A DNA stretch of 64,000 nucleotides from Streptomyces plumbidurans (GTDB taxonomy: Bacteria; Actinomycetota; Actinomycetes; Streptomycetales; Streptomycetaceae), in NCBI RefSeq assembly GCF_019857225.1, contig NZ_JAFJSY010000023.1:62001-126000 (forward strand), read 5' to 3'. Below are positions 1-64,000 of this stretch, in pieces. The notes beneath the pieces were generated by a model, which searched no databases, had not been told where the DNA came from, and worked only from the letters and a program-made list of their open reading frames with translations. Numbering within the stretch: the stretch's first letter is position 1; each line of letters opens with the position of its first letter. Made by a program: the position numbers and the translations under genes.

Positions 1-415
1 ACGCCACCAACGCCCGTACGACGGCGGGGAGGTTGGCGCCCCGGACGCCGAAGGAGGCGCGGGCGAAGACCGGGAAGGGGATGCCGTACTTCGGTCCCGC
101 GTGTCCGGTCAGCAGCATCGGGATCAGCACGATCACATTGGCCAGGGCGATGGTGAACACCGCCTGCTTCCAGTCCATGCCGACGGCGATCAGACCGGAG
201 GCCAGCGTCCAGGAGGCCGTGTTGTGGGCCATGCCCACCCACAGGGCGGAGAAGTTGTACGTGGTCCAGGTGCGCCGTTCGACGGGAACCGGGAGCAGGT
301 CCTCGTTGGCGTACGGACCGGTGGGCATGGGAGCGCCGGGAGCGATCTCCACGCGCCCGTCGTCCAGGGTGACTTGGGCTGTCGGTGGTATGGCCGAGGG
401 AGCGGTGTCAGTCAT
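1..415 (-). CDS. NCS1-type nucleobase:cation symporter (N-terminal part)
   Basis: The reverse strand is open from an ATG at 415 to the window edge, giving about 138 residues of a membrane transporter whose C-terminal part lies outside. The residues ALWVGMAHN, a helix ending in IALANVIVLIPMLLTGHAG, and KYGIPFPVFARASFG are the hallmark first helices of the nucleobase:cation symporter-1 family (allantoin, uracil, cytosine or hydantoin permeases). As the last visible gene of the leftward pyrimidine cluster it probably imports the substrate. Substrate identity cannot be told from this fragment. The family call is firm; specificity is inference from the dihydropyrimidinase next door. Confidence 0.88.
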   Translation of the reverse strand, partial: MTDTAPSAIPPTAQVTLDDGRVEIAPGAPMPTGPYANEDLLPVPVERRTWTTYNFSALWVGMAHNTASWTLASGLIAVGMDWKQAVFTIALANVIVLIPMLLTGHAGPKYGIPFPVFARASFGVRGANLPAVVRALVA

Positions 416-480
416 GAGCAGGCCAATCGATCAAGGTGAGGTCCGGAAGGCCGTGCGGTCGGCGGGGCTGGGCGGGCCCG

Positions 481-505
481 CCACCCCCTCCCCGGGGAGG
501 TGGGG
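481..505. terminator. GC-rich hairpin between oxidoreductase and permease genes
   Basis: The gap between the oxidoreductase stop and the permease start holds a perfect 14-bp palindrome at 487-500 (CCTCCCCGGGGAGG) inside a C-run/G-run stretch. It has no U-tract, so it may attenuate rather than stop transcription. Low confidence. Confidence 0.35.
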
Positions 506-567
506 AGGGGGAGAACGAGGGTGGGGGGACGGTGAGTTGGGCGCCCTGTCGGGACGCGGGACGGGGC

Positions 568-1587
568 TCAGGCGTTGACCGCCGGGATGACCTTGTTGCC
601 GTAGGCGTCGATCACGGCCTCCTGCGCGTCGTGCATGTCGTAGACGGCGAACTGGTCGACGCCCAGCTCGCGCAGTGCGTTCAGCTTCTCGATGTGTGCC
701 TCGACCGGGCCGATGAGGCAGAACCGGTCGACGATCTCGTCGGGGACGAACCGGGTGTCGGGGTTGTCGCTGCGGCCGTGGTGGGAGTAGTCGTACCCCT
801 CGCGCGCCTTGATGTAGTCGGTGAGTTCCTCGGGGACCTGCGCGGAGTGCTCGCCGTACTTGGAGACGAGGTCGGCGACATGGTTGCCGACCATGCCGCC
901 GAACCAGCGGCACTGCTCGCGGGCGTGGGCGAGCGCCTCGGGCGAGTCGTCCGCGGTGACGTAGGCGGGGGCCGCGACGCAGATCGTGACGTCGTCGGGG
1001 TTGCGGCCTGCCGCGCGGGCGGCGTCCTTCACCGCCTTGACCATGTACTGCGTCAGATACAGGTCCGCCAGCTGGAGGATGAAGCCGTCGGCCTCCTCGC
1101 CGGTCATCTTCAGCGCCTTGGGGCCGTACGCGGCCATCCACACGGGCAGTTGGGCGCCCGGCTTGACCCAGGGGAATTTGACGACCGTGCCGCCGAGGTC
1201 CGCCTCGTCACCGCGGGCGAGGGAGCGGATGACCTTCATGGCGTCGCTGATGCGGGCCAGAGTGTTGGGCTTGCGGCCCGCGACACGCATCGCGGAGTCG
1301 CCGCGACCGATGCCGCAGACGGTGCGGTTGCCGAACATGTCGTTGAGGGTGGCGAAGGTGGAGGCGGTGACCTCCCAGGTGCGGGTGCCGGGGTTGGTGA
1401 CCATCGGCCCCACGCTCAACTTCTCGGTGTTCGCGAGGATCTGACTGTAGATCACGAACGGCTCCTGCCACAGCACGGCGGAGTCGAAGGTCCAGCCGTG
1501 GGTGAAGCCGTTGCGCTCGGCGCGCTTCATCAGGCTGACGACCCTGGAGGCGGGCGGGTCGGTCTGCAGGACGAGTCCGAAGTCCAT
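568..1587 (-). CDS. TIGR03842-type luciferase-like flavin/F420 oxidoreductase
   Basis: A 339-residue TIM-barrel protein of the luciferase-like monooxygenase superfamily, resembling the TIGR03842 (CPS_4043) subfamily annotated as F420-dependent. Visible features include the N-terminal MDFGLVLQTDPP strand, GPMVTNPGTR and GIGRGDSAMR, typical of the flavin/deazaflavin phosphate-binding region. The ATG at 1587 has AGGAGTGG just upstream. It sits 10 nt downstream of dihydropyrimidinase, so it is almost certainly in the same operon. Its substrate is unknown; position in a cluster without a dihydropyrimidine dehydrogenase suggests it may act on the pyrimidine or hydantoin ring, which is inference only. 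Confidence 0.85.
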   Translation of the reverse strand: MDFGLVLQTDPPASRVVSLMKRAERNGFTHGWTFDSAVLWQEPFVIYSQILANTEKLSVGPMVTNPGTRTWEVTASTFATLNDMFGNRTVCGIGRGDSAMRVAGRKPNTLARISDAMKVIRSLARGDEADLGGTVVKFPWVKPGAQLPVWMAAYGPKALKMTGEEADGFILQLADLYLTQYMVKAVKDAARAAGRNPDDVTICVAAPAYVTADDSPEALAHAREQCRWFGGMVGNHVADLVSKYGEHSAQVPEELTDYIKAREGYDYSHHGRSDNPDTRFVPDEIVDRFCLIGPVEAHIEKLNALRELGVDQFAVYDMHDAQEAVIDAYGNKVIPAVNA

Positions 1588-1597
1588 GGCGCCACTC

Positions 1598-3001
1598 CTA
1601 GTTGAGGTACTGACAGGTGGAGCGCGGGGTGTAGACGCCGTGACCGGCGCGTCCGGTGTACTCCCGCTCGTTGATGACGACCTCGCCGCGCGAGAGGACC
1701 GTCTCGACCCGGCCGGTCGTGCGCCTGCCCTCGTACGCCGAGTAGTCGACGTTCATGTGGTGCGTCTCGGCGGAGATGACCTGCTCGGCCTGCGGGTCGT
1801 AGACGACCACGTCGGCGTCGGCGCCCGGCGCGATGGTGCCCTTCTTCGGGTACATGCCGAACATGCGGGCCGGGGTGGCGCAGGCGATCTCGATCCAGCG
1901 GCGGCGGCTGATGTGCCCCTCGACGACGGCCTGGTGGAGCAGGTCCATGCGGTTCTCGACGCCCGGCATACCGTTGGGGATCTTGGAGAAGTCGCCCCGG
2001 CCGAGTTCCTTCTGGCCCACGAAGCAGAAGGGGCAGTGGTCGGTGGAGACTACCTGGAGGTCGTTGGTGCGCAGCCCCCGCCACAGGGCGGCCTGGTGCT
2101 CCTTGGGCCGCAGCGGTGTGCTGCACACGTACTTGGCGCCCTCGAAGTCGGGTTCGGCGAGGTTGTCGGTGGACAGGAAGAGGTACTGCGGGCAGGTCTC
2201 GCCGAAGACGGGCAGCCCCTCGTCGCGCGCCCGGGCCAGTTCGGCGACCGCCTCGATGGCGGAGACGTGCACGACGTAGAGCGGGGCGCCCGCGACCTGC
2301 GCGAGCCTGATGGCGCGGTGGGTGGCCTCGGCCTCCAGCAGGGCCTTGCGGACCTCGCCGTGGTAGCGGGGGTCGGTCTCGCCGCGTGCCAGCGCCTGTT
2401 CGACGAGGACGTCGATCGCGATGCCGTTCTCGGCGTGCATCATGATCAGTCCGCCGTTCTCGGCGGCGCGTTGCATGGCGCGCAGGATCTGGCCGTCGTC
2501 GCTGTAGAAGACGCCGGGGTAGGCCATGAACTGCTTGAAGGAGGTCACCCCCTCCTGTACCAGCAGGTCCATCTCCTTGAGCGTCTCCTGCCTCACATCG
2601 GAGACGATCATGTGGAAGCCGTAGTCGATCGCACAGTTGCCCTCCGCCTTGGCGTGCCAGGCGTCCAGGCCCTCGCGCAGGGACTGGCCGACGGTCTGGA
2701 TGGCGAAGTCGACGATGGTCGTCGTGCCGCCCCAGGCGGCGGCCCGGGTGCCGGTCTCGAAGGTGTCGGAGGCGTAGGTGCCGCCGAACGGCATCTCCAT
2801 GTGGGTATGGCCGTCGACGCCACCGGGGATGACGTACTTCCCGGTGGCGTCGATGACGCTCTCGGCGGTGAACGCCTCGGCCGCGGGGGTGCCGGAGGCG
2901 GCGAGGGCGGCGATGCGGCCGTCCTCGATCAGCACGTCGGCATGGATCTCGTCGGACGCGGTGATGACGAGGCCACCGCGGATGACGGTACGGCTGCTCA
3001 T
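1598..3001 (-). CDS. hydA: Dihydropyrimidinase (cyclic amidohydrolase)
   Basis: A 467-residue cytosolic amidohydrolase that hydrolyses 5,6-dihydrouracil/dihydrothymine, or hydantoins, to N-carbamoyl-beta-amino acids. Binuclear metal-site residues are visible: the HTH of GHTHMEMPFGG, the carboxylated-lysine segment TSFKQFMAY, His in MMHAEN and VVHVSA, and Asp in STDHCPF. Length and motif order match D-hydantoinase/dihydropyrimidinase. AGGAGAGGG precedes the ATG at 3001. It lies between the oxidoreductase (10 nt) and a nitrilase (49 nt), whose expected substrate is this enzyme's product. Hydantoinase versus dihydropyrimidinase specificity cannot be settled from sequence. Confidence 0.95.
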   Translation of the reverse strand: MSSRTVIRGGLVITASDEIHADVLIEDGRIAALAASGTPAAEAFTAESVIDATGKYVIPGGVDGHTHMEMPFGGTYASDTFETGTRAAAWGGTTTIVDFAIQTVGQSLREGLDAWHAKAEGNCAIDYGFHMIVSDVRQETLKEMDLLVQEGVTSFKQFMAYPGVFYSDDGQILRAMQRAAENGGLIMMHAENGIAIDVLVEQALARGETDPRYHGEVRKALLEAEATHRAIRLAQVAGAPLYVVHVSAIEAVAELARARDEGLPVFGETCPQYLFLSTDNLAEPDFEGAKYVCSTPLRPKEHQAALWRGLRTNDLQVVSTDHCPFCFVGQKELGRGDFSKIPNGMPGVENRMDLLHQAVVEGHISRRRWIEIACATPARMFGMYPKKGTIAPGADADVVVYDPQAEQVISAETHHMNVDYSAYEGRRTTGRVETVLSRGEVVINEREYTGRAGHGVYTPRSTCQYLN

Positions 3002-3050
3002 GGTCCCTCTCCTGCCAGGGTGAACGGTCCGGTCGGGGTGAACGGTTCGG

Positions 3051-3893
3051 TCAGGGGGCGGTCAGCGGGTGGTACGCGTCGGGACGGCGGTCGCGGAAGA
3101 ACTGCCAGCGGTCGCGCACCTCGCGCAGCTTGGCCAGGTCCAGGTCGCGGACGACGAGTTCGGTCTCCTTCTCGGAGGCGACCTCGCCGACGAACTGGGC
3201 CTCCGGGTCCACGAAGTACGAGGTCCCGTAGAAGTCGTTGTCGCCCAGCTCCTCCACGCCGACGCGGTTGATCGCGCCGACGAAGTACTCGTTGGCGACG
3301 GCCGCCGCCGGCTGCTCCAACTGCCACAGGTAGCGGGAGAGTCCGCGCGAGGTGGCCGACGGGTTGAAGACGATCTCCGCGCCGCCAAGGCCCAACGCCC
3401 GCCAGCCCTCCGGGAAGTGGCGGTCGTAGCAGATGTAGACGCCGATGCGGCCGACGGCCGTCTCGAAGATTGGCCAGCCCGAGTTGCCGGGACGGAAGTA
3501 GAACTTCTCCCAGAATCCCTGCACCTGGGGGATGTGGTGCTTGCGGTACTTGCCGAGGTACGAGCCGTCCGCGTCGATCACCGCGGCCGTGTTGTAGAGG
3601 ACGCCGGGCTGCTCCTCCTCGTACATCGGCAGGATCAGGACGAGGTGCAGTTCCTCGGCCAGCGCCTGGAAGCGCTTGACGATCGGGCCGTCCGGGATGC
3701 GCTCGGCGTACTCGTAGAACGCCTTGTCCTGGACCTGGCAGAAGTACGGTCCGTAGAACAGCTCCTGGAAGCACAGGATCTGGGCACCCTGCGCGGCCGC
3801 GTCGCGGGCCGCCTGCTCGTGCACCTGGATCATCGATTCCTTGTCGCCCGTCCACGCGGTCTGGAAGAGGGCGGCACGGATCACTCGGCTCAT
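3051..3893 (-). CDS. Nitrilase-superfamily N-carbamoyl-beta-alanine amidohydrolase, copy 1
   Basis: A 280-residue carbon-nitrogen hydrolase. The catalytic triad is visible: Glu44 in FQELFYGPYF, Lys118 in KYRKHHIP, and Cys155 in GVYICYDRHFPEGWR. The branch resembles beta-ureidopropionase, which splits N-carbamoyl-beta-alanine to beta-alanine, CO2 and ammonia. It is first in the leftward unit with dihydropyrimidinase and the oxidoreductase, so it would consume the hydantoinase product. A second gene at 6,916-7,758 encodes an equal-length, gaplessly alignable paralogue. Exact substrate (carbamoyl-beta-alanine versus another amide) is inferred from context. Confidence 0.9.
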   Translation of the reverse strand: MSRVIRAALFQTAWTGDKESMIQVHEQAARDAAAQGAQILCFQELFYGPYFCQVQDKAFYEYAERIPDGPIVKRFQALAEELHLVLILPMYEEEQPGVLYNTAAVIDADGSYLGKYRKHHIPQVQGFWEKFYFRPGNSGWPIFETAVGRIGVYICYDRHFPEGWRALGLGGAEIVFNPSATSRGLSRYLWQLEQPAAAVANEYFVGAINRVGVEELGDNDFYGTSYFVDPEAQFVGEVASEKETELVVRDLDLAKLREVRDRWQFFRDRRPDAYHPLTAP

Positions 3894-3959
3894 CGGGACC
3901 TCCGGTCGCTGGGTGTCCGAGGAGCGTAGGAAGTCCGGAAGTCGTCTTTGAGTTGCACG

Positions 3960-3998
3960 GTGTCACGCATGTCACCCGGCGGCGTGTCACGGTGTCAC
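3960..3998. promoter_or_regulatory. Four GTGTCAC-type direct repeats upstream of the catabolic operon
   Basis: GTGTCAC occurs at 3960-3966, 3984-3990 and 3992-3998, with a one-base variant ATGTCAC at 3969-3975. They lie in the 155-bp gap between the PucR-type regulator gene and the leftward nitrilase/dihydropyrimidinase operon, about 70-105 bp upstream of the first start codon. On the operon strand a TACGCT sequence lies closer to the gene and could be the -10 element. Direct repeats here are a plausible binding site for the neighbouring regulator; that is inference. Confidence 0.5.
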
Positions 3999-4048
3999 CC
4001 TCTCGAAGGTCCATGTCTCACCGCCGTTTCCCCAGGTAGTGATGTGTT

Positions 4049-5608
4049 TCAGCTCTGTTGCGCGTCATGCGCGAGGAGCGCGATGTGCACCGATGCGGCC
4101 TGTTCGAAGTCGTCGAGATCGACGCCGAGCCGGCCCTGTATGGCTTCCAGCCGGCGGTAGAGCGCGGGCCGGGAGACGTGGTGGAGCTGGGCGGTGCGGG
4201 ACTTGTTGCGGCCGGTGGCGAGATAGGTGCGCAGCACGGACAGCAGGTCGTCGCCGTCCGGGCACAGCAGCCCGTCCAACTCCCGTTCCGCAAAGGACTG
4301 CACCTGCGGATCGTCCCGCAACAGCCGTATCAGGCCCCGCAGATGGACGTCCCGCAGGCGTACGACGGCCGGGAGGTCGAGGGCGGCCGAGGAGTCCGCG
4401 ACCGCCTCCGCGACGTGCTGTGCCTCGCGCAGTCCCGTCGGCACGTCGTCCCAGGCGGTGCGCGGATCGGCGGCGGCCACGACCGTCCGGGCGGCCTCCG
4501 AGCGCAGCCGGGCCGCGAAGTTCGCCACGAGCACCGAGGCGTTCTGGTCCCGGGCCAGGCTCAGAAGTACGGCGGTGGCGCCGTCGGCGAGTTCGGCGAC
4601 GAGACCGGACAGGCCCACCAGGCGCAGGACGCGCTCCAGTTGAGCCGCATCGCCGTCGTGCACGACCAGTGGCACGAAGGTGCGCCGGTTGACCGGCAGG
4701 CCCGCGGCACGCGCGCGTGGCAGCAGCTGACGGGCCGGTACGACCCCGCTGACCAGGTCGGTCAGCAGGCTCTGCGCCGACTGCTCCTCCCAGGTGTGGG
4801 CCGAGGTGCCGCCGAGCATGCGGTGCAGCACGAGGGCCTCGGCGGCCCGGTCGGCGAGGACCCGCCCGGTGGCGGTGTCGCCGCGGTAGCCGCACAGCAT
4901 GATCTCGCCCCAGCGCTCACCGCGCCCGCCGAGCTCGGCGCGGATCCAGCCGTCGCCCTCGCTGCCGCCGGCCTGCCGGGCGATGCGCTCCCAGTCGCGC
5001 AGCACGTCGTCGACGGCGGGCCGCTCCCCCGCCGTGGCGAGGACGCGATGGGCGAGGTTGGTGACGACGACCGGACAGGCGCTGTGCTGGGCGACCTCGT
5101 CGAGCAGCCGCTGCAGCGGGGCGCCCGCGGTGATGAGTCCGGTCAGGGCGGTGCGTACGGACTCCGAGAGGCTGACGGCGGCGAACTTGCGCCGCACCAG
5201 CCGGGCCTGCACCTCCTCCGTCAACTCCGCGAAGGGGAAGGGCCGGTGGAGGACCACCATGGGCAGCCCGCACCGCTCGGCGGCCCGGCGCATCACCTCC
5301 GGCGCGGCCGGAAAGGCCCGGCCGAGGCCGAGCACGACGGCCGCCGCCTCCGCGCGGTGCAGCGAGCGGATGTACTCGGCCTGCTTCTCCTCGTCGCCTG
5401 CCAGCAGCACGCCGGTGGTGAGCACCATCTCGCCGCCGGTGAGCATCACGCCCACGTCGGGCGCCTCGGCGACATGCACCCAGCGCACCGGACGGTCGAG
5501 CTGGCCCGCGCCCGCCACCACCTCGGGCTCCCCGGCGAGCACGCGCTCCAGGGTCAGCACCTGGCGCACCGACAGGGCGGGTTCGAGGGTCCCGAAGGTG
5601 GTGGTCAT
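4049..5608 (-). CDS. PucR-family transcriptional regulator
   Basis: A 519-residue regulator. The N-terminal region (about 15-135) matches the purine-catabolism PucR sensor domain (RQVLTLERVLAGEPEVVAG, RWVHVAEAPD), a middle region is GGDEF-like/unclassified, and the C-terminal 60 residues form the PucR-type helix-turn-helix (LRTYLATGRNKSRTAQLHHV, SRPALYRRLEAIQGRLG). Such proteins control nucleobase and amine catabolic genes, usually as ligand-responsive activators. It is transcribed leftward like its neighbours, 27 nt downstream of the aminotransferase and 155 nt before the next gene, where four direct repeats lie. Ligand unknown. Confidence 0.92.
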   Translation of the reverse strand: MTTTFGTLEPALSVRQVLTLERVLAGEPEVVAGAGQLDRPVRWVHVAEAPDVGVMLTGGEMVLTTGVLLAGDEEKQAEYIRSLHRAEAAAVVLGLGRAFPAAPEVMRRAAERCGLPMVVLHRPFPFAELTEEVQARLVRRKFAAVSLSESVRTALTGLITAGAPLQRLLDEVAQHSACPVVVTNLAHRVLATAGERPAVDDVLRDWERIARQAGGSEGDGWIRAELGGRGERWGEIMLCGYRGDTATGRVLADRAAEALVLHRMLGGTSAHTWEEQSAQSLLTDLVSGVVPARQLLPRARAAGLPVNRRTFVPLVVHDGDAAQLERVLRLVGLSGLVAELADGATAVLLSLARDQNASVLVANFAARLRSEAARTVVAAADPRTAWDDVPTGLREAQHVAEAVADSSAALDLPAVVRLRDVHLRGLIRLLRDDPQVQSFAERELDGLLCPDGDDLLSVLRTYLATGRNKSRTAQLHHVSRPALYRRLEAIQGRLGVDLDDFEQAASVHIALLAHDAQQS

Positions 5609-5635
5609 GGCCGGCTTCCCTTGCTCAGTGCACTG

Positions 5636-6915
<1,280 letters not shown>

Positions 6916-6919
<4 letters not shown>

Positions 6920-7758
6920 GGCTGCACCAGCCCCTCGTAGGCGTCGGGCCGGCGGTCGCGGTAGAACGCCCACTGCTGCCTGACCTCCTCGATCACGTCG
7001 AAGTCGAGGTCGCGGACCACGAGTTCCTCCTTGCTGTCGCTGGCGGTCTCGCCGACGAACTGTCCGCGCGGGTCGACGAAGTAGGACGTGCCGTAGAAGT
7101 CGTTGTCCCCGTACTCCTCCTGGCCGACGCGGTTGATCGCGGCGATGAAGTACTCGTTGGCGACGGCCGCGGCCGGCTGTTCCAGCTTCCAGAGGTAGGA
7201 GGACAGACCGCGGTGGGTGGCCGACGGGTTGTACACCAACTGGGCTCCGCCCAGGCCGAGTTGCCGCCAGCCCTCGGGGAAGTGGCGGTCGTAGCAGATG
7301 TAGACGCCGACCTTGCCGACGGCGGTGTCGAAGACCGGCCAGCCGACGTTGCCGGGCTTGAAGTAGTACTTCTCCCAGAAGCCCTTGACCTGCGGGATGT
7401 GGTGCTTGCGGTACTTGCCGAGGAAGGTGCCGTCGGCGTCGATCACGGCCGCGGTGTTGTAGTAGAAGCCGGACTGCTCGACCTCGAAGACCGGCACGAC
7501 GATCACCATGCGGGTCTCGCGGGCGAGTTCCTGCATCCGGCTCACGGTGGGCCCGTCGGGCACCGGCTCCGCCCAGCGGTAGTGCTCGGGTTCCTGGACC
7601 TGACAGAAGTAGGGGCTGTTGAAGACCTCCTGGAATCCGATGATCTTCGCACCCTGCCGGGCCGCCTCGCGGGCGTGCTCCTCGTGTTTCGCGACCATGG
7701 ACTCGGTGTCGCCGGTCCAGGTGGCCTGGACCAGAGCGGCACGTACAACGTTGGCCAT
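6916..7758 (-). CDS. Nitrilase-superfamily N-carbamoyl-beta-alanine amidohydrolase, copy 2
   Basis: A second 280-residue nitrilase, colinear with copy 1 over its whole length. The triad is in FQEVFNSPYF (Glu), KYRKHHIP (Lys) and GVYICYDRHFPEGWR (Cys), and the surrounding segments are almost identical to the paralogue, while the N-terminal third and the lid segment (EVEQSGFYYN versus EEEQPGVLYN) differ. It is translationally coupled to the aminotransferase by a GTGA overlap, suggesting its amine product feeds that enzyme. The duplication within one cluster hints at two related substrates. Confidence 0.9.
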
Positions 7759-7787
7759 GAGCTGCTCCTTCGGCGGGTCGTCAGAGC

Positions 7788-7815
7788 CTCTACGCCCGTA
7801 GATGAGGCCGTAGAG
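7788..7815. promoter_or_regulatory. CGTAG inverted repeats upstream of the second nitrilase
   Basis: CTACG-CC-CGTAG at 7790-7801 is a 5-bp inverted repeat with a 2-bp spacer, and CTCTACG (7788-7794) also pairs with CGTAGAG (7809-7815). The set lies 30-57 bp upstream of the nitrilase start, where an operator or promoter-proximal site would be. No regulator is assigned. Confidence 0.35.
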
Positions 7816-7925
7816 GGATGAACGTAAGCCTCCGGGAGGGCCTTGCCAAGACCATCGCCGTCAACCCGCGGACTCGATCATGTTTCGCACTCCTGTGGGT
7901 GAGCGTCGCGGCCGGTGGGAGGGTG

Positions 7926-9383
7926 TCAGGGGGCGAGTCCGGCGACCCGGAGGGCGTGCACCAGATCCCAGTGTCGCTCTTCCGAGACGCCCCGCGCCGC
8001 CTCCAGCAGGAGCGGTACGAGGATCTGCGGGTCGGGCCCGGCGCTGCGGGCGGCCTCCTCGGGGGTACGGACGTGGACGTACGCGTCGAGCAGCGCCCGC
8101 ACCTCGCGGTGGCGGCCCTCGGCGGCCAGCGCCAGCACGGCCCGCCCGGTCTCGTCGGCGGGCCGCGCGACGCCCTGCCGCAGGATCTGCTCGCCGTCGC
8201 CACCGCGCCCGGCCGCGGCCAGCGCGTCCGCCACCGCGACCAGCCGCTCCACGGGCAGCGACACGGTCTCCCACAGCAGGGTCGCCCAGTCGGCGCCGAG
8301 CCCGGCGTTCCACAGCGCGTCGGCGAGCAGCGGGAGGCGGGCGGGCGGCCACTGGGCGGCCTCGGCGAGCAGCACGTGCGCCTCGCCGCTACGACCCTCG
8401 GCCCGCAGCCGTACGAGCCTGTCGACGACGCCCGCGACCTCGCGCACCCCGTCCGCGTCCACCGCCTCGACCTGCGGCTCCGGCCCGTCGGGAGCCTCGG
8501 CGGCCCCGGCGAACCGGGCACCGCGCGGGGTGCGCCCGTCCGCGCCGCGATCGGACGGGACCGGGGTCGCACCGGGCGGTACGACGACGGGGGCGGCCTC
8601 CTCGTCGGCCAGACCGGCGAAGCGGGCGCTGCCGCGGCGACGCTTGCGCCGGGCGGGGGCGGGGGGTGGGGCGTCGACGGGGGCCGGGGGCTCCGGTTCG
8701 GGGGTGACTGGGGGTTCGGGGGCGGTCGAGCGGGGAGTGGGGGTGGGCTCGACCGGAGCGGTGCGGGTGGGGGCGGGCTTGATCGGAGCGGTGCGGGTGA
8801 GGACGGGCTCGATCGGAGCGGTGGGCCGGAGCTGACGCTCCGGCTCGGGGGTGCGGGGCGGGGTGCGCGCGCGGAGGCGAGTGTCCAACTCGGCCATGCG
8901 GGAGCGGAGTTCGGCGCAGCGGGCGGTGGCCCGTTCGTGGTCGTCGTGGGCCCAGGCGAGGTCGAGCCGGAGGGTATCGGCCTCCTGCCGGGTGGCGGCG
9001 GCTGCGAGCCGGCGGCCCAGTTGCGCCTGACGTTCGGCGGCGAGGCGCTGTTCGCGGAGCATCGCGTCCAACCGGTCACCGAGGGCCTCCCGGCCGCCGG
9101 GGCGGTCGTCGTACGCGGACATCGCGGCGGCGTGCAGGGGGCGCGCCCGCTCCTGTTCGCCGGTAGCGGCCCGTGGACCGTACACCGTGGCGAAGTCATG
9201 CAGCAGTGCCTCCACCACGTCCCAGGGCGGCACCTCACGCCCGTCGAGACAGGCCCGCATACCGTCGGGGTCGCGCTGCCAGAACACGGCGCACCAGCCG
9301 CCGCGCTGGTCGAGGCGCGCCAGCAGGTCGTTCAGGTAGTTCGCGAACTCCCGGACCCGGCCCGGGAGTTGATCCACAGCCAT
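7926..9383 (-). CDS. Streptomyces-type unknown protein with helical N-terminus and Pro/Thr-rich middle
   Basis: A 485-residue protein of no recognised function. Residues 1-75 form a compact hydrophobic block (RVREFANYLNDLLARLDQRG, WCAVFWQRDPDGMRACLDG) that recurs in Streptomyces unknowns. Residues 85-175 are a charged Ala/Arg/Glu-rich probable coiled coil, 175-280 a Pro/Thr/Glu-rich linker including short PIEPVLTRTA-type repeats, and the C-terminal 170 residues an Ala/Leu/Arg helical-repeat region. No signal peptide. It is read leftward, away from the XRE regulator upstream. The real reading frame is supported by third-position GC and by the sensible hydrophobic pattern. Confidence 0.7.
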   Translation of the reverse strand: MAVDQLPGRVREFANYLNDLLARLDQRGGWCAVFWQRDPDGMRACLDGREVPPWDVVEALLHDFATVYGPRAATGEQERARPLHAAAMSAYDDRPGGREALGDRLDAMLREQRLAAERQAQLGRRLAAAATRQEADTLRLDLAWAHDDHERATARCAELRSRMAELDTRLRARTPPRTPEPERQLRPTAPIEPVLTRTAPIKPAPTRTAPVEPTPTPRSTAPEPPVTPEPEPPAPVDAPPPAPARRKRRRGSARFAGLADEEAAPVVVPPGATPVPSDRGADGRTPRGARFAGAAEAPDGPEPQVEAVDADGVREVAGVVDRLVRLRAEGRSGEAHVLLAEAAQWPPARLPLLADALWNAGLGADWATLLWETVSLPVERLVAVADALAAAGRGGDGEQILRQGVARPADETGRAVLALAAEGRHREVRALLDAYVHVRTPEEAARSAGPDPQILVPLLLEAARGVSEERHWDLVHALRVAGLAP

Positions 9384-9582
9384 CGCTCGACTCCCGCCTG
9401 ACCGGAGTGCTCCGGTCCCGTAGGCAACACCAGTTGTGTTACGGCGGTGCTACGGGGAGTTTTCGAGCGGCGTGCAGACACCTCGGCGGGCGATCGCGAC
9501 AGGTGCGCGCGGCCCCGCACACGGAAAGCATCGCAGCCTCACACGGACAGCAGCGCGACCTCACACGGGCAGCAGCGCGACC

Positions 9583-9834
9583 TCAGACGGGCAGCAGCGC
9601 GCACCGCTCGACCAGATCGTCCATGGACAGGCCGAGGGCGCGGGCGAGCGCGGCGACGGTGAAGAAGGCCGGGGTCGGGGCTCGCCCGGTCTCGATCTTG
9701 CGGAGCGTCTCCGCGGAGATGCCCGCCTGTGCGGCCACGTCCGTCATGCTCCGGCCGCCACGGGCTTCACGGAGCATCCGGCCGAGCCGCTCGCCGCGTT
9801 CACGCTCTTCGGGGGTGAGAGGGGTGCGCACCAT
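9583..9834 (-). CDS. Small XRE-family DNA-binding regulator
   Basis: An 83-residue protein that is essentially one lambda-repressor-like helix-turn-helix: GERLGRMLREARGGRSMTDV, AAQAGISAETLRKIETGRAP, followed by a packing helix ending in LGLSMDDLVERC. No ligand or dimerisation domain is present. It diverges from the methionine aminopeptidase gene across a 57-bp gap that contains three evenly spaced AAGCCGG repeats, so it is a good candidate for regulating itself and/or map. Its target is inferred. Confidence 0.88.
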   Translation of the reverse strand: MVRTPLTPEERERGERLGRMLREARGGRSMTDVAAQAGISAETLRKIETGRAPTPAFFTVAALARALGLSMDDLVERCALLPV

Positions 9835-9845
9835 GCCGTCATTCT

Positions 9846-9884
9846 AAGCCGGGATTTCAAGCCGGTCGAACAAGCCGGTATATT
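9846..9884 (+). promoter_or_regulatory. map promoter overlapping three 13-bp-spaced AAGCCGG repeats
   Basis: AAGCCGG occurs at 9846-9852, 9859-9865 and 9872-9878, exactly 13 bp apart. A candidate -35 TTCAAG (9856-9861) and -10 TATATT (9879-9884), 17 bp apart, overlap the repeats. The -10 is 7 nt before the ATG at 9892, which would put transcription initiation at or next to the start codon, so map may be leaderless. No ribosome-binding site is visible upstream of the ATG, which agrees. Confidence 0.55.
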
Positions 9885-9891
9885 AATTGGC

Positions 9892-10671
9892 ATGGTGGAA
9901 CTGAAGACAGATACATCGATCGACGCCATGTACGAAGCGGGACAGGTGGTCGGGCGGGCCCTGACGGCCGTTCGGCACGCAGCCGACGTGGGTGTTTCCC
10001 TGCTGGAGCTGGACGAGGTGGCCCGCGGGGTGCTGCGGGAGGCCGGTGCCTCCTCCCCCTTCCTGGGCTACCGCCCCTCCTTCGCGCCGGTCCCCTTCCC
10101 CGCCGTGATCTGCGCCTCCGTGAACGACGCGATCGTGCACGGCGTCCCGACCGGCTACCGGCTGCGCGACGGCGACCTGGTCTCGATCGACTGCGGTGCC
10201 GAACTGAACGGCTGGGTGGGCGACTCGGCGATCAGCTTCGTCGTCGGTGAGCCGAACCCGGCGGACGTACGGCTGATCGAGACGGCCGAGCGCGCCCTGG
10301 CCGCGGGCATCGCGGCGGCGGTCGTCGGCAACCGCGTCGGGGACATCGCGCACGCGGTCGGCACGGTGTGCCGGGACGGCGGATACGGCATCCCCCAGGA
10401 CTTCGGCGGGCACGGCGTGGGCCGCGCCATGCACGAGGACCCGGGGGTCCCGAACGAGGGGCGCCCGGGCCGCGGCTTCCCCCTGCGTCACGGCATGGTC
10501 ATCGCGATCGAGCCGATGCTGATCGCCGGCGGAAGCGACGACTACCACGCGGCAGCCGACGGCTGGACCCTCCGCACGAACGACGGCTCCCGCGCAGCCC
10601 ACACCGAACACACGGTGGCGATCACAAACGCCGGGCCACGAATCCTGACCGAGCGGAAGCCGGTGGGCTGA
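9892..10671 (+). CDS. map: Type I methionine aminopeptidase
   Basis: A 259-residue cytosolic metalloprotease that removes the initiator methionine from nascent proteins. The pita-bread-fold metal ligands are visible: Asp in SIDCGAELNGWVGDSA, His in GHGVGRAMHEDP, and Glu in GMVIAIEPML and HTEHTVAIT. NDAIVHGVP is the usual substrate-site segment. I start at the ATG at 9892; the frame is open further upstream but that part is not protein-like. Streptomyces usually has a second map in the ribosomal-protein region, so this is probably an accessory copy. Confidence 0.95.
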   Translation: MVELKTDTSIDAMYEAGQVVGRALTAVRHAADVGVSLLELDEVARGVLREAGASSPFLGYRPSFAPVPFPAVICASVNDAIVHGVPTGYRLRDGDLVSIDCGAELNGWVGDSAISFVVGEPNPADVRLIETAERALAAGIAAAVVGNRVGDIAHAVGTVCRDGGYGIPQDFGGHGVGRAMHEDPGVPNEGRPGRGFPLRHGMVIAIEPMLIAGGSDDYHAAADGWTLRTNDGSRAAHTEHTVAITNAGPRILTERKPVG

Positions 10672-10990
10672 GACGGGTGGAGCGGGATGGGTGGGCTGAC
10701 GCCCGGATGGGCTGACGCGAGTGGGCCGGGACGGTGTGGTCGGGCACGGGTGGGCTGACGCAAGCGGTCCGGCACGGACTGGCCGGGCACGGGGTGGACG
10801 GGCACGGGTGGTCCGGCGTACGGACCGACACGGGGTGGTCCGACTCGGCGGTCCGGCACGGGTGGGCTGACGCGGGTGATCCGGCGAACGGACCGGCACG
10901 GGGCGGTCCGGCACAGGCGGGCTGACGCGGAGTGATCCGGCACGGACCGACCGACACGGGACCGGTCCGGCACGGGCGGCCCGGCACGGC
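10672..10990. repeat. Degenerate tandem GC-rich repeat array downstream of map
   Basis: The stretch after map is built from shuffled short units. GGGCTGACGC occurs five times (10693, 10709, 10752, 10864, 10919), interspersed with variants of GGTCCGGCACGGG and TGATCCGGC. Spacing is irregular, so it looks like decayed tandem duplications or slippage products. No convincing gene is present from 10,672 to 11,201; the last 200 bases hold only the leader of the Clp ATPase gene. Confidence 0.75.
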
Positions 10991-11201
10991 TCACAGATGG
11001 GGGGCACCCGGGGCGAGCGGGCACAATGCCCCCCGCACCCGTGAACGTGCGGGCACACCCCGGGTGTCCGTGAACGTGCCCCCGCCCATTCGGCGTGCGA
11101 AGGTGGTGTGAACCGGGCCCTGTCGGGGCACTCGCACGGGCCGGCACGTCGATCAGCGAGCGCGTCCCGGACCGCCCGTCGGGACGCCGGAACGGAAGGC
11201 C

Positions 11202-13724
<2,523 letters not shown>

Positions 13725-13773
13725 GGGCGCGGGGAACTGCGCGACCAGCCCCCACGCACCCGCAGCCGCCCAA

Positions 13774-15588
13774 CTACGGCGCAGGCTCCACCACCTGCGC
13801 CGACCCACCCCCACGCCGCACGGTCTCAGCCGCAGCCAACCACTTCCCACCCGGCAACCGCTGCACTCCAGTCGCCGCCCCGATCTCCGGGTTCAACGTG
13901 AACGAGTGCCCAATACCCTCCAGTTGAGCCCTGAGGCCGGACGGACTGGTGTCGTTGTACAGCGCCGGCTCCATCTCCGTGGTCGCGGCATTCCGCTGAC
14001 TCACCCGCGGCGCCGCGATCGCGTCCACGAGCGGCAGCCCCCGGTCGAGAAACTCGGTCAGCGTCTGCAGCACGGTGGTGATGATCGTCGCCCCACCGGG
14101 TGAACCCAGCGCCACCACCGGCTTGTTGTGCCGGTCCAGCACGATCGTCGGCGAGATCGACGACCGGGGACGCTTGCCCGGCCCCGGCAGGTTCGGGTCG
14201 TGCACGGCCGGGTTGGCGGGGGTGAAGGAGAAGTCCGTCAGCTCGTTGTTGAGCAGGAAGCCGCGGCCCGGCACGGTCATCGCGCTGCCGCCGGTCTGCT
14301 CGATGGTGAGCGTGTACGAGACGACGTTCCCCCACTTGTCGGCCACCGTCAGATGGGTCGTGTTCTGGCCCTCGTACGTCGTCGGAGCCGCCGTACCGCC
14401 GGAGGCGCACGGCGCCGGATGCCGCGGATCACCGGGCGCCAGCGGGCTGGTGAGCACGGCGTCGTCCTTGATCAGGCACGCCCGCGAGTCGGCGAACCGC
14501 TGGGAGAGCAGGTCCTTCGTCGGTACGTCCTCGAAGGCGGGGTCGCCGACCCAGCGCCCGCGGTCCGCGAAGGCGATCCGGCTGGCCTCGATGTAGTGGT
14601 GCAGATACTGGGCCTCACTCGCCTTCGACAGGTCCGTCTTCTCCATGATGTTGAGCGCTTCGCCGACGGTGGTGCCGCCGGAGGAGGAGGGCGCGATGGA
14701 GTAGACGCCGAGGCCGCGGTACGAGGTCTTCGTGGGCGCCTGCAGCTTGGCGCGGTAGACCGCGAGGTCCTTCTGGGAGAGCTTGCCGGGGCGGGCGTTC
14801 CAGCCCGAGGAAGGATCGACCGGCGGCTTGTTCACGGTGCGGACGATGTCCCTGCCGAGGTCGCCGTGGTAGATCGCGCCGACGCCCTTCTTCGCCAACT
14901 CCTGGTAAGTGCGGGCCAGTTCGGGGTTCTTGAAGGTGGAGCCCACCTCCGGGAGCCGTCCGCCCGGCAGGAACAGCTTCGCCGTGTCCGGGAAGTAGCG
15001 GAAGCGCGTCTCGTTCGAGGCGGTCTGCGAGCGGAAGGTGTCGTCGACGGTGAAGCCGTGGCGGGCGATCCGCTCGGCGGGCTCGAGCACCGTCCCGAGT
15101 CTCCTGCTCCCCCACTGGTCGAGCGCGGTCTGCCAGGTGGCGGGTGAGCCGGGCGTGCCCACGCTCAGCCCGCTGCTGACGGCGTCGGCGAAGGAGAGAG
15201 GCTTGCCGTTCTCCACGAAGAGGTTCGAGTCGGCGCTCAGCGGCGCGGTCTCGCGGCCGTCGATGGTGTGCACCGTACGGGACTTGGCGTCGTAGTAGAC
15301 GAAGAAGCCGCCGCCTCCGATGCCGGACGAGTAGGGCTCGGTGACGCCGAGGGCGGCGGCGGTGGCGACGGCCGCGTCGACGGCGTTGCCGCCCTTCTTC
15401 AGGACCTCGATGCCCGCGGCGGAGGCGTCCGCGTCGACGCTGGAGACCGCGCCGCCGTAGCCGACGGCGACCGGGACTTTCGTGGGAGTGCTGCTCGCCG
15501 GTGCGGAGGGCGGCGCCGCCGCTCCCACCGACACCACGGCGGCAGAGACCGCCAGGACCGACAGTTTCCGTGCCACAGGACGACGCAT
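13774..15588 (-). CDS. ggt: Secreted gamma-glutamyltransferase
   Basis: A 604-residue Ntn-hydrolase that transfers or hydrolyses gamma-glutamyl groups of glutathione and related peptides. The N-terminus (RRPVARKLSVLAVSAAVVS) is a signal peptide. The large subunit has SSGIGGGGFFVYYD; the autocleavage site and catalytic Thr are in NTTHLTVADKWGNVVSYT, and GSPGGATIITTVLQTL is the small-subunit signature. I start at the ATG at 15588, spaced 5 nt from GGAGG, rather than the GTG at 15594. It converges on the Clp ATPase gene with only 49 nt between the stops. Confidence 0.95.
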   Translation of the reverse strand: MRRPVARKLSVLAVSAAVVSVGAAAPPSAPASSTPTKVPVAVGYGGAVSSVDADASAAGIEVLKKGGNAVDAAVATAAALGVTEPYSSGIGGGGFFVYYDAKSRTVHTIDGRETAPLSADSNLFVENGKPLSFADAVSSGLSVGTPGSPATWQTALDQWGSRRLGTVLEPAERIARHGFTVDDTFRSQTASNETRFRYFPDTAKLFLPGGRLPEVGSTFKNPELARTYQELAKKGVGAIYHGDLGRDIVRTVNKPPVDPSSGWNARPGKLSQKDLAVYRAKLQAPTKTSYRGLGVYSIAPSSSGGTTVGEALNIMEKTDLSKASEAQYLHHYIEASRIAFADRGRWVGDPAFEDVPTKDLLSQRFADSRACLIKDDAVLTSPLAPGDPRHPAPCASGGTAAPTTYEGQNTTHLTVADKWGNVVSYTLTIEQTGGSAMTVPGRGFLLNNELTDFSFTPANPAVHDPNLPGPGKRPRSSISPTIVLDRHNKPVVALGSPGGATIITTVLQTLTEFLDRGLPLVDAIAAPRVSQRNAATTEMEPALYNDTSPSGLRAQLEGIGHSFTLNPEIGAATGVQRLPGGKWLAAAETVRRGGGSAQVVEPAP

Positions 15589-15693
15589 GCGCACCTCCGG
15601 TGAGGGACCGTCCGCGCAGCTTAATCCAACGACATGCTCTCGTCAGGAACGACTCGAACACGGGTTTCCCGGGGCCCGCTACCATGCGCGCAC

Positions 15694-16455
15694 ATGACTG
15701 ACGACGTACGCAACATCGTCCTGGGTGTGGTCGCCGCCGGGCTGTCCGCCGCGCTCGGCTGGCTGGCCCGTACCTACCTGTGGAAGCGCAGGCTCCGCCG
15801 TAAGCAGGCGTTCTTCGGGCTGCCGGACAACTCCGAGTCGCTGCTGGTGGTGAACCGGGGCGCCGGCGGGCCCGAACTGACGGTGATGCGCTACGACGTG
15901 TTCGCTCTCCTCGAACTCGCGGCCCTCATCAAGGACTGCAACGCCCACGCCCAGATACTCGCGCATGACGCGGCCCGTCAGGGCTTCGGCGAGCGCACCG
16001 AGTTCTGCGTGGGCGGCCCCGCGTCCAACCGGCGCATGGTGGCGCATCTGGCCTCCATGCTTCCGGGGGTGCGGGTGAACGTGGACGCCGAACCCGGCCC
16101 CGACCGCGGCGCCTTCCAGGTCGGCACCGAGCGCTACCGGGTGGAGCCGGGCAGGGAGGAGTACGCGCTCCTCGCCCGGCTGACCGTCGGCCAGAGCCCC
16201 AACACCCGCCCCGTCTTCCTCTTCTGCGGTCAGACCGCCATCACCAACCAGGCCGCCACCCGCTATCTGGCCCGCAACCACGAACGCCTCGCCCGCAAGC
16301 ACGGCAACAGCTCCTTCGTCGTCCTGCTGAAGGTCGTCAACTCGCAGGCGTACGGCCCGGATGTGGTGGAGCTGGTGGCGGACGTGACGCGTGCGGCGCG
16401 GACGGAGTTGCCCGCGACCAGCACAGCTGCGCGCAATGCGCACCGCGCGTCCTGA
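15694..16455 (+). CDS. Membrane-anchored protein of unknown function
   Basis: A 253-residue protein with one N-terminal transmembrane segment (NIVLGVVAAGLSAALGWLA) followed by a basic KRRLRRK stretch that predicts a cytoplasmic body. The soluble part has GPASNRRMVAHL, VFLFCGQTAITNQAATRYLA and LLKVVNSQAYGPDVVELV, a pattern seen in Streptomyces unknowns. I start at ATG 15694 because it opens with MTDDVRNIVLG directly before the helix; the longer frame from 15634 has no helix-compatible start. Diverges from ggt across 105 nt. Function unknown. Confidence 0.75.
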   Translation: MTDDVRNIVLGVVAAGLSAALGWLARTYLWKRRLRRKQAFFGLPDNSESLLVVNRGAGGPELTVMRYDVFALLELAALIKDCNAHAQILAHDAARQGFGERTEFCVGGPASNRRMVAHLASMLPGVRVNVDAEPGPDRGAFQVGTERYRVEPGREEYALLARLTVGQSPNTRPVFLFCGQTAITNQAATRYLARNHERLARKHGNSSFVVLLKVVNSQAYGPDVVELVADVTRAARTELPATSTAARNAHRAS

Positions 16456-16477
16456 GATCCGACACAATTCAACAATC

Positions 16478-16545
16478 GTTACTGGCACGTAACTTACCGA
16501 CGGGTTACTTGCGGTAGGCACCCGAGGTTACCGTCTGGTCACTTT
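16478..16545. promoter_or_regulatory. GTTAC-rich leader of the secreted hydrolase gene
   Basis: GTTAC-tggcac-GTAAC at 16478-16493 is an inverted repeat, and further GTTAC copies lie at 16504-16508 and 16528-16532, all within 95 bp of the hydrolase start. The stretch is less GC-rich than its surroundings and probably contains the promoter and an operator. The binding protein is unknown. Confidence 0.4.
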
Positions 16546-16571
16546 GCACTTACACGAGTGAGGAGTGGCCC

Positions 16572-18137
16572 GTGGGACACGCTCGTAAGGCCCTGCGTAC
16601 GACCGCCGTGGGCGCCGTGTCGGCGACGCTGATCGCCGGCAGTGCCCTCGGGCTCGCCCCCGCCGCACAGGCCGCGGACGGCATCCGCTTCGTCGACATC
16701 ACCGGCGACGGCGGCACGGTCCTGAAGGCGAACGTCATCACGCCCGCGGGCGCGGACGGTTCACACCGCTACCCGCTGCTCGTGCTCCCCACGAGCTGGG
16801 CCCTGCCCCAGGTCGAGTACCTCGCACAGGCCCAGAAGCTCGCCAACTCCGGTTATGTCGTGGTCAGTTACAACGTCCGCGGCTTCTGGCAGTCCGGCGG
16901 CGAGATAGAAGTGGCGGGACCGGCCGACACGGCCGACGCCTCCAAGGTCATCGACTGGGCGCTCGCCAACACCCCTGCCGACTCACGGCACATCGGCATG
17001 GCGGGCGTCTCCTACGGCGCTGGCATCAGCCTCATCGCCGCCGCGCACGACAAGCGCATCAAGGCGGTCGCGGCCCTCAGCGGCTGGGCCGACCTGATCG
17101 GCTCGATCTACTCGGGCCGCACCCAGCACGTCCAGGCCGCCGCGCTGCTGGACGGGGCGAGCCTGGTCACCGGCCGTCAGGACCCCGAGGTCCGCCAGGT
17201 CTTCAACGACTTCTACGCCTCGAACCTGGCCAAGGAACAAGACCTCATCAACTGGGGGAAGAAACGTTCGCCCGCAACATACGTGGACCAACTCAACAAG
17301 AACGGCGCCGCGGTCATGATGGCCAACGCCTGGGGCGACACGATCTTCCCGCCCAACCAGTACGCCGACTTCTACGAGAAGTTGAAGGGCCCCAAGCGGC
17401 TGGAGCTGCGCCCCGGCGACCACGCCACCGCCGAGCTGACCGGGCTGCTCGGACTGCCCAACGACGTGTGGACCGACACCGGGCGCTGGTTCGACCACTA
17501 CCTCAAGGGCGCCGACAACGGCGTCGACCGGGAGCAGCCGGTCCGGCTCAAGTCCCGTTCCACGGGCGGCTACGAGGGCTACCCGGACTGGAAGTCGGTG
17601 GCCGCGACCGAGCGGAAGATCGCCCTCGGCGGCACCACCACGATCCACACCAACGTCGACTCGGGCGCGGATGGCGGGATCGTGTTCCTGTCCAGCATCC
17701 TCGACCAGGTGGCCAAGCTGCCCCCCGTCGCCTCGATCCCCCTGCTCCCCCGCCGCTGGGCCGCCGTGTGGCAGTCGCAGAGGTACGGCACGGCCCAGCA
17801 GATCCGCGGTACGGCCACGTTGCACACCACGGTCACCCCGACCAAGGAGAGCGGCACCCTCGTCGCCTACCTGTACGACGTGGGGCCGCTCGGCCTCGGC
17901 AAGCTGGTCAGCAACGCGCCGTACACCTTCCACGGGCGCACGCCCGGAAAGCCGTTCGACCTCGACCTGGAGCTGTTCTCCACGGCCTACGACGTCCCGG
18001 CAGGGCACCGGCTCGCCCTGGTCGTCGACACGGTCGACCCGCTCTACATCGAGCACAACCCGTCCGGCGCTCAGCTGACCTTCTCCTCGCCGGCGGACGA
18101 CCCGTCGTACGTGTCGATTCCGCTGCGCAAGCAGTGA
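16572..18137 (+). CDS. Secreted CocE/NonD-type alpha/beta hydrolase (X-Pro dipeptidyl-peptidase-like)
   Basis: A 521-residue protein with a 35-residue signal peptide ending in APAAQA/A, so exported. The alpha/beta-hydrolase core follows: nucleophile Ser in GMAGVSYGAGIS, likely acid Asp in ANAWGDTIFPPNQY and His in RPGDHATAEL. The C-terminal 170 residues form the jelly-roll domain of CocE/X-Pro dipeptidyl peptidases (GTATLHTTVTPTKESGTLVA). This family includes peptidases and esterases, so the substrate is open. Start is GTG at 16572 with GAGGAG upstream. Confidence 0.88.
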   Translation: MGHARKALRTTAVGAVSATLIAGSALGLAPAAQAADGIRFVDITGDGGTVLKANVITPAGADGSHRYPLLVLPTSWALPQVEYLAQAQKLANSGYVVVSYNVRGFWQSGGEIEVAGPADTADASKVIDWALANTPADSRHIGMAGVSYGAGISLIAAAHDKRIKAVAALSGWADLIGSIYSGRTQHVQAAALLDGASLVTGRQDPEVRQVFNDFYASNLAKEQDLINWGKKRSPATYVDQLNKNGAAVMMANAWGDTIFPPNQYADFYEKLKGPKRLELRPGDHATAELTGLLGLPNDVWTDTGRWFDHYLKGADNGVDREQPVRLKSRSTGGYEGYPDWKSVAATERKIALGGTTTIHTNVDSGADGGIVFLSSILDQVAKLPPVASIPLLPRRWAAVWQSQRYGTAQQIRGTATLHTTVTPTKESGTLVAYLYDVGPLGLGKLVSNAPYTFHGRTPGKPFDLDLELFSTAYDVPAGHRLALVVDTVDPLYIEHNPSGAQLTFSSPADDPSYVSIPLRKQ

Positions 18138-18449
18138 TCTCCGGCCGGCGCCGGGCGGGTGGGGCTCTTCGGCTCAGTGCTTGAGGATTCTCACGCCGTC
18201 ACGCGGTGGTCGGTCGGCGGGCCCTGCGGGGCCCAGAAGCCGGCGGGAACACTGGTCGGCGCATGCAACTCCCCCGTAGTACCTGTTGACGTCATGGAAT
18301 TCGATCAACGGATCGACGGCCATACGCAGCCCTACCCACTTTCAGCTGTGTCGTCCTGGCCGCAAACTATCCGGACAATGGATCACTTATGGCACGACAC
18401 GCACTTTTCGGGCATTAGCCGTATTTACGTCGATCTTAGGTCCATGGCG
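18138..18449. other. 312-bp intergenic region without a recognisable gene
   Basis: Between two convergent genes. It is noticeably less GC-rich than its surroundings from about 18,280 to 18,440. Short open frames exist but none has a plausible start with a ribosome-binding site and protein-like composition. A GC-rich inverted patch (GGGCCCTGCGGGGCCC, 18218-18233) could help end transcription. Confidence 0.5.
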
Positions 18450-18857
18450 TCACACCTCCGCGACCTCGCCGTACAGCTGCGAGAGCTCCGGCACGCCGCT
18501 GGAGGCCCATTCGTGCCCCGAGGCCACGACGTCGAACTCGCGGCCGGAGGCGAGCCGTACGACCGGCTGGCCGCTCGGCCAGATCGCCCAGGCGGCGCCG
18601 GGCACGGTGCGCACGAGGACGGTGCCCAGATACAGACCCGCGTCGTTGCCGAGCCAGTGCAGCACTTCCTCGTCGTCGCGCCAGCGCGGCAGCAACTGGT
18701 CGAGCGCCTCCAACGAGTCGGCGGAGTCGTCGAGTCGGACGCCCTCCCGGGACGCCTGGGAACGCAGCAGCTCGCACTCGGAGAGAAGTTCGGCGATGCC
18801 CTCCGGGTCGGGAACGCCGTGCTTCTCATTCGGGTGGCCCAGAAAAGGGATCTTCAT
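18450..18857 (-). CDS. Conserved Streptomyces small protein of unknown function
   Basis: A 135-residue soluble protein starting MKIPFLGHPNEKHGVPDPEG, a highly recognisable opening in streptomycetes; I believe it belongs to the DUF6278 group but cannot verify this. It is acidic, with an alpha/beta pattern (ELLSECELLRSQASREGVRL, VVRLASGREFDVVASGHEWA) and no membrane segment or catalytic motif. It is leftward, downstream of exonuclease III by 78 nt. Function unknown. Confidence 0.75.
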   Translation of the reverse strand: MKIPFLGHPNEKHGVPDPEGIAELLSECELLRSQASREGVRLDDSADSLEALDQLLPRWRDDEEVLHWLGNDAGLYLGTVLVRTVPGAAWAIWPSGQPVVRLASGREFDVVASGHEWASSGVPELSQLYGEVAEV

Positions 18858-18935
18858 ACACCCAGCGTGTCATTCGCACCGGCGTGCGCACCACAGGCGC
18901 GCGGGCGGTCACTTCGCGGCGATGTCGTGTCGGTG

Positions 18936-19715
18936 CTACACGTCCAGGTCCACCACGACCGGCGCGTGGTCGGAGGCGCCCTTGCCCTTGCGCTCCTCGC
19001 GGTCGACGTAGGAGTCGGTGACGGCCTTCGCGAACGGTTCGTTGCCGTAGACGAGGTCGATGCGCATGCCGCGGTTCTTGGGGAAGCAGAGCTGGCGGTA
19101 GTCCCAGTACGTGAAGGGGTGGTCGTACTTGAGGGGGCGCGGGACGACGTCCGAGAGGCCTGTCTCGCGCAGGGACGTCAGGGCGGCGCGCTCGGCCGGG
19201 GTGACATGGGTGAGGCCCTCGAAGGCGGCCACGTCGTAGACGTCGTCGTCCGTCGGCGCCACGTTGTAGTCGCCCATCACCGCGAACGGGCGGCTGCCGG
19301 CCGCGTCGCCGGCGACGGCCGCCCTGAGGGCCTCGAACCACTGGAGCTTGTAGGCGTAGTGCGGGTGGTCCACCTCGCGGCCGTTGGGCACGTACACCGA
19401 CCAGACGCGGACCGGGCCGCAGGTGGCGGAGACGGCGCGAGGCTCCTGAACGCCCTCGTACCCGGGGTCGCCGGGCAGGCCCTTGACGACGTCGTCCAGG
19501 CCGACGCGGGAGAGCACCGCCACGCCGTTCCACCTGCCGGTCGCGTTCACCGCCGCCTCGTAGCCCAGCTCGCGCAGCTGGTCGAAGGGGAACTGCTCCT
19601 CGGACACTTTGGCCTCCTGGAGGCAGAGCACGTCCGTGCTGCTGCTCTCCAGCCAGGCCAGCAGCCTCGGCAGGCGGGCGGTGATCGAGTTCACGTTCCA
19701 GGTCGCGATGCGCAT
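18936..19715 (-). CDS. xth: Exodeoxyribonuclease III (AP endonuclease)
   Basis: A 259-residue EEP-fold nuclease for base-excision repair: it cuts at abasic sites and removes 3'-blocked termini. Visible motifs: MRIATWNVNSITARLPRLLA, the catalytic Glu in VLCLQEAKVSEEQFP, Tyr/Asp/Asn in FAVMGDYNVAPTDDDVYDV, and the SDHAPVVVDLDV terminus carrying the catalytic Asp-His. Full length for the family. Cytoplasmic, monomeric in relatives. Confidence 0.96.
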   Translation of the reverse strand: MRIATWNVNSITARLPRLLAWLESSSTDVLCLQEAKVSEEQFPFDQLRELGYEAAVNATGRWNGVAVLSRVGLDDVVKGLPGDPGYEGVQEPRAVSATCGPVRVWSVYVPNGREVDHPHYAYKLQWFEALRAAVAGDAAGSRPFAVMGDYNVAPTDDDVYDVAAFEGLTHVTPAERAALTSLRETGLSDVVPRPLKYDHPFTYWDYRQLCFPKNRGMRIDLVYGNEPFAKAVTDSYVDREERKGKGASDHAPVVVDLDV

Positions 19716-19765
19716 GCCTCACAACCTACCGGGCGGGTCCGACAGCGCGGTCCCGCCCGGTTCGG

Positions 19766-20401
19766 TCAGACCTCGGCCGAGGAACCAGGGGCGAGCCGCA
19801 GGTGCTCCGCGCCGCCCAGGGCGCCGATCTGGCGGTCGTAGATCGGGCGGGCCAGGTCGGTGAGCAGGGCGTCGTGGATGTCGTAGGCGCGCTGCGGGCG
19901 GACCTCGCGGACGTAGTCGATGACCTCGGAGATCTTGTTCCAGGGGGCCATCACCGGGAGCATCAGCGTCTCGACCGGGTGGTCGGGGACGGTGAGGGCG
20001 TCGCCGGGGTGGAAGACGCTGCCGCCGTCGACGAGGTACCCGACGTTGGTGATGCGCGGGATGTCCGGGTGGATGACGGCGTGCAGCTCGCCGTGGACCT
20101 GTACGTCGAAGCCCGCGGCCGTGAACGTGTCGCCGTGCCCGACGGTGTGCACCCGACCCGGGAAGGCGGCCGAGATCTGGTCGGCGACGGACTTGAGGGT
20201 CCAGATCTCGGCGGCCGGATTGGCCTCCATGGCGGCCCGCAGCCGCCCCTCGTCGAAGTGGTCCCCGTGCTCGTGCGTGACGAGGATCGCGTCGGCGCCG
20301 ACCGCGGCGTCCTCCTCGCTGAAGCCGCCGGGATCGAGGACGAGCGCGCGCCCGTCCTTGTCGAGACGGACGCAGCTGTGCGACTTCTTCGTGAGCTTCA
20401 T
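19766..20401 (-). CDS. Metallo-beta-lactamase-fold hydrolase
   Basis: A 211-residue MBL-fold protein, close to the UlaG-like/RNA-processing-unrelated small hydrolases. The zinc-binding signature is VTHEHGDHFDEG, with FHPGDALTVPD and AYDIHDALLTD giving the later ligands. A start at ATG 20401 (MKLTKKSHSC) is preferred because GGGAG precedes it; ATG 20410 (MGVMKLTKK) is the alternative. It lies 26 nt downstream of pcaL in the same direction. Substrate unknown. Confidence 0.88.
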   Translation of the reverse strand: MKLTKKSHSCVRLDKDGRALVLDPGGFSEEDAAVGADAILVTHEHGDHFDEGRLRAAMEANPAAEIWTLKSVADQISAAFPGRVHTVGHGDTFTAAGFDVQVHGELHAVIHPDIPRITNVGYLVDGGSVFHPGDALTVPDHPVETLMLPVMAPWNKISEVIDYVREVRPQRAYDIHDALLTDLARPIYDRQIGALGGAEHLRLAPGSSAEV

Positions 20402-20427
20402 GACTCCCATCCTGCCCCTTGCGGGCG

Positions 20428-21744
20428 TCACTCGGTGGGCGTGGTCTCCTCCCTTATGACCTGCTGGGCGATCCGGAACGCGCTGCCCGCCGCCGGCATG
20501 CCGCAGTACACGGCCGCCTGCAGCAGCACCTCCTTGATCTCCGTGGGGGTCAGGCCGTTGCGCAGGGCGGCGCGGATGTGCGGAGCGAGCTGGTCCGTGT
20601 GGCCGCCCGCGATCAGGGCGGTGAGGGTCACACAGCTGCGCGAGCGCCGGTCGAGGCCGGGACGGTCCCAGATCTCGCCCCACGCGTACCGGGTGACGAA
20701 CTCCTGGAAGTCCGTGGAGAACTCGTCCGCCTGCCCCAGCGTCCGGTCGACGTGCGCGTCCCCGAGCACCTCGCGGCGCACCTTGATCCCGGCGTCGTAC
20801 GGATCGGGCCGTCCCCCCGTCGGACCGGGCACCGCGACCGGGGCCGCGATCTCGGCCACGGGTGCGGGCTGCCGGGGCGCCGCGGGCCGCGCGGGCGCGG
20901 TCAGGACCGGCTTGACCGGGGCGGCGGGGATGGCCATCTGGCCGGTGGTCGAGTCGAACGCGGGTCTCCAGTCGGAGGAGAAGTGCCGCACCAGCAGGTC
21001 GGTGACGGCCGCGGGCTGCTCGACCGGCACGAGGTGGGAGGCGCCGGGGACCACGGCGAGGCGGGCGTCGGGGATGCCGGCGACCAGGGTGCGCGCCTCG
21101 GCGGGGCCGGTGACCCGGTCCTCGGAGCCGACCAGGACGAGGGTGGGCACCTCGACCCCGCTCAGTTGGGACCGTACGTCGAAGGAGGCCAGCGCCTCGC
21201 AGGCGGCGATGTAGCAGCCGGGGTCCGTGGTGCGCACCATCTGCACGGCCCACTCGGTGATCGCGGGCTGCGCGGCGGCGAACCCGTGGGTGAACCAGCG
21301 GTCCGGGGAGCTACGGGCGATCGGGTCGAGCCCGTTGGTCCGCACGATCACCCCGCGCTGGCGGAACTCGTCCGCCGTGCCGAACCGGGGCGAGGCGGCG
21401 ATCAGCGTGAGCGAGGCGATCCGCTCGGGGTGGCGCAGCGCCAGTTCGAGCCCGATCGCACCGCCGAACGCACAGCCCGCGTAGCCGAAGCGCTGGATGC
21501 CGAGGCCGTCCAGCGTGGCCAGCAGCCGCGAGGTGAGCTCGGTGACCGAGTCCACCGGGTACGCGGGCGCGCCGCCGTGTCCGGGAAGGTCGAAGCGGAA
21601 GACGCGCCACTGCTTCGTCAGCTCGGGCACCTGCCGGTCCCACATGTGCCATGTGGTACCCAGTGAGGGACCGAGGATCAGGACCGGGGCGTCTTCTGGC
21701 CCGTCAAGGCGGTATTGCAGCTGGGTGGCAGTCGTCTCACTCAC
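20428..21744 (-). CDS. pcaL: Fused 3-oxoadipate enol-lactonase / 4-carboxymuconolactone decarboxylase
   Basis: About 438 residues. The first 265 form an alpha/beta hydrolase (PVLILGPSLGTTWHMWDRQV, oxyanion region), then a Pro/Ala linker, and residues 315-430 are carboxymuconolactone decarboxylase-like (RRSRSCVTLTALIAGGHTDQ, EVLLQAAVYCGMPAA). This fusion carries out the last two ring-cleavage steps of the protocatechuate beta-ketoadipate branch. Odd point: the nucleophile-elbow segment reads GCAFGG where Ser is expected. I start at GTG 21744 (VSETTATQ); in-frame GTGs at 21753 and 21768 are also open. The usual upstream neighbour pcaB is replaced here by a prophage integrase. Confidence 0.88.
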   Translation of the reverse strand: MSETTATQLQYRLDGPEDAPVLILGPSLGTTWHMWDRQVPELTKQWRVFRFDLPGHGGAPAYPVDSVTELTSRLLATLDGLGIQRFGYAGCAFGGAIGLELALRHPERIASLTLIAASPRFGTADEFRQRGVIVRTNGLDPIARSSPDRWFTHGFAAAQPAITEWAVQMVRTTDPGCYIAACEALASFDVRSQLSGVEVPTLVLVGSEDRVTGPAEARTLVAGIPDARLAVVPGASHLVPVEQPAAVTDLLVRHFSSDWRPAFDSTTGQMAIPAAPVKPVLTAPARPAAPRQPAPVAEIAAPVAVPGPTGGRPDPYDAGIKVRREVLGDAHVDRTLGQADEFSTDFQEFVTRYAWGEIWDRPGLDRRSRSCVTLTALIAGGHTDQLAPHIRAALRNGLTPTEIKEVLLQAAVYCGMPAAGSAFRIAQQVIREETTPTE

Positions 21745-21775
21745 TCGACTCACGTTCTCATATCTCACAATTTCT
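21741..21775. other. Candidate prophage attachment-site region (pcaL/integrase junction)
   Basis: The integrase stop (TGA, 21765-21767) overlaps a GTG (21768-21766) in frame with pcaL, and host-type sequence begins immediately to the left. Tyrosine integrase genes normally lie next to attP, so the left attachment site should be here. The core length cannot be determined without the right junction, which is outside the window. Confidence 0.5.
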
Positions 21776-22958
21776 CACGCTGCTGGGTGGGGACCCCGTG
21801 CAGGCCCTCCCACGTTGCGGCGGCCCCGCGAAGATCCTCGACGTCTGGCTTCACGTAGTACTTCCGCGTCGTCTTCGGGTTCGTGTGCCCGGCCCACCTC
21901 GCCAGGATGTGCTCCGGCACCCCCTGGTTCGCCAGGTAGGTCAGGCAACTGGCCCGAGCATCGTACAAACGGACTTGGCGCATCCCGAGCTTGCCCATGA
22001 GCCGGTAGGCCGCTTTGCGCAAGTGCTTGCCGTTGAGTGCCACGCCAATCTCGTCGACAAGCACGTAGCCGGAGTCGACGTAATCGGCTCCGGCCGCGAG
22101 CTTCTCCGCGGCCTGGACCGCCCGGTACTTCCTCAGCGCCTCCCACAGCGGAGCAGGGAGCGGGAGTCCGCGGTCACTCGCCTGTGACTTGGTGTCCTTC
22201 TCGACGACGATCGAGTTGTTCATCAGCGTCCGGGTGCTGGCGACCTGCAGTGTCCGGGCGTCGAGGTCGATGTGCTCCCACCGCAGGCCGCAGACTTCCG
22301 CGGGGCGAAGCCCGAGCAGGCTGAGCAGCAGTGGTGCGTAGAAGCGCTCGTCGAGGATGCCGGCGACGAAGGTGCGGACTTCTTCCACGTTCCACGGAGG
22401 TACGTCGATCTTCGCCTTCCGCTCGGCCTTGCGGGCCTTACGCGGGATCGACACCTCGGAGGCGACGTTGATACGGACGAGCTTCTTGGTCACCGCGCGG
22501 TTGAGGAGTTCCTTCAGCCTGCCGAGCGCCATGTCCACCGTCGTCGTGGACAGCCCGGTGCCAGGGCGGTGACGGACTCGGCCTTCGGCCAGCATCCACT
22601 TGACGAAGTCCACGACCTGCTCTTCCGTGAGCTGCTGGAGCGGGATGTGGCCGAGCCGCGCGCGGACTGGCTTGAGCGTCGTCATGTAGGAGTTCATGGT
22701 CGTGACCTCGAGGTCCTCGGCCTTCAGCGCGAGCCACTGGTCGATCCACTCGTCGAGCGTGATCTTGTTGGGAACGATCAGCGTGCCGGAGTTCTTCTCG
22801 TTGACGAGCCGCGCGTACTCGGCCTTGGCTTCCTTGCGCGTGTCCTTGGTGACGGTCAGCTGCCGGCGGCCGCCGTCCGGCCTGCGCCCGATGTCCAGGA
22901 CGAACCGGTAACGCTTCTTGCCGCTCGGGAGCTTGATCTCCTTGATCGGGTCAGACAT
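21765..22958 (-). CDS. int: Tyrosine integrase
   Basis: A 397-residue site-specific recombinase: an N-terminal arm-binding region (about 1-55), a SAM-like core-binding domain (60-160, LDEWIDQWLALKAEDLEVTT), and the catalytic domain with Arg in LLGLRPAEVCGLRW, a HILARWAGHTNPKTT box and the nucleophile Tyr in RKYYVKP. The usual HxxR box appears as LYDARAS, with Tyr in place of His. I start at ATG 22958 (MSDPIKEIKLPSG) preceded by AAGGGA, not at the upstream Pro-rich extension. Its stop overlaps the pcaL frame, marking the left prophage end. Confidence 0.95.
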   Translation of the reverse strand: MSDPIKEIKLPSGKKRYRFVLDIGRRPDGGRRQLTVTKDTRKEAKAEYARLVNEKNSGTLIVPNKITLDEWIDQWLALKAEDLEVTTMNSYMTTLKPVRARLGHIPLQQLTEEQVVDFVKWMLAEGRVRHRPGTGLSTTTVDMALGRLKELLNRAVTKKLVRINVASEVSIPRKARKAERKAKIDVPPWNVEEVRTFVAGILDERFYAPLLLSLLGLRPAEVCGLRWEHIDLDARTLQVASTRTLMNNSIVVEKDTKSQASDRGLPLPAPLWEALRKYRAVQAAEKLAAGADYVDSGYVLVDEIGVALNGKHLRKAAYRLMGKLGMRQVRLYDARASCLTYLANQGVPEHILARWAGHTNPKTTRKYYVKPDVEDLRGAAATWEGLHGVPTQQREKL

Positions 22959-23344
22959 GGGGATTCCCTTGCAGGGTCGGACCCTGCCGGCAGCTCCCCG
23001 CTCCTGTGGTGGACGGGTTGCGCCGGCGCCGGGACTGGCTGGTGGTCTCCACGGCTGGCGCCGTAGAGCGGGCGATGGCTGAGCAGGGGGCACGGGCGGT
23101 GCTGTCTCCGGCAGACGGTGCCTGCCGGGTGCGCTCGGTCAGGTCACCTCCTTCGCCGCAACTTGCGTGCGCGTGAGTTAGTTGCACGCGTTCCATATGA
23201 TGCCTTACCGTCCATGCCGGGTCACAGAATCCGTGAATTCCCGGAGGGACTCGCCGGTTCCGCGAGAGCTGCGGCGCTTACCGCACCGCCAGGAGCGCAT
23301 GCCTGGCGACGACCCCGGGTGGTACCGCGATAGGGAGTCGCCGA
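22959..23344. other. Integrase-excisionase intergenic region
   Basis: 386 bp with no convincing gene. GCGTGC (23165-23170) pairs with GCACGC (23184-23189) around GTGAGTTAGT, a likely binding site or promoter region; TTGCACGCG at 23182 recurs at 30308 and 32804. A 3'-side GATAGGGAG leads into the excisionase-like gene. Some of this may be arm-type recombination sites, which cannot be defined from sequence alone. Confidence 0.45.
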
Positions 23345-23590
23345 ATGAGCAAGCACAAGAAGGCCCCGACCCTCGACGAAGTGCGCAAGTGGCCTGCGAC
23401 GGTGAGCGTCATCGACGCAGCGTCCGCGATGGGCGTGAGCAAGACGAAGCTTTACGAGCAGGTCAGGGCCGGTTCGGCTCCGGTGCGCACGCTCCCCATC
23501 TCGGGGGTGCGGCGCGTGGTGACGGCTTCGCTGGTGCGGCTCCTGGAGACAGGTGACGCCGACCAGGCGCTGACGCCGGCCACTGGCTGA
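23345..23590 (+). CDS. xis: Excisionase-like small DNA-binding protein
   Basis: An 81-residue protein with a winged/MerR-like helix-turn-helix (VSVIDAASAMGVSKTKLYEQ) and a strand region VRTLPISGVRRVVTASLVRL. This DNA-binding module next to a tyrosine integrase is the usual arrangement for a recombination directionality factor. The start ATG has AGGGAG upstream. It is rightward, opposite to the integrase, so excision control may involve convergent or separate promoters. Function is inferred from position and fold. Confidence 0.75.
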   Translation: MSKHKKAPTLDEVRKWPATVSVIDAASAMGVSKTKLYEQVRAGSAPVRTLPISGVRRVVTASLVRLLETGDADQALTPATG

Positions 23591-23772
23591 CAACCGTCTT
23601 TGCCTGGGGTCGGCGACGCGGCGCCGGCCCCAGGCGGGGCCGCCTCACCTGGAGCTTTGCGGAGCATGGAGTGAGGCGGCACGCCACTCGGGGTCCGGGA
23701 GCAGCGGGTTTCAAGCCAAATCATGATCCTGGCGAGAAGTCAGTATTCAAGCATTTTTATCCGCCCTTGAAA

Positions 23773-23790
23773 AGTGCCCAATTGGGCACT
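23773..23790. promoter_or_regulatory. 18-bp perfect palindromic operator
   Basis: AGTGCCCAATTGGGCACT is a perfect 18-bp palindrome 34 bp upstream of the XRE repressor start, in an AT-rich stretch. A TTGAAA (23767-23772) immediately precedes it, and on the other strand TTGGGC pairs with TAAAAAT as a plausible leftward promoter. It is the natural candidate for repressor self-control and for switching between int/xis and downstream genes. Binding is inferred. Confidence 0.75.
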
Positions 23791-23823
23791 GACACATGAT
23801 CTTTTGCCAATCAGTTTTGTGGG

Positions 23824-24108
23824 GTGCCTGAGCAGGAACCCGACTGGATCGTTCTTCGTCGGCGCGCCATCGGAGAGCGGATCCGTACGGTGCGGCGTCA
23901 CCGAAAGCTGTCTCAGGAGCAGTTGGCGAACCTGATCGAGATCGATCGCCGGTCGGTGCACCGTTATGAGACGGCGCAGCGGGATCCAGCGCTGTCGATG
24001 CTGCTGAGGATGGCCGATGCGCTCGATGTGCCCGTGTCGCTCCTGGTGAGTGGATCGCTAGAGCTGGACCTGCGCAACGCCCACCGGGATGCCCGCCCGA
24101 CCCTCTGA
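23824..24108 (+). CDS. XRE-family phage repressor
   Basis: A 94-residue helix-turn-helix protein: GERIRTVRRHRKLSQEQLAN, LIEIDRRSVHRYETAQRDPA, SMLLRMADALDVPVSLLVSG. It has the DNA-binding domain plus a short acidic tail, no peptidase domain. Start is GTG at 23824; no Shine-Dalgarno sequence is visible, so the message may be leaderless or start downstream. The palindrome at 23773-23790 lies in its promoter region. Most likely the lysogeny or integrase-region repressor. Confidence 0.85.
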   Translation: MPEQEPDWIVLRRRAIGERIRTVRRHRKLSQEQLANLIEIDRRSVHRYETAQRDPALSMLLRMADALDVPVSLLVSGSLELDLRNAHRDARPTL

Positions 24109-24139
24109 GGGCCGACGGCGGGCCGCCGATGGTGTGAGG

Positions 24140-24454
24140 TCAGGAAGTCTGAACGCGCTCGACGATGTGCTGGAGCCGCTCGTCGAAGACCTTCGGAGCG
24201 TCAGAGGTAAGTGAGGCCAAGGCGATCAGGGCGGTGATAGCCACGTCTGACAGTTCCTTGTGGACGTCGTCCCAGGTGTGGCTGGCACCCTTGCGGGGAT
24301 TCGCTCCCATCGCTCCGTGGACGGCCTCGGCAACCTCCCCGAACTCTTCGCCGATCTTGAGCACGCGCATCAGCTTCGCGGTGTCTCCTGTGACCGGGCT
24401 CTTCTCGTCGAGCCAGTCGACGAGGCCTTGAAGGCGCTCCCATGTTGCTTCCAT
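24140..24454 (-). CDS. MazG-like nucleotide pyrophosphohydrolase
   Basis: A 104-residue all-alpha protein with the MazG metal-binding pattern: EEFGEVAEAVHG at about 36-47 (Glu36/37/40) and KELSDVAITALIALASL with Glu67 and Asp70 for Mg2+. Family members hydrolyse (d)NTPs to the monophosphate and pyrophosphate, often aberrant or excess nucleotides. It ends the leftward seven-gene cargo operon, 32 nt downstream of the EEP-fold gene. Which nucleotide it acts on is unknown; the family call is good because both acidic motifs are intact. Confidence 0.85.
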   Translation of the reverse strand: MEATWERLQGLVDWLDEKSPVTGDTAKLMRVLKIGEEFGEVAEAVHGAMGANPRKGASHTWDDVHKELSDVAITALIALASLTSDAPKVFDERLQHIVERVQTS

Positions 24455-24486
24455 CGTGTCCTTCCTGAGGTGGGGGGTGCTGCGGG

Positions 24487-25290
24487 TCAGAACAGTGCCT
24501 TCGTGGCGACGCGTTGCGGGTCCTGCACTGGCAAGGCGCCAACCGGGACCAGGTCGAGCTGGACAGCCAGGCCGGAATGGTCTGTAAGCCGGTTCGCTGC
24601 GGTCCGTGGCTCGTGGATGTAGTAGCAGCCGCGCAGGGAGTCCGCGATGCCTGCGGACACGTGGGCGTGGTCGTAGCGGTAGCCGTCGCCGGTTCGCCCG
24701 ACCCAGGAGTACTCGGCGGCGTCGGGGTGCAGACGGCGGAAGGCGTCCTGGTAGCCGTTACGGTCCAGCCATGAGTAGAAGTCGTACTCGAAGGGCCGGA
24801 AGAACGGGTACTTGGGGTGGTGATTCGGTTCGAGGATGTTGAAGTCGCCCATCACGATCCGGTGGGTCTCCTCCTCGCCCGCGGGGATCGTATGGCGCGC
24901 CTGCTCGAGGAACCGCTTCTTGCGCTGTGTCTTGGCGGGGCTGGCATCGCGTGAAGGGACATAGAGCCCGAGAATCTCCACCGGCCCGGTCAGTGTGTTG
25001 ACTGTGGCTGCGACGGCGCGGTGTGGGAGGTACTCGAACCGGATGTCGCTCGGCGTGAGTTCGAGGCGGCTGACGATCATCACGCCGCGCTCACCGCGCT
25101 CCGGGAGCGGGAACTGGACGTGGTAGCCGGCGTCGGTGAAGTGCTGTGCCAGGTGCTGGCAGCCGGCGCTATTGGCTGTCTCTGTCAGCACGAGGACCTG
25201 TTCCGGCCGGGACGCCAGGTAGGAGAGCTGTCGCTCCGCTCGTTCCTGGGAGGGGTTGTTGAGGTTGAACGTGAGCGCATCCAGCGTCAT
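24487..25290 (-). CDS. Endonuclease/exonuclease/phosphatase-fold protein
   Basis: A 267-residue protein of the EEP superfamily (nucleases, phosphodiesterases). Active-site elements visible: Asn in LTFNLNNPSQERA, Glu37 in VLVLTETAN, Asp/Asn in RIVMGDFNILEPN, and Asp-His in NRLTDHSGLAV. Start ATG 25290 has GGAG 11 nt upstream. It overlaps the 3' end of the kinase gene by 122 bp; its N-terminal motif begins within the first ten residues, so the overlap is real rather than a wrong start. Substrate unknown; context suggests a nucleotide or nucleic acid. Confidence 0.85.
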   Translation of the reverse strand: MTLDALTFNLNNPSQERAERQLSYLASRPEQVLVLTETANSAGCQHLAQHFTDAGYHVQFPLPERGERGVMIVSRLELTPSDIRFEYLPHRAVAATVNTLTGPVEILGLYVPSRDASPAKTQRKKRFLEQARHTIPAGEEETHRIVMGDFNILEPNHHPKYPFFRPFEYDFYSWLDRNGYQDAFRRLHPDAAEYSWVGRTGDGYRYDHAHVSAGIADSLRGCYYIHEPRTAANRLTDHSGLAVQLDLVPVGALPVQDPQRVATKALF

Positions 25291-25906
25291 GAGGCTTGTT
25301 GCTCCGTAGTGCGAGGACCTCGCCCGCGATGAGGCGCGCGAGGGTGTCGGGGTCGGTGGCGGTCGCGTCCAGCTCGAGGACCTCAACGCCTTGGTCCTTG
25401 AGGAAGGTAGCGGCTTCGATGAACAGCCTGTGCTCTTTCGCGGTGCTGCCGGGTTCGCGCTCGTACCGGCTGTGAGCGCCGCGGTGGGCGAGCCTGGAGC
25501 TGATCACGTCAGGACGTGCGGTGAGGAAGACCGCGAGGTCTGGGCGGTCCGCAGCCTCGTTCATCTGCCAGACGGTGTCGCGGTCGAGGCCGTCCAGCAC
25601 CTGCAGGACGAGCGAGGAGGCGACGTAGCGGTCGCAGACGACGATCTCACCGCGCAGCATGGCCGGCCTGATCTGCTCGTCGAGGTGCTGGTAGCGGTCG
25701 GCGGCGATAAGGTGCGCCATTGCCCGGCCTCGGAAGGTGTCGGTGCCCTGGCGGGCGATTGTGCCCAGCGGCGTGTCAGTCGGCTCGCGTGTCACGCAGA
25801 CTGTGAGCCCTGAGTCCCGCAGGACTGATGCGAGAACGGCTGTCGTCGTGGACTTCCCGATACCGCCCGGTCCCTCAAGGGTGATGAGCATCCCTGAGCC
25901 GCTCAT
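25169..25906 (-). CDS. tmk: Thymidylate-kinase-like P-loop nucleotide kinase
   Basis: A 245-residue P-loop kinase: Walker A GPGGIGKST at 12-20, the DR motif in VVCDRYVASSLVLQ, and Arg-rich lid sequence near SRLAHRGAHSRYE. This matches dTMP kinase and relatives that make nucleoside diphosphates. Start ATG 25906 overlaps the TGA of the radical SAM gene (ATGA). The last 40 residues (RSNKPHDAGC...) are in the overlap with the EEP gene and look non-conserved, so the kinase domain proper ends before them. The host has its own tmk, so a specialised substrate is plausible. Confidence 0.85.
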   Translation of the reverse strand: MSGSGMLITLEGPGGIGKSTTTAVLASVLRDSGLTVCVTREPTDTPLGTIARQGTDTFRGRAMAHLIAADRYQHLDEQIRPAMLRGEIVVCDRYVASSLVLQVLDGLDRDTVWQMNEAADRPDLAVFLTARPDVISSRLAHRGAHSRYEREPGSTAKEHRLFIEAATFLKDQGVEVLELDATATDPDTLARLIAGEVLALRSNKPHDAGCAHVQPQQPLPGTSGATALLPGVPAGTGPRADRDSQ

Positions 25907-27009
25907 GAGGCAGCAATCACGGGGAGCACGCGGGACTGCGGGGGTACGACGGGGCACTGCTCGCTGTCCACGGCGCCGATGCGGTGACCGGCGGCCACCA
26001 CAGCGGCTGGGCAGCCTTTGCCGCAGCGGGAGTTCATCGAGCAGCCGCCGCACGTGTCGTTCGCGCCGACCTGCCACCGCTCGTGGAAGTCGTACGCATC
26101 CAGTCGGTCGGCGATGTTGTCGTCTTCCCACACGTTGCCGACGATGAAGTCGGTGTCGTCGTGCTGCGACACCTTCGTCCGCGCGGCGAAGACAAGGTAC
26201 GGGCAGACGGCGACCTCGCCCTGGGTGAAGACGTAGATGATCCGGCCTGCTTCGCAGTTACTCAAGGGCTTGTCGTCGTTGGGAAACCGGATGTGGACCA
26301 TGTCCAGGCCGTCGTCGACGAATGGCATGGTCAGGTCGCGGATGTGCCGCATGTGGTCGTCCGGGCGACGCAGCTTGCGCTCCGCGTTGGCGCCCCGCCC
26401 TATCGGGCCGAGCGGGTTCATCAGGACGTAGGAGGCGCCCTGGTCCCGGGCGAAGGCACAAAGCTGCGCGTATTCCTCGTCCTCGGCCAGGTTGTTCGGC
26501 GTGCACAGCAGGCCTTGCAGGATGCCGGCTTGGCCGAACTTGCGGACGGTGGCGACGGTCTCCTCGAACCCCTCAGGGCGGCCGCGGAACTTGCCGTGGG
26601 ACTCGGCGGAGAACCCGTCGAGGGAGACGTTCATGTGCACGCCGAGCCCGGCAAGGACGTCGATCTGGTGGTCGGTCACCATGGTGGCGTTGGTGCAGAT
26701 ACCGACGCCCATGCCGGCTTCGCAGAACTCGCGGGTGATCTGGATCAGGTCGGCGTGCATGAACGGCTCGCCGCCCGTAAGCGTGATGCGGTTGACGCAG
26801 GCTTCCGCGAGCTGTGGCACGAGGCGTCCGCGGACGTCGGACAGGCTCATGTAGCTCCCGCGGCGGGTTGCCGAGACGAAGCAGTGCGCGCACTTTTCGT
26901 TGCACGGCTCGCAGATCTGAATGAGGGCCTTGCGGTACGGGGGCTCGACGGACGTGCGGAAGTAGCAGGACGCCGCGGTGTCCGCGGTGATGATGGGGCG
27001 AGTGGTCAT
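25903..27009 (-). CDS. Radical SAM/SPASM-domain protein
   Basis: A 368-residue radical SAM enzyme: [4Fe-4S] Cys36, Cys40 and Cys43 in CNEKCAHC, GGEP at 79-82 for SAM binding, and a C-terminal SPASM-type cluster domain with Cys252, Cys269 and CGGCSMNSRCGKGC (320, 323, 329, 333). SPASM members often modify peptides or small molecules. It heads a translationally coupled set with a nucleotide kinase (ATGA) and is preceded by a 62-residue Cys-rich protein. The substrate could therefore be a nucleotide or that peptide. Viperin is unlikely because its motif differs and a SPASM domain is present. Confidence 0.92.
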   Translation of the reverse strand: MTTRPIITADTAASCYFRTSVEPPYRKALIQICEPCNEKCAHCFVSATRRGSYMSLSDVRGRLVPQLAEACVNRITLTGGEPFMHADLIQITREFCEAGMGVGICTNATMVTDHQIDVLAGLGVHMNVSLDGFSAESHGKFRGRPEGFEETVATVRKFGQAGILQGLLCTPNNLAEDEEYAQLCAFARDQGASYVLMNPLGPIGRGANAERKLRRPDDHMRHIRDLTMPFVDDGLDMVHIRFPNDDKPLSNCEAGRIIYVFTQGEVAVCPYLVFAARTKVSQHDDTDFIVGNVWEDDNIADRLDAYDFHERWQVGANDTCGGCSMNSRCGKGCPAAVVAAGHRIGAVDSEQCPVVPPQSRVLPVIAAS

Positions 27010-27085
27010 GTCGGTCCTCCTGGGACTGTGTGGATCCCGTCCCGCTCGTGCGTCAGGGCCGGCACGAGCGGGACGGGCGCTGATC

Positions 27086-27274
27086 TCACACAGCGGTGGG
27101 CTGCCGGTGCATGAAGAAGGTGTTCGCCTGGCGCATCAGGCGCTCGAGGCAGTCCGCGCACGCGTGGAAAGGGGCATGCTGGCCGTCCCACTGGACCGGC
27201 CCGAGGTAGATCACTGGCAGTCCGGAGCGCTCGCAGCCGAGCCAGCAAGCGCCCCTGATCCACTGCCGCTTCAT
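27086..27274 (-). CDS. 62-residue Cys-rich protein (zinc-finger or peptide substrate)
   Basis: A short protein with CWLGC near the N-terminus (Cys10, Cys14) and HACADC (Cys39, Cys42), a spacing compatible with one zinc site. Hydrophobic LPVIYLGPVQWDGQHAPF lies between. GGAAGGAG precedes the ATG at 27274, supporting translation. It lies 76 nt upstream of the radical SAM gene. It may be a structural zinc protein, an adaptor, or a substrate peptide of the radical SAM enzyme; sequence alone does not decide. Confidence 0.6.
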   Translation of the reverse strand: MKRQWIRGACWLGCERSGLPVIYLGPVQWDGQHAPFHACADCLERLMRQANTFFMHRQPTAV

Positions 27275-27298
27275 CGGAAGACTCCTTCCAAGGCAGTG

Positions 27299-27781
27299 CT
27301 AGCGGCACTCGGCCGGGTGCAGGCGTTCCAGGCCGGTGGCGATGAGGTCTCGTACGGCCTGGGGCCGGCACAGGTCGCTTTCGCGGCGGGGCGGGAGGAC
27401 CCAGTAGGGCCCGGGTGGGGCGAGTCTGTGCAGGGCGGGCACCCCGAGGTAGAAGCCATCGCCCAGGCAGGGGGCGTGGTCCTCGCGGTCCCAGACAAGG
27501 CCGGCGTGCGCCTCGATGAGTGCGTAGTAGGTGACGTCCGCTGGGGGACGGTCGCGGATCACGGCGCCGTCGAGGAGCTCGGCGAGCGCGGCTGCGACCT
27601 GTCCCGGGTCATCGGTGCCGCAGGCCGCGTGTACGAGTTCGCCCCGCAGACGGATAGCGGACAGGCGATCCCCCATCGGCAGCAGCGCGACCCCCTGGGC
27701 CTGCCACTCGGCCTCGGCCTTCCGGGGCTGGCCGTGCACCCGCGCCAGCCACTCGATGATCCGGTACGCGGGCTCGGTCAT
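27299..27781 (-). CDS. Small Streptomyces protein, related to the next gene
   Basis: A 160-residue protein with WQAQGVALLPMGDRLSAIRL, AALAELLDGAVIRD and GPYWVLPPRRES, a pattern seen in small Streptomyces proteins sometimes labelled bifunctional primase/polymerase-like, although no primase catalytic motif is visible. It is translationally coupled (ATGA at 27778-27781) to a 175-residue relative, so the two probably act together. It belongs to the leftward cargo operon ending with MazG. Function unknown. Confidence 0.65.
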   Translation of the reverse strand: MTEPAYRIIEWLARVHGQPRKAEAEWQAQGVALLPMGDRLSAIRLRGELVHAACGTDDPGQVAAALAELLDGAVIRDRPPADVTYYALIEAHAGLVWDREDHAPCLGDGFYLGVPALHRLAPPGPYWVLPPRRESDLCRPQAVRDLIATGLERLHPAECR

Positions 27782-28305
27782 TGGTCTTCTCCTTGCTGGG
27801 TTTGCCGGTACCGGCCGGCGGTGGCTACCTGGATCGCCGCGCCGGTGGGGCACAGGGCGCCGGGGCCGGCCATCGGCACGGCCCAGTAGGAGGCGTGGGC
27901 GTGCTGACTGGGGTCGGTGAGATCCGGGCGCGGCACGGAGAGCAGCGCGGAGCGACCCAGGCACTGGACGCCGGGCGGGAGCGTCTCCTGCTCGACGTCC
28001 GGCGGGACCAGGACGTAGTAGCTGTCACCGTCGGTGCTGACGAATGCGGGGCCGCCGCCGAGTGCGCTGGCCAGGTAGCGGGCAACGCCGTCCGCTTCAC
28101 TGGTGTGGGCCGCGGCGTAGATGGTGGGGGCGGGGATGGTGAGGACGGAGAAGGCGAGTCCGCAGTCCAATACGGCGATGCCGCACTTGCGCCAGTCCTC
28201 GGTGGCCTCGCCGAGATCGTGGGCTGCTGTCAGGAGCCATTCGGCAACGGCGACGTCCGTCCCGGGCACGATGCTCCCCATCCCGTCGTTCTGCGTCTCG
28301 GACAT
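27778..28305 (-). CDS. Small Streptomyces protein, paralogue of its neighbour
   Basis: A 175-residue protein sharing with the following gene the layout of a hydrophobic strand pair (WRKCGIAVLDCGLAFSVLTI), an acidic central part and a VPPDVEQETLPPG segment analogous to VLPPRRES. The start ATG at 28305 is the first gene of the leftward cargo operon, and its promoter must lie in the 156-bp gap to the divergent regulator. No catalytic motif found. The paired arrangement suggests a heteromeric accessory component of the system. Confidence 0.65.
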   Translation of the reverse strand: MSETQNDGMGSIVPGTDVAVAEWLLTAAHDLGEATEDWRKCGIAVLDCGLAFSVLTIPAPTIYAAAHTSEADGVARYLASALGGGPAFVSTDGDSYYVLVPPDVEQETLPPGVQCLGRSALLSVPRPDLTDPSQHAHASYWAVPMAGPGALCPTGAAIQVATAGRYRQTQQGEDQ

Positions 28306-28332
28306 CAGCCACTCCGCGGAGTTTCGGCTTCG

Positions 28333-28380
28333 GTACCCAACGTGACCGCCTCCCTACTACGCTCGATCGGTGGTGGGTAC
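28333..28380. promoter_or_regulatory. Inverted repeat between the divergent cargo transcripts
   Basis: GTACCCA (28333-28339) and TGGGTAC (28374-28380) are perfect 7-bp inverted repeats 34 bp apart, centred in the gap between the leftward operon and the rightward HTH regulator. A regulator binding both half-sites could control both directions. No experiment supports this. Confidence 0.45.
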
Positions 28381-28461
28381 GACCGTAGAAAGCCGAGGTC
28401 AAGCCCAGAAGTGACCCTCAGTACGGGTTACTTGGCGCTCGCCGCGAGGAGACCTGCACGC

Positions 28462-29580
28462 ATGCCTTCACGATCTTCAGGAACCCCGACCGGCAGTCAG
28501 GGTTCGTCGAATTCGCGCTCCCGTATCGGGGTGATCTCCGGCTACGTCTTCCGCATCATGCGTGAGCAGCAGGGCTACACCCAGGAAGAAACGGCGGGGC
28601 ACCTGCGTGTTTCGCCGGACACGGTCGCGGGCTGGGAGTCGGGGCGACGCTCCCTTACTGCCGTGCCGGTGGGGCAGATGCTGATGCTCCGCCACCGGTT
28701 ACTTGCGATGGGCACCACGCCGGCTCTGCTGGCCGCTTTCGAGCGTGCTCTGGAGGCGGACGTCCTGCTGACGGGGGCCCTGGAAGACGTCTACGAGCCT
28801 GAGACCGCCCCGTTGGGCTCCTGGGTCCTCCAGCGCGACCTGGTGGAGGTTCTGGCGTGGCCCCTCAACGGCGTTGCCCCCGAGCCTGTACGGGCGTTGC
28901 CTGCCCCGCCCCGGCAGCGCCGCGGGCCCGTCCCGACCGCACCGGAGCTGGCTGCCGGTGACCGCCAGACGTTCTTTGCCCGGATGCGATCGACGGCTGA
29001 ACAAGCCCGCGGCGAGGACCAGTTCCTCCTGCGCCGGCAGGCCCTGTACCTGGCCGGCTACGACGACAGTGAGGACACCCCGGACTGGCTGGCTCACCAG
29101 CAGTCCGTGCAGCGTCCGAGCGGATGGCTCACGGACTGGCTCAACAGCCGTTCCGTTGCCGCTGTCAGCGCACGGCAGGGAGACACCGACCGCATGGAGT
29201 TCTTCATCGACCGTGCGCTCACCGACGACGACGCCAGTGAGAGGGCGAACCTTGCGTACTGGGCCTACTGGCTCGGCGAGAGTCCTCACATCCAGCTCTC
29301 CGACGACTTCATCGCCTCGGCCGCGCTGGGCTCCTGGCACGGCGAGAAGCTCCTGAACCATCTCGCCGCAGGCTTCAAGGCGGAGCACGGCTTCGTCGCG
29401 CTGAACATCCACAGCGTCTGGTCGCTGCTCACGGTCCGGCCTCAACTGCTGCGGTCCGGTGCAGCAAGCAGGGCACTTCGCGACAGGCTCCCCGTGATGT
29501 TGGATAGCCGGGAGTTGTCGGCGCGGGCGCGCCGGGAGCTCGAAGGTATCCGGTACGCGATCCGCCTCAATGAGGCGTGA
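28462..29580 (+). CDS. Helix-turn-helix regulator with a large C-terminal helical domain
   Basis: A 372-residue regulator: an XRE-type HTH at about 25-80 (RIMREQQGYTQEETAGHLRV, SPDTVAGWESGRRSLTAVPV), then a ~280-residue helical domain with a Trp-rich stretch (YWAYWLGESPHIQL) and no catalytic motif. ATG 28462 has GAGGAG 9 nt upstream; the longer frame upstream is discarded. It is divergent from the seven-gene operon and 12 nt before an HD-domain gene. Such HTH plus large-domain proteins often sense a metabolite and control adjacent islands. Ligand unknown. Confidence 0.82.
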   Translation: MPSRSSGTPTGSQGSSNSRSRIGVISGYVFRIMREQQGYTQEETAGHLRVSPDTVAGWESGRRSLTAVPVGQMLMLRHRLLAMGTTPALLAAFERALEADVLLTGALEDVYEPETAPLGSWVLQRDLVEVLAWPLNGVAPEPVRALPAPPRQRRGPVPTAPELAAGDRQTFFARMRSTAEQARGEDQFLLRRQALYLAGYDDSEDTPDWLAHQQSVQRPSGWLTDWLNSRSVAAVSARQGDTDRMEFFIDRALTDDDASERANLAYWAYWLGESPHIQLSDDFIASAALGSWHGEKLLNHLAAGFKAEHGFVALNIHSVWSLLTVRPQLLRSGAASRALRDRLPVMLDSRELSARARRELEGIRYAIRLNEA

Positions 29581-29592
29581 GAGGAGACCACA

Positions 29593-30180
29593 GTGGCTGA
29601 TGAGGGCCTGCCTGCGGTAGCACGGTTTCTGTACGAGGCGGGGACCTTGAAGGCGGCGAAGCGCACCGGTTGGTGGATGGCCGGCGTGCGTGACCCCGAG
29701 TCCGTGGCTGAGCACTCCTGGCGTACTGCGCTGATCGCTTCCATCATCGCCAAGCTCGAGGGCGCCGACCCGGCGCGGGCCGCTTTCCTCGCTGTCTGGC
29801 ACGACTCGCAGGAGACGCGCACCGGCGACGTCAATCACCTGGGGAAGAAGTACACGCAGGGCGAGGTCGATCCGCGTGCCATCACTGCCGACCAGGTCGC
29901 CGGGTTTCCCCAGGAGTTGGCCCAGGCCGTCGTCGAGGTCGTTGCCGAGTACGAGGAGCAAGAGTCCCCGGAGGCTGTCTGTGCACGGGATGCGGACAAG
30001 CTGGAGTGCATGATTCAGGGCGTCGAGTACAGGTCGCAGGGCTACGGGAATGCGCAGCGGTGGATCGACAACAGCCGCGGGCGGATCGTGACCAAGAGCG
30101 GCCAGCAGCTGGCCGACGCGGTGCTGGCGTCAGGCTCGCTGGACTGGCTGCGCGCGGCGCTCGGTGAGGGCGGCGCGTAG
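29593..30180 (+). CDS. HD-domain phosphohydrolase (5'-nucleotidase-like)
   Basis: A 195-residue HD-superfamily metal hydrolase of the HDDC2/YfbR type, whose members dephosphorylate deoxyribonucleoside monophosphates. Metal ligands are in order: His41 (VAEHSWRTALIA), His70-Asp71 (VWHDSQETRTGD) and Asp in CARDADKLECM. Start GTG 29593 with GAGGAG upstream, 12 nt after the regulator stop, so co-transcribed. It adds a dNMP-cleaving activity to an island that also contains a nucleotide kinase and a pyrophosphohydrolase. Substrate identity is inferred from the family. Confidence 0.88.
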   Translation: MADEGLPAVARFLYEAGTLKAAKRTGWWMAGVRDPESVAEHSWRTALIASIIAKLEGADPARAAFLAVWHDSQETRTGDVNHLGKKYTQGEVDPRAITADQVAGFPQELAQAVVEVVAEYEEQESPEAVCARDADKLECMIQGVEYRSQGYGNAQRWIDNSRGRIVTKSGQQLADAVLASGSLDWLRAALGEGGA

Positions 30181-30377
30181 ACCGTGCCGTAGAAGTCGGG
30201 GGCGTCGGTGGCGCCTGCTTCGGGGGCCGGCTTTCAGTGTGAGGCTGGGGGCCGGCTTTCGTCTTGGGGGTGAACCGTTCGGGCTTGTGAGCCGTAAAAC
30301 TGGGCAATTGCACGCGTGCGACTCACACCAACGTGGGAAGAATCCATCAAGAGCGGTCAGTGGCTGGACTTGATCTA

Positions 30378-30415
30378 GTGACCTGGGTCACAGTGTCAGA
30401 CCCTTGGGGGACACT
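30378..30415. promoter_or_regulatory. Inverted repeats upstream of the small gene pair
   Basis: GTGACC-TG-GGTCAC (30378-30391) is followed immediately by AGTGTC (30392-30397) pairing with GACACT (30410-30415). Both lie 42-79 bp before the ATG at 30457. The gap from 30,181 to 30,456 otherwise holds no gene. They look like operator sites for autoregulation, but no regulator is known. Confidence 0.5.
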
Positions 30416-30456
30416 ACTGTCATCGAGAAAGCTACTGGGGGGTAGGGGCGATTCGG

Positions 30457-30666
30457 ATGACCATCCAAGAACAGCGCGCAGCCGAGCACGACGACGACAT
30501 CATCACTGAGCTGTCGGAAGACGAGTTCCGTGCTGCCGCGTACCAGGCCCTGGAACGACTAGGGCTGACGTACGCACAGCTGCGTGAGATGGCCCGCCGG
30601 CGCGAGTTCAGCTCGGCGCAGGCCCAAACGCTATGGGTATCAATCGGCGGCGCACTTGATCTCTGA
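30457..30666 (+). CDS. 69-residue acidic protein, first gene of a small pair
   Basis: A short acidic, helical protein (IITELSEDEFRAAAYQALER, LGLTYAQLREMARRREFSSA) with GGGG before its ATG and two inverted repeats upstream. No known domain recognised. It overlaps the start region of the next gene, so the two are almost certainly co-translated. Size, charge, operator-like sites and coupling resemble antitoxin genes, but this is only a structural analogy. Confidence 0.65.
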   Translation: MTIQEQRAAEHDDDIITELSEDEFRAAAYQALERLGLTYAQLREMARRREFSSAQAQTLWVSIGGALDL

Positions 30667-31327
30667 CAGGCTCCGTGACCAGACCAACATGTTCGGCAAA
30701 GAGATCCAGTCTCTTCTGAACAGCACCATCGCCAGTCACGTACAGATAAAGGCGGTTGCGCTCTCCAAGGGCGACGACCGCCTTTTCACGCTCGGGCACC
30801 TCGTCAGCAAGCACACCATGACCGCCCAGCGGTTCCCTCTCAAGCCGAAGCGCGAGAAGACCGGCCTGTGGATGGACGTGAGCTTCCAGCTGCGTCTGGA
30901 TGCCGAGCGCGAGCACCTCATGGTCCACAAATCGTTCTTCGGTGTCTTCGGCTCTCAAGACGCCAAGCATGGCCTGTGCCACTACGACTACGAGCGCGAC
31001 AAGCCCGACGGCTACCCGGACGCGCACCTGCAGATCGACGCCCGCTCCGATCTCTTCGACGCGGTCAACGATCCCAGATGCGACCCGGGGCGGTCCCTGG
31101 CCCAGCTGCACTTCCCGGTCGGCGGGAAGCGGTTCAGGCCCTGCCTGGAGGACGTCATCGAGTTCCTCGTCGTCGAGCGGCTGGTGCAAGCACGCGACGG
31201 CTACGAGAAGGTCCTCGAGGCCGGCCGTGAAAGGTTCCGCAAGAACCAGCTGATGGCAGCCATGCGAAGGGACCGCGCAACAGTCGAGGTCTTCGTCGAA
31301 CGCTACGGCGTACGTACTGGCGCGTAG
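30656..31327 (+). CDS. Unknown protein coupled to the small acidic gene
   Basis: About 223 residues if started at the TTG at 30656, which overlaps the preceding stop; ATG 30689 (MFGKEIQSLLN) is the alternative. It has VQIKAVALSKGDDRLFTLGH, HYDYERDKPDGYPDAHLQID and a C-terminal basic helix, suggesting a DNA- or RNA-associated alpha/beta protein. HLMVHKSFFGVFG and the His/Asp-rich middle look enzyme-like, yet I recognise no family. It is followed by a strong bidirectional terminator. Pairing with the 69-residue gene is the only functional hint. Confidence 0.6.
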   Translation: MISDRLRDQTNMFGKEIQSLLNSTIASHVQIKAVALSKGDDRLFTLGHLVSKHTMTAQRFPLKPKREKTGLWMDVSFQLRLDAEREHLMVHKSFFGVFGSQDAKHGLCHYDYERDKPDGYPDAHLQIDARSDLFDAVNDPRCDPGRSLAQLHFPVGGKRFRPCLEDVIEFLVVERLVQARDGYEKVLEAGRERFRKNQLMAAMRRDRATVEVFVERYGVRTGA

Positions 31328-31335
31328 GAGAAACG

Positions 31336-31378
31336 GCAAGGTGGGCCCCACCCCCGTCGGGGGTGGGGCCCACCTTGC
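31336..31378. terminator. Strong bidirectional terminator hairpin
   Basis: GCAAGGTGGGCCCCACCCCC (31336-31355) and its exact complement (31359-31378) form a perfect 20-bp stem with a 3-base GTC loop. It lies between the end of the rightward unknown gene and the end of the leftward late operon, so it can stop transcription from both sides. Confidence 0.85.
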
Positions 31379-31484
31379 TTTCGAATACGCCAGGACGTTG
31401 GAGCGCCTCACGATGTGTCAGCCGAAACGGCGGATCTCCTTCGCTTCGCAGGACCCGGGCGGGCTGCGGCGCGCCGCAGCGCTC

Positions 31485-32150
31485 TCATGCGGTCTTCCGC
31501 CGGGGGTCGAGCGCGGCGGCCTGCGGTGCCGGCGACGAGCTGGACGGATCGGGGGCACTGTCGCGGCGGCAGACCAGGGCGTCCGGGTCGTCAGCGGGTG
31601 CCTGCAAGGAGTATCCGGTGGGGCACGTCTGGCCGTCTTTCCCGTCCGCGCCGTCCTTGCCATCCCTGCCGTCCTGGCCTGCGGGACCGGCAGGCCCCTG
31701 GGGCCCCGCAGGACCGGTCGCTCCGGCTGCGCCGTCAACTCCCGGTGCGCCGCTGGCACCTGGTGCGCCACTGGCTCCTGGGTGCCCTTCAGAGCCGTTT
31801 CTGCCCGGCGCTCCGGACGGCCCCGGCTTCCCGGCCGGGCCGGGCGGCCCTGGTACCTGCACGGGCACCTTGGCGCGGGCGCCGAGGTCGTCGACCGCCT
31901 TGCTGGGATCCGGCGCGACCGGGGTGCCACCGCCCGCCTGTACCTGCAGCCGAAGAGCACGGACGTCCCCTGCGAGCGTGGACACCGCGCTGCCGCGGCG
32001 GTCTGCTTCCTGGGCGAAGAGGTCGGCCTTGTGTGCCTCTCTGCCGATGAGGAAGAAGGCGAAGGCCAGGCCGCCCGCCAGGACGGTCAGGCCGGTCACG
32101 ATCCACAGGAGGTGGCGGGCGCGGTACAGGGCGCCTTCCGTGGGCGTCAC
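31485..32150 (-). CDS. Collagen-like membrane-anchored phage protein
   Basis: A 221-residue protein with one N-terminal transmembrane helix ([20 protein letters not shown]), a coiled-coil-like region, then about 80 residues of Gly-X-Y triplets ([31 protein letters not shown]) and a Cys/Ser/Pro-rich tail. It is the last gene of the leftward late operon, in the lysis block, overlapping (ATGA) with the small membrane protein upstream. A collagen-type rod attached to a membrane anchor is unusual in a lysis region; role unknown. Confidence 0.8.
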
Positions 32151-32458
32151 GGCAGTTGCCCTCCCAGCTGGGCGACGATGGCGCGGAGACGGTCGATCTC
32201 CGCTTGGAGACGAGAGTTCTCGGACCGCAGTGCCGACGCCTCGGCCTCTGCCGCGCTGGCCCGGGCTTCGGCGGCGGCTTCGTCCGTCTCTGCCTTGTCC
32301 CGCTCCTTCACGAGGCGGCCAGTGAGCGCGTCATAGCCGGTCAGGGCACCGCTCTCTCGGGCAGCCCGGTTCGCGCCGCGCTGACCGTACATGGCCGCCG
32401 CCGCTGTCACGGGTGCTGTCACGAGAGCAGCGATTGCCGTGATCAGGGCAGCATCCAT
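32147..32458 (-). CDS. Small membrane protein with coiled coil, holin/spanin-like
   Basis: A 103-residue protein: an N-terminal hydrophobic helix ([19 protein letters not shown]) and a long Ala/Glu/Arg coiled coil ([20 protein letters not shown]). Small membrane proteins of this layout between endolysin and the end of the late operon are candidate holin-associated or spanin-like factors. It is coupled to the collagen-like gene by ATGA. Exact lysis function is not shown by sequence. Confidence 0.7.
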
Positions 32459-32488
32459 GCGGCCTCCTCGACGCGGTCCCAGGGCAGG

Positions 32489-32809
32489 TCAGAGTCTGTG
32501 GAGCGGCGGTGCCTGCCCATGGGCCGTCGAGGTGGCCTGCTCGATGCGTGGCGCGATGCCGCTTGGCTTCCACAGCGTCCGGTACGCCAGGCCGATGGAC
32601 ACGGCTGCGGTGAGCACACACGTGAGGACCGGCTTGCCACTGAAGTCGTGGTTGAAGTAGGCGGTTCCGGCACCGTCGAGGCCGGCCACCAGGAGCATGA
32701 ACAGCCCCTTGCTGGGGCCGCTCCAGCGGGGCTGCACGACGATGGCGATGACGGGTGGCAGCACGTAGCCGGTTGCTGCCGCCCACAGCTGCGCGTCGGT
32801 GAGTTGCAC
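32489..32809 (-). CDS. Small membrane protein, candidate holin
   Basis: A 106-residue protein with at least two hydrophobic segments (WAAATGYVLPPVIAIVVQPR, VLTCVLTAAVSIGLAYRTLW) and a polar C-terminus. I start at GTG 32809 (VQLTDAQLW), preceded by AAGGGG; the much longer reading upstream is a shadow of the endolysin. Two transmembrane spans and position next to the endolysin favour a holin. No signature motif exists for confirmation. Confidence 0.7.
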   Translation of the reverse strand: MQLTDAQLWAAATGYVLPPVIAIVVQPRWSGPSKGLFMLLVAGLDGAGTAYFNHDFSGKPVLTCVLTAAVSIGLAYRTLWKPSGIAPRIEQATSTAHGQAPPLHRL

Positions 32810-32886
32810 GCGAGTTCCCCTTCGTCTGGCGGACGCCGGCCGCGGTGGCCTCCCCGGCCGGTGGGAGTGCCGGCGGGTGGAGCAGA

Positions 32887-33963
32887 TCAGGCCACCTTCC
32901 ACGCGAGCGCGGTGAGGACGGCGCTCTGCACGGTGACCGGGGCGGGCGAGTTGTTGAGGAGGCGGACGCGCATGGTGCGGCCGGACGCGAGGTGCTTGGT
33001 GAGGGGGGTGACGTGGAAGGTGCCGCCCTTGGTGCCGACGGCCTCGTCGATCGGGTGGTCGGCAACGTGTTTGCTGCCCGCGTACTCCGCCATGCGGATC
33101 TGGACGGTTTCTCCCACGGGGAGACCGGCGATGTGCAGGCTGAGCGAGCCGGTGAACCGGCAGGGCCCGCTCACGAATACGGCGCTGCCCGCCGGATGCT
33201 CGGCGGCCGTGTCGAGCCATTCCTTCGTGAACTCGACGTCGTCCCACTGGCCCGGGGCGAGCGTGTAGGGCTTCGCGGTCCCCAGGTTCACTTCGTCGGG
33301 CATCGGGTCCTCCTCGAGGGTGTCTGCCTGCCTCTCGGCGGCCCAGGCGCGCAGCGCCGGCTCGGAGAGGTAGGCGATGGATCGGTCCAGGGGGTCGCTG
33401 GTGAACTGCCAGATGAGCGGGGTACGCCCCGCCACACGGGGACGCGTGGCAGCCTCGGCACGCGCGTACTCGGCGGCGCCCCACGGATAGGCGGGGTACC
33501 AGATCGGCAGGTCGGCGGGGACGTGGCCGGCGGCGAGATCGGTGCCGGAGGTGTAGATCCCGACGCGCTGCGCCGGGAACGCTGCCTGGACCAGGGCGAC
33601 CCACTCGCTGACCCAGGCCAGGATCTGCGGCGCCGAGCGGCCGGCGTAGTTGCGGCTGTCGGGGTACGCCTCGAGGTCCAGCCAGTGGCAGAACCCGGCG
33701 CGCGTGTACGGCGCGACCGCGCCGATGTAGTTGGCTGCCTCCGTCCGGGGGTTCTGGTTGGGCCAGGCGAAGTGGTAGGCGCCCGGGATGAGTTGGGCGG
33801 CGAGGATGCCGGTGATGTGGGCGCTGAAGGCGGCGTCGTGGCTGTGCTCGCCTTCGGTGGCTTTGGCGAACGCGAAGGCCACGCCTGCCTTCTTGTGCGC
33901 GGCCCAGTCCTGGGCTTTCTGGTGGGCGGAGACGTCGATGCCGCGGCAGGTCTGCGTCGTCAT
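32887..33963 (-). CDS. GH25-type endolysin
   Basis: A 358-residue phage muramidase-like endolysin. The glycoside hydrolase 25 domain is residues 1-215: GIDVSAHQKAQDWAAHKKAG near the start, LIPGAYHFAWPNQNP and HWLDLEAYPDSRNY with the Asp/Glu catalytic region, IYTSGTDLAAGHVP. Residues 235-358 form a beta-rich domain that may bind cell wall (PYTLAPGQWDDVEF). ATG 33963 overlaps the previous stop (ATGA). It cleaves peptidoglycan at lysis. Confidence 0.9.
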   Translation of the reverse strand: MTTQTCRGIDVSAHQKAQDWAAHKKAGVAFAFAKATEGEHSHDAAFSAHITGILAAQLIPGAYHFAWPNQNPRTEAANYIGAVAPYTRAGFCHWLDLEAYPDSRNYAGRSAPQILAWVSEWVALVQAAFPAQRVGIYTSGTDLAAGHVPADLPIWYPAYPWGAAEYARAEAATRPRVAGRTPLIWQFTSDPLDRSIAYLSEPALRAWAAERQADTLEEDPMPDEVNLGTAKPYTLAPGQWDDVEFTKEWLDTAAEHPAGSAVFVSGPCRFTGSLSLHIAGLPVGETVQIRMAEYAGSKHVADHPIDEAVGTKGGTFHVTPLTKHLASGRTMRVRLLNNSPAPVTVQSAVLTALAWKVA

Positions 33964-34157
33964 CCCTGGTCGCCGCTCTCGAGCTGGCCGGCGTCTGCGA
34001 GGCGTACGGCGTCGGCGGATGCTGCCCAGGCGGCCTTGATGGCGTCTGGGAGGGCATCCCATGCGGGCAGCGGGTCACCGTTGTATGCGCGGCCGCCTAC
34101 GGCCTCTGCGTACGCCGTGTAGGCGAGCGCGGCGAGTTGGTCGAGATCGAACGCCAT
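33960..34157 (-). CDS. 65-residue unknown protein before the endolysin
   Basis: A small acidic protein (MAFDLDQLAALAYTAYAEAV, WDALPDAIKAAWAASADAVR) starting at ATG 34157 and overlapping the endolysin start by ATGA. Ala-rich helices dominate; no membrane segment or motif. Translational coupling suggests a lysis- or tail-associated accessory protein. Unknown. Confidence 0.6.
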   Translation of the reverse strand: MAFDLDQLAALAYTAYAEAVGGRAYNGDPLPAWDALPDAIKAAWAASADAVRLADAGQLESGDQG

Positions 34158-34284
34158 GGAATCTCCTGAAACGTGTGAAGGCCTTCTGCGGGCCGGGCCG
34201 GATGCGTGCAGGCGAGATCGATGGCGGGACAGCACGGGGGGGGCCGCTGAGGGTTGCTGTCAGAGCCGCCAAGGGTCGGCAGCC

Positions 34285-34307
34285 CCGCAGCCCTTGGAGG
34301 GCTGCGG
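34285..34307. terminator. Perfect 10-bp hairpin in the tail-lysis gap
   Basis: CCGCAGCCCT (34285-34294) and AGGGCTGCGG (34298-34307) form a perfect stem with a TGG loop, followed by a second GC hairpin near 34,310. The gap 34,158-34,806 holds no gene and lies between tail and lysis genes, so a processing or attenuation role is plausible. Confidence 0.5.
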
Positions 34308-34593
34308 CGCCCCGCCGGGGCAGCGCGGCGCCGTCGGCGGCTTGAGGCCCTGGGGGGGTTGCAACAACTTGAAGCGTGGCTGGGGCTAGTTGTGGTGCTG
34401 GAGACACACGCGCGCCTGCTTGGTCGGCTACGGGCTTCGTCGTGGCTGGCTTTCGGTGGCTGAGGTCGAAGGGCCGGAGGAGTCTGCGCGGCTTGTTTGG
34501 ATGGGGGTGGCTGAGCCCGGTGAACAGTCGCGCGCGTGGTGAGGCTGGTGATCCAGGTTCAGACAGTGGGGGTTGCTGAGCCACGTACTAGTG

Positions 34594-34767
34594 CGGAACC
34601 CCCGGCGGGAACGGGTTCCGGAACCCGTTCTGGAACGGGTTCCGGGTCTGTCACGGTCTCGGAACCCGTCGCGGAACGGGTTCCGGAACCCCCGGCGGGA
34701 ACGGGTTCCGGATGGCTCGGAACCCCCGGCGGGAACGGGTTCCGGAACCCGTTCCAGAACGGGTTCC
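34594..34767. repeat. Palindromic repeat array in the tail-lysis intergenic region
   Basis: Three identical 29-bp copies at 34594-34622, 34684-34712 and 34718-34746 (core GGAACCCCCGGCGGG followed by AACGGGTTCCGGA). Between and after them two hairpins have GGAACCCGTTC arms pairing with GAACGGGTTCC, at 34620-34643 (spacer TG) and 34744-34767 (spacer CA). Nested inverted repeats are dense, and no gene is supported here. Confidence 0.85.
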
Positions 34768-34806
34768 GGGCATCCCGCCCGTGGCCGATGCGACTGGCGG
34801 CAGCTG

Positions 34807-35355
34807 CTAGCCGGAGATCCACCAGACGCCCATGGCGCATGCGACGTCGGTTGCGGCGCTGGTGTTGAGGCCGGCCCCAGACGTCTGGAGGCCCTGCGTC
34901 TCGATGTAATCGCCGACTGCGCAGACCACTTGAGCGCCGGTGGCGACCGCGCTGGAGTGGGTCACCGTGGCGGCGAGCGTCTTTACGAAGCCGCCGGGAA
35001 CTGCGGTGCCGTTGACCGTGATGCGGGCGGCTCGGTTTCCTGTCGCGTTGCCAGCGAACGCCGCGATGCCCAACACGCTGTAGGTGCCTGCGACCTGCAC
35101 CGTGTACCGGGAGGTGTTCGTCGAGGTGCTGTGCCCGTTGTCACTGTCGAAGGCCTCGGTGTCGAGGGTGAGTGACGTCCAGGTGTTGTCGGACAGGGAC
35201 TGGACGCTGGTCTGGTAGCCGCGGAAGCGTGGCACGCCGTTGCCGGAGGCGCCGAGCAGGAAGTCGCCCATCGCTTTCACGTTGGCGTTCCACAACGCGC
35301 CGGTCAGGAAGTTGCCGGGTGATTCTGACGCGATGACCGGAACGGTGCGGGGCAT
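34807..35355 (-). CDS. Putative tail-fibre/baseplate tip protein
   Basis: A 182-residue beta-rich protein with an N-terminal SPGNFLTGALWNANVKAMGD attachment segment and a C-terminal jelly-roll-like half (SRYTVQVAGTYSVLGIAAFA, NRAARITVNGTAVPG, CAMGVWWISG), resembling trimeric C1q/TNF-like tips on phage tails. It lies 10 nt from the large tail protein and is read in the same direction. Host-recognition role is inferred from position and fold. Confidence 0.7.
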   Translation of the reverse strand: MPRTVPVIASESPGNFLTGALWNANVKAMGDFLLGASGNGVPRFRGYQTSVQSLSDNTWTSLTLDTEAFDSDNGHSTSTNTSRYTVQVAGTYSVLGIAAFAGNATGNRAARITVNGTAVPGGFVKTLAATVTHSSAVATGAQVVCAVGDYIETQGLQTSGAGLNTSAATDVACAMGVWWISG

Positions 35356-35365
35356 ACGTCACCTC

Positions 35366-38300
35366 TCAGTACGCGAAGGCGATGGAGTCGAAACGGCTGA
35401 CGGCGTCCCACGTCGTCGGGTCCGTCGTGCCTGCGGGCAACGGCTCGCAGAGGGTGTCTCCCGCCGTGTGCGACTTGGTGGTGGCGGCGGTGAGGGTGAT
35501 CGTGGCAGTCGTCCATCCAGGGCTCGTAGCACCGACCGCGGACACAGTGACCGTCTCTGCGTTCGCGGTGCCTTGGCCGAGGGTGAGCTGCTGGCCGGCT
35601 GCGAGCTGCGCGGCGAGCAGGTTCGTGTTGTCCTGGCTCGCGTGGATGGTGATCGAGGAGACCCCGGCTGCGATCGACGAGGCGAGTGTGGTGTGCCAGG
35701 CGGCGATGATCCCGTAGGGAGTGAGGTCGGCCGGCGAGCACTGGAGCGTGAGGACGGCGTCGTTCTCCTCGTTCCAGTCCCAGGAGATGTTCTCGATGAA
35801 GCACTCGGTGCTGCTCTCCGGCGACCCTTGCGGCCGTCGCATGACGCGCGCGCGGGTGCCGAGTTCGAGGGAGAGACAGGCCGGCCACAGAGCCGGGTTC
35901 GCTGACGGGTGCAGCGTCATGGTGCTGATGCGCTTCGCTGGCTGCCGGTAGCGGGAGAGCAGGTAGTTCGCGGCGTCCTGGCACTCGGTGCTGCTGCTGG
36001 AGTTGACGGTGCGGGTCATCGTGCGCGTGAAGTAGGTCGCCTTGCTCGCGGCGTCCTCGGCGTAGAACAGCTGGCCCGTGGACTCCTGGGTCACGGTGAC
36101 GTCATTGGCCAGGCGAGTCGGATCGAAGTCGCGCTCAGCGTTCTCGTACGGCAGCTCGCCGAGGTCAGCGCGCTCCCCGAACACGAACAGGGGCACGGTG
36201 GCGTTGTAGCGGGCTGCGCGGCTCTTGAAGACGACGGCACCGGCCCGGTCGACGTAGTGCGCGCCTCCTTCGGTGTCGACGACGGCTTGCAGGCAGGAGA
36301 CCGCGTCGCTGTCGGCTAGGGTGGCAGGGCCCATCGAGGTGGTCAGGCCCGTGTCGATGGACGTGCTGCCGCTGTAGCCGGCGTATCTGAGGATCCGTGC
36401 GTACCGGGCGTCGGTCGACTCGCCGGCGCATGCCGATCGCCAGGCTGTGTAGATGTTGGTCATGGCCAGCGCGGACAGCTGGGAGGGGAATTCCGCGACG
36501 AAGGAGATGTCGCCCTTGAAGTTCAGGAAGGTGCCGTTGCCCACGGTGGGGTCCACGTAGGCGCCGACGTTGTCGCTGACCAGGCCGCTCGGTTCGAGGG
36601 CCGGGTCGACGCTGCTGAACAGATAGGTCACGCCGTCGACGTGGAAGCGGAGTGTCGCGCTGGCCCGGCTGTAGCCGACGAGCATGAGGTGCCAGTCGCC
36701 ATCCAGTGCAGTCGGGCCGGGCGCGAAACTCACGCCGGCGCCGCCGGACGGGCCGCGCAGCACTACGGCCAGACGGCCGTCGGCGCCGATCTGCCAGTAG
36801 AGTTCGCTGCCGCTCGGTGATCCGCCCGACCGTTGCCGGTCGAATGACGACCAGAACACCGAGGCGGTGGTGGGCGTTGGGCCGGTGTATTTGAAGGCGA
36901 TCATGCGGGTCCAGGCCGAGGGATCGGCCGGCCCGAGGATGCCCGAGGCGCCCAGTCTGAGGAATGTGGCCGGTCCGATGGTGTTCGTGCCCGGGAAGCT
37001 GTTGTCGACGGTGGCGACTGTTCCGCTGCTGCCCGTGTAGACGCCGGTGGCGTCGGTGGCGGTGATTTCGGTGCCGAAGACGAAGCTGCCGGCTCCGTAC
37101 TTGCTGATGCCTTGCTGGGCCGGGGGGTAGGTGCCGGTCGTGTCTGCTGCCGTTGTGCCTTCAGCAGGGTCGTCGAGCTTGAAGAGGAACCGGGGCTGGT
37201 TGCTGGTGATCTCCTCGGTGAGCGGGTCGGAGAGGGTCTGCTGGGACAGGAGCGCGAAGGCGTCGACAGCGTTCGGGTTGACGAGGCCGTAGGTGCCGTC
37301 GCCGTCCCACTTCTCCGGCCAGCGCTCCATGAAGCCGGCGTAGACCGGGTACCAGATGCCCGGCGCCTGCCACGTCGTCGCCGCCGTGCCTTTCTCCAGC
37401 TGCCATCCGTCGGCCTGCAGGGAGCAGGTGGCGGCCGCGGCCGCGCTGAGCGCGACGCCGACGTCGATGCCGGCCGCGTTGGCCGGCGCGGTCGCGGTGA
37501 CGGTGAGTGTGGTCCAGGCGGCCGTCGTCGAGCCCGTGAGGGTCGCGGGGGTGCCGTAGGTGAAGGAGGTGGGGGTGGCGCCTCCTCCGGCGGTGTGCCA
37601 GGCGATGAAGGCCTTCACGCCCAGGCTCGTCGCAGCCGTGACATCGCGTACGCGGATCTGCATCGTGTACGTCTGGCCCGGTGTCACGGACCAGCGGGGT
37701 GTGTGGCAGACGCGGGCGGCGATGGCGGAGGCGGAGGGAACCGAGAACTGCAGGACGGTGGAGCCCTGCCAGGCGGTCGCCGAGGGCGTGACCGTGCCGC
37801 CGGACGTGTCGGTGCTGGAGAAGATGTCCGAGGTGGCCGAGTTGATCGTGCCGCTGAAGCCGCCCAGGTCACCGCCGCTGGCCGCGGCCTGGTCCAGCAG
37901 ATTCCGTGTGGGGGGCCACTGCGCGCGCCGCCGGTAGGGCTGGTACGGGTAGATGTTCCCGTACCAGGGGCCGTCGGCGTTGGTCGGGTCCAGGAGTGCG
38001 TCGTTGTTCGCGAGGAGGAGCTGGGCTTCGCCGCTGCGGACCTGGTCGGTCTCGTACTGGCGGCCGCGGTCGAAGGAGGCGGTGCCGCGGGTCCGGCTGC
38101 CGACGTCGACGAACCGGTCCAGCGGGAAGGCACCCCCGTTGGCGGACCAGTACGGCGCCCAGGCGTCCTCCACGAGCGGGAAGTTGAGGTTGAGCTGGTC
38201 GGGTGCCGAGGTCGTGGTGTTGACGTGGTCGACGTATCCGGCGAGGCCGGCCGCTTCGGTGCCGGAGAATCCGCAGAGCCAGATGACCTGCACTGCGGCG

Positions 38301-38782
38301 GCTGACCAGGTGTGGGCGATCGTGGCCCTGGTGGTCCACGTCCAGCCGTCCGGAGCGGTGTCGAAGAGGATGTTCCCGCCCGCTTCGCGGATGCGCCACC
38401 AGGAGTGGTTGAAGGCGTCGTACGCGCCGATCACGGTGGTGGTCGTGGTGCCGGCGTTGACGACGCTCGCGGTGAGGATGCCGCCCGCGTCGAAGAAGAG
38501 CGACGCCCGGTTGTTGGCGTCGACGACCACACGCATGATCATCTGTGTGGTGCCGGCCCCGACGGGGGGCGGGCTCACACGGGCGTAGAGGGCGTCGTTC
38601 GTGAGTGCCCACGGCCCGTTCCCGCCGAACGCCGGATAGGTCGAGGTGCAGCTGATCTGCACGCGGTCCAGGGCGGGGTCGAGGAGGACGTCGGGTGCGG
38701 CGCTGGAGTTGTTCCAGAGCGTCGTGTTGAGCGCCGGGGCAGCGAAGCTGTCCTGCAGGGTGGACAGCTGAGGGTTGGCCAC
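35366..38782 (-). CDS. Large minor tail protein with LamG-like domain
   Basis: A 1,138-residue late protein. The N-terminal 200 residues are a beta-sandwich resembling carbohydrate-binding modules; residues about 640-760 have a LamG/concanavalin-type pattern (SWTRMIAFKYTGPT-like strands, FLNFKGDISFVAEFPS). The C-terminal third has tail-spike-like strands (DDTLCEPLPAGTTDPTTWDAV). Position right after the tape measure gene identifies it as the distal tail or tail-tip protein. No enzymatic motif seen. Confidence 0.85.
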   Translation of the reverse strand: MANPQLSTLQDSFAAPALNTTLWNNSSAAPDVLLDPALDRVQISCTSTYPAFGGNGPWALTNDALYARVSPPPVGAGTTQMIMRVVVDANNRASLFFDAGGILTASVVNAGTTTTTVIGAYDAFNHSWWRIREAGGNILFDTAPDGWTWTTRATIAHTWSAAAVQVIWLCGFSGTEAAGLAGYVDHVNTTTSAPDQLNLNFPLVEDAWAPYWSANGGAFPLDRFVDVGSRTRGTASFDRGRQYETDQVRSGEAQLLLANNDALLDPTNADGPWYGNIYPYQPYRRRAQWPPTRNLLDQAAASGGDLGGFSGTINSATSDIFSSTDTSGGTVTPSATAWQGSTVLQFSVPSASAIAARVCHTPRWSVTPGQTYTMQIRVRDVTAATSLGVKAFIAWHTAGGGATPTSFTYGTPATLTGSTTAAWTTLTVTATAPANAAGIDVGVALSAAAAATCSLQADGWQLEKGTAATTWQAPGIWYPVYAGFMERWPEKWDGDGTYGLVNPNAVDAFALLSQQTLSDPLTEEITSNQPRFLFKLDDPAEGTTAADTTGTYPPAQQGISKYGAGSFVFGTEITATDATGVYTGSSGTVATVDNSFPGTNTIGPATFLRLGASGILGPADPSAWTRMIAFKYTGPTPTTASVFWSSFDRQRSGGSPSGSELYWQIGADGRLAVVLRGPSGGAGVSFAPGPTALDGDWHLMLVGYSRASATLRFHVDGVTYLFSSVDPALEPSGLVSDNVGAYVDPTVGNGTFLNFKGDISFVAEFPSQLSALAMTNIYTAWRSACAGESTDARYARILRYAGYSGSTSIDTGLTTSMGPATLADSDAVSCLQAVVDTEGGAHYVDRAGAVVFKSRAARYNATVPLFVFGERADLGELPYENAERDFDPTRLANDVTVTQESTGQLFYAEDAASKATYFTRTMTRTVNSSSSTECQDAANYLLSRYRQPAKRISTMTLHPSANPALWPACLSLELGTRARVMRRPQGSPESSTECFIENISWDWNEENDAVLTLQCSPADLTPYGIIAAWHTTLASSIAAGVSSITIHASQDNTNLLAAQLAAGQQLTLGQGTANAETVTVSAVGATSPGWTTATITLTAATTKSHTAGDTLCEPLPAGTTDPTTWDAVSRFDSIAFAY

Positions 38783-38791
38783 TGGTCCTCC

Positions 38792-41700
38792 TCAGCGCGT
38801 GAAGCTGGTGTAGGTCTGCGGGTTGCGCATGCCGTTCTTGAGGAAGGCCTCCTCCATCGTTTTCTGCAGCTTCCGTTCGGTGGTGACAGTGCCTTCGACG
38901 TTCACGTACAGGTTGTTGTTGACCACCTGCATGGGCTGGCTGCCGTTGCGCTGGGTGGGGATGCGGTAGCCGAGGGCGCTGCCGGCGATCGCGGTCTGGT
39001 TGAGGCTGCCTGCGGCGGTGACGTCCGCAGACAGATTGCGGGCCGCGGTGATGGCGTGCTGGGCCGCGTCGCTGATGCCGACAGCGAGGCCCTGGGGGAT
39101 GTAGCCGCCGATGTCCGCGAACACCTGCGACGGCGACTTGATCTTGAGGGCCTTCTTGATGACGGACGCCATCTTCTTAGCGATCTTCGTCATCTGCGCT
39201 TCGATGGACTTCTCTTGCTTCTGCAAGCCCTTGACCAGGCCCTGCGCGGCTTTGATGCCCGCCCCGTACATGGCGTCAGCGACGACCGTGCCGGTGGTGT
39301 TGGCCTGGGACTTCATGCTCGCCTGGAGCTTGTTGACCTCGGCGATCTGGCCCTTGGAGGCCGCGGCCAGCGCGCGGGCGGTGTCACCGCCGCCCTCGAC
39401 ACCTGCCGAGGCGATCTGCTCGATGAGGTCGCTTCTGACGCCCTTCTTCTTCAGCGCGGCGAGGTTGCGGGTGAAGTCGGCGACCTTCTGCGCCTGCTCG
39501 CGCATCTTGGCGACGATGTCGTAGGAGTTGACCGAGCGGCCCTCGTCGGGTGAGTCGGTGACGACCGACATCCCGCCCATGATCGACGAGGCGATCTCGT
39601 CGCGTTTCGACGTCCATTCCTTCTGCAGATCGGACAGCTTCTTCTGGGCGTCCTTCAGCTTCTTCGCGACGGAGTCCCGTTTCGCCGCAAGGGACTTGAG
39701 GACCTTGTCCTCCTTCTTCACGTACTTCTCGACCCCGGCGAGCGCGTGCATCTTCGCCGCGACCCAGGCGTTGGTCTTGCGCCCGGCGCGGGTCTTGCCG
39801 GTGGTGCGCTCGTCGTAGAGCTTGTTCCGGGTCTGGATCATCAAGGTCTCGATCCGCTTCGTCGCGGTCTTGACCTTGGCGGTGCTGGAGGTGAGTCCGT
39901 CGACCAGGCCCTGGTTGACGTAGATACCGAGCGAGCGGAACACCTTCGACGGCGAGCTGATGCCGAGGGCGGACTTGAAGGCGCCGGCGGCGCTGTGGGC
40001 GATGCCGGACAGGACGCTCGAGACGCTGATGGAGCGGATGCCGTGGAGGAGGCCGCGGATCATGTCCGCGCCCGCGCCTGTCAGCAGGTGCCCGAGGGCG
40101 CCCAGGGCCTTCTTGGCGCGGCCGGGGATGCCGGCCACGTACTTGATCATGAGCAGGCCGACGCTCTTGGAGGCGTTGAGGAACGAGGTGAAGCCGTGGC
40201 TTGCCAGCGACTTGAGGCTGCTCGGCAGGCCCGACATCGGGTGGAGCATGCGGTTCGGCATGCCGGTGACGAACTTGATGATCGATCCGCCGATGGACTT
40301 CGCCATCTTGTACGCCGAGGAGAAGCCGCTGGTGAACTGATGCCATGCCTTCTCGACCTGCTTCACGGCGGGGCCGAAGGCGCCGAAGGCGGTCTGGACG
40401 ACGTGGCGGAACCCGTCGAAGTGCTTGTAGGCCCAGATCAGCCCGGCCACCAGGGCGGCGATCGCGAGGACGATCAGCATGATCGGGTTGGCGGACATCG
40501 CCGCGTTCAGGAGCCACTGCCCGACAGCGGCAGCCTTCTCCGCGACCGACACGGCGATGAGCTTGATCTTCTGCGCCGCCCAGACGATCGCGGACCGCGC
40601 GGCCATGAGGGTTGCCTTGCCGACGTTCGCGGCCAGGGTGAGCGCGCCCTTCCCGGCAACCGCCATGGCCCGGCCTGCGGCGGCGGCGCCACGGGTCAGG
40701 CCGGAGAAGGCGGCTGTCCCGCCCTTGGCGGCCAGGCGGCCCATGGACTTGCTGAAGGTGGCAATGCCCCGGCCTGCGGCCTTGGCGCCCTTGATCGAGC
40801 CGTCCCACGCCTTCCGCATGGCTCCGCCGAAGCTGCCGGCCCGCCCGGAGAACGCGGACCCTGCGACCTGCGCGGAGCGGAAGCCCTGCACCATGCGTGC
40901 GCCGGCCTTCACACCGGCCGTGCCCAGCTTCGCGAGCGTCCCGATCGGTTTGACGAGCGCCATGGTCGTCTTCGCTGCGAACGCGACGACGGACAGAGCG
41001 AGGACGCCGCCGATGACCGACGCCAGGGCGATCGCGATCTCTTTGTGGCGGGTCAGCCAGTCGACCGCTTTGGTGACGATCGGGATGAGCTTGCTGCCGA
41101 TCTCGATGGCCAGGACGGAGATGGCCTGCTTGGCCTTGGCCAGGCGGACGTTGAACAGCTTCTGGGTCTGGTCCCAGCCTTCGACGTTCTTCGTCGCGTG
41201 CTCGTAGCTCTTGCGGATCTTCTCGACCCGCTCCTTGTAGGCGTCGGTGTTCTCACCGGTCAGCTGCAGCGCGGTGTTCAGCCCGATCGCACCACCGAGC
41301 ATCTTGCGCATGGCCTCGGTGTAGGTCTGCGCTGCCGGGCCGCCACGCTTCAGCTCTGCTGAGAAGCCGTTGGTCTTGGTGCGGAGCGTCGCGTACTGCT
41401 GGAGCAGGTTGGCCTGCTCGGGCGGGAGGCTCTTGAGCTTCTGACGCCAGTCGCCCAACGAGATAGATCCGCTGGCGTACGACTTGGCCAGGCCCTGGAT
41501 GCTCTTCGGCATCGCCTTGACCATCTGGTCCGCGTCGTGGGCGGCCTGCTTCGTCTTGTTGAAGGCGCTCAGCAGCAGGGTGCCGGACTTGCCCATCTTG
41601 GACAGGACGGTCCGGGAGAGCAGGTCGAAGGTGCCGGTGAGACCGCGGCCGCCCTTGTCGACGTCCTTGAGCTTCATCGCGACGTCGGTGGACGACAGGC

Positions 41701-42478
41701 CGAGCCGCTGCATCTCCTGCACGGCGACGTTGTTCGGGCTGGCCAGAGACCGGATCGTGGAGGCGAGTTCCTGGGTGCCCTCGCGGGCACTCGTGCCGTG
41801 CTGAGTCAGCGTGGCGAGAGCGCCGGAAACCTCAGAGAAACTGATCTTGTTGGCACTCGCGATAGGCAGCACCGTGGACAATGACGAGGAGAACTGCTCC
41901 ATCGTCATTTTACCTTCGCCCGCAGCGGTCTTCATGGCATTCATCACCTGAACGCTGTCTTTCGCTTTCAGGTGATAGGAGGCCATGACCGACGTCATCG
42001 CATTGGTGACGGACTCCAGCGATGCGTTCTCTTCACGGGCACCCTGAGCTGCGGCACGAAGAACCTTGAGGCCATCGGCGCCACGCAGGCCGGCCTTCTC
42101 GACCTGGTACATGCCCTCGGTGAGGTTGTGCCAGTCGGTACCGGTGTTCTTCGCAATATCGAGAATGCCTTTGCGGACCGTATTCAGCCCGGAAAGGGTT
42201 TCTCCTGCAGCGGTGTGCAGAACCATCGTGTTGGCTTCGAAATCGCCCGCCATTTTCATGGACGTTGCGGCGACACCGACGCCGATAAGGGAGACCGATT
42301 TCCCCATGCGGGCCATTCCCGCAAAGGCAGTCGCGCCCGCGGCGCGCATACCTGCCGCCGTGCCGTCTACCTGCGCGCGGGCTTCGCGCATCGTGGCGCG
42401 CAGCTGGGTGATGTCGCCCAGCATCCGCACGACGACCGGGGGGAGAAGTCCTCCCCCGCCACCGCCGCCTCCGCTCAT
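38792..42478 (-). CDS. Tail tape measure protein
   Basis: A 1,228-residue protein that sets tail length. After a short Gly-rich start, residues about 35-260 match the TP901 tape-measure core (MAGDFEANTMVLHTAAGETL, ATLTQHGTSAREGTQELAST), followed by a middle membrane-like region (VIGGVLALSVVAFAAKTTMA) and a helical C-terminus. The N-terminal coding stretch is less GC-rich than the rest, hinting at separate origin of that segment. Follows the HK97 gp10-like gene and a hairpin. Confidence 0.93.
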   Translation of the reverse strand: MSGGGGGGGGLLPPVVVRMLGDITQLRATMREARAQVDGTAAGMRAAGATAFAGMARMGKSVSLIGVGVAATSMKMAGDFEANTMVLHTAAGETLSGLNTVRKGILDIAKNTGTDWHNLTEGMYQVEKAGLRGADGLKVLRAAAQGAREENASLESVTNAMTSVMASYHLKAKDSVQVMNAMKTAAGEGKMTMEQFSSSLSTVLPIASANKISFSEVSGALATLTQHGTSAREGTQELASTIRSLASPNNVAVQEMQRLGLSSTDVAMKLKDVDKGGRGLTGTFDLLSRTVLSKMGKSGTLLLSAFNKTKQAAHDADQMVKAMPKSIQGLAKSYASGSISLGDWRQKLKSLPPEQANLLQQYATLRTKTNGFSAELKRGGPAAQTYTEAMRKMLGGAIGLNTALQLTGENTDAYKERVEKIRKSYEHATKNVEGWDQTQKLFNVRLAKAKQAISVLAIEIGSKLIPIVTKAVDWLTRHKEIAIALASVIGGVLALSVVAFAAKTTMALVKPIGTLAKLGTAGVKAGARMVQGFRSAQVAGSAFSGRAGSFGGAMRKAWDGSIKGAKAAGRGIATFSKSMGRLAAKGGTAAFSGLTRGAAAAGRAMAVAGKGALTLAANVGKATLMAARSAIVWAAQKIKLIAVSVAEKAAAVGQWLLNAAMSANPIMLIVLAIAALVAGLIWAYKHFDGFRHVVQTAFGAFGPAVKQVEKAWHQFTSGFSSAYKMAKSIGGSIIKFVTGMPNRMLHPMSGLPSSLKSLASHGFTSFLNASKSVGLLMIKYVAGIPGRAKKALGALGHLLTGAGADMIRGLLHGIRSISVSSVLSGIAHSAAGAFKSALGISSPSKVFRSLGIYVNQGLVDGLTSSTAKVKTATKRIETLMIQTRNKLYDERTTGKTRAGRKTNAWVAAKMHALAGVEKYVKKEDKVLKSLAAKRDSVAKKLKDAQKKLSDLQKEWTSKRDEIASSIMGGMSVVTDSPDEGRSVNSYDIVAKMREQAQKVADFTRNLAALKKKGVRSDLIEQIASAGVEGGGDTARALAAASKGQIAEVNKLQASMKSQANTTGTVVADAMYGAGIKAAQGLVKGLQKQEKSIEAQMTKIAKKMASVIKKALKIKSPSQVFADIGGYIPQGLAVGISDAAQHAITAARNLSADVTAAGSLNQTAIAGSALGYRIPTQRNGSQPMQVVNNNLYVNVEGTVTTERKLQKTMEEAFLKNGMRNPQTYTSFTR

Positions 42479-42506
42479 GCCGCAACCGCCCTCCGGGCAC
42501 AGCGAG

Positions 42507-42556
42507 CAGCCCCCTCATCCCGCGCGCCCGGGCGAGGGCGGGATGACAGGGGGCTG
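42507..42556. terminator. Hairpin between tail-completion and tape measure genes
   Basis: CAGCCCCCTCATCCCGC (42507-42523) pairs with GCGGGATG...AGGGGGCTG (42538-42556) with a 2-base bulge. It may attenuate the late transcript before the tape measure gene. Confidence 0.6.
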
Positions 42557-42573
42557 GTCAGGGGGAAAGGGGG

Positions 42574-43026
42574 TCAGTGGGCGAGGGCGGTTCGCCAGGC
42601 GAGGTGATAGGTGCGGCTGATCGCGCCGCTGGCCACCAGCTGCTCGTACGCCGGCTGGACGTAGGGGCGCGGCGGGAGTTCGGAGCCGTGGCCGGCCGTG
42701 CCGCCGAGCTCCTGGACGCGGCCGTAGACGGCCGTGGGGCCGACTTCTGCCAGCCAGCGGCCGAACCCGGCCGGGACCGGGCCGACGACCTTCGTCGACC
42801 GGCGCAGCGTGCCGCTCACGAGCGACGGGGGTTCGCCCGGCGCTGACGGGGTGGGGGTGCCCTTCTCATGGCTCGAGGTCGTCAGCATCTGCTTGATGGC
42901 GGCCTCGGCCAGGTGCGCTGCGTGCGCAGTGGCAGTGCGCGTGGCGCGCTGCAGGTCGTTCTCCAGCGCGACGAACGCTCCCCTGAGCTGGGTGAGCCCG
43001 GTGATCTGGACGCCGCCACCGGACAC
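42574..43026 (-). CDS. HK97 gp10-type tail-completion protein
   Basis: A 150-residue protein with an N-terminal helix (LTQLRGAFVALENDLQRATR), a substrate-like loop (GTPTPSAPGEPPSLVSGTLR) and PRPYVQPAYEQLVAS at the C-terminus, the layout of HK97 gp10-family neck/tail-completion proteins. It starts with GTG 43026, 6 nt after the end of the frameshifted chaperone gene. It helps join tail and head. The family call is by layout, not by a diagnostic motif. Confidence 0.75.
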   Translation of the reverse strand: MSGGGVQITGLTQLRGAFVALENDLQRATRTATAHAAHLAEAAIKQMLTTSSHEKGTPTPSAPGEPPSLVSGTLRRSTKVVGPVPAGFGRWLAEVGPTAVYGRVQELGGTAGHGSELPPRPYVQPAYEQLVASGAISRTYHLAWRTALAH

Positions 43027-43032
43027 AGGCCT

Positions 43033-43634
43033 TCACCCCCGTTCCGTTTCCCGCCGGGCCCGCTCGCGGGCTTCCTCCCGGATCTCGTCGGTGATCTCGG
43101 CGATGTCGGGGAGGCTGTTGAGGACCTCCAGCGGCAAGTCGTCGACCTGCGCCGGGGTCCAGCCGTACCGCTCGGCGAACCAGAAGTACTCAAGGGTTCG
43201 CTCCCACCGGTTCGGCGGGAAACGTTTGTTGGAGCGGGCGGCGCTTTGCGGATCCTCCAGCCGTGCTTTCAGCCGGCGGAGGCTTCGGTAGGGGACGTCT
43301 CATCAGCCACCTGCTCCGGCGTGGCAGCGGGCTGGTCGGGGTGGAGCAGCTTGTGCGCTTCCTGGATCTCCGGGAGTTCCTCCAGGGCGTTTCCGTCCTC
43401 CAGCGGCAGCAGGTCCAGCGTGGCGGCGGTGACGGGCAGCGGGTACTCGTACGACCAGGCGGTGATCATGACCGAGATCGTGCCGTCCGCCATCTCGACG
43501 GGCGTTCCCAGGGTGAGATCGATGTCCTCGGCGATCGGCACCATGCGCAGGGCTCGCTTCTTGTCGCCGCGGCGGAGGGTGGCTGGGTCACGGAGTTCGA
43601 CCCAGTGCCCGGAGGGCAGGGCGTGACGTGCCAT
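43033..43634 (-). CDS. Tail-assembly chaperone, -1 frameshift long form (gpGT-like)
   Basis: The G frame continues in the -1 frame after 43,299 to a TGA at 43033, adding about 80 residues (RSNKRFPPNRWERTLEYFWF, EVLNSLPDIAEITDEIREEA) that have no start codon of their own. The -1 frame closes with stops at 43,302-43,300 just upstream of the window for slipping, so the shift must occur between 43,299 and 43,271; a CCCC run at 43,291-43,294 is the best slip site. The total length, 602 nt plus one, is divisible by three. This is the classic chaperone pair. Confidence 0.8.
43269..43634 (-). CDS. Tail-assembly chaperone, short form (gpG-like)
   Basis: A 121-residue acidic protein (LGTPVEMADGTISVMITAWS) directly after the major tail protein and before a frame-shifted extension, the conserved position of gpG in siphoviruses. 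It assists tail tube assembly around the tape measure protein and is absent from the mature virion in relatives. Start ATG 43634. Confidence 0.85.
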   Translation of the reverse strand: MARHALPSGHWVELRDPATLRRGDKKRALRMVPIAEDIDLTLGTPVEMADGTISVMITAWSYEYPLPVTAATLDLLPLEDGNALEELPEIQEAHKLLHPDQPAATPEQVADETSPTEASAG

Positions 43635-43681
43635 GGAGGGCTCCTTGTGGTGAGGGTGAGGGTTGAGAGGGGTGTGTCCGG

Positions 43682-44929
43682 TCAGTACGTGCCGGGTGCG
43701 ATGTTGCAGGTGACGGAGATCTTGCAGGGGCTGTAGGAGCCGCTGCCGCCGGCGTTGGTGGTGTTGAGGACTGCCTTGAAGCTGTTGGAGTACTCGACGG
43801 CGGTCTTCGATCCGTCGGGCTCCGCTTCCACGAAGGCGGCCTTGGCGAAGTCGAACTGCACGGAGCCGGCGTTGAGGCCGGACAGGCCGTTGCTGATCAG
43901 CAGCTGCAGCTGGGGCTGGGTGTTGTTGAGCATGTACAGCAGCGGGCTTTCGTCGGCTGCGACGAAGTTCAGCTTGCCTTCGACGGTGAGGCCGGCGCGC
44001 TGGATGATGTAGGGGGTCTGGACGCCGTTGCCGGTGAAGTAGGGGTTGATCTCCCGCTTCATGCTGATCTCGCCGTCAGTGACGGTCGAGATCAGGGTGC
44101 CGCCGCTCGCGGGGCCGGCGATGCCGACGGCCATGCGCCAGGAAGGGATGGGGGCGACGCTGCCGGGGTTCGCGACCGGAGCGGAGCCGAGCGGCACCGA
44201 CGGCCAGCTGGTGGCCTTGGCGTCGAAGGTGAACAGGTCTGATTCGCTGTTCCACTTGAAGCCCATCTCGGAGAAGCACGCGCCGGGGTACTGGCGTGCG
44301 CCGCTGGTCGCGGTGGGGCCGAGCATGTGGGTCAGCGTGTGCGAGATCGGCTGCCCCGTACCGGAGTTGAGGAGCGCCCAGGCATAGGTGTAGGGGCCGG
44401 TGACGGGCTGCACGGGCTGCGAGGAGGCGTGGGAGTAGACGAGGCCGCCGGACGGTGTGGAGAGCGGGATCGTGTAGGGGCCGGACCCGGTGGGGGTGCC
44501 GGTCGTGAACACTTCGGCCGTCGCTCCGGTGCCGATCTGGACGACGGTGCCGTCGGGGATGGTGGCTGCGGTGGAGATGGTGGTGGCGCCCGCCGCAGCG
44601 CTCGCGGAGAGGGTGGTGCCGCCGGATCCGGTGGACGTTCCCGTGACGGACAGGTCGCCCATGATGTTGCGGAGCAGGTAGCCGAGCCCGTCGAGGAAGA
44701 CGGGGCCGCCGAGGTCCAGGTCCGAGGTGGCGACGCCGGGGATCTGGGCGAAGCTGTCGGTGCCCATGGCGCCGCGCCATGCCTTGTCCTCGAGGAACTT
44801 CGGCTGGTCCTTCGGCTTGAAGCTGTCGAGCAGCAGGGTGGCGGTCATGTCGACCGGCGTGCCCTGCGCGACTTCGTTGGCGATGCCCACGAACTGTTTC
44901 GCGGGCGCGTAGGTGGTGGGAGTGGACAC
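43682..44929 (-). CDS. Major tail tube protein
   Basis: A 415-residue protein with repeated beta segments (FVGIANEVAQGTPVDMTATL, FLDGLGYLLRNIMGDLSVTG, GLTVEGKLNFVAADESPLLY). Length and position (before the chaperone pair) are those of phage tail tube proteins in actinophages. A Ser/Thr/Gly-rich insertion at about 95-170 may be an exposed Ig-like addition. GTG start at 44929. It polymerises into the tail tube through which DNA passes. Confidence 0.85.
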   Translation of the reverse strand: MSTPTTYAPAKQFVGIANEVAQGTPVDMTATLLLDSFKPKDQPKFLEDKAWRGAMGTDSFAQIPGVATSDLDLGGPVFLDGLGYLLRNIMGDLSVTGTSTGSGGTTLSASAAAGATTISTAATIPDGTVVQIGTGATAEVFTTGTPTGSGPYTIPLSTPSGGLVYSHASSQPVQPVTGPYTYAWALLNSGTGQPISHTLTHMLGPTATSGARQYPGACFSEMGFKWNSESDLFTFDAKATSWPSVPLGSAPVANPGSVAPIPSWRMAVGIAGPASGGTLISTVTDGEISMKREINPYFTGNGVQTPYIIQRAGLTVEGKLNFVAADESPLLYMLNNTQPQLQLLISNGLSGLNAGSVQFDFAKAAFVEAEPDGSKTAVEYSNSFKAVLNTTNAGGSGSYSPCKISVTCNIAPGTY

Positions 44930-44932
44930 CGC

Positions 44933-45343
44933 TTACTCCTTGCTGATCAGACAGCCACCGGCGTTGTCGGCGGCCTGGTTGGGCTTCGCGTCGGTCGCCC
45001 GCCAGCGGCCGTCCGCCGGAGGCCCGTCCAGCCACTCGAAGACCGTGGCCTTCCGCTCGGGGATCTCAGGTGTCGTCTCCGTCGCCGCGACAGGCGGGTG
45101 GTAGGCGTGGCACGTGAGCGGGACGTGCGGATACACGCAGCCGATGCCGTGGACGTACTCGTAGACGCCCGGGGGCAGACCGGCCGCGTCCTCGTCCGGG
45201 GCAGTGTCCTGCGGGGCGTGGGAGGCCTCCTCCGGCTGCCCTGGGGTGGCCGGTTCCGCTGCGGGCTCTTCGGCCGCCTCGGTGGCGGGCGGTTCTTCCT
45301 GGCCGGCTGGCCGGGTGCGGGTACTGCTCGTCGTCTTGGCCAT
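44933..45343 (-). CDS. Unknown late protein, Pro/Glu-rich with Cys-containing core
   Basis: A 136-residue protein: an N-terminal Pro/Glu/Ala-rich disordered half and a C-terminal core (YEYVHGIGCVYPHVPLTCHAY, WLDGPPADGRWRATDAKPNQ). Two Cys in the core may pair or bind metal. It lies 3 nt from the tail tube gene. The ATG at 45343 follows a hairpin. No function recognised. Confidence 0.65.
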   Translation of the reverse strand: MAKTTSSTRTRPAGQEEPPATEAAEEPAAEPATPGQPEEASHAPQDTAPDEDAAGLPPGVYEYVHGIGCVYPHVPLTCHAYHPPVAATETTPEIPERKATVFEWLDGPPADGRWRATDAKPNQAADNAGGCLISKE

Positions 45344-45374
45344 AGGGGGCCTCCGGGTCCGTAGGGATGCGAAA

Positions 45375-45398
45375 GGCCCCCACGGGGAGGTGGGGGCC
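45375..45398. terminator. Hairpin upstream of the Pro/Glu-rich late gene
   Basis: GGCCCCCAC (45375-45383) pairs exactly with GTGGGGGCC (45390-45398), loop GGGGAG. It separates two late genes and may attenuate or stabilise the transcript. Confidence 0.55.
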
Positions 45399-45416
45399 GG
45401 GCTGCGGGCAATGAGG

Positions 45417-45950
45417 TCAGGCTTCGGTGAACTCGACCGCTGCGAACCGCATGGTGAAGAAGCCCTTGGTCAGGCCCGCTTTGGTGGAGGGCTGCGAGTA
45501 CTCGAAGTCGATGCCGTCGCCGCCGGACTCGCTGACGTGCTCGCCGGCCTGGAAGACGCTCTCGCCGAGGGTGCGGTCCTTGCGCATGTGCGCGACCAGG
45601 GCGTCGCGCAGGGCGTAGGCGTCGTCCTGGGCGTCCTCGGCGTAGGCGGTGCGGCTGCGGAGGTAGACGTTGAGGAGGGTGTCGTAGACGATCTGCTTCA
45701 CGCCGGAGTGCTCGCCCCCTATGGCCCGGCGGTACTCGTGCTGGCGCGGGATCCAGATGACGATCACGCTGCCGGTGCGTGCGCCCGGGTCCATGCCGAG
45801 GAAGTAGTCCTCTTGCCGGGGGTCCGCGGGCCACGCGCGGCGTACGACTCCGACGCCGGTGACGGGTGAGCTGCGGTAGGTGCGGGTGACCGGGTCATAG
45901 TCGCCGCCGAAGTAGCGGCACATGCCGTCCAGGGCGTCTTGGATGGGCAC
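45417..45950 (-). CDS. Head-tail connector or minor structural protein
   Basis: A 177-residue protein (LDGMCRYFGGDYDPVTRTYR, VVRRAWPADPRQEDYFLGMD, LGESVFQAGEHVSESGGDGI). Start GTG 45950 (VPIQDALD), just after the stop of the upstream connector gene; the longer upstream frame is rejected. Position between the connector and the tail tube suggests a head-tail joining role. The family is not recognised. Confidence 0.65.
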   Translation of the reverse strand: MPIQDALDGMCRYFGGDYDPVTRTYRSSPVTGVGVVRRAWPADPRQEDYFLGMDPGARTGSVIVIWIPRQHEYRRAIGGEHSGVKQIVYDTLLNVYLRSRTAYAEDAQDDAYALRDALVAHMRKDRTLGESVFQAGEHVSESGGDGIDFEYSQPSTKAGLTKGFFTMRFAAVEFTEA

Positions 45951-45954
45951 GGAC

Positions 45955-46842
45955 TCACCTGACCCTGGCGTAGCTGGCGAGTGTCCTGCGGGCCTCTTTG
46001 AGCAGGCCCATGCCGCGGGTGCGGGAATCGTCCGAGCGGGTCGAGGAGGTGGCGTTGTCGGGGTACTCGTCCTCGGCCGTGGTGTCGGGGCGCAGGAGCT
46101 GGCTGACGGTGTGCAGGACAACGGCCTTGCGGAGGTCGGCCGGCATGCCGGAGAAGTCGCTGCCAGCGGTGTGGGCGTGGCGCAGAGGCTGCAGGAGGCT
46201 TACCGCCGTCGGCATGGGAATGGTGCTTGGCGTCGGCGGCGTCCAGGCCGGGTCGACGACCACGTTCTCCTCGACGCCGGGCTCCCAGATCCGGTACCGG
46301 GCCCCTGGGGTGATTCCTGTGGGGTCCAGCACGGTGAGCGTCGAATCGCCGTCTGAAGCATCGTCGTCGAGGACGGTGGCTACGTGTCCGGCGACGACGG
46401 TCGACTGGACGAACATGTCGCCGCCGAGGCCCGGGGTGCCGAACTGCAGGCTGCCGGACCACGCGACGGTGCCGTTGGTGGCGAAGGAGAACACGATGTT
46501 CGTGTCCTGCTCGACCCACACGGTCGGGTCGGTGAGCGTGGTGAGGGCGGTCGGGGTGTATCCGTAGCCGAGCTCGGTGACCTGGATGACGGGCCCGTGG
46601 TCGGAGTGGAACTTGAGCTGGCCGTCGGAGCCGCAGAAGACCCGTTCGCGCTGGGTGTAGAGGTGGGCGCCGAGGGGCTGGTCGAGCTCGCTGTCGCACC
46701 AGTCTGACGCTGCGAGAAGCAGGTTCGTGAGTTCGGCGGTCTGGGCGTCGGGATCGTCGCTGGCGAGGTTGAGGCCTTCGGTGTCGAGGTATGTCGGGTG
46801 GGCTCGGAAAGCTGCCGCGGAGACGTAGGGGGTGGCGGCCAC
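45955..46842 (-). CDS. Head-tail connector (gp6-like) protein
   Basis: A 295-residue late protein. The N-terminal 60 residues are helical (AAAFRAHPTYLDTEGLNLAS, QTAELTNLLLAASDWCDSEL) as in gp6-type connectors, followed by beta-rich segments (GALQFGTPGLGGD-like) and a helical C-terminus (KAVVLHTVSQLLRPDTTAED). It sits in the connector slot downstream of the capsid gene. Assignment is by position and layout. Confidence 0.7.
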   Translation of the reverse strand: MAATPYVSAAAFRAHPTYLDTEGLNLASDDPDAQTAELTNLLLAASDWCDSELDQPLGAHLYTQRERVFCGSDGQLKFHSDHGPVIQVTELGYGYTPTALTTLTDPTVWVEQDTNIVFSFATNGTVAWSGSLQFGTPGLGGDMFVQSTVVAGHVATVLDDDASDGDSTLTVLDPTGITPGARYRIWEPGVEENVVVDPAWTPPTPSTIPMPTAVSLLQPLRHAHTAGSDFSGMPADLRKAVVLHTVSQLLRPDTTAEDEYPDNATSSTRSDDSRTRGMGLLKEARRTLASYARVR

Positions 46843-46888
46843 GGCTCACCTCCTGGTGTGTCGGGCGGCAAGTCGTGGGTGACGCCGG

Positions 46889-47221
46889 TCAGTTGGTGGT
46901 GGAGAGGGTGCGCTGCCAGTTGCCGTGCTCGCACCCGACGGCGGTTGCGTCGGGGTGGGGCCAGCCGTTGGGGAAACAGCCGCGGCACAGCTCTTCCACG
47001 TCCCCGCCGCCGTCCGGCTCCTCCAGCTCGTCGCCGGGGTCGCTGTCCGGGTCGGGGGCATCGGCCGGAGTCTCCTGGACGGGGGTGTCGCCGGACGTCT
47101 CCTGCCCCGGGCCACCATCACCCCCGGCGCCAGCGGGCTCGGGCTCGTGGTCGGCGTCCGCGGGGGCAGCGGCCGTCTTCTTGGCCGTGGTCTTCGACGC
47201 AGTGGTCTTGCGTGCAGGCAC
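46889..47221 (-). CDS. Small Lys/Pro-rich protein with Cys-rich tail
   Basis: A 110-residue protein: an N-terminal KTTASKTTAKKTAAAP stretch, an acidic Pro/Asp/Glu-rich middle (disordered), and a C-terminal ELCRGCFPNGWPHPDATAVG with CRGC and CEHGNWQ, resembling a zinc site. GTG start 47221 with GAAGGA upstream. Part of the head-gene block; role unknown. Confidence 0.6.
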   Translation of the reverse strand: MPARKTTASKTTAKKTAAAPADADHEPEPAGAGGDGGPGQETSGDTPVQETPADAPDPDSDPGDELEEPDGGGDVEELCRGCFPNGWPHPDATAVGCEHGNWQRTLSTTN

Positions 47222-47250
47222 GATCAGGTCCTTCCAGGCATGGAGTGCGG

Positions 47251-47523
47251 TCAGTTCTCTCGCTCGCAGGTGCCGCCGCAGCGGGAGCAGTGCTTGAAGA
47301 AGGAGCCGAACCCGCAGCCCGCGCAGCGGAATCCGCGGCGGGTGTGCCCGCCCAGGCTCGAGGGGAAAGCGCCGTACTCGCGCAGCGCGCGCTCGTGCTG
47401 GGGGTTGTCGACGCTCACGGTCCCGTCGCGGCCGGCCGTGTAGGAGGTGACGGTGCCGGTCTGGGCGCCCTGGATGTCGATGCCGCGTACAGCGCCGTCG
47501 GGCAAGCACAACTTGGTGGCCAT
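47251..47523 (-). CDS. Small zinc-ribbon-like late protein
   Basis: A 90-residue protein starting ATG 47523. The C-terminal half has four Cys in GFRCAGCGFGSFFKHCSRCGG, a clear zinc-ribbon spacing. The N-terminal part has short strands (GIDIQGAQTGTVTSYTAGRD). Small zinc-ribbon proteins occur between capsid and connector genes of many phages; possible head decoration or assembly factor. Confidence 0.7.
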   Translation of the reverse strand: MATKLCLPDGAVRGIDIQGAQTGTVTSYTAGRDGTVSVDNPQHERALREYGAFPSSLGGHTRRGFRCAGCGFGSFFKHCSRCGGTCEREN

Positions 47524-47568
47524 GAGGGGCTCCTGCAAAAAGGGTGAGGGTTGAGGCGGGGATGCTGC

Positions 47569-47597
47569 GGGCCGCCCGGCAGGCTGCCGGGCGGCCC
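47569..47597. terminator. Hairpin downstream of the capsid gene
   Basis: GGGCCGCCCGGCA (47569-47581) pairs perfectly with its complement at 47585-47597, 3-base loop. Going leftward it follows the capsid stop and a T-run lies beyond it, so it could reduce read-through and keep capsid mRNA abundant. Confidence 0.7.
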
Positions 47598-47612
47598 ACA
47601 AGAACGAAGGGG

Positions 47613-49328
47613 TCAGACCTTCTTGATGCCGGTGATCGCGCCGTTCCAGGCGGGCGCGTAGCAGACGAGCGCGCCGAACCAGTAGCTGGACGACTCGAAG
47701 GCGAACTGCTGGACCGGCCAGTCCACGCCCATCATGTCCTGGACGTTGTAGACGGCCCAGACGTCGGAGACTTCACTGTCCGGCAGGGGCAGCGTGTCGG
47801 AGATGATCGGGGCGTTGCCCTGGGGCATCCAGGGGTGGACCTCGACCGAGACGCCCTTGCCGGTCACCTCGTTGATGATCGTGTTGACGACGTCGCCGAG
47901 GGTGACGCCGGTCAGCTGGTCCTGAGTGATCGTCATCCGGTAGTTGCTGGACGACGACGTCTTCAGGGAGTCGGACAACTGCTTGCGGTCGGTGCCGTTC
48001 AGGAGCGTCCGGTCCGGGTCCGCCTTCACGCTGTCGTACAGGGACGCGAAGGCCGCCTGCCACTCGCTGCCCGGGTTGCTGGTGGAGAGGGCGGCGTTGA
48101 GGCGGTTGACGTAGCCCGAGTCGGCGCCGGTGCAGATCGGCAGGATGCCGTCGTAGCCGGCGGTGTAGGCCGAGGTGTCCGCGGTGACCGAGGACGCGGC
48201 CGTGCCCGACGTGGGCAGCGCACCCTGCAGGGTGAAGCTGTTCGTTCCGGAACGGCCGGCGAACCAGCGTGCGGCGTCGCCCGGGTCCGAGGAGCCGGTG
48301 GACACGTACACGCGCATGCCGGTCGCTCCGGCCGGGAGCGTGACGGTGACGTCGACGACCTGCGAAGACGGGGCAACGGTCGCCGCGGACGTCAGGACGG
48401 ACTGGCCGAAGTCACCCGCGTCGCTGGTGACCTTGACGTAGATGTTCGTCGAGACGCCGCTCAGGGCCGTCTCGCCGGCACCGGCGCTGCGCGCGGTGAG
48501 GGTGAGGCCGGTCGGTGCGGTCAGGGCGCCGAGGAAGTTCCTGGCGCTGGTGCCGCGGCCCAGGAGCAGCATGCGCTCCTCGAGGAGCATGCTCGAGTAG
48601 AGCAGGCTCGTGCGGGAGAGCTGGCGGATGTCCTGGTAGCCCTGGCCGGCGTACTGCGCGCTCCAGGTGACCGCGTCCGACACGCTGAACTGCGAGTAGG
48701 CGACGGTCTTGTCGTAGCCCGCGTACGAGATCTTCGGGCCGCGCGCGTAGTACAGGGCGTTGCCTGCGCCGGCGGGTGCGAAGTTCGTCTGCGTGGTGTC
48801 GACGATGCCGGGGTGGATGTTCGCGACGCTGCCGGTCGCGGTGCCCGTGAACCCGGAAATCACCTTGAACTGGTGGGCCAGGCCGACGCCCTTGCGGCGG
48901 GGCAGCCGGTTGCGGAGCGGGGTCGGCCGGGGGGTGAGCATCTTGGCCGGGGCCTCGAGGTCGTACGCCACCAGGCCCGTACTGACCGGGCTGGAGGTGG
49001 TGAGGTCCTTCATGAGGTCCGGCTGCGCCGTCTTCAGCGATTCCAGCATCGACTGGACAGACGACAGAGTGTCCGGGCTGATCGCCTTGGACATCTCCGG
49101 GGTGATGGCCTTGGACAGGGCGTCGTACGCCGTCGCCGGACCGCTGTCGAAGCTGATGCCGCGGCCTTCACCGAACGCGGCCGCGATGTCGGCCTGGTGA
49201 AGCGTGCGGGTGGGCGCCGTGTCCAGCGCCTTCATCAGCTCGTCGAAGCGCTCGCTGACTTCGGCGTTGCTGAGGGCGCGTGCTTCCGGGGCGTCCCCGA
49301 AGAGCACTTGTGCCTTGGGCAGAGCCAT
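47613..49328 (-). CDS. Major capsid protein (HK97-type)
   Basis: A 571-residue protein. After an N-terminal scaffold-like segment, the core has HK97-fold-like strands and helices (VSDAVTWSAQYAGQGYQDIR, SRTSLLYSSMLLEERMLLLG), a beta insertion at about 300-380 (TLPAGATGMRVYVSTGSSDP) that may be an exposed Ig-like addition, and a C-terminal DVVNTIINEVTGKGVSVEVH segment. Position after the protease gene and before connectors agrees. It forms the icosahedral head shell. Confidence 0.88.
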   Translation of the reverse strand: MALPKAQVLFGDAPEARALSNAEVSERFDELMKALDTAPTRTLHQADIAAAFGEGRGISFDSGPATAYDALSKAITPEMSKAISPDTLSSVQSMLESLKTAQPDLMKDLTTSSPVSTGLVAYDLEAPAKMLTPRPTPLRNRLPRRKGVGLAHQFKVISGFTGTATGSVANIHPGIVDTTQTNFAPAGAGNALYYARGPKISYAGYDKTVAYSQFSVSDAVTWSAQYAGQGYQDIRQLSRTSLLYSSMLLEERMLLLGRGTSARNFLGALTAPTGLTLTARSAGAGETALSGVSTNIYVKVTSDAGDFGQSVLTSAATVAPSSQVVDVTVTLPAGATGMRVYVSTGSSDPGDAARWFAGRSGTNSFTLQGALPTSGTAASSVTADTSAYTAGYDGILPICTGADSGYVNRLNAALSTSNPGSEWQAAFASLYDSVKADPDRTLLNGTDRKQLSDSLKTSSSSNYRMTITQDQLTGVTLGDVVNTIINEVTGKGVSVEVHPWMPQGNAPIISDTLPLPDSEVSDVWAVYNVQDMMGVDWPVQQFAFESSSYWFGALVCYAPAWNGAITGIKKV

Positions 49329-49350
49329 GGCCCTGCTCCTTTCATGGAAA

Positions 49351-49392
49351 AGCCCCCATACAAGGGGGGCGGGTTGAGCGTGTGTGGGGGCT
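49351..49392. terminator. Hairpin between protease and capsid genes
   Basis: AGCCCCCA (49351-49358) pairs with TGGGGGCT (49385-49392), with additional partial pairing inside. Probably tunes the ratio of protease to capsid messages. Confidence 0.55.
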
Positions 49393-49400
49393 GCCGACGG

Positions 49401-51233
49401 TCAGGCGTCGGCCTTCGCCAGGAGGGTGCGGCGCCGCTCGAGGTAGCCCTCGCGCAGGTCGCGGTCCGTGCAGCTGTCCGCCTTGGCGAGGAGGTCGTCG
49501 GCCTCGGCTCGCAGCTGGTCGGCGTCGGACTTGCGGGCTGCCTGTGCCTCTGCCGCGGTCCGGGTCAGCGCAGGGCCGCCCGGGACCGGCTGGGCCTTGA
49601 GCTCCTCGAGCGTCTGCGTCGCCTTCGTCAGCTCGCCCGTGAGCGTCTCGATGCGCTCCTCCTGGGCCTTGCTGACCTCTGCGACGGCGGACTTCACGAG
49701 CTCGGCCACAGCGGCCTTCGTCAGTGCCTCCGCGGGCTCTTGCCCTTCGGAGGCGGTGCTGGTCTCGGTGGTGGCCGCCGAGTCCACGCCCTGCCGGGTC
49801 GTGGTGTCGTCGGTCTTGGTGGCGGTGGCCTTGTCGGAGCGGTCCAGGGCGTGCGCGTCCTGCTCCATCTGTTCGCGCTCGTTGAACCACTTCAGTGCGC
49901 GGACGGCGTCGAGGAGAAGGCTGATGTCGAGGGCCTCGTGCAGGTTGCCCTGGGCCAGCGACTCGGCCTCACAGATGATGAGCTGGGCGATGCAGGCGAT
50001 GGCCTGCGTCGCACTCGCCATGTCGGCCGCCTCGTCCTCGCCGCCCTCGTTGCCGGCATCCCCGGCGCCTGCGGCGCCTGCGGTGTCGCCGGTGTCAGCG
50101 GCGGTGGCGTCGGCCTTGGCGAGGTCGGGGCAGAGGGCACGGACGTCGCGCAGAACCTCTTCGGCCTTGGCGATGAGCGCGGCCTGGTCGTCCGTGCCCG
50201 CGTTCTGGCCTTCCTCGGCCTTCGTCGCGTTCTTCAGCGATCCGTCAGCGTTCCAGTTCGTGGGCACCATGCCCTCCAGTCCCAGGGCTCGCGCCCGCTT
50301 GATGATGTGCTTGCGGATGGCGTCATGCTCCGCGCCACCGCGGCCAACAGCCTTGATGGCCTTGCGGAGTTCGGCCTTGCTGCGGATCGGATAGGAGCCG
50401 TCCTCCATCGCCGCGCCCGACCTCGCTGCCCGCCGGCGGCCTGCTGCGGACAGGTCGGCCTTGGCGAGCTCGGCCAGGGCCTGCTCGACGCGCTCGTCGA
50501 CCAGGCCCTGGATCAGCTCCTCAGAGAAGGCAGCGCCCTCGACCTTGAGGAGGACCGACGGCGACACGATCACCGGGCTGTCCTCGGCGTCGTCGGCCTT
50601 GACAGCCTCCGCGCTCACGGACGTGCCGGCGGCCGCGAGACTGGTGAGGGCCGTGCGGACGACTTCGGGCAGGAGGGCGTAGACGTCCTCGGCGATCCCG
50701 AAGGCCGCGGCGTCGCTCTTCTCGACGACGAGCGCGCCGTCGACGGCCTGAAGGTTCCCGGTCGCGCCGTCAGCCTTGGCGAGTTCGAACAGCGTGGTCG
50801 GGTTGCAGGGGCGGTCGACGATCGAGACCTCGACGATGTCGCCGTCGACGACTTCCCCGCCGGGCGCGTCTGCCTTGCCGAGCTTGACCTTCGGGTTCTT
50901 GATCCCGACGCTGTAGCCCTTGAGGACCTTGTGCTTGACCTTCAGGCAGGCCACGGGGTCGACGATGTGGGAGGCGAGCATGTGCCCGCTGTCGCCGTCG
51001 CCCTTGACGAGGCCGACCCCGACCCCCACCGCCCGCTTGGCGTCGTGCTGCTCGCGTACGTTCGCGCCGTCGGCGAACCAGGCCGGCATCGCCTTGTCCA
51101 GCCAGTCCGCGTTCAGGCGCTGCCGGTCGCGGTCCAGGTGGGAAGAGGCGGCAGGCCCGTACACCATGAAGGTGCCGTCGTCCTGTTCCTCGGCCTTGGT
51201 GATCGGCGCCCACGCGTAGGTGAGCTCGTCCAT
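49401..51233 (-). CDS. Fused prohead protease and scaffold protein
   Basis: A 610-residue protein. The N-terminal 180 residues form a phage prohead protease: catalytic His in ANVREQHDAKRAVG and Ser in GYSVGIKNP (S78-like). The remainder is acidic, Ala/Glu/Asp-rich and helical (ELTKATQTLEELKAQPVPGG), as expected for a scaffold that is digested. Start ATG 51233 (MDELTYAWAPITK) avoids a non-homologous upstream extension. It processes capsid proteins inside the prohead. Confidence 0.85.
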   Translation of the reverse strand: MDELTYAWAPITKAEEQDDGTFMVYGPAASSHLDRDRQRLNADWLDKAMPAWFADGANVREQHDAKRAVGVGVGLVKGDGDSGHMLASHIVDPVACLKVKHKVLKGYSVGIKNPKVKLGKADAPGGEVVDGDIVEVSIVDRPCNPTTLFELAKADGATGNLQAVDGALVVEKSDAAAFGIAEDVYALLPEVVRTALTSLAAAGTSVSAEAVKADDAEDSPVIVSPSVLLKVEGAAFSEELIQGLVDERVEQALAELAKADLSAAGRRRAARSGAAMEDGSYPIRSKAELRKAIKAVGRGGAEHDAIRKHIIKRARALGLEGMVPTNWNADGSLKNATKAEEGQNAGTDDQAALIAKAEEVLRDVRALCPDLAKADATAADTGDTAGAAGAGDAGNEGGEDEAADMASATQAIACIAQLIICEAESLAQGNLHEALDISLLLDAVRALKWFNEREQMEQDAHALDRSDKATATKTDDTTTRQGVDSAATTETSTASEGQEPAEALTKAAVAELVKSAVAEVSKAQEERIETLTGELTKATQTLEELKAQPVPGGPALTRTAAEAQAARKSDADQLRAEADDLLAKADSCTDRDLREGYLERRRTLLAKADA

Positions 51234-51259
51234 AGCTGCTCCTCTCTCGTGAGCGCCGC

Positions 51260-51285
51260 GCCACCCCAGCGGTTGCCGGGGTGGC
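51260..51285. terminator. Hairpin between portal and protease genes
   Basis: GCCACCCC (51260-51267) pairs with GGGGTGGC (51278-51285) around AGCGGTTGCC. One of several hairpins at late gene junctions. Confidence 0.55.
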
Positions 51286-51288
51286 AGG

Positions 51289-53994
51289 TCAGGTACCGAG
51301 GCCCTCGGGAAGCAGGGCGCATCGGCAGGAAGGGTGCCCTGGCGGCATTGCGTGGCCGCTGGGGAAGGCCTGGCTGAGGGGGATCGCACCGGCGCCTTCG
51401 TTGGTGAGGCACACCGGGCAGACGCGCTGGTCGACCGCGGTGAGCCAGGACTTCTGCCGGACGCCGTTGAGGCGGTAGGTGAACAGGCTCGCGGCGGATA
51501 CGGCGCGCGCGATCTCGGTGACGGCGATGCGCTCGGCCCAGGCGGGATCGGCGAGGAGGTGCTCGATCGAGATCGCCGTGGTGTCGGCGCTGTCGCCTCG
51601 GGCGAGGGCGTCGGACAGTACCTTGGCCAGCCGGTCCATGCGGTTGGCGGCCACGTTGCGGATGACGATGCCGGCGTCGTCCAGCAGGGTCTGCAGCCCG
51701 TTGGCGGCGCCGGTGGGGCGTACGAGCCGGGCGGCGTCGGGGTCGCCGGGCCGCCACTTCGACCAGTCGACCGTGCTGTGGCCGGCGAGGACGGCCGTGG
51801 CGGAGCGCTCGCCGATGACGTAGCCGTCGGTCTGCACGTCCCGGATGATCAGCAGTGCCTGCACGAGGCTGATGCCTTGTGCGGTGAGCCAGCCGATCGC
51901 GTCGTGCCAGGGCGTGCCGGGCGGGCCGGCGTCGCCGGAGTTCTGCACGCCGGACAGGTCGGGTTCGTCGGCCTTGACGGTGATGCCGCGCTGGGCGATC
52001 CACCGTTCCGCGAGGGCCCGTGCGTCGATCGCGCCGCGCATCGCCTTGATGATGCGGGGCTTCCAGTAGGCGGCCGCGCGGAGGTCGGCACTCCAGCCTG
52101 GCCAGTCCCGGACGTTGTCAATATCCGGGGAAGATGATGCTTTTGGGTCGGCACCACCGCCGTCCGCAGCCGGGTCGGCGAACAGGACGATCTCGGTGTT
52201 GATGTCCGGCGCGTCGGCTTTGGTGACGTGGGTGAACGCGAACGGCCTGCGGGGGTTGGGGTTGCGGCGGGCCCAGCGGCGGAAGGCGGCGAGTTCCGTC
52301 TTGACGGCCTCGGCGCGCGCCTCGTCCTCCCCGTCCCCCTCCTCGTCGTTGTCCTCGTCGTCGTCGGGGGTTTCCTCGTCGCCGGCCTGGGTGGTCTCGT
52401 CGCCGCCCTTGGGGGGTCCGACGACGGTGCCAGGGGCGGCCTGGTCCGCGGCTCCCTCGAGGAAGATGACGCCGCGGGTGGTGACGAGCATCGGCTTGTC
52501 GGCTTCGGGGAAGTCGTAGCGGGGCTTGCCCGCCCGGTCCCGGGCCTCGTTGAGGGTGAGCCGGGCGGTCTTGTAGCGGGCCTCGTCCACGGCGTCCGCG
52601 GCGGCTTCGTCCTCTTCCTCCAGGCCGAGGAACGCGAACTCGAGGTCGCGGTGCATGCCGAGGTGGAGGCGCAGGATGTCGGTGACGGTCTCCTGCAGCC
52701 ACCGCACGGTGGGCAGGGTGCCTTTGCGGCGCTGGACGTCGGCCTGGCCCTCGTGCCAGCCCGTCGAGCCGAGGCCGCCCTGTTCGGTGAACCCGAACTC
52801 CGCGATGGTGGTGTCGAAGTGCGCCACCATCAGCTTGATCAGGAACAGGTCGTACTCCGGCCGGTACCGCTCGGCAGCATCGGACTGCTGCCCCAACTCC
52901 ATGCCCGGCGGCAGGATCCGCAGCCGGTGACGCGCCCCTGACGCCCCGTAGGTGTCGTTGAGGAAGGTCTCGTAGTCCTTGATCTGCGCGGGCGTCCAGC
53001 CGCTGGCCCCGTTGTTGGTGACCAGCGCGGACGGGACGGTGCCGTCGTCGTACTCGGACTTGATCCACGCGCGGCGCTTGAGCCAGACGTCCAGGTCCTC
53101 CAGGCACTGCTCGACAGCGCTGTACCCGTACGGGGTGTGGGCGCGCACGTTGCGGCGCCGGTAGACGAGGTGGTCGCTGCGGTAGCCGTTGAGGACGTTG
53201 CCGTCGGCGTCGGTGTCTGCGATGAACTCCCCGCGGGGAAAGCCCCACAGCAGCTGCTGGTAGGCGGGGTTCGGCGGCTGGGGCCGGCCGCCGCGGTGGT
53301 CGCGCAGGGGCTTGATGGTGGAGCCGTCGAGGACCTCCAGCGCGTACAGGTCGCCGCCACGGGTGCGCCGCGGGTAGATCGCGATCGCGTCGAGGACGAA
53401 GTGCTCCTCGAGGAGTTTCCCGAACCAGTCCGTGGCCGTTTCCCCCTGGCCCCGGTCGGGGCGCTCGAGGAACTCCATGCACCTGGTGATCTCCGGGGAG
53501 AGCTGCTGCCGCAGGGCCTTGGCGACCTCGTGGTCCGGCTGCTCGGAGCCTTCCTGCGCGCGCTCGATGGCCTTCTCGGTGAGGCGGATCGTCCATGCCA
53601 GGCTGGCGACCTCGTTCTTGCGGATCTCGATGCAGCGCCGCGGCAGGCCGCCGACCTCGGCCGCGTCCCGCAGGACCTTCCAGGGCACCAACCGGTCCGA
53701 CATGCCGGGCAGGTTGGAGCTGACCGGGTACTCGTTGAACCGCGGCTCGGGGCGGCCGCTGTCGGGCCTGGGCGGGTCGATGGCGGCCGGGTACAGCGGA
53801 ACGCCGGGGCCGAAGGCCACCGGGGGGTCTGTGCGTGGCAGGGGCGGGAAGGTACCGGTGATCTGGCCGCCGAGCCGGTTGTTCGCGAGGAGCGCCGCCA
53901 CCTGCTCGCTGGTGAATGTCACGCCTTGCAGCGCCGGGCTGGCGGCCTTGGTCAGTTGTGCCGGCTGCCGGGAGCGACCGCGCTTCCTGCCCAC
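51289..53994 (-). CDS. Portal protein fused to a MuF-type head morphogenesis domain
   Basis: A 901-residue protein. Residues about 60-490 match phage portal proteins (KVLRDAAEVGGLPRRCIEIR, RTFLNDTYGASGARHRLRI-like), then an acidic linker (DDDEDNDEEGDGEDEARAE), and the last ~250 residues are a MuF-like domain (VTEIARAVSAASLFTYRLNG, CPVCLTNEGAGAIPLSQAF, MPPGHPSCRC). The start is GTG 53994, 6 nt after GAGGGG; GTG 54000 is too close to the same sequence. The portal is the DNA gateway at one vertex; MuF proteins are minor head factors. The fusion joins two jobs usually on separate genes. Confidence 0.88.
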   Translation of the reverse strand: MGRKRGRSRQPAQLTKAASPALQGVTFTSEQVAALLANNRLGGQITGTFPPLPRTDPPVAFGPGVPLYPAAIDPPRPDSGRPEPRFNEYPVSSNLPGMSDRLVPWKVLRDAAEVGGLPRRCIEIRKNEVASLAWTIRLTEKAIERAQEGSEQPDHEVAKALRQQLSPEITRCMEFLERPDRGQGETATDWFGKLLEEHFVLDAIAIYPRRTRGGDLYALEVLDGSTIKPLRDHRGGRPQPPNPAYQQLLWGFPRGEFIADTDADGNVLNGYRSDHLVYRRRNVRAHTPYGYSAVEQCLEDLDVWLKRRAWIKSEYDDGTVPSALVTNNGASGWTPAQIKDYETFLNDTYGASGARHRLRILPPGMELGQQSDAAERYRPEYDLFLIKLMVAHFDTTIAEFGFTEQGGLGSTGWHEGQADVQRRKGTLPTVRWLQETVTDILRLHLGMHRDLEFAFLGLEEEDEAAADAVDEARYKTARLTLNEARDRAGKPRYDFPEADKPMLVTTRGVIFLEGAADQAAPGTVVGPPKGGDETTQAGDEETPDDDEDNDEEGDGEDEARAEAVKTELAAFRRWARRNPNPRRPFAFTHVTKADAPDINTEIVLFADPAADGGGADPKASSSPDIDNVRDWPGWSADLRAAAYWKPRIIKAMRGAIDARALAERWIAQRGITVKADEPDLSGVQNSGDAGPPGTPWHDAIGWLTAQGISLVQALLIIRDVQTDGYVIGERSATAVLAGHSTVDWSKWRPGDPDAARLVRPTGAANGLQTLLDDAGIVIRNVAANRMDRLAKVLSDALARGDSADTTAISIEHLLADPAWAERIAVTEIARAVSAASLFTYRLNGVRQKSWLTAVDQRVCPVCLTNEGAGAIPLSQAFPSGHAMPPGHPSCRCALLPEGLGT

Positions 53995-54031
53995 GAGCAC
54001 CCCCTCATTTTTGCTGGTCGTGTGGACGGGG

Positions 54032-54265
54032 TTACATGCCTGCCGCTTCGTAGAGGCCGGTCGTGCACAGGGCCTCGTGCGCAGTGCGCTCCAGGTCGGC
54101 GGCCGCGTGTTCTGCCGGGCCGCGGGTGAACCAGCGGCGCGTGCAGATCAGGCGCCCTGGGTGTGCGCGGCACAGCAGGACGCGGAAGAGCTGGCGGGCT
54201 TGGTGGCACAGGCAGCGTGGGGCGAAGCCGGGCGGCGGGGGCCGCCAGGCGGGCGTGGTCTGCAT
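54032..54265 (-). CDS. Small unknown protein between terminase and portal
   Basis: A 77-residue basic protein with Cys/Pro-rich N-terminus (PRCLCHQARQLFRVLLCRAH) and WFTRGPAEHAAADLERTAHE. ATG 54265 has AAGGA 11 nt upstream, supporting translation. Its small size and Cys content suggest an assembly accessory or zinc protein. No family recognised. Confidence 0.5.
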   Translation of the reverse strand: MQTTPAWRPPPPGFAPRCLCHQARQLFRVLLCRAHPGRLICTRRWFTRGPAEHAAADLERTAHEALCTTGLYEAAGM

Positions 54266-54284
54266 GGGAGGGGCTTCCTTGGGG

Positions 54285-55760
54285 TCATGCTGCGGCGTAT
54301 TCGCGGAGCCATGCCATCTGCTCGTCGAGGCCGCCGGGCGGGCTGTAGAAGGCGAGGATCAGGGCGTCTGCGTCGTCGGGGCTGCGGCCCAGGCGCTTCT
54401 TGGTCTCCTCCTTCGGCTCGACGACCGTCCGGCCAGCCGAGTCGATCGTGTACTTCGGGGCCGTGAGCTGGGTGACGAGCTGCTCGCGGTCCTTCTCTGC
54501 CAGTTCGGACAGGTCCCAGGAGTGGTCCTCGGACAGCTGGCGGGCGACGCGCCACCAGATCTCGGAGCGCAGCCGCGGGAACTTCTGCGGTTCCTGTGAC
54601 TTCACGCTGACGTTGACGGGGACGATGACGGCCTGGTGCTCGCCTTTGAGTCCCTTCTCGCGGAGGTTGCCGGCGATGCCCCAGCCGATGCCGATGCTGT
54701 CGATCTTCACGGCCGTCGGTTTGACCTGCTGGATGATCTCCAGCAGCTTCGCGGTGGCCTTGACCGGGTCTTTCTCCCTGAAGCCCCAGCGGCGGCCGAC
54801 CACCATGCCGCGGCGCTCCCAGACGACGGTCTCATCGCCGCCGCCACCCATGTCGATGCCGAGCTCGTGCGGCAGCTGCTCCTCCGCCGGCCGCTTCTCC
54901 TCACGCTCGGCATGGCAGGCCCGCACAGCGGAGAGCCGCACCACGCCGTCCTCGGCCTCGTCCGGGAACTGGCCGAGGACCTTGCTGATGTAGGTCGGCG
55001 AGCTCTCCCCGAACTCCTCCCGCATCTCCTCGACGTAGTCCGGTCCGACGAGCATCGGCTTGAGTTCGTCCGGCACCGTCTCGCCGGTGAAGTTCGGAGT
55101 GTCGAAGGTGCTGATGTGGATGGTGTTCCAGCGTGAACCCGGCAGGCACACCCGGGCGAAATGGCTCCCGGGGTCGTCCGGGTTGCCGATGGCGAGGATC
55201 CGGCAGTGCTGACCGGTCGCGATGGACATGGCGGCGGTCCAGAACTGCTTGGTCACACCGCACGCTTCGTCGATGACGACCAGGACGTACTTTGCGTGGA
55301 TGCCCTGGAAGGCGTGCGGGTTGTAGTCGGAGGGCTTGCGGCCGAAAGCGACCAGCTGCTTGCCGAGCTTCCAGTCGGTCTCGTTGATGCGGCCGATGAA
55401 CTTCGTACCGCGGGACTCGGCCTTGACCCAGGCGCCGTTGATCTCGGACCAGAGGATGGCCTTGACCTGGTCGCCGGTGGGCGCCGTGGTGACCACGCGG
55501 GCCTCGCCCGGCGGGTGGGTATCGAGCCACCAGCACACCAGACGTGAGGCTTGGAAGCTCTTTCCCGAGCCGTGGCAGGAGTGCACCGCGGTGAGGCGGT
55601 TGTCCCGAACGGACTCGGCGATCTCGATCTGCTTCGACCACAGATGCTCGCCGAGCTTCTCCTGCGCCCACAGCCCGGGCTGACCGGCATACGCCTCGGC
55701 CTGCTGCTCCCGCTCGCCTTCCTCTTCCAGCCGGGCCGCGGCGAGAGCGAGAGCGTCCAT
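54285..55760 (-). CDS. Large terminase subunit
   Basis: A 491-residue packaging motor. ATPase domain: Walker A CHGSGKS at 62-68 and Walker B VLVVIDEACG around 159-168. The nuclease domain begins with GIDMGGGGDETVVWERRG (Asp303), an RNase H-like acidic site, followed by VKIDSIGIGWGIAGNLREKG. It cuts concatemeric DNA and pumps it into the prohead. Immediately downstream of the small subunit gene (14 nt). Confidence 0.95.
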   Translation of the reverse strand: MDALALAAARLEEEGEREQQAEAYAGQPGLWAQEKLGEHLWSKQIEIAESVRDNRLTAVHSCHGSGKSFQASRLVCWWLDTHPPGEARVVTTAPTGDQVKAILWSEINGAWVKAESRGTKFIGRINETDWKLGKQLVAFGRKPSDYNPHAFQGIHAKYVLVVIDEACGVTKQFWTAAMSIATGQHCRILAIGNPDDPGSHFARVCLPGSRWNTIHISTFDTPNFTGETVPDELKPMLVGPDYVEEMREEFGESSPTYISKVLGQFPDEAEDGVVRLSAVRACHAEREEKRPAEEQLPHELGIDMGGGGDETVVWERRGMVVGRRWGFREKDPVKATAKLLEIIQQVKPTAVKIDSIGIGWGIAGNLREKGLKGEHQAVIVPVNVSVKSQEPQKFPRLRSEIWWRVARQLSEDHSWDLSELAEKDREQLVTQLTAPKYTIDSAGRTVVEPKEETKKRLGRSPDDADALILAFYSPPGGLDEQMAWLREYAAA

Positions 55761-55774
55761 GCCACGCCCCCGCC

Positions 55775-56368
55775 CTACACCGCCCGCAGGTGCCGGGCGG
55801 CAACGGCCTTGGCCGCCGAAGCGGCCTTGCCGGTGACGCCGGCGTGCGCGAGCGCCGCCTCGATCGCCCCGATGACGACGGTGGCCTGCTGCTCGCTGAT
55901 CGCGGCGAGCCGGTCATCGATGCGGAGCCGGCCGATCGTGCCCAGCACGTTGACGCACCGGTCCATCGCCCGCTCGTACAGGGCGACTTCGGAGCGGAGC
56001 TGTTCGGCGCGCTTGTCGTCGGTGTACCGGATGTGGTGCAGCTCGTTCACGCGGTCGGCGAGGGCGTCTTTCCAGGCGATGACCTGGCCTGCCAGTTCCG
56101 ACAGCGCGGTGAGCGGGTTGTCGACGGGTGGCACGTCAAGGACGGCGAGGGCCCGCCGGGTCTCTGCCTCGAGCTGCTCCTCGGCGACGCGGCGTTCGCC
56201 GGCGGCGAGGTTCTGCGGGGCCTTGCCGCCGTGGACGCGGCACACCTTCTGCCCTTTGAGCGCCCATGCCTTGCACCGCTCGCCCTGCTTGCCGTCCTTG
56301 CCCTTCTTGTGAGCGGTGCAGCGCCGCTTGGGTGTGGGCGTGGCCAGGTTGTTGGTGTGGTTGGCCAT
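55775..56368 (-). CDS. Small terminase-like HGG-motif protein
   Basis: A 197-residue protein. The N-terminal part has RCTAHKKGKDGKQGERCKAW and CRVHGGKAPQN, the basic Cys/His-rich HGG motif seen in proteins encoded just before terminases in Actinobacteriophages. The remainder is helical (LDVPPVDNPLTALSELAGQV, AQLRSEVALYERAMDRCVNV-like). Its stop-start TAATG overlap couples it to the preceding gene. It probably recognises the packaging site and recruits the large subunit. Confidence 0.8.
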   Translation of the reverse strand: MANHTNNLATPTPKRRCTAHKKGKDGKQGERCKAWALKGQKVCRVHGGKAPQNLAAGERRVAEEQLEAETRRALAVLDVPPVDNPLTALSELAGQVIAWKDALADRVNELHHIRYTDDKRAEQLRSEVALYERAMDRCVNVLGTIGRLRIDDRLAAISEQQATVVIGAIEAALAHAGVTGKAASAAKAVAARHLRAV

Positions 56369-56820
56369 TACTGGCCTGCCGGCTGCCAGTGCGTCGGGAG
56401 GGCGAAGCGTTGCTCTTCCTCGAGGGGCGCTGCGGGCAGCGTCTCGGGGGTGCAGTCACAGCCCGGCAGGTCGGCCTCGTTGGGGGCGGTGCAGCTGCTC
56501 GCGTGGATGGACGCTGCGGCCTGAAGGGTGAGGGCGTGCTGGGCGCAGGCGTAGACGGCGACGCTGGTGTCGGTGCCGGTGGGCAGCGGCGGGTAGACCG
56601 GCTCGGGCTGTTGCGGGTCGGCGAGCTTGCGTGCGTGGGCGCGGCGGTCGTTCTCGAGGCGGTGGATGGCGTCGAGTTCGTCGTCCGTGGGGCGGCGCTG
56701 CCACTGGACGACGGCTGGCGTTCCGCATGCGGCGCAGGCGGGGCCGGCGGGAGGCAGGGGCTGTTCGATCGTGGCCGGAAGGGGGGCGGGCTGGGGGTCG
56801 GGCGGGGTGAGGGTGTCCAC
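56368..56820 (-). CDS. Unknown small late protein with CxxC
   Basis: A 150-residue protein with a Pro-rich N-terminus, CAACGTPAVVQWQRRPTDDE (zinc-binding-like), and Ala/His/Cys-containing C-terminus (HASSCTAPNEADLPGCDC). TAATG overlap with the small terminase gene. Zinc-site content suggests DNA- or protein-binding accessory function. Not recognised. Confidence 0.6.
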   Translation of the reverse strand: MDTLTPPDPQPAPLPATIEQPLPPAGPACAACGTPAVVQWQRRPTDDELDAIHRLENDRRAHARKLADPQQPEPVYPPLPTGTDTSVAVYACAQHALTLQAAASIHASSCTAPNEADLPGCDCTPETLPAAPLEEEQRFALPTHWQPAGQ

Positions 56821-56837
56821 GCCGGTCCTCCGTTCTG

Positions 56838-57158
56838 TCAGGTGACGGTGAGCTGCCCGACGGGGATGACGGGCTGCTCGGGGCTGTCGGTGATGCGGAT
56901 GTAGAGCGCGTATTTGCCTTTCGTGAGGGTGGGGCCGTCGCTGCCCGGGCCGACGAGGACCTGGGCGCGGTAGGCGGTGGTGCCGGGGATGGGGTCGTTG
57001 CCGTCCCAGCCGCCGTCGTACCAGGTGACCGGCCGGCCGCCGATCGCTGTGAAGGCGAACTGGACGGGGTCGCCGGTCGGGTCGTACGGACGGCCTTGCA
57101 CGGTGACAGCGACTTCGGCGCCTACGTATTCGCGGCTGTCGCGGTCGATGCTCTGCAC
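56838..57158 (-). CDS. Small beta-rich structural protein
   Basis: A 106-residue protein with alternating beta strands (EVAVTVQGRPYDPTGDPVQF, AQVLVGPGSDGPTLTKGKYA, IRITDSPEQPVIPVGQLTVT), an Ig-like or fibronectin-like fold. It lies in the early late operon beside the repeat protein and before terminase genes, where tail-fibre or decoration parts are unusual, so its position is noteworthy. Function unknown. Confidence 0.65.
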   Translation of the reverse strand: MQSIDRDSREYVGAEVAVTVQGRPYDPTGDPVQFAFTAIGGRPVTWYDGGWDGNDPIPGTTAYRAQVLVGPGSDGPTLTKGKYALYIRITDSPEQPVIPVGQLTVT

Positions 57159-57174
57159 CAGGCGCCCCCTCCTG

Positions 57175-60100
57175 TTATTCGTCGATGTCCCAGCGGGAGC
57201 CGGTCAGCCAGGTCTGCCAGCGTCTGATGCTCTGGCCGGTCTGCCAGCGGCTGAAGGGGCCGCGAGCCTTGATGATCATGTGGCGGAGGTTGCCGCGGAC
57301 TGCGGTCACGGCCGCAGTGAGGGCCGCGAGGGCTTGCAGCGGGATCTCGTAGTGGCGGCCATGCTGGGCCACGGCGTCCGTCGTGACCGTGGCGGAGGGG
57401 TGCAGTGCGGTCCGGCGGCGCTGTACGGCGTCGGTGGCGAGGGCGGCGGCCCGGTACAGGCCGGTCCGGCGGACTGTGTCTGCGGCGGCGGTGACGGCGG
57501 CCTGCAGGAGGACTTGCGTGGCTCCGCGGATCCCTGCGCCGCCGGTGGCCGTGGCGGCGGCGGACAGCAGTTGGCCGATGCGGCGCCCGGCGGCCGCCGC
57601 AGCGGTCTGGCCGGCGTTGAGTGCGAGGGCTGCGGCCCGGGCGGTGGTCGTGGTGGTGGTCGTGGCTGCGGACAGGGCCAGGTTGCCGAGCCGGCCGAGG
57701 GTGGCGTGGGTGACGCTGACGGCAGCGCGTGTGACAGCGGCCGCGCGTGTGACGCCTGGTGCGGTGGCTGCCGTCACAGCACGTGCCAGTTGACCAGTGC
57801 GGGACACGGCCGGGCTGGTCGCGGCGGTGGTCTGCGAGGACAGGGCAGCAGCCCGCTGGGTTGCCGGGCTGGTGGGGACCGCCCCTGCAATGCGCACAAA
57901 GGTTGCTCGGCGGACAGCATCCTGGAGGGTTACGGCGGCCGCGGCGCGGAGCTGGGCGGCCCGGGCCACGCCGGACGTGAGGGTGACGGCCGCGCCGAGG
58001 AGGATGCCGCGTGCCGTTTGCGTGATGCCGCCGGCCCCGGTCGCCGTGATCGTGGCGGCGAGGGACCGCGTGTATGCGGCGCCCTTGGTCATGAGGGCGC
58101 TGGCGGTGCTGGTGCCGGTCAGTGCCAGCGCGGTGACGCGGCCGGCGGCGGCCGAGGCGACTGCGACGGCCTGGCGGGCCAGGACCGTCGTGCGGGCGGC
58201 GGCCGGGCTGCCGGTCACGGCGGCCGTGAGCGTCGTGGACAGGCCGCGCACCGCAGTGGCCGACGCCGTGACGCCGCCGTCGCGGGCCATGAGAACGGTG
58301 CGGCGGACTCCGGCGCCCAGGATCTGCGCGGCCGCGCGGGCCAGGCTGGTGGTGCGTCGGAGCGTGCTCGTGCCGGTGACGGTGGCGTCGAAGCCCAGAC
58401 CGGTCGACCGTGCGGTCAGCGGTGTGCCGGTTGCGGAGGCGTGACGGGCCAGAAGGAGCCCGCGCCCGCTGGCCGCCGTCCCGGTGAGCGTGCTGGTCCG
58501 GAGCAGTCCGGCCCGGCGGACGGCCGAGGCGGTGGTGGCGGCGATGGCGGAGGCCAGGACCGTCACGGTGCGGCCAAGGGCCGCCGCCGCGGTGGTGGTC
58601 ACGGTGGCCGCCCGCGCGCCGAGCACGCCTTGGCGGCCCGTCGCGGCGGTGACGGGGACGTCGGCGCCCAGCGCCCCGAGAACGCTGCTGCGGCCGGTAC
58701 CCGTGACCCCGGAAACGGTGACGGCCCGGGCGAGGCTCCCCAACCGTCCAACCGCCCCGCCAGCGGATGACGTTGCGGTGAGAACGGTGCGCAGGCCTCG
58801 CACGGCCGCCGCGGTGACGGATACGCCGGACGCGCGGGACAGGACGCCTGCGCGGCGCGCGGAAGCCGTCGGCGCCGACGTCGCGCTACGGGCCAGCACT
58901 CCCTGCCGTCCGGTCGCCGCGGTGACGGCCGCAGTCGCGGTCCGGGGCAGCACAGCCGCGCGGGCTGCCCCGCCCGTCAAGGCTGCGGCCCCGGCGCGGG
59001 CAAGGAGCGCCTGCCGCGAAGTCGCGGGCGTGGTCTGGCCGTTGGCGGTGCGCGTCAGCACGGCCCGCCGGGTGAGCGTCAGCGCGGTGGTGGCGGTGAC
59101 AGCCCTGGCGAGCAGGCCCGCGCGGCCGGCGATACCGGCCATGGTCACGGTCGCGCCCGCGGAGATCGGCACCAGCTGCGAGGAGGAGGTGAACTCCACC
59201 AGGGCCCAGAGGGTGGAGACACGGCGCGTGCTGGACTGGGAGACGTTCCCCCGGTAGCCGATCTGCGCGGTCGCGAGTTTCGCCCGGGTCCACGCGCCGC
59301 CGCTCTGCGGGTCGGTGTACGAGGTGAGCTGGTGGATGAAGGGTGCGGCGGACCGGTGGGTGGCCCAGCCGTTGAGAGCGACAGAGACTGAGGCGGACTC
59401 GGTGACGGTTCCCGACGCCTGGGACTTCAGGCGGTAGACGATGCTGGCCGCAGTGGTCGCCGACGAGCCGATGCGCCCGCCGATGGCCACGAGGGTGATG
59501 GTGTCCGAGGCTCCGATCCCCGCCGACGTCGGGGACGAGACGGCGAAGTCGTCGATCGTGGTGGTGCCGGTCGCCGTGGTCTGGTTGTAGCTGGTGGCGT
59601 CGTTCGGGGTGGTCTCGTTGACGCGGGTGTAGTTGTTCGCGCTGCCGGCGGTGCCGCCGACCGCGGTGGCCCACAGGTTGCTGTCGCCGGCGGCTGCCGG
59701 GACCAGGTGCACGACGCTGCCCTCGCCCGGCAGCGAGGTCTGCGCGCTGCCGGTGGTGTCGTTGACGGCGATGTCGTCGATGTTGATGTCGCCGGTCGTG
59801 GACGCCGTCTGGAATCCCGCGCGGACGCGGGAGAACCCGGACCCGGAATCGATCGTGGTCATGGTGGCCGACCCGAACGCTGTGCCGTCCAGGTAGCCGA
59901 CGACGGCCGCGGTCGAAGCGCCGTCGTCGTCGTCCAGCTCGACCCGGTACCAGGTCCCGGTGGTGAGGGCGGCTGAGGGCGTGCTGACGACGCTGCCCAG
60001 GTCTGCGTCGTACAGCTGCAGGGTGCCGTCAGCGTTGAGGGCGATGCAGTGCGGGAAGTTCCCGGACTGGCCGACGCTGTAGACGATGCTCGTGGCGGAC

Positions 60101-60330
60101 GGCACCGTGTTCACCCGCAGGTAGAACCGGTGATACGTCCGCTTGTTGGCGTCGGCGGTGTCGACCTGGTGCTCGATGTACCCGGTTGCGGCTGCCGGGT
60201 GCGAGCGAAGCGATGCTGCTCCGGCGCGGTGCGTGGTGGTGTCGATCGTGCAGGTACCGGTCGACGAGGTGAACTCGACGTTCGCGGTCAGAGACTGCAG
60301 CTCGAACCCGCAGGTCCACATCCGCGCCAC
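57175..60330 (-). CDS. Large Ala/Thr/Arg-rich repeat protein
   Basis: A 1,051-residue protein. The first ~200 residues are lectin/LamG-like (CTIDTTTHRAGAASLRSHPA, HQVDTADANKRTYHRFYLRV), about 200-400 another beta-rich part, and about 410-1,010 a run of roughly two dozen or more degenerate ~20-residue repeats with R-x3-L-x-R-x3-V/A-T-x-T-A-x3-R logic (e.g. RAAVLPRTATAAVTAATGRQ, RAGVLSRASGVSVTAAAVRG). The C-terminus repeats RWQT (FSRWQTGQSIRRWQTWLTGS). GTG start 60330. No family known; it may be a fibre or surface adhesin. Confidence 0.7.
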   Translation of the reverse strand: MARMWTCGFELQSLTANVEFTSSTGTCTIDTTTHRAGAASLRSHPAAATGYIEHQVDTADANKRTYHRFYLRVNTVPSATSIVYSVGQSGNFPHCIALNADGTLQLYDADLGSVVSTPSAALTTGTWYRVELDDDDGASTAAVVGYLDGTAFGSATMTTIDSGSGFSRVRAGFQTASTTGDINIDDIAVNDTTGSAQTSLPGEGSVVHLVPAAAGDSNLWATAVGGTAGSANNYTRVNETTPNDATSYNQTTATGTTTIDDFAVSSPTSAGIGASDTITLVAIGGRIGSSATTAASIVYRLKSQASGTVTESASVSVALNGWATHRSAAPFIHQLTSYTDPQSGGAWTRAKLATAQIGYRGNVSQSSTRRVSTLWALVEFTSSSQLVPISAGATVTMAGIAGRAGLLARAVTATTALTLTRRAVLTRTANGQTTPATSRQALLARAGAAALTGGAARAAVLPRTATAAVTAATGRQGVLARSATSAPTASARRAGVLSRASGVSVTAAAVRGLRTVLTATSSAGGAVGRLGSLARAVTVSGVTGTGRSSVLGALGADVPVTAATGRQGVLGARAATVTTTAAAALGRTVTVLASAIAATTASAVRRAGLLRTSTLTGTAASGRGLLLARHASATGTPLTARSTGLGFDATVTGTSTLRRTTSLARAAAQILGAGVRRTVLMARDGGVTASATAVRGLSTTLTAAVTGSPAAARTTVLARQAVAVASAAAGRVTALALTGTSTASALMTKGAAYTRSLAATITATGAGGITQTARGILLGAAVTLTSGVARAAQLRAAAAVTLQDAVRRATFVRIAGAVPTSPATQRAAALSSQTTAATSPAVSRTGQLARAVTAATAPGVTRAAAVTRAAVSVTHATLGRLGNLALSAATTTTTTTARAAALALNAGQTAAAAAGRRIGQLLSAAATATGGAGIRGATQVLLQAAVTAAADTVRRTGLYRAAALATDAVQRRRTALHPSATVTTDAVAQHGRHYEIPLQALAALTAAVTAVRGNLRHMIIKARGPFSRWQTGQSIRRWQTWLTGSRWDIDE

Positions 60331-60442
60331 GAGCGTGTGCCCCCTTACCGGTCACGAAGCGGCTGGGGCACGGGCCGGCGCATCCCGCTCACCGCAAGCG
60401 GCCCCCTCGCGGCGGAAGTTCGGCCCCCGATCTGCAGGTGGG

Positions 60443-61348
60443 TCAGGAGAACTTGCAGGTGAGGGTGTACGCCACTTGGTCGCCAGAGGAGAGGCTCTGC
60501 GCGCCGTGGTCGGCCTTGAAGAACAAGGATCCGTTGGTGACGTTGCTGACGCCGGGGATGTTCCCGCCGGTGACGACGTCGTTCGCGGCGATCGTGGAGA
60601 TCGCGGTGGAGCCGTTCTGGGCACGGGTCACGGTCAGCGTGTTCGTGCTGATGCCCGTGATCTTCATGACCTCGGTGCGGTAGCCGAGCGTCTTCACCGC
60701 TTTGGTGATCTCGTCGTCCTCGGTGAGGGAGTCGATCGTGTAGTACGAGGCGCCGCCGGGGAGGTCGCCCGCGAGGCGTGCGGCCTTGATCTCCCGGAGC
60801 ACGCGGACCCGGAACAGGGTGGCGGTGCCGGTGAGGACGACGGCGCGCTCACCATTGCGTTCGATCTCCCAGGCGTAGCGCTGGTACTCCATGCGCTGCA
60901 GCTGGCCGAGGAGGCCCCCGCCGTCCTCGCCGTAGAAGACGCCGCCGACCGCTCCGACTTTCCGGCGCATCGCGGCCGCTGCATGTTCCACAAAGCTGGG
61001 GTTGAGGACGGTGTCGGCGTCCTGGACGAGGATGAGGTCCTGGTCGTCGAGGTCGGGCAGGACTTCGTCCAGGCCGATGTTGAGGGCGCCGGCCTTCTTG
61101 CCCTTGACGTTGCGCAGGTCGAGGACCGCCGCGCCGGCGTCACGGGCCGCAATCGCGGTGGCCATGTTGTCGGTGCAGTTGTTGGTGACGGTGATGATCT
61201 CGTCGGGCACACGCGTCTGGACCTGAAGCCCGCGGATGGCGGCGGCAATCCGGTCCGCTTCGTTGCGCGCCGGGATCAGTGCGATGACCCGTGGCTGCTG
61301 ATAGTCGTGTGTGGCCGCCAGCAGGGAGGCCGTCGTGTAGGTCGTCAT
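60443..61348 (-). CDS. Glycosyltransferase family 2 domain fused to a phage-structural C-terminus
   Basis: A 301-residue protein. Residues 1-226 are a GT-A glycosyltransferase family 2 domain: VIALIPARNEADRIAAAIRG, LILVQDADTVLNPSF with the DAD metal/UDP-sugar site at 110-112, and SLTEDDEITKAVKTLGYRTE. Residues 227-301 switch abruptly to MKITGISTNTLTVTRAQNGST..., a strand pattern common in phage tail and adhesin proteins, without the membrane segment expected of GT2 synthases. Start ATG 61348. It may decorate phage or host glycans. Confidence 0.82.
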   Translation of the reverse strand: MTTYTTASLLAATHDYQQPRVIALIPARNEADRIAAAIRGLQVQTRVPDEIITVTNNCTDNMATAIAARDAGAAVLDLRNVKGKKAGALNIGLDEVLPDLDDQDLILVQDADTVLNPSFVEHAAAAMRRKVGAVGGVFYGEDGGGLLGQLQRMEYQRYAWEIERNGERAVVLTGTATLFRVRVLREIKAARLAGDLPGGASYYTIDSLTEDDEITKAVKTLGYRTEVMKITGISTNTLTVTRAQNGSTAISTIAANDVVTGGNIPGVSNVTNGSLFFKADHGAQSLSSGDQVAYTLTCKFS

Positions 61349-61451
61349 GTGGCTGGTCCAAAACGGGTGGTGGGTCAGGGACTTGGCTGAAAGCCGGGCC
61401 TCTTCGTGCCGCCCTCGCCGGTCCACGCCTGCGGGTAGGGGCACTCGGGCA

Positions 61452-61676
61452 TCAGGCGTCGGCCGTTCGGCTGCTGCCGTCGGTGGCCGTCTCGGCCTCG
61501 TCGACAGCTGCGCGGGGGTCGGCTCCGCGGGCTGCCATGCCGGCGAACGCGAACTGGTCACGGGCACGGCCCGCGGCCTCGTCACGGTCGAGCCGCGTGG
61601 CGCGCAGGTCGCCAGCACATGCCTCAGGCGTCGCAGGCGCCGACACGATCGGGTTCGGCTTGTACCGGCTGCTCAT
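61452..61676 (-). CDS. Small unknown protein, first coupled gene of the late operon
   Basis: A 74-residue protein (RLDRDEAAGRARDQFAFAGM) overlapping the preceding gene by ATGA. Ala/Arg/Asp-rich, soluble, no motif. It precedes the glycosyltransferase by 103 nt. Unknown. Confidence 0.55.
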   Translation of the reverse strand: MSSRYKPNPIVSAPATPEACAGDLRATRLDRDEAAGRARDQFAFAGMAARGADPRAAVDEAETATDGSSRTADA

Positions 61677-62332
61677 GCGCTCGCCACCGGACGGCGCAGG
61701 AGCCGGCACTTCTCCGCGTGCGCCTGCGCCACCGCCTGGATCTCGGGCAGCGTGATGTCGATCTTCTCGTCACAGGCGTCGTCGCCCGGCTCCAGATCGA
61801 TCGGCTGCCCGGCCGTCCACTGGCACCGCTCCCCACCACACGACGCGAACAGCGCACCGTGGCGGAAGCGGATGTCGAGGGGTGCGCCCGCGACCGTGAT
61901 GTAGCGGGCGATGACGCCGTCCGGCCACGGCTCGTCACGCAGCACGCTGGGCGCGGGAGCACGGCCGGTAGGGGTGAGCAGCGCACGCAGCGCGGTGTTC
62001 AGCGCACCGAGTGCCTCCGCCATGAGCCCCGTGTCCGAGCGGTCGTCTTGGACGTCTGCGTACCGACGCAGCAGCGCCCGGGCCACGCTCTCTTCGGGCG
62101 TGATCGGGAGCTGGACGGCACGGCGGGAGTCACAAAGCTGCGCGACGCCGGCCTTCATGGCGGCGACGGCTTCGGCCACGACCGTGGACCTGTCGCCACC
62201 GCGAACGCCACCGTGCCGTACCAGGGCCTGGCGGGCCGCGGCCTCGCTGACCGCGAGCGGTTGAACGACGTCGAGGAAGTAGAACGGAGGCGGCGGCGGC
62301 TCGTCCCGTTCCGGGTGGGTAGTGTCGGGCAT
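61673..62332 (-). CDS. Unknown protein at the late-operon start
   Basis: A 219-residue protein starting ATG 62332 (MPDTTHPERDEPPPPPFYFL) with AAAGGG upstream. Segments: LALLTPTGRAPAPSVLRDEP-like, DIRFRHGALFASCGGERCQW with two Cys, and DITLPEIQAVAQAHAEKCRL. Helical with a small Cys pair; no family recognised. It is the first leftward gene after the palindrome at 62441, so it is probably the first gene of the late transcript. Confidence 0.6.
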   Translation of the reverse strand: MPDTTHPERDEPPPPPFYFLDVVQPLAVSEAAARQALVRHGGVRGGDRSTVVAEAVAAMKAGVAQLCDSRRAVQLPITPEESVARALLRRYADVQDDRSDTGLMAEALGALNTALRALLTPTGRAPAPSVLRDEPWPDGVIARYITVAGAPLDIRFRHGALFASCGGERCQWTAGQPIDLEPGDDACDEKIDITLPEIQAVAQAHAEKCRLLRRPVASA

Positions 62333-62440
62333 TGCCTGCCCTTTCGTCGCTGTCAGGGTGGGCGCCCTCGCCCCAAATGGCGTTCCAGCGCCGGGGCGAG
62401 GGCTTTGTGCATCAGCAGCGCGGTGCCGCTTCCGGCGAGT

Positions 62441-62456
62441 GTATGGCATGCCATAC
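62441..62456. promoter_or_regulatory. 16-bp perfect palindrome between divergent promoters
   Basis: GTATGGCATGCCATAC is a perfect 16-bp palindrome midway between the leftward late gene (start 62332) and the rightward HTH gene (start 62499). Its central GCATGC and flanking symmetry suit a dimeric helix-turn-helix regulator. It likely controls the late promoter and/or autoregulates. Confidence 0.75.
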
Positions 62457-62498
62457 GCTATTCGGAAGCGGCCCGCCCAAATGGAGATGGGGCCAGGT

Positions 62499-62822
62499 GT
62501 GATCGAGGAGGTTCAGCGAGTGGTCGAAGCGGTAAACGCAGTGAGGGCCATCGAGGAGCCCGAGCGCCGAGCACGGGCAATCACTGAGCTCCTGAGGGCC
62601 CAGACCGAAGCCGACCCAGACCTACGCGACGAGCGCCGCCAGATCGCCCTCAGCTGGCGCGCCGAGGAACCGCCGGTCTCGTTCCGCGAAATCGCCCGGC
62701 GCCTCGGCGTATCGCTCGGCACGGCGCAAGACATCCTGCGCGGCCACTCCGGCCCCTGGAACAACCGGCCGAGAGCGAAAAAGAAGAAGGACGAGGGCAA
62801 CTCAGGCGCCGACAACAGCTAG
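62499..62822 (+). CDS. Helix-turn-helix regulator near the late promoter
   Basis: A 107-residue protein with an N-terminal helix (EEVQRVVEAVNAVRAIEEPE) and a C-terminal HTH (VSFREIARRLGVSLGTAQDI). Start GTG 62499 has GGGG 6 nt upstream; ATGs at 62448 and 62481 are possible but the first lies inside the palindrome. It sits divergent from the late genes and next to the 16-bp palindrome, so it is a good candidate for a late-gene regulator. The family is uncertain. Confidence 0.7.
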   Translation: MIEEVQRVVEAVNAVRAIEEPERRARAITELLRAQTEADPDLRDERRQIALSWRAEEPPVSFREIARRLGVSLGTAQDILRGHSGPWNNRPRAKKKKDEGNSGADNS

Positions 62823-62985
62823 ACGAGCCGCGGTGCACCGGCGACGGGTCCGTGCCACCCCAGCCGGTCACCGACGCTCGTGAGGCGACGCCAGCTGCAG
62901 CTGAATGCTGCGAGATCTTCAAAAGACGGCCGCCGCCCTCGACGACGCGTAACACTGCCCCAACACACGCGTCACTGGGGGGACC

Positions 62986-63663
62986 ATGGGCGAAACACCA
63001 GCACGACCACCGCGGCCGGACGAGGAAGACCTCCTGCGCTTCCACAACGGCGACACCCTCGACAACATCCCCGTTGTACGGCTGCCCGAGCACACCGCTG
63101 CCCCGCCCCAGCCCGCGGGGCTGAGCTGGTGGAAGGTCGGCGCCCTGGGCCTGGGGGTTGCCGCGCTCGGGGCGCTCGCAACGGTCGGCGCCCTGCAGCT
63201 GGCCGCCGGCGACGGCCGATCCGGTCCACCGGCCGCCGCCCGTACGCCCGACGCACCGGACGCCGCGGCGGCCGAGCAGGACGCGTCAACCGCCACGCCA
63301 TCGCCGACACCCACAGCGTCCGCTCCGTCCGGCAACGACTCGCCTGCCATCACGTCGGCAAGCGGCGTTGAGCAGGTACGCGTTATCCAGGCGCCGGCCA
63401 CGGGCGGAGACGTCGCCACGACGTACTGCCTGGTCTACACGGGCTCGGAAGACGACGGACAGAAGGAGGCCGTCCTCCTCGCGGATGCGCCGGCCTACCA
63501 GTGCGGCGACTTGCTGTCGTACGACCCCGTGCACGGCTCGCTGCACGACACGGTGCCAGTGTGCGAGCCCCCGTCCCGTGCGGCGATGCTCGTTTTCGAT
63601 CCTTCTTCGAGCTGGGGCGACAGCTTGTTCTTCGCCTGCCTGACACAGCACCACGGCGCATAG
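62986..63663 (+). CDS. Membrane-anchored extracellular unknown protein
   Basis: A 225-residue protein with a cytoplasmic N-terminus, a transmembrane helix at about 45-72 (WWKVGALGLGVAALGALATV), a Pro/Ala/Ser/Thr-rich linker and a C-terminal domain with Cys in TYCLVYTGSEDD, YQCGD, VPVCEPP and FFACL. Extracellular, possibly disulfide-bonded. Could be a phage-encoded surface protein acting on the lysogen (for example superinfection-related), but no evidence decides. Confidence 0.65.
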   Translation: MGETPARPPRPDEEDLLRFHNGDTLDNIPVVRLPEHTAAPPQPAGLSWWKVGALGLGVAALGALATVGALQLAAGDGRSGPPAAARTPDAPDAAAAEQDASTATPSPTPTASAPSGNDSPAITSASGVEQVRVIQAPATGGDVATTYCLVYTGSEDDGQKEAVLLADAPAYQCGDLLSYDPVHGSLHDTVPVCEPPSRAAMLVFDPSSSWGDSLFFACLTQHHGA

Positions 63664-63756
63664 CAGTGGCGGCCGGAGACGATCCGGCTGCCCGTACGGA
63701 TGATGGGTCCGCCTCCCGGCCGGGCGGACCGTGAGGTCGGCAGGAGCGGACGCGGA

Positions 63757-63788
63757 CGGCTGCCCGCCCGCAACCCGGGGGGCAGCCG
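63757..63788. terminator. Hairpin downstream of the membrane protein
   Basis: CGGCTGCC (63757-63764) pairs with GGCAGCCG (63781-63788), 16-base loop region with further G:C pairing. It lies between two convergent genes, a normal place for a terminator. Confidence 0.5.
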
Positions 63789-63814
63789 TGCAGGTCGGAA
63801 CGGATCCCGTCGCG

Positions 63815-63997
63815 TCAGGCGGGGCGTGCCGTGGGCGCTACGACGACGAGGAACTCCGGCTCGGGGAACTCCTTGTGGAGTTGGGTGACGGTGTCTTCCA
63901 TCTCCGGGGCGGTCGGGGCGGTGGTGTAGTGCGCGAGGTCCGTCCGGCGGCGGCGGCCGTCCTGCTCGTCCATCTGGTAGACGGTGATCGAGTACAT
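63815..63997 (-). CDS. Small unknown protein at the window edge
   Basis: A 60-residue protein from an ATG at 63997 (MYSITVYQMDEQDGRRRRTD), with Pro/Glu-rich sequence and a FLVVVAPTARPA end. Acidic, soluble, strand pattern with no known motif. It is at the right edge, so upstream elements cannot be seen. It may be a small regulatory or accessory phage protein. Confidence 0.5.
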   Translation of the reverse strand: MYSITVYQMDEQDGRRRRTDLAHYTTAPTAPEMEDTVTQLHKEFPEPEFLVVVAPTARPA

Positions 63998-64000
63998 GGT

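Follow-up and report, generated by a model that had tools for sequence, protein, structure and literature searches.

A prophage-borne radical SAM and thymidylate-kinase-like gene cassette that may make a modified nucleotide

The prophage analysed here carries a conserved unit of four genes, encoding a radical SAM/SPASM enzyme, a thymidylate-kinase-like (TMPK) P-loop kinase, an ExoIII-like endonuclease/exonuclease/phosphatase (EEP) and a MazG-like pyrophosphohydrolase. This core probably represents, at a probability of roughly 0.6, a mobile cassette encoding both the synthesis of a modified (deoxy)nucleotide and protection against it. The reading is built on gene content, motifs, co-inheritance and three parallel cassette types, termed A (the present one), B and C; the substrate, the product, how toxic it is and which way each step runs would be as follows. 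The radical SAM/SPASM enzyme would alter a nucleoside or nucleotide, and the kinase, with Leu, Met or Val at a site near the sugar that is aromatic in dTMP kinases, would phosphorylate the product towards the triphosphate. Once incorporated, or by terminating the chain, the product would poison DNA synthesis. The host would be shielded by the ExoIII-like nuclease, which would take the product off its own 3' ends, and by the MazG-like enzyme, which would hydrolyse stray triphosphate. The prophage copy may thereby harm competing phages or neighbouring bacteria.

The prophage and its operon

The window, meaning the whole 64,000-nt stretch of DNA that was analysed and to whose positions all coordinates refer, contains a genuine prophage, as evidenced through matches to PHROG families of integrase, endolysin, tape measure and portal. 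The integrase (21765..22958, - strand; phrog_1, 4.2e-64) flanks the cassette; the operon lies beside it and away from the structural genes. Next to it are an excisionase-like protein (23345..23590, +), whose match is weak (phrog_66, E 0.0037) and which has a counterpart at 74% in the related prophage L006, and, between this gene and the cassette, a small HTH protein (23824..24108, +; HTH_31, 3.5e-13) with a 70% identical copy in the same prophage. No convincing att repeats were found in the 18-64 kb part of the window. Compared with phage records, the sole match to the structural genes was a short tape-measure stretch, and no relative of the radical SAM enzyme exceeding 26% identity was found in 6 of 50,697 such records. 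Pattern scans of viral_contigs with the integrase or the HTH regulator as query confirmed zero relatives. The scan with the HD protein, however, led to five contigs encoding 65-72% relatives of the HTH regulator, and misses in these scans therefore count little, since the HTH query had overlooked relatives that were present.

The leftward seven-gene operon facing a rightward pair, as described in the sequence-only reading, was confirmed with all nine genes. On the - strand, two small proteins, sm1 (27778..28305) and sm2 (27299..27781; family A4), overlap by 4 nt and are homologous as had been claimed (about 26% identity), and they are followed by a Cys-rich protein of 62 aa (27086..27274). The radical SAM gene (25903..27009, 368 aa; Radical_SAM, 6e-22) overlaps the kinase gene (25169..25906, 245 aa; Thymidylate_kin, 3.7e-30) at an ATGA, and the 3' part of the kinase frame overlaps the EEP gene (24487..25290, 267 aa; Exo_endo_phos, 1.8e-10) by 122 nt, likewise in several relatives. 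After a gap of 32 nt comes the MazG-like gene (24140..24454, 104 aa). The divergent HTH regulator (28462..29580, +; start uncertain, 28462 or 28531; HTH_31, 9.4e-8) is separated by 12 nt from its partner, an HD_3/YfbR-like phosphohydrolase (29593..30180, +; HD_3, 8.1e-28), which also matches phrog_7076, dATP triphosphohydrolase, at 6.4e-9. Matches to Radical_SAM, Thymidylate_kin, Exo_endo_phos, HD_3 and HTH all exceed the Pfam cut-offs. The earlier view of a prophage cassette acting on nucleotides or nucleic acids is supported.

A conserved core and separable neighbours

All 19 type A loci that are uncut inside the cassette keep the radical SAM, kinase, EEP and MazG-like genes in one order and on one strand. 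Type A loci were found in Streptomyces, Embleya and Actinacidiphila, on plasmids and in viral contigs, and the first three genes also occur in a genome of another class, on a cut contig with transposase-like ORFs upstream. The cassette is accessory and mobile, being present in 9 of 295 Streptomyces genomes, in prophages, on plasmids and as decayed copies; the figures given here count loci, including near copies, and do not represent independent events.

The four core genes co-occur as a unit outside this phage, but the proposal of one system is not supported for all seven or nine genes. Of the 21 type A loci, 9 have relatives of sm1/sm2 and 10 have relatives of the Cys-rich protein (window included in both), the latter not always in adjacent position. 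Around the other 20 type A loci, the sequence examined contained neither the HTH nor the HD gene; the two occur together, with other cargo, in five viral contigs. Since this pair and the small proteins occur separately, a single seven- or nine-gene system was rejected. The AlphaFold2 model of sm1 (pLDDT 88.6) aligned with Prim-Pol domains in the first 13 rows of VIA-align (Z 6.5-3.8), and sm1 is thus predicted to be, probably, a reduced Prim-Pol (AEP) fold.

The radical SAM/SPASM enzyme

The CNEKCAHC motif noted previously is present and contains C36-X3-C40-X2-C43, which all 16 rows of alignment A3 share; in alignment A1, CX3CX2C is kept in 17 of 18 rows, the exception (L019) having Tyr in place of C43. 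The enzyme also carries C252-X11-G264-X4-C269, C320-X2-C323-X5-C329-X3-C333 and C352, all invariant in A3, matching the seven-Cys pattern that we take to be the SPASM consensus.

The enzyme is not a viperin, as had been argued, given its full SPASM pattern and a score of 51.4 bits for NF038283, whose cut-off is 180. Prokaryotic viperins (PADLOC pVip, for which the window enzyme scores 61 bits) do resemble the present arrangement in that a radical SAM enzyme adjoins a P-loop nucleotide kinase and the product is a nucleotide, but they differ in lacking the additional EEP and MazG-like genes. The suggested parallel with viperin-CMPK2 is accordingly a resemblance in logic only.

Two other families were likewise not reached, with 93 bits for the mycofactocin maturase MftC (TIGR03962, cut-off 265) and 80.3 for BlsE (TIGR04466, cut-off 400). 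The StsB profile gave 89 bits. By profile, and in favour of the core reading, the nearest PDB structure is the nucleoside decarboxylase BlsE (77.6 bits, residues 25-166), followed by SkfB (70 bits), and AbmM (8wm2; 4'-thionucleoside) and viperins are also among the PDB matches listed. The predicted model was poor (pLDDT 58.5), and a structural search with it, which placed SuiB first by Z, tied with BlsE, failed to discriminate between peptide and nucleotide enzymes. That peptide and cofactor enzymes (MftC, StsB, SkfB, SuiB) rank as high as nucleotide ones is a point against the core reading.

As SPASM enzymes often act on peptides, with SkfB and SuiB ranking high, and as the Cys-rich protein lies directly upstream of the radical SAM gene in the window and several relatives, a RiPP pathway in which the enzyme matures this or another small peptide was considered. 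It appears very improbable: a protein present in just 10 of 21 type A loci is not a conserved precursor, the partners that do recur throughout are a kinase, a nuclease and a MazG-like protein, and among called genes none that is small is common to the type B and C cores.

The kinase, nuclease and MazG-like protein

The kinase exceeds the dTMP kinase cut-off (TIGR00041, 112.7 bits vs 83.25), but departs from that family at one position. Its DRYxxSxLVxQ signature carries a Leu in place of the Tyr seen in the separate dTMP kinase of the host. Of 38 rows, 37 cover the column of the aromatic residue in the AYQ motif, and every one of these has Leu, Met or Val there. The housekeeping enzyme of the host has Tyr at this site, as does the Pseudomonas alignment; the residue is Tyr107 in the Pseudomonas enzyme, with a role at the sugar. 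The 295 Streptomyces genomes contain 29 such kinases; 27 of them lie in a same-strand gene run with a radical SAM gene, and 26 of these runs also include a DNA-end or base-removing enzyme. This kinase family anchors all three cassette types, whose radical SAM enzymes are unrelated to one another, and its clades A, B and C fit the cassette type with the minimum of 2 changes. The recurrence of the same four genes, and of one kinase family across three types with unrelated radical SAM enzymes, is a point in favour of the core reading.

The EEP protein belongs to its family (Exo_endo_phos, 41.4 bits vs a cut-off of 24.5) but falls short of exodeoxyribonuclease III (TIGR00633, xth; 69.3 bits, 3.6e-19, vs 99.05). 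It has the motifs LTET, GDxN, YRYDH and DHS, and a C-terminal LF is shared by 19 of 20 members. More distant EEPs at 35-38% identity (G142, G266, G025) belong to another gene set.

The MazG-like protein lies below the Pfam cut-off (PF03819, 19.1 bits vs 22; E 0.0017), but has the motif EEFGEVAEA...KELSDV. Of the 22 MazG-like proteins in the set, 20 show EExGExxEA together with a KELxD-type motif in a pattern search, annotators label one relative MazG-like, and the position of the gene is constant across the 19 uncut type A loci. Because the family is common in Streptomyces (relatives in 203 of 295 genomes), it may be a late recruit. It was rejected as an anchor of the system, as it also stands without the cassette in the five loci inspected for this (L042, L043, L044, L046, L047). 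The wide spread of the family, and the lack of such a pyrophosphatase in most type C loci, are a point against the core reading.

Related cassettes and possible uses

Type B consists of an AlkA-like glycosylase, a B12 radical SAM enzyme, a TMPK and a NUDIX (or MazG) protein, and type C of a radical SAM enzyme, an RNase_T/DnaQ-like exonuclease and a TMPK. Each type thus has its own DNA-removing enzyme (EEP in A, glycosylase in B, exonuclease in C), and a nucleotide pyrophosphatase (MazG, NUDIX) occurs in types A and B. A broader proposal, which we put forward tentatively, is that these form an undescribed superfamily of mobile cassettes in which unrelated radical SAM enzymes each make a different nucleotide for one kinase family. 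A removal enzyme matched to the lesion, a glycosylase for base-altered and an exonuclease for sugar-altered nucleotides, would then confer immunity together with the pyrophosphatase, and prophages, plasmids and defence islands would use the cassettes against rival phages.

Three Streptomyces plasmids have thymidylate synthase and NDK genes upstream of the type C radical SAM gene, suggesting a route to a dNTP, in keeping with the core reading. TMPK, MazG and HD proteins occur in phages, and both observations could fit genes that merely boost dNTP supply or modify phage DNA bases. This is unlikely, however, as the host has its own dTMP kinase, cassettes are also found on chromosomes and plasmids, and the window operon sits beside the integrase, away from structural genes.

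Of the two guesses in the sequence-only reading, a modified-nucleotide pathway and a defence, both survive, and anti-phage use is plausible. In a strict form, the nucleotide would be made or released on infection and halt phage DNA synthesis, as do the ddhNTPs that viperins make from CTP, UTP or GTP, with the same chemistry as in the core reading; this is possible, if somewhat short of even odds. The accessory and mobile nature of type A is consistent with it, as are the comparable prophage position of type B in other phages and type C relatives on rhizobial plasmids, which by the records' own annotation lie near CBASS-like genes, near an anti-phage dGTPase and a TIR gene, near Shedu and ABC-3C, near ABC-3C and VapC, near an N6 methylase or near VapBC. 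No sensor or infection trigger was identified, however, and type A neighbourhoods show little defence signal in a scan without a control set. Among 150 neighbour proteins, 11 PADLOC models matched at 1e-15 (mad3 with 2 members; five LmuB models, four HamC2 models and subtilase with 1 each), and these few matches disfavour a defence-island reading for type A. Pfam matches in this set were to HTH_31 (8), Acetyltransf_1 (6) and HATPase_c_2 (5). The set excluded proteins <110 aa or >7 kb away, the core, sm and Cys proteins, and loci L006, L007, L012, L017, L035 and the window, and was drawn from 166 by removing all nine from L008, three outer proteins from each of L014 and L032, and a single one from L034.

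The same chemistry could instead yield a nucleoside antibiotic released against other bacteria, a fitness gene for phages and plasmids. The Streptomyces host would suit this, as would upstream HTH regulators that have TPR and HATPase partners, and so would thmABC, in which three such genes yield an antibiotic in surroundings that vary between species (PMC12691670). A secreted product fits poorly because the core has no exporter, and the occurrence of some copies in prophage position and of others close to rhizobial defence genes also argues against this doubtful, if possible, use.

Relation to known systems and significance

The oxetanocin A pair OxsB/OxsA, which reportedly acts on a deoxynucleotide by way of a B12 radical SAM enzyme plus an HD phosphohydrolase, has parallels in the type B radical SAM enzyme and in the HD partner of the HTH regulator; the window enzyme, however, is a SPASM protein and not B12-dependent, and the HD gene lies outside the conserved core. 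BlsE (cytosylglucuronate decarboxylase, PDB 7vob/7voc) shares 24% identity over 270 aligned residues and acts on a nucleoside, according to the accessible part of PMC3715490, but has other gene partners.

A close likeness in design is thmABC of Photorhabdus, a small mobile cassette of radical SAM enzyme, kinase and NTPase that makes 4'-thiothymidine entering DNA, with the NTPase conferring resistance (PMC12691670, as available in part). Types A and B, though not type C, similarly have a radical SAM gene, a kinase gene and a nucleotide hydrolase gene adjacent and co-inherited, and by analogy with that hydrolase the nuclease or glycosylase and the pyrophosphatase may serve self-protection. In the same partial source, the kinase is AbmG-like and not stated to be TMPK-like, a DNA nuclease or glycosylase is not described, and the system is reported from gamma-proteobacteria; ThmA is likened here by description and not by sequence. 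No published description of the present gene set was found in the available portions of the open-licence literature, which is weak evidence of absence.

These findings turn an odd prophage operon into a testable class of small mobile cassettes for different altered DNA building blocks, in which each cassette's repair enzyme may reveal the nature of the alteration. If true, this would represent a chemical route in phage or bacterial competition and a source of new nucleoside analogues, and the cassettes themselves would show which repair enzyme belongs to which lesion.

The prophage operon

In the window, part of a host genome of 8.64 Mb, seven leftward genes (24140-28305, minus strand) lie opposite an HTH gene and an HD gene (28462-30180, plus strand). 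The overlaps and short gaps that a sequence-only reading had described in this operon facing the HTH-HD pair were borne out when the genes were read. Pfam and NCBIfam support radical SAM (rSAM), dTMP-kinase-like (TMPK), EEP (ExoIII-like), HTH and HD_3 families, with the MazG-like protein below the cut-off, and neither gave a firm family for the three small proteins, the related sm1 and sm2 and a 62-residue Cys protein. Matches to PHROGs phage protein families around the operon include integrase, endolysin, tape measure and portal, with a weak match to excisionase, which supports a prophage as the surroundings of the cassette; lysis genes lie on one side of the operon and integration genes on the other.

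The prophage also contains a tRNA-Pro gene (TGG; 34263-34344) and, after it, G+C-rich imperfect repeats arrayed with a spacing of 24-41 nt (34594-34770). Beyond the integrase, two genes from it, a 259-aa ORF (18936-19715) shares 31% identity with a portion of the cassette EEP and is probably a host EEP/ExoIII-type gene.

Conservation and decay of the type A cassette

Relatives of the rSAM protein at 62-82% identity came from several sources: 10 of 11 loci in named genomes (the eleventh, L016, is at 24%), two viral contigs, and plasmids, where two of 168 matching records exceeded 60% identity. Within the genus, 9/295 genomes possess such a relative, host counted, as does one genome of another class (1/346 besides the host). 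Type A totals 22 distinct loci, three of which (L012, L017 and L049) end inside the cassette, leaving 19 for the gene-order count. Outside this phage the four-gene core is conserved, with rSAM, TMPK, EEP and MazG all recognisable, in that order and on a single strand in 19/19 loci, a count that takes in L035, where the rSAM start is cut, and the damaged copies L014, L015 and L019. The remaining genes are not constant: relatives of sm1/sm2 occur in 9/21 type A loci and of the Cys protein in 10/21, and the HTH-HD pair was found, among the type A stretches fetched, in the window alone. Only L006 shares the prophage genes of the window as well (integrase 73%, excisionase 74%). Other type A loci encode small HATPase proteins and HTH regulators, TPR-like in some cases, whose partner is a GNAT protein or a flavoprotein. 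In one locus, a second, diverged MazG-like gene with the usual motif missing lies directly upstream of the rSAM gene (L030:10723-11085).

The HTH-HD pair recurs in five viral contigs, beside different cargo. At L050:861-6579 it lies opposite a different radical SAM protein (372 aa), a 67-aa peptide with a Cys-containing end and a GNAT-like protein, possibly a RiPP cluster under the same HTH-HD regulator.

Some copies are damaged. L019 has lost a cluster cysteine and kinase motif residues, L014 carries deletions, and L015 shows a change of frame together with a remnant of kinase-EEP. Decay of copies is usual in dispensable, mobile genes. An EEP fragment and a MazG-like gene amid other chromosomal genes (L040:5656-6172) are probably the remnant of a lost cassette.

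The core genes differ in how closely they track the cassette across the 295 genomes. EEP was detected in 16 at 1e-20 and in ten at around 1e-90 or better, nine of these being the nine rSAM genomes and the tenth (G028) having EEP and MazG without rSAM or TMPK beside them. MazG-like proteins were found in 203 genomes at 1e-8, and are therefore not specific to the cassette. TMPK at 1e-22 gave 29 loci in 28 genomes, comprising nine of type A (the window itself and others at 53-62% identity) and twenty relatives at 40-49%.

Sister cassettes on one kinase family

Reading all twenty of these more distant loci revealed two further cassettes, 14 of type B and 6 of type C. In type B, an AlkA-like protein and a radical SAM enzyme of the B12-binding kind precede the kinase, and NUDIX (12 loci) or MazG (2) follows it. 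In type C, the radical SAM enzyme is another one, and the kinase comes after an RNase_T/DnaQ-like exonuclease and, in four of the 6, an aldo/keto reductase. Pfam, run on one member each, supported B12-binding, Radical_SAM, NUDIX, RNase_T, Aldo_ket_red and Thymidylate_kin; the type C rSAM fell under the cut-off, and its CX3CX2C motif is invariant over 9 rows. The type B glycosylase had no Pfam match, and its profile matched nine sequences in PDB with E values of 0.1 or lower (best 2.8e-4), every one a 3-methyladenine DNA glycosylase.

A radical SAM gene lies in the same-strand gene run of the kinase in 27/29 loci (9 A, 13 B, 5 C), all but L068 and L071, although, as called, it is incomplete in L058 (contig end), L066 (short), L075 and L076 (pieces) and L035. 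A DNA-removing enzyme is also present in 26 of these 27 (9 EEP, 12 glycosylase, 5 exonuclease), and the last, L058, stops at the contig end. Because near copies occur among the loci, the 27 do not represent as many independent events. In the kinase tree (n=37, with the L014, L015, L019 and L049 rows left out), types A (17), B (14) and C (6) are each split off by one branch, the minimum of 2 changes, with types assigned from neighbours and the rSAM-less L068 and L071 placed in C and B, respectively. Support is 93/93 for A and 98 or more for B and C; the relative order of the types is uncertain because long branches join B and C.

Mobile elements and defence neighbourhoods

A plasmid search with the kinase (1e-25) returned 15 records, two of type A and thirteen others, the latter being the same thirteen found with the type B rSAM; some are near copies and one has only 36% of the rSAM. 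Type B gave eight finds in viral contigs, with an integrase beside or near the cassette in L078-L081. The order in L079-L081 (partial endolysin-cluster match, divergent regulators, cassette, excisionase-like gene, one ORF, integrase) resembles that of the window in reverse, and L079 and L080 seem to be a single phage. These integrases are only ~24-30% identical to that of the window or L006, over the matched part only, and different phages therefore hold alternative cassettes at a comparable position.

The type C rSAM turned up in 3 viral contigs as well as in 25 plasmid records, with Streptomyces, Nocardia, several Hyphomicrobiales, Gluconobacter and Nostoc as sources. Ten of the plasmid regions were read, and there the rSAM gene precedes genes for a 3'-5' exonuclease and for a small protein that the records call AAA ATPase or hypothetical. 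Three of these small proteins were tested and matched AAA_28, one of them below the cut-off; a scan of six of the ten regions gave no match for TMPK. The three Streptomyces plasmids read (L092, L095 and L099) have thymidylate synthase and NDK directly upstream of the rSAM, and these two genes, the rSAM, the 3'-5' exonuclease and the small P-loop protein form a single run that makes up a near-complete dNTP route.

Four of the six alphaproteobacterial regions have an HD protein downstream. By record annotation, the neighbours of the six are, respectively, CBASS-like; an anti-phage dGTPase with TIR; Shedu with ABC-3C; ABC-3C with VapC; an N6 methylase; and VapBC. These neighbourhoods, together with the prophage position, favour the view that the cassettes may serve in anti-phage defence, but the PADLOC defence models matched few of 150 type A neighbour proteins. 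PADLOC has no model close to these cassettes: in the window the kinase distantly matched PDC-M51B (1.5e-10) and the rSAM pVip (2.7e-17), and matches for the type B and C proteins tested were distant or absent, save for the exonuclease (DEDDh, 8e-28).

Residues and structure

In the window rSAM, the cluster motif is intact and the SPASM pattern complete, and the TMPK keeps its P-loop and DRY motif. Where the Pseudomonas enzyme and the host's own dTMP kinase have Tyr, the cassette kinases have Leu (24), Met (8) or Val (5), counted in the 37/38 rows with that column. The aromatic residue at this position of dTMP kinases sits near the sugar C2'. PMC3619541 lists this Tyr only among inhibitor contacts.

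The searched EEP motifs are kept in 19/20 members, with damaged L015 lacking one. After a variable linker, the EEP C-terminus ends in Leu-Phe in 19/20 (L012 is cut; e.g., window 24487-24510), a tail reminiscent of a short docking motif.

With the sm1 model (pLDDT 88.6), Foldseek gave weak matches to Prim-Pol domains (best E 0.047), and such domains fill the first 13 rows of VIA-align (Z 6.5-3.8), making a reduced Prim-Pol the probable fold of the sm1/sm2 family. These small proteins (27299-28305) belong to a family that recurs with several HTH regulators, including at the type B locus L071.

Proposed mechanism and precedent

As read from sequence, the recurring logic is a putative set of radical SAM enzyme, nucleotide kinase and base- or 3'-nucleotide-removing enzyme, with a pyrophosphatase in A and B. 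The radical SAM enzyme and kinase would produce an altered (deoxy)nucleotide, and the DNA-removing enzyme of all three types and the pyrophosphatase of A and B would provide self-protection.

This logic already has a published example in the Photorhabdus radical SAM/kinase/NTPase cassette thmABC. PMC12691670 reports that the three genes are enough for 4'-thiothymidine production in E. coli, that the NTPase on its own confers resistance, and that 4'-thiothymidine goes into DNA and impedes replication. As described there, thmABC is an antibiotic cassette, a precedent that favours the reading of the present cassettes as possible antibiotic producers. The literature searched contained no description of the family of three types with DNA-removing partners.

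The type of repair enzyme may, in turn, give a clue to the type of lesion: the glycosylase accompanying the B12 enzyme would point to an altered base, and the exonucleases accompanying the other two radical SAM types to an altered sugar or a blocked 3' end.
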